A stretch of 8,355 bases of DNA from NCBI GenBank assembly GCA_030698575.1, contig JAUYMQ010000043.1, positions 1 to 8,355 of the forward strand. Direction: 5' to 3'. Position 1 is the stretch's first letter. Every line of letters begins with the position of its first letter. Positions 1 through 8,355 of this stretch are shown piece by piece. The position numbers and the translations under genes were made by a program. The stretch is from Deltaproteobacteria bacterium (GTDB lineage: Bacteria > JAUYMQ01). The notes beneath the pieces were generated by a model. That model saw only the letters and a list, made by a program, of their open reading frames with translations, was not told where the DNA came from and did no database searches.

Positions 1-153
1 TGCTCAAGGGACCATCGCGCAGGAAGGAAACCGAACCCAAGAACTGAAAGGAGGGCCAGCGTCGCTTCGCTCCGATCATGATGCCCGATCCGAGTGATCA
101 TGATGGACCGATCTTACTGATCATGATGGCCGAAATGCGCACCCGGTCCTACA
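1..153 (+). mobile_element. End of an IS21-like element (remnant, runs off the left edge)
   Basis: The stretch carries three direct repeats of GATCATGATG at 22-23 bp spacing close to an apparent element boundary. Multiple terminal repeats that bind the IstA transposase are typical of IS21-family ends. Read from the other strand, the boundary could be TGTAGGACCGG (end at 153) or TGCGCATTTCGG (end at 141); both start with the TG usual for this family. I prefer 153, because similarity to the type 2 left end stops exactly there. A plus-strand reading frame at 3-47 ends in ...KGPSRRKETEPKN-stop. It could be the tail of an IstB-like helper gene, but it is too short to assign. The family assignment is inferred from layout only. 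Confidence 0.4.
74..128 (+). repeat. Three GATCATGATG iterons
   Basis: Identical decamers start at 74, 96 and 119. The extended unit is roughly TGATCATGATGGNCCGATC, and the core GATCATGATG contains the palindrome ATCATGAT. The 22-23 bp spacing is about two helical turns, as expected for transposase binding sites at an IS end. Confidence 0.75.
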
Positions 154-196
154 GAATCGCTGATTCCCAGCCACAAATTGGAATTCGCCACCCACA
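154..196 (-). mobile_element. Type 2 element, left-end scrap (copy A)
   Basis: On the minus strand this piece starts with TGTGGGTGGCGAATTCC and continues through the GGCTG..AAT.AG.GATTCTGT pattern seen in copies B (1771-1993) and C (5350-5546). Only about 43 bp survive. One side is replaced by the IS21-like end and the other is joined to a type 1 tail from about 197. No coding sequence remains. Confidence 0.6.
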
Positions 197-428
197 CCAC
201 CTTGGCGGCCTGCACCATCATTATAAGAGAGCTGCCTGAACCCTATCTTGGGGGATTCACGGGGTTTCGCTGAGCGAGCGCTTCCGGGGGAAGTTCGCCC
301 TGGAACGAGGAGCAGCCCAACCACCCTGCCAAATTCCGCTCCACGAACGTCTCCCCGCAGGGAACTCAAAACTGATCTGGCAGAATGGAACGGCTAAATG
401 ACTACGGATGGAATTTGCGTTAGGGACA
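197..428 (+). mobile_element. Type 1 element, right-end remnant
   Basis: This is a second copy of the last part of the element at 2761-4033. It encodes the last transposase residues, HLGGLHHHYKRAA plus stop (stop at about 236-238), as at 3866-3907. It then has a diverged 3' non-coding region that keeps the hairpin CTTCC-GGG-GGAAG (281-293), the segment GAATGGAACGGCTAAATGAC, and the terminal TAGGGACA ending at 428. It differs from the 3908-4033 copy by many substitutions and indels, so the two insertions are not recent duplicates. The rest of the element is gone, replaced by the type 2 scrap. Positions 429-541 between this end and dsbA hold no gene that I can see, only a 10-bp palindrome ATCCCGGGAT at 529-538. 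Confidence 0.75.
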
Positions 429-541
429 GCCTTTTGATCGTTACGAACGGTATTTGAAATCTGCGCGAGGTCGTTTCGAGCACTTCCCTTGCTGCCAGAA
501 CTTCTCCAATGTGCAACGCCTGCCCGAAATCCCGGGATCGG

Positions 542-1201
542 TCACTGGTTTGGGTAGGCCGCTCGCACCTCGGACTCCACCAACTGCTGCAACTGTTCAT
601 AGCCAAATCTCACCAGGGGCTTGCCGTTGACAAAGAACCCCGGAGTCTTCTGCACCTGGAGGGTCTTGGCGTCTGCCATGTCCTGCTCGATGAGTCTGGC
701 GATGGCCGGGTCGTTCATGTCGGACCGGAGGCGATCCAGGTCCAGCCCTGCCTGGGGTAAGATCTGCCATAACTGCTCCGGCCGGGGCTGGTGGTGACTG
801 GCCCAGTACTCCTGGGAGGCCAACATCAACTGCAGGGTCTCCCAGTATTTGCCTTGTTTCCCCGCTGCCTCGAGGATCTTGACGAACTGGTCCGCTCCCG
901 GATGGAACGGAGCATAGCGCAGCACCAGCTTGATCTTGCCTGGATGGGCGGCCATCAGTTGCTTGGTAAACGGAAAGAAGGCGGCGCAGGTCTCGCATGC
1001 CGGATCCATGAACTCCACCAGGTAGACCTTGGCTTCGTCCGGTCCCAGGCTCTTGGAGTGTTCCCGGACAAAGGTCGAGGCATTCTCCTTGGCCATGAAA
1101 CCCAGCGTCTTTACTCGATGCTGCTTGTACGCATACGTCCCGAGGGAGAACGACAGGATCAGCACGGCGCTCACGGTCAAGACCAAATTCTTTTTGGTCA
1201 C
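542..1201 (-). CDS. DsbA-family thiol:disulfide oxidoreductase, membrane-anchored or exported
   Basis: The 219-residue product has an N-terminal hydrophobic segment (about residues 5-24), either an uncleaved signal anchor or a signal peptide, followed by a thioredoxin-fold domain. The catalytic CxxC lies at residues 69-72 in DPACETCAAFF. The cis-proline loop is TPGFFVNGKPL with Pro187. Both match the DsbA-like thioredoxin family (Thioredoxin_4/DsbA type), which introduces disulfides into exported proteins. I chose the GTG start at 1201 because a strong GGAGG (1210-1214) lies 8 bases upstream; the open frame extends further back to 1363 but only through dsbB coding sequence. The start overlaps the dsbB stop as GTGA, so the two genes are almost certainly co-translated. 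Some family members act as isomerases or reductases; pairing with DsbB favours the oxidase role. Confidence 0.9.
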   Translation of the reverse strand: MTKKNLVLTVSAVLILSFSLGTYAYKQHRVKTLGFMAKENASTFVREHSKSLGPDEAKVYLVEFMDPACETCAAFFPFTKQLMAAHPGKIKLVLRYAPFHPGADQFVKILEAAGKQGKYWETLQLMLASQEYWASHHQPRPEQLWQILPQAGLDLDRLRSDMNDPAIARLIEQDMADAKTLQVQKTPGFFVNGKPLVRFGYEQLQQLVESEVRAAYPNQ

Positions 1202-1635
1202 TTGGATGTCCTCCGCTTCAAAGCAATGAGCAACCCCACTAGGGCCGAGAATGCCAGCCAGGAGAGCAGGGGGATGGTCACGAAGCCAAACAGATCGATG
1301 TACTTCTCGGTGCAGGAAACCCCTTGACTGCAGGGTCTTATGCTGTCCGGAACAATCCCCCACACGAGCAAGTTATGGTACCCCGCCGTCAGCCAGCCTG
1401 CCAGGACCAATGGAAGGGCGTACCGGCTCACCTTCGCATCCAGCGGAAACAGCGCCGCGCTGAAGACGAAGACAAGAGGAAACAGGAAGATCCGCTGGTA
1501 CCAGCACAGCAGGCAGGGAGAGAACCCCATCACCTCGCTGAAGAACAGGCTGCCCAGGGCCGAGGCGCTGGCCACCAGCCAGCACAGGAAGACAATGGTC
1601 CAGGTAGTGTTGTAGGGGCCTGACGCGCTGTTCAT
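1198..1635 (-). CDS. DsbB/BdbC-type disulfide bond formation membrane protein
   Basis: The 145-residue product has four predicted membrane segments (about residues 12-32, 48-64, 73-93 and 117-138). The first periplasmic pair is Cys41-Cys44 in SPCLLCWYQRI, the family signature. The second pair is Cys102 and Cys108 in RPCSQGVSC. In this family electrons pass from DsbA to the second pair, then the first, then to membrane quinone. All four functional cysteines and the Arg after WYQ (Arg48) are present, so it should be active. The length matches the short BdbC-like form. The ATG at 1635 has a GAGGTGAG ribosome binding site about 8 bases upstream. It is the first gene of the pair, with dsbA directly downstream. 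The nearest upstream feature is a miniature type 2 element ending 136 bp away. Confidence 0.92.
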   Translation of the reverse strand: MNSASGPYNTTWTIVFLCWLVASASALGSLFFSEVMGFSPCLLCWYQRIFLFPLVFVFSAALFPLDAKVSRYALPLVLAGWLTAGYHNLLVWGIVPDSIRPCSQGVSCTEKYIDLFGFVTIPLLSWLAFSALVGLLIALKRRTSK

Positions 1636-1696
1636 CGCCGTTGCTCACCTCACGGGCAAAAAATCGTAGCTGTTGAGACCGATCGGTGCTTTGTGT

Positions 1697-1734
1697 CTAA
1701 CACTTGTTCTTCAAGTTTCTGGCTGAAGAGTTAG
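1697..1734 (-). promoter_or_regulatory. Possible stem-loop in the dsbB upstream region
   Basis: TTCTTCA (1707-1713) can pair with TGAAGA (1724-1729), and the outer CTAAC (1697-1701) can pair with GTTAG (1730-1734) with a 6-nt bulge. It would lie in the 5' untranslated region of dsbB. I found no convincing -35/-10 pair in 1636-1770, so the promoter is unassigned and the structure may be chance. Confidence 0.2.
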
Positions 1735-1770
1735 CACGGTTGTGGGACTCAATAAATCCATCGGCCTGCG

Positions 1771-1993
1771 TGTCCATGGCGAATTGCAAATCACGCCGCC
1801 ATCGATAGCTGAAATAGCCCGGGAGAATGGCCCTCGCACTTCCAGGTCCCATCGGCTTGGCGACCGTCATCAGCAGATGGCCGAGCAGGATGAACAGGTC
1901 CCTCATGACCGGAAAGCGTGCGGCACAACGGCCTCCGGAGCAACCCGGACGAATTGCTTATTTTCAGCCACAAATTGGAATTCGCCAGCCACA
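1771..1993 (-). mobile_element. Miniature type 2 element (copy B, MITE-like, 223 bp)
   Basis: One end reads TGTCCATGGCGAATTGC inward from 1771. The other, on the minus strand from 1993, reads TGTGGCTGGCGAATTCC. These form an imperfect terminal inverted repeat. Inside, on the minus strand, the transposase start survives as MRDLFILLGHLLMTVAKP (ATG at 1906) and runs on to GPGSARAI. It is then fused, out of frame, to the last codons of the same gene (PGLFQLSMAA-stop), equivalent to RGLYELPIAA in the longer copy at 6348. So nearly the whole gene was removed by one internal deletion while both ends were kept. It cannot move by itself but could be moved by a full-length relative. No clear target duplication is visible. 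Confidence 0.75.
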
Positions 1994-2118
1994 GGCGCGC
2001 CTTGAAAATCCGGCGCAAGCATTCCGAGCTCACCAAAGGAAAAAGTCTGGGTTTGGCAGGCGCAGATCGATATGGCCGCGATTGTGCAGCCGGTGATTCG
2101 AAGGATCAAGAAGAACAT
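1994..2118 (-). pseudogene. 5' fragment of a lipoprotein-like gene cut by the type 2 insertion
   Basis: An ATG at 2118 opens MFFLILRITGCTIAAISICAC, a hydrophobic export signal with a plausible lipobox (ICAC), followed by QTQTFSFGELGMLAPDFQGAP. The native sequence stops at about 1994, where the type 2 end begins, and the frame then runs on into IS sequence to 1903. The LGMLAPDF stretch resembles the start of redoxin/TlpA-type domains (commonly G..APDF), which would suit the disulfide theme, but eight residues cannot prove it. The ribosome binding site is weak (GGAAA). The gene lies 32 bp beyond the preceding small ORF and was probably the last member of the 2724-to-2118 cluster before disruption. 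Confidence 0.45.
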
Positions 2119-2150
2119 CGTTCAATTTCCAATGTTTCCAGCGCTAACTG

Positions 2151-2258
2151 TTAAGCACGAACTGGACTGTCATCTGGTTCCCAAGGCTCACCGGGAAACT
2201 TCGTAGCGTCGGGGATGGCGTTCTGGAGTGGCCGGGACCCCCGCGCCTCATCTGTCAC
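2151..2258 (-). CDS. Small ORF (35 aa) overlapping the end of the Cys-rich gene
   Basis: GTG at 2258 lies inside the last codons of the cysteine-rich gene: AAGTGA provides both its stop and this start (GTGA overlap), as in dsbB-dsbA. The product begins VTDEARGSRPLQ and ends EPDDSPVRA, a polar, proline-rich peptide with no domain, signal or cysteine. The only ribosome binding signal is a short GGA 5 bases upstream. It may be expressed by termination-reinitiation, or the overlap may be chance. I do not recognise it. Confidence 0.25.
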   Translation of the reverse strand: MTDEARGSRPLQNAIPDATKFPGEPWEPDDSPVRA

Positions 2259-2641
2259 TTGAATCCGAACTCGCAGCGTCCGGAGGGGTTGCAGAATATG
2301 GTGTCGCCCTGGGCTCCGCAGAGATCCCATGCCGGGCAGAAAAGCTGACCCCGGGCACCAGGCAGGTGATCGCGACATTGACCTGCGTACCTCGCCCCAT
2401 ATTGCTTCAGGAAGTCTCGCGAAATGGCGATTGAAATCCCGCCGGAGCTACAACCGCAGCAGCTCCAGGGAACCAAAGTGCAGTCGGAATCAACCGCGCA
2501 GCGCGTCCAGGCGGTCGGGATCATGATTACCTCGAAGCATAACTCGTGCGGCGGGAATGGGAACGGGTAGCAGGCGGTTTGGGAGGCGTTTGCGGTGGAC
2601 GAGATCAGAAGAAGCGCGAGCAGGAGGGGGAGTCGTTTCAT
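2255..2641 (-). CDS. Secreted cysteine-rich protein (12 Cys), unknown function
   Basis: The 128-residue product begins with a textbook signal peptide, MKRLPLLLALLLISSTANA, with cleavage expected after Ala19. The mature part has about 109 residues and 12 cysteines (24, 35, 48, 54, 61, 62, 64, 89, 102, 108, 117 and 123), an even number and over 10 percent of the chain, as in a disulfide-knotted envelope protein. CAVDSDCTLV (48-57) and the SCCGCSSGG cluster (60-68) resemble parts of small Cys-rich exported proteins with a C..D.DC pattern, but I cannot name a family. The ATG at 2641 overlaps the stop of a 28-codon ORF (ATGA) and has only a weak ribosome binding site of its own. The dsbB-dsbA pair 600 bp downstream could supply its disulfides (inference). 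Metal binding by CC.C is an alternative. Confidence 0.8.
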   Translation of the reverse strand: MKRLPLLLALLLISSTANASQTACYPFPFPPHELCFEVIMIPTAWTRCAVDSDCTLVPWSCCGCSSGGISIAISRDFLKQYGARYAGQCRDHLPGARGQLFCPAWDLCGAQGDTIFCNPSGRCEFGFK

Positions 2642-2724
2642 TGGATGCCACCCGACAGGCTCTCTCGTTTCGCTAGAGAGGCGAGGGAAAGGTGCAGGGC
2701 CACATCAATGAGCAGGCATCTCAT
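2638..2724 (-). CDS. 28-aa leader ORF translationally coupled to the Cys-rich gene
   Basis: ATG at 2724 has the best ribosome binding site in the area (AAGGAG at 2731-2736, 6 bases upstream). The frame encodes MRCLLIDVALHLSLASLAKR followed by ESLSGGIQ and stops at 2638-2640. The stop TGA overlaps the next start as ATGA. The downstream gene lacks a good ribosome binding site, so this ORF probably recruits ribosomes for it. The peptide is hydrophobic in its first half, with one cysteine and no known homology that I recognise. It could be a leader peptide, or an upstream start that only serves coupling. Confidence 0.5.
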   Translation of the reverse strand: MRCLLIDVALHLSLASLAKRESLSGGIQ

Positions 2725-2730
2725 GGGTCA

Positions 2731-2736
2731 CTCCTT
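2731..2736 (-). promoter_or_regulatory. Strong Shine-Dalgarno site of the leader ORF
   Basis: AAGGAG on the minus strand, 6 bases before the ATG at 2724. It supports real translation of the 28-codon ORF and decides its start over the second ATG at 2719. Confidence 0.6.
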
Positions 2737-2760
2737 GGGGTGCTGAGCCATCGAATGGCT

Positions 2761-2784
2761 TGTCATTCCCGTAAATTCCGTCCG
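2761..2784 (+). repeat. Type 1 left terminal inverted repeat
   Basis: It matches the reverse complement of 4010-4033 at about 18 of 24 positions; the shared blocks are TGTC, CGTAA, TTCC and TCCG. The right end of the remnant at 428 (TGTCCCTAACGCAAATTCC read inward) gives a similar match. Confidence 0.7.
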
Positions 2785-2791
2785 GCACGAA

Positions 2792-2820
2792 ATAATTGGC
2801 GATTTTCCATCAGATCTCAA
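2792..2820 (-). promoter_or_regulatory. Possible outward promoter just inside the type 1 left end
   Basis: On the minus strand, TTGAGA (2815-2820) and AATTAT (2792-2797) are separated by 17 bp, giving 5/6 and 4/6 matches to sigma70 boxes. Transcription would start near 2785, leave the IS within about 25 bp and enter the leader ORF at 2724. The IS may therefore have supplied the promoter of the Cys-rich gene. Short AT-rich matches like this often occur by chance. Confidence 0.35.
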
Positions 2821-2955
2821 TGCTATGCAACCCTTGGATTTGCGTCTCGCTCGGGCCGTTCGGCCTCCCACCCAGCCTGCCTTGCAGGGCTCCCCGCACA
2901 CCCTCGATACTCCTCGCCGCCAGATCGCCCTCAATCCCGTCCCCGGAATTCATCG

Positions 2956-3907
2956 ATGGTTATCGCCCACATGCTGCTCTCGTTCATCCGTGCCCTTTTC
3001 CGCAATCGCGACGGTCTCGCGCTCGAGAATCTTGCCCTTCGCCAGCAACTTGCCATCCTTCAGCGAAGCGTTAAACGTCCCCTGCTCCGCCGCCGAGACC
3101 GCCTCTTCTGGGTCTTGCTGAGGAGCTATGGGCCCGATGGGACGCTAGCCTTCTGCTCGTGAAACCGGACACCGTCGTTCGCTGGCATCGCGATGCCTTC
3201 AAGACCTTCTGGAGATGGAAATCCCGGAGGAAGAGACCGGGCCGACCGTCGCTGGACCCTGAAGTCATCGCCCTAATCAAGCGCATGGCACGCGAAAACC
3301 AGACCTGTGGCGCACCTCGCATTACTTCGGAGCTGCTCCTGCTCGGCTACGTGGTACGGGATACCGCCGTCGCGAAGTACATGCCGAGGAGAAAGCACGG
3401 ACCCCCCTCCCAGCGCTGGCGCACCTTCCTGAAGATTCATATGGCCGAGACCGCCGGCGAATCTTGCACTTCAACGTGACAACAAATCCTACGGCCGAAT
3501 GGACAGCGCAGCAGATGGTTGAAGCGTTCCCCGGCGATAGCCCGATCCCGAAGTTCCTCATTCGCGACCGTGATGGGATCTACGGAAGCTACTTTCGCCG
3601 GCGCGTTCGGAACGTGGGAATACGAGAGATTGTGACGAGCCGGAAATCACCCTGGCAGAATCCGTACGCCGAGCGGGTCATCGGCTCGATTCGTCGGGAA
3701 TGCCTGCACCATGTGATCGTCCTCGGCGAGCGGCATCTGTGGCTGATTCTCAAGCAATACGTCCGCTACTACAACGACGTTCGGCCTCATCTTTCGCTGC
3801 AGCGCAATGCGCCCATGCCGAGAAAGGTCGACCCGCCCGGTCGAGGGCGGATCGTTGCCATTCCCCACCTCGGCGGCCTGCACCATCATTATAAGAGAGC
3901 TGCCTGA
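2956..3907 (+). pseudogene. Type 1 DDE transposase, broken by frameshift and loss of the first catalytic Asp
   Basis: The gene starts MVIAHMLLSFIRALFR, followed by the conserved ENLALRQQLAILQRS and RDRLFWVLL. At about 3121-3126 the frame shifts: the true continuation, LWARWDASLLLVKPDTVVRW, lies in another frame. That segment holds the helix-turn-helix region (GAPRITSELLLLGYVVRDT, AKYM) up to WRTFLKIHM near 3442. It then jumps, with another frame change, to DRRRILHFNVTTNPTAEW from 3449. In relatives I recall, about 30 residues lie between these blocks, including VDFFTV with the first Asp of the DDE triad. They are missing here. The second Asp (IRDRDGIYG) and the Glu (YAERVIGSIRRE) remain, and the C-terminus HLGGLHHHYKRAA is intact. 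The product cannot be an active transposase. Confidence 0.9.
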
Positions 3908-3908
3908 C

Positions 3909-3921
3909 CCCCATCTTGGGG
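3909..3921 (+). terminator. Hairpin directly after the type 1 transposase stop
   Basis: CCCCA-TCT-TGGGG sits one base after the TGA at 3905-3907. There is no T-run, so it is not a canonical intrinsic terminator. The remnant at 242-255 has a weakened form (CCCTA-TCT-TGGGG). It may end or protect the transposase transcript. Confidence 0.35.
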
Positions 3922-3948
3922 AACTCCCGGGGATTAGCTCAGCCTGCG

Positions 3949-3961
3949 CTTCCGGGGGAAG
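3949..3961 (+). repeat. Conserved hairpin in the type 1 3' region
   Basis: CTTCC-GGG-GGAAG is identical in the remnant at 281-293, although the sequence between the two hairpins has diverged. This suggests selected structure near the element end. Confidence 0.4.
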
Positions 3962-4009
3962 TTCGCCCTGAACCCAGGATCGGTCCAAGATGGAACGGCT
4001 GAATGACTA

Positions 4010-4033
4010 CGGATGGAACTTACGATAGGGACA
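4010..4033 (+). repeat. Type 1 right terminal inverted repeat
   Basis: Read inward on the minus strand it starts TGTCCCTATCGTAAGTTCC and pairs with 2761-2784. It ends 30 bp beyond the antiporter stop codon. Confidence 0.7.
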
Positions 4034-4063
4034 CCCATGACGGCGGGACGTCCAACGCGGACA

Positions 4064-5335
4064 TCATGGAGAAAGCTCCTGCCCCGCACGACCCCTGGGT
4101 ATTCGAAGCAGCCGCTGCAGTACGGGCCCGCTCATCATGGATGTCACCAGGGCCATCGTCACCAGCGCCACGAAGATCCGCTGGTCAATCAGTCCATACT
4201 CCAGAGCGATCGAGGCCAGAATCATCTCCATGGCGCCGCGCGCGTTCATGGCAAAGCCGATGGCCAGCGCCTCTTTATAAGCGATGCCGCTTATCCACGC
4301 TCCCAGTCCGGCCCCGCCCACCTTGCCGACGGTCGCGATGCCGATTACCAGCAACACCAGCTCCAGGTCGAAGCTGATCGCGAAGTTTGCCTTCAAACCG
4401 ACGGAAACGAAGTAAATCGGTGCGAACAGGCTGATGGCGAACTGGTGAATGACGTCCTTTGCCTGCCCTGCTCCCTTGTGCTCGAACACACGAAAAAGAG
4501 CAACGCCAATCAGAAAAGCCCCGAAGATGGCATGGATGTGCATGGTTTCGGCAACGGCTGCCGACATGAAGATGAGGATGGCCGTCAGCGCCAGGTACCC
4601 GCTGGGCCACACCAGCGATTTTCGCGCCCACCGGAAAAGCACCGGTCCGGCCCACCGGCCGAATCCCAGCACCAGAAGGCAAAAAGTGAATGTCAGACCG
4701 AGTGTTCTCGCGAGGTTACCATCGAGATTGCTGGCGGTTAAGTTGCTGAGCAGCAACGCGAAAAGGGCCCAGCCCAGCAGGTCGTTGATCGCGGCGGAAG
4801 TCAGAACGATTCCCCCCAGCTCTTTGTGAAGAAGCCGAAGGTCCATGAGGATTCTCGCAATCACGGGCAGGGCCGAAATGGAGAGCGCGATGCCGATGAA
4901 GAGCACAAAATTCGACTGCCAGTTTCCGGAAGAGTACCCCCACAGCCCAGGCACAAGCAGGACGGAGGCGACGCCGAGGCCGAACGGCAACCCGCACCCG
5001 AGAATGCTGATGAGAAGGATTGCCTTTTTTCGCTTCCGAAGCTGAGAGAGATTGACCTCGAGGCCGGCCACGAACATGAAAAACAGCATGCCGATCTTGA
5101 TGAGCACTTCCCGCGCATGAACGAGTTCGGGCTCCCCCGGAAACAGTCGCTGGTAAATTTCCGGGAAGAACACCCCGCATACGGTCGGGCCCAGAACGAT
5201 ACCGCCTACTAGCTCACCCAGCACGGCCGGCTGGTGACACTTTCGCATGAGCTGTCCGAACAGCAGTCCGGCAGCCAGCATCACACCAACCTGTATCAGG
5301 AATACAACGGCGAGATCGGGGTGGGACTCACTCAT
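4064..5335 (-). CDS. CPA2-type monovalent cation:proton antiporter
   Basis: The 423-residue product has about 11-13 hydrophobic segments and the Na+/H+ exchanger fold signatures: PAVLGELVGGIVLGP (36-50), MLFFMFVAGLEVNL (83-96), a SISALPVIARIL motif before the core helix, and AAINDLLGW with the ion-binding pair Asn184-Asp185. A late helix has the typical FAMNARGAMEM with its Arg. It should exchange Na+ or K+ for protons across the inner membrane. An Asn-Asp pair instead of Asp-Asp is generally linked to electroneutral exchange, but substrate and stoichiometry cannot be read from sequence. The RCK/TrkA-N regulatory domain found in KefB/KefC is absent; the chain ends soon after the last helix. 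The ATG at 5335 has only a loose GGGGGCAG before it. A type 2 end starts 15 bp upstream, so the native promoter is probably lost or replaced. Confidence 0.9.
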   Translation of the reverse strand: MSESHPDLAVVFLIQVGVMLAAGLLFGQLMRKCHQPAVLGELVGGIVLGPTVCGVFFPEIYQRLFPGEPELVHAREVLIKIGMLFFMFVAGLEVNLSQLRKRKKAILLISILGCGLPFGLGVASVLLVPGLWGYSSGNWQSNFVLFIGIALSISALPVIARILMDLRLLHKELGGIVLTSAAINDLLGWALFALLLSNLTASNLDGNLARTLGLTFTFCLLVLGFGRWAGPVLFRWARKSLVWPSGYLALTAILIFMSAAVAETMHIHAIFGAFLIGVALFRVFEHKGAGQAKDVIHQFAISLFAPIYFVSVGLKANFAISFDLELVLLVIGIATVGKVGGAGLGAWISGIAYKEALAIGFAMNARGAMEMILASIALEYGLIDQRIFVALVTMALVTSMMSGPVLQRLLRIPRGRAGQELSP

Positions 5336-5349
5336 GGGCTGCCCCCGCG

Positions 5350-5546
5350 TGTGTATGACGAATTACTAATCACGCCCCCATCGGAAGCTGAAATAGCCCC
5401 CGACAATGTGCCTGCCGCCGGAATTTGTCGAGATTAGGGGAGTGGGGGTAGTCCCTCATGGCGCGGAAGCGTAGGGCAGAGGGCCGTCCAGGGCAAGCCG
5501 ACAGAATCCCTCATTTTCAGCCACAAATTGGAATTCGCAATGCACA
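5350..5546 (-). mobile_element. Miniature type 2 element (copy C, MITE-like, 197 bp)
   Basis: Its ends are TGTGTATGACGAATTAC from 5350 and, on the minus strand, TGTGCATTGCGAATTCC from 5546. Inside, on the minus strand, the transposase start codon survives (MRD, ATG near 5458). It is followed by about 14 unrelated or diverged codons and then the conserved C-terminus AHCRGLFQLPMGA-stop, in frame with that ATG. The internal deletion therefore left a mini-ORF of about 29 codons. The region between the terminal repeat and the ATG matches copy B well. Its right end lies 15 bp from the antiporter start codon. Confidence 0.75.
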
Positions 5547-5583
5547 GCTTAAGCTTGAGTCTACGATAGATTCTGCGCATACT

Positions 5584-5740
5584 TGTCCAGGCGAATTTCC
5601 AATCGAGCAGCGATAGGAAGTTCGAATCCCCCCTGCCAGACTTTCCTGGCGGGGAGGGCCGGCGCACAGTCGCCTTCGGAGCAAGCCGGCAGTTTCGCTC
5701 TCCTTCGTACAAGAACGGGAATAGCAATTCGCCACCCACA
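5584..5740 (-). mobile_element. Miniature type 2 element (copy E, MITE-like, 157 bp)
   Basis: Its ends are TGTCCAGGCGAATTTCC from 5584 and, on the minus strand, TGTGGGTGGCGAATTGC from 5740. The inner left part, GGCTTGCTCCGAAGGCGACTG, matches GGGTTGCTCCGGAGGCCGTTG of copy B. The transposase start is deleted; the C-terminal end FELPIAA remains but its stop codon has become CGA. The centre forms a strong hairpin: CCCC-T-GCCAG (5630-5639) pairs with CTGGC-GGGG (5646-5654). It lies 37 bp from copy C in the same orientation, so two miniature copies sit in tandem. Confidence 0.65.
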
Positions 5741-5804
5741 CCTCGTTTCGCGCCTTTCATCGGTCTCCCTTCTCCCGCCTCCCGCGACAGCGCGAAGCAC
5801 GCCG

Positions 5805-6317
5805 CTAATGCCGCGCGTACACCCACACCGATCCGTCCTTCTGGAAAGCGACAACGTCATAGGGCTCTATCGGGGCACCTGGCATCGCCATGCCGGGAGT
5901 GCTCAGAGGCATGCCAGGCACCGCAAGCCCGGCCACGTTCGGCCGTTCCGCTAGCAGCCGTTTCAAGTCCTCCGCCGGAACATGACCTTCGATGAGGTAC
6001 TCCCCGACCTGAGCCGTGTGACAGGACCGCATAGCCTTTGGAACTCCCAACCGGTCTTTGATTCTTTCCATGTCCGCTTCCTGGTAGACGATGGTAGGCA
6101 CCCCCTGATCGTGGAGGTGCTCGACCCATCTGGCGCAGCACCTGCAGGTGGGCGAATCGTAAACCACCACGATTGGAACGGGTGGCGATGAGGTCCGCCC
6201 CCAGATCCAGTACCAGGCCGCGCCGAGCACAACGAGACCGATCATGACTCCGACCAGGGCACGGCGAGTTCGCATCGTTCGCGTCGCCGGGCTCTGAGTA
6301 GAATTTCCATGTTTCAT
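5805..6317 (-). CDS. DUF411 metal-binding protein (CopG-like), membrane-anchored
   Basis: The 170-residue product has a short cytoplasmic N-terminus, one hydrophobic anchor or signal (about residues 20-39) and a periplasmic DUF411 domain. Signatures are YDSPTCRCCARWVEHL with Cys58, Cys60 and Cys61, SCHTAQVGEYLIEGHVP with Cys99, His100 and His112, and the C-terminal GLAVPGMPLSTPGM. CopG, a periplasmic copper-resistance protein that holds a copper-thiolate cluster, belongs to this family, so a role in copper or related metal handling is likely, though not shown for this member. The ATG at 6317 is preceded by GGACAGG, part of which comes from the type 2 end 11 bp away. ATG at 6275 (MRTRRAL) is an alternative start that keeps the anchor but has no clear ribosome binding site. 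No metal efflux partner is in the window. Confidence 0.9.
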   Translation of the reverse strand: MKHGNSTQSPATRTMRTRRALVGVMIGLVVLGAAWYWIWGRTSSPPVPIVVVYDSPTCRCCARWVEHLHDQGVPTIVYQEADMERIKDRLGVPKAMRSCHTAQVGEYLIEGHVPAEDLKRLLAERPNVAGLAVPGMPLSTPGMAMPGAPIEPYDVVAFQKDGSVWVYARH

Positions 6318-6327
6318 TAAGAAGACC

Positions 6328-6682
6328 TGTCCATGGCGAATTACTAATTACGCCGCTATCGGGAGCTCATATAGCCCTCGGCAATGAGCTCGCCATCGGA
6401 ATCGTTGGGGATTGGCCCGCCGGCGAGCTCGTACTCCGTCGGCTTCCTCAGGCGTATCGCCCCCGAGCGACGCGTGTACACGATCCTCGTTATAGTACTC
6501 CTTGAACTCGCCCAGCTTCCTCTCTAAATCCCTGGCATTCCAAAATAAGGTGTGGTCCAGGAACTCCCGGCGCGTGGTCCCGATCACCCGTTCAATGAAG
6601 GGATGCGATAGCGGGACGTAGGCTACCGACTTGATCTCGACTACCCCCAGCACCCGTAGGTTTGCTTGCCATCGTCGATACT
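6328..6682 (-). mobile_element. Type 2 element, 3' third (copy D), truncated by IS21
   Basis: The end TGTCCATGGCGAATTAC (from 6328) is the same terminal repeat as copies B, C and E. On the minus strand the element contains the C-terminal third of its transposase. It is cut near 6683, where the IS21-family end begins. The missing 5' part should lie beyond the right edge if the event was a simple insertion. Confidence 0.75.
6348..6682 (-). pseudogene. Type 2 DDE transposase, C-terminal fragment
   Basis: About 110 codons remain, from YRRWQANLRVLGVVEIKSV through LSHPFIERVIGTTRREFLD, which carries the catalytic Glu of the integrase core, to FRWRAHCRGLYELPIAA and the TAA at 6348-6350. This C-terminus is the reference for recognising the miniature copies. 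The N-terminal DNA-binding part and both catalytic Asp residues are absent. The open frame continues to 6695 only by reading into IS21 sequence (MFGDK), so no genuine start exists. It belongs to the same broad rve superfamily as the type 1 transposase but is clearly a different family. Confidence 0.85.
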
Positions 6683-6690
6683 TGTCACCG

Positions 6691-6734
6691 AACACTTAAA
6701 AGCGGCCACCGGGGAACACTTCAAACCCGGCCAC
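6691..6734 (-). repeat. Terminal direct repeats of the IS21-family element
   Basis: AACACTTAAAAGCGGCCAC (6691-6709) and AACACTTCAAACCCGGCCAC (6715-6734) repeat with a 24-bp period next to the element end. They are likely IstA binding sites. The spacing resembles the iterons at 74-128 but the sequence does not, so the two IS21-like elements are of different types. Confidence 0.65.
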
Positions 6735-6788
6735 TCGAGGTCGCGGCGCGTCAGTATCGTGCAGCTCCTTGCATCTGGTCAAGCCTCA

Positions 6789-7556
6789 TCATGCGGACGG
6801 CCTGGAGTCGGGGCCGTGTGCGGCGCTGCGGGCCCGCTGGTGAAGCCGATAGCTCTTGCCCTGCATCTGGATGAGCTCGGCGTGGGCGAGGAAGCGATCG
6901 AGGATCGCGGTGGCCGCGGGGACGTCGCCGAGGAACTGGCCCCAGTCCTCCGTGGGCCGGTTCGTGGTGATGAGGGTGGAGGCCGACTCGTGGCGGCGGA
7001 CGAAGATCTCCAGCAGATCCTCGGCCGCGCTGGGGCCGAGCTTCTTCATGCCGAAGTCCTCCAGCACGAGGAGATCCACGCGGGTGAGCGCGTCGACCAG
7101 GGCGCGCCTTTCGCCTGAGGCCTCGGCTTCGAGGAAGTCCTGGGCGAGGTCGAAGACGCTGCGGAGGCGGGCCCGGTAGCCGGCACGGATCGCGCCCACG
7201 GCGATGGCCACGGCGGCGTGCGTCTTGCCGATGCCGGGTGGGCCGATGAGCAGCACGCCCTGGTGGGAGGCGACGAAGCGAGCGGTGGCCAGCTCGACCA
7301 GCCTGGCCCGGGGGATCTTCGTATTGAAGGTGAAGTCGAAGTCCGAGAGTTCCTTGACCTGCACGATGCCGGCCTGCTTGAGACGGCGGGCGAAGAGGCG
7401 GTCGGCGCGGCGCGCGAGTTCGTCGCCCACGAGCAGTTCGAGGAATTCGAGATGAGCCAGGGGACTGCTCCGGGCCTGCTCGAGGCGCACGGGCAGGGCC
7501 TCGGCCATCCCGGAGAGGCGAAGGTGGCGAAGCTGGGTTGCGAGCTGGGGGTTCAT
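6789..7556 (-). CDS. istB: IS21-family helper ATPase IstB
   Basis: The 255-residue AAA+ protein assists IstA in target selection and strand transfer. It has Walker A GPPGIGKT (105-112), Walker B LLVLEDFG (162-169) and the TTNRP sensor motif (197-201). The N-terminal helical segment (QLRHLRLSGMAEAL) is typical of IstB. I chose the ATG at 7556 because AAGGAG lies 5 bases upstream and it overlaps the istA stop (ATGA); the open frame extends to 7952 only through istA sequence in another frame. The length is normal for the family and no key residue is missing. The C-terminal tail (HQRARSAAHGPDSRPSA) is poorly conserved and probably dispensable. Confidence 0.95.
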   Translation of the reverse strand: MNPQLATQLRHLRLSGMAEALPVRLEQARSSPLAHLEFLELLVGDELARRADRLFARRLKQAGIVQVKELSDFDFTFNTKIPRARLVELATARFVASHQGVLLIGPPGIGKTHAAVAIAVGAIRAGYRARLRSVFDLAQDFLEAEASGERRALVDALTRVDLLVLEDFGMKKLGPSAAEDLLEIFVRRHESASTLITTNRPTEDWGQFLGDVPAATAILDRFLAHAELIQMQGKSYRLHQRARSAAHGPDSRPSA

Positions 7557-8355
7557 AGGAACTCCTTGAGTGAGTACTGCGTTATGGGACGGATGGAGGG
7601 GTGCTCTTCGAGGAGAGACCGCTGGGCGGGGCCGGGGGCCTGCTCGGCGAGGCGGCGCAGCGCCTTGAGGCGGAACTGGCGATGCTCGAGGGCCAGGCGG
7701 GCTGCCCGAAGCACTCGCTCTCGGGGATGCTTGCGGGTCAGCGCGAGGGCGCCCTGGATGAGGCGCATCGCCCGGACCCCGCGCTCGGCGTGAGCCTGTT
7801 CGGCCCACTGCCGCAGTTCTGCGCCCACCTGCTCGCAGCGACCCAGCAGGCGTGCAAGCCAGACCTTCTGAGACGACGTCTCGGGCGAAGGACCCCCGGG
7901 CCTGGGAGCGTACTGGCCTGCGGCGACGCGCGTGTGGACGGCGACCTGGCACTCGCCGTCGTAGACCCGCACGAGCCTTCGATACCAGCGCACCCGCACG
8001 AGCCTGCCGAGCAGGTGAGGCGGCACGGGGTAGAACGCGCCGCGGACTTCGACGTGGCCGTCCGGGTGAACGCTGCGTGTGCCGGACTCGAAGAAGTCGA
8101 ACGCCTCGCTCGGGATCGGAGACAGGGCCGGCTTGTCGGTCGCGAGGAAGTGAGCGAACACCTGCCGGCGCGTCGTGCCGTGAATTCGCAGCCGCGCGAT
8201 CGTGCGGTTCCAGTGCCGAAGGAACTCGTTGTGCTCGGCGAGACTACCAAAGCGCCGGCCCTTCAGGGCGTTGCCCTTGACGTAGCCGCCGCTGCGCTCC
8301 TGCTTGCCGTTCTCCTTCGGGTTGCGGGGGCGGGTGGGAAGCGGCGTGAAGCCCC
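7553..8355 (-). CDS. istA: IS21-family transposase IstA (C-terminal part; 5' end outside the window)
   Basis: The open frame has no stop up to the right edge, so the gene is cut by the window, not broken. The visible part begins GFTPLPTRPRNPKENGKQER, then SGGYVKGNALKGRRFGSL and HNEFLRHWNRTIARLRIHGTT, all characteristic of the IstA integrase core end; the last catalytic acidic residue should lie in the KENGKQE segment. The rest is the C-terminal beta-barrel-type domain (GHVEVRGAFYPVPPHLLGRLVRVRW) and a basic helical tail. It overlaps istB by ATGA, giving translational coupling of transposase and helper. The apparent GTG start at 8161 is internal and not a real start. Confidence 0.92.
   Translation of the reverse strand, partial: GFTPLPTRPRNPKENGKQERSGGYVKGNALKGRRFGSLAEHNEFLRHWNRTIARLRIHGTTRRQVFAHFLATDKPALSPIPSEAFDFFESGTRSVHPDGHVEVRGAFYPVPPHLLGRLVRVRWYRRLVRVYDGECQVAVHTRVAAGQYAPRPGGPSPETSSQKVWLARLLGRCEQVGAELRQWAEQAHAERGVRAMRLIQGALALTRKHPRERVLRAARLALEHRQFRLKALRRLAEQAPGPAQRSLLEEHPSIRPITQYSLKEFL

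Follow-up and report, generated by a model that had tools for sequence, protein, structure and literature searches.

Type I miniature inverted-repeat transposable elements (MITEs) are short, internally deleted forms of a parent insertion sequence that have end repeats and on which the parent transposase is presumed to act in trans (PMC6382973). In the case of MITEAba12, only the end repeats are shared with ISAba12, and target duplications are present at 40% of 90 copies (PMC6382973). Insertion sequences of the IS481 type generate target duplications of 2-15 bp, mostly 6 bp, and TGT...ACA ends have been reported for the related IS481EU elements, which include non-autonomous families in parabasalids where the host is a eukaryote and the target duplications are about 4, 15 or 25 bp (PMC10045372). 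Among the papers listed in our literature search on IS481 together with MITEs, no recognisable bacterial family of this kind appeared, as judged by titles and abstracts, and those listed for the terminal sequence were all unrelated.

The stretch of DNA analysed here (the window, 8,355 nucleotides) is contig C576 of a draft genome of 653 contigs and 4.13 Mb that had no close relatives in the genome collection we searched. Three of its repeats, termed copies B, C and E, derive from a 1196-bp insertion sequence, of which each is a complete but internally deleted copy. Like MITEAba12 with its parent ISAba12, they are short, lack a transposase and have terminal inverted repeats in common with a coresident parent whose transposase presumably acts in trans. 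Unlike MITEAba12, they lack target duplications, occur in several architectures, retain parts of the transposase reading frame and belong to a set of far fewer and more diverged copies. With the parabasalid families they share the property of being non-autonomous derivatives of IS481-type elements. The parent element resembles IS481 in its single DDE transposase ORF, its length near 1.2 kb, its TGT...ACA ends and its best NCBIfam match (IS481 NF033577, 111 bits, E 5e-32). However, this score lies below the curated cut-off of 224 and target duplications are lacking, and because of these two departures we call the element IS481-like and do not file it as IS481. A related rve catalytic domain is shared with IS3, which differs in giving a lower score as the second NCBIfam match (NF033516, 93 bits, E 3e-26) and in that our element has a single ORF and TGT ends, IS3 ends usually being TGA.

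Results

Copies of the element in the window

The window contains five copies or fragments of the element, together with an IS21-type module, a second repeat and several host genes:

Copy A, 148..196, minus strand: right-end fragment corresponding to parent 1148-1196
Copy B, 1771..1993, minus strand (that of the lost transposase): 223-bp deletion derivative of the medium architecture
Copy C, 5350..5546, minus strand: 197-bp deletion derivative
Copy E, 5584..5740, minus strand: 157-bp deletion derivative, a strongly diverged member of the short architecture
Copy D, 6328..6682, minus strand: 355-bp fragment of the parent element from its left (transposase C-terminal) side
Transposase remnant ORF of copy D, 6348..6695, minus strand: 115 aa, C-terminal rve_3 domain
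IS21-type module, 6683-8355: istB ATPase at about 6789-7558 and the C-terminal part of istA at 7553-8353
Second repeat, 197-431 and 3865-4036: blocks 86-89% identical
Host genes surrounding the copies: DsbA-like/DsbB pair, 542-1635; CPA2-type Na+/H+ antiporter, 4064-5335; DUF411 protein, 5805-6317

The original prediction had placed B, C and E correctly, with the right lengths and terminal repeats. Copy B begins and ends with TGTCCATGGCGAATT...AATTCGCCAGCCACA, copy C has one mismatch in each end, and copy E has a left end that is one base short (TGTCCA-GGCGAATT). The residual transposase codons that it had listed are also present, with copy B coding for MRDLFILLGHLL and GLFQLSMAA at its opposite ends, copy C retaining the transposase start MRDY, and copy E retaining the transposase end ELPIAA. 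Overall, these three copies retain the left end over about 55-100 bp and the right end over about 95-165 bp. Copy D does carry the parent transposase end, as had been proposed, with 79% identity to the parent over 355 bp. It is an incomplete, transposase-end fragment, as homology stops at position 6682 where the IS21-type module starts, and this module probably interrupted a once longer copy D. A search for the other end of copy A up to the start of the contig did not find one. Copy A adjoins one copy of the second repeat. This repeat takes in the end region of a distinct rve transposase whose frame is broken, represented by an ORF at 3464-3907 and pieces upstream of it.

Intact parents elsewhere in the genome

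A full-length parent that shares both ends with the deleted copies had been predicted, and two are present in this genome. These 1196-bp elements (C242:168-1363 and C458:3076-4271) are 83% identical, have the same inverted ends and each contain a single 362-aa ORF that starts close to the right end and stops 20 bp short of the left end. The encoded protein scores above the Pfam cut-off for rve_3 and slightly below that for rve, and a profile search of the Protein Data Bank gave weak matches, to retroviral-type integrases only. Residues D186, D246 and E282 are conserved between both parents and, judged by their spacing and context, fit a DDE triad.

The terminal pattern TGTNNNTGGCGAATT is found at both ends of the parents and also of the derivatives, where up to 2 mismatches occur. 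When one mismatch was allowed, it occurred 40 times in the 4.13-Mb genome (22 of these exact) as compared with 3 occurrences of the reversed control, which indicates that these ends are not due to chance. Many single-ended remnants of the element are also present. Separately, a repeat with a palindromic core, GGTTGGCTTCGGTCCCCAACGAAGC, recurs close to several copies of the element in this genome (the right flank of the C528 copy, the flanks of C242:168-1363, and C205 at about 9000).

Two recurring architectures among the deletion derivatives

Apart from its parents, the genome holds about 11 deletion derivatives in three or more architectures, a total that counts C121:1-216 and the doubtful C349:9644-9758:

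Copies B, C and E (window)
C349:2316-2582
C349:7336-7554
C349:8945-9097
C349:9644-9758
C121:1-216
C121:13551-13704
C101:5084-5236
C528:137-289

Both ends are kept in 10 of the 11, the exception being C121:1-216, which is cut by a contig end. At 115-267 bp they are too small to code for the 362-aa transposase, and only its first and last codons are left. The many dispersed copies that had been anticipated are indeed dispersed, yet they number only about 11 and are diverged.

Junctions were mapped by two-segment alignment against both parents. The short architecture (153-157 bp, n=5) joins parent positions 1-~56 to ~1101-1196 and comprises copy E along with the C528, C101, C121:13551-13704 and C349:8945-9097 copies, with junctions at parent ~55-57 / ~1100-1103. 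The junction of C349:8945-9097 is the least constrained of these in that it can be placed anywhere in the range 55-82 within 4 score points, and the best fit is on one parent while a junction ~16 bp rightward on the other parent scores about equally. This copy was detected with a model trained on the sequences of the four remaining short copies, and so represents an independent addition to the group. Identity within the short group is 63-89%, the upper value being that of the C101 and C528 copies, which align without gaps. A weak match to the model at C205:8918-9045 was dismissed as it is without proper ends.

The medium architecture (~219-226 bp, n=3) joins parent positions 1-~57 to ~1034-1196 and comprises copy B, for which the segments are 1-~55 and ~1030-1196, along with C349:7336-7554 and C121:1-216, with junctions at parent ~50-64 / ~1030-1041. 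Its breakpoints are less sharp, with left breakpoints at 32-70 for copy B and 63-77 for C121:1-216. Copy C has a junction at parent ~74-99 / ~1070-1100 that is unique in this genome. The junctions do differ among B, C and E as had been described. The accompanying view that these copies arose independently or decayed differently is not supported for B and E, whose junctions are common to copies on other contigs.

Relatives in other genomes

Intact relatives with the same ends are present in metagenome-assembled genomes (MAGs) of Chromatiaceae, Ectothiorhodospiraceae and Nitrosomonas, with 56-68% protein identity. Deletion derivatives are found in those MAGs too, at 491 bp (L082/L100) and 571 bp (L081), and in a Chromatiaceae MAG a full element is inserted in a ~330-bp derivative of the same family (L096, G042:C204, 115-1642). 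Thus, the family is not confined to the host genome. Searches of IMG/VR viral contigs gave no relatives, and searches of plasmids gave only distant IS481-like proteins of about 30%.

Target sites and flanks

The short target duplications that the original prediction had expected are absent at all 18 complete copies, a set that takes in both parents and seven copies from further genomes, in a scan that covered lengths of 3-30 at the ends and offsets of 0-6 for lengths of 2-12. Matching between the two flanks of a copy is at background, that is, the same as between flanks of different copies, except that it is slightly raised at length 2 and offset 0 (0.39), which goes with a preference for G/C. 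Specifically, the outer dinucleotides consist of G/C only in 34 of the 36 flanks (p about 1e-14, taking the mean G+C of the loci as background and the flanks as independent).

For the Nitrosomonas insertion L079, a search for the empty site with the joined flanks gave no contiguous match among 60 other genomes of the genus. The left flank of this insertion is close to where a multi-copy gene begins, and its right flank consists of a piece of an unrelated palindromic repeat. Nitrosomonas MAG G045 (L153-L156) has an unrelated palindromic repeat of about 270 bp on at least 4 contigs, bounded by TTCAACTTGATATTTTAGGGTACAG and its complement, of which a fragment lies beside an IS481-like insertion. 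We read the flanks of L074, L077 and L078 as pieces of different genes or could not interpret them, and they yielded no clean target. At L074, L077, L078, L079, C349:7336-7554 and C528, the insertions with partly interpretable flanks, the two flanks do not read as one continuous sequence, which could reflect adjacent deletion, age, or the assembly of repeat-rich drafts. Adjacent deletion upon insertion is possible given that the flanks looked at closely were discontinuous.

Discussion

Directly observed in the sequence are intact parents, common ends, internal deletions, and two deletion architectures that each recur at different sites. Copies B, C and E are very probably type I MITE-like elements, deleted forms having been copied by the parent transposase in trans. 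Specifically, transposase from an intact copy would act in trans on paired TGTNNNTGGCGAATT ends, such that a deleted form, once made, would be copied to several new places (at least 5 copies of the short form and 3 of the medium form), with integration apparently producing no target duplication and showing a preference for two G/C bases on each side. Other copies would have decayed where they stood. Finding one junction at unrelated sites points to movement of the deleted forms themselves, and on this basis they are type I MITEs for which mobilisation in trans is presumed. Mobilisation in trans had been part of the original prediction, and two recurring architectures at unrelated sites are what it leads one to expect; from these we infer the trans step itself, since after one deletion, copying by the transposase of an intact parent would be the simplest reading.

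Low copy number, high divergence and the age of the copies speak against movement, as do the less sharply placed breakpoints of the medium group and the lack of target duplications, which leaves insertion without that mark. It could be argued that each short copy decayed independently and in place from an intact insertion sequence, with ends that were selected or survived by chance and nothing deleted having moved. We consider this unlikely. The absence of target duplications, the several unique architectures (C, C349a and C349c) and the many single-ended remnants would all be in keeping with decay in place. Speaking against it are the one junction found in five copies and the second found in three, at different sites, together with the unrelated flanks of the short copies. 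In a simulation with a simple uniform model, 3e-5 of trials gave five independent deletions that retain about 153 bp and agree to within 5 bp. A local feature that favours the 56/1101 deletion is conceivable, but inspection by eye revealed no direct microhomology. Spread of larger blocks by segmental duplication or recombination, rather than by transposition, might account for the concentration of several copies on a few contigs (C576, C349 and C121), and is nevertheless highly improbable. When 400-bp flanks were compared pairwise, no flank was common to the short copies, which argues against block duplication as the cause. The flanks of C and E match only by virtue of being neighbours, and similarity between the right flank of the C528 copy and parent flanks, over ~130 bp, is due to another repeat.

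We also give very little credence to the idea that the short elements were kept for a host function, as a transcription terminator or RNA hairpin between genes. The short architecture does juxtapose C-rich and G-rich ends as a hairpin (CCCCGCC...GGCGGGG), and copy E has a folding z of -4.0. However, folding z is -0.1 to -2.3 for other copies and +0.9 for copy C, the sequences are highly diverged and we saw no conserved gene context. We dismissed a dedicated role as an RNA or terminator, folding being not consistently better than that of shuffles.

With copying in trans of deleted forms as the preferred reading, the set has the traits of type I MITEs. Its members fall within the ~50-600 bp size range of such elements, are without functional transposase, carry the parent's inverted repeats and have an internal deletion, and copies of the same deleted form are dispersed (5 short and 3 medium, a low number), the flanks of the short ones being mutually unrelated. 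The definition thus applies apart from target duplications, which are also absent from the parents. The idea of a MITE-like family is in this sense borne out in part, and the family extends beyond this genome to proteobacterial MAGs.

The lack of target duplications is the one odd feature of a family that is otherwise ordinary in kind. A tentative and rather doubtful suggestion is that the clade as a whole, MITEs as well as parents, inserts without duplicating the target site at all and with two G/C bases bordering each side. If true, this would mean an unusual strand-transfer geometry for a transposase of the IS3/IS481-type DDE group, or true ends that lie 2 bp outside TGT/ACA.

Taken as a whole, the set is a modest new family of an already known kind. 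It adds a documented set of parents and derivatives for an IS481-like element, with two parents, two amplified architectures and relatives in other classes, and it flags a clade of elements without visible target duplication. For annotation, the short intergenic repeats of the window are explained as mobile-element debris. Finally, the derivatives suggest roughly which end segments are sufficient for copying, namely about 56 bp on the left and 96 bp on the right.
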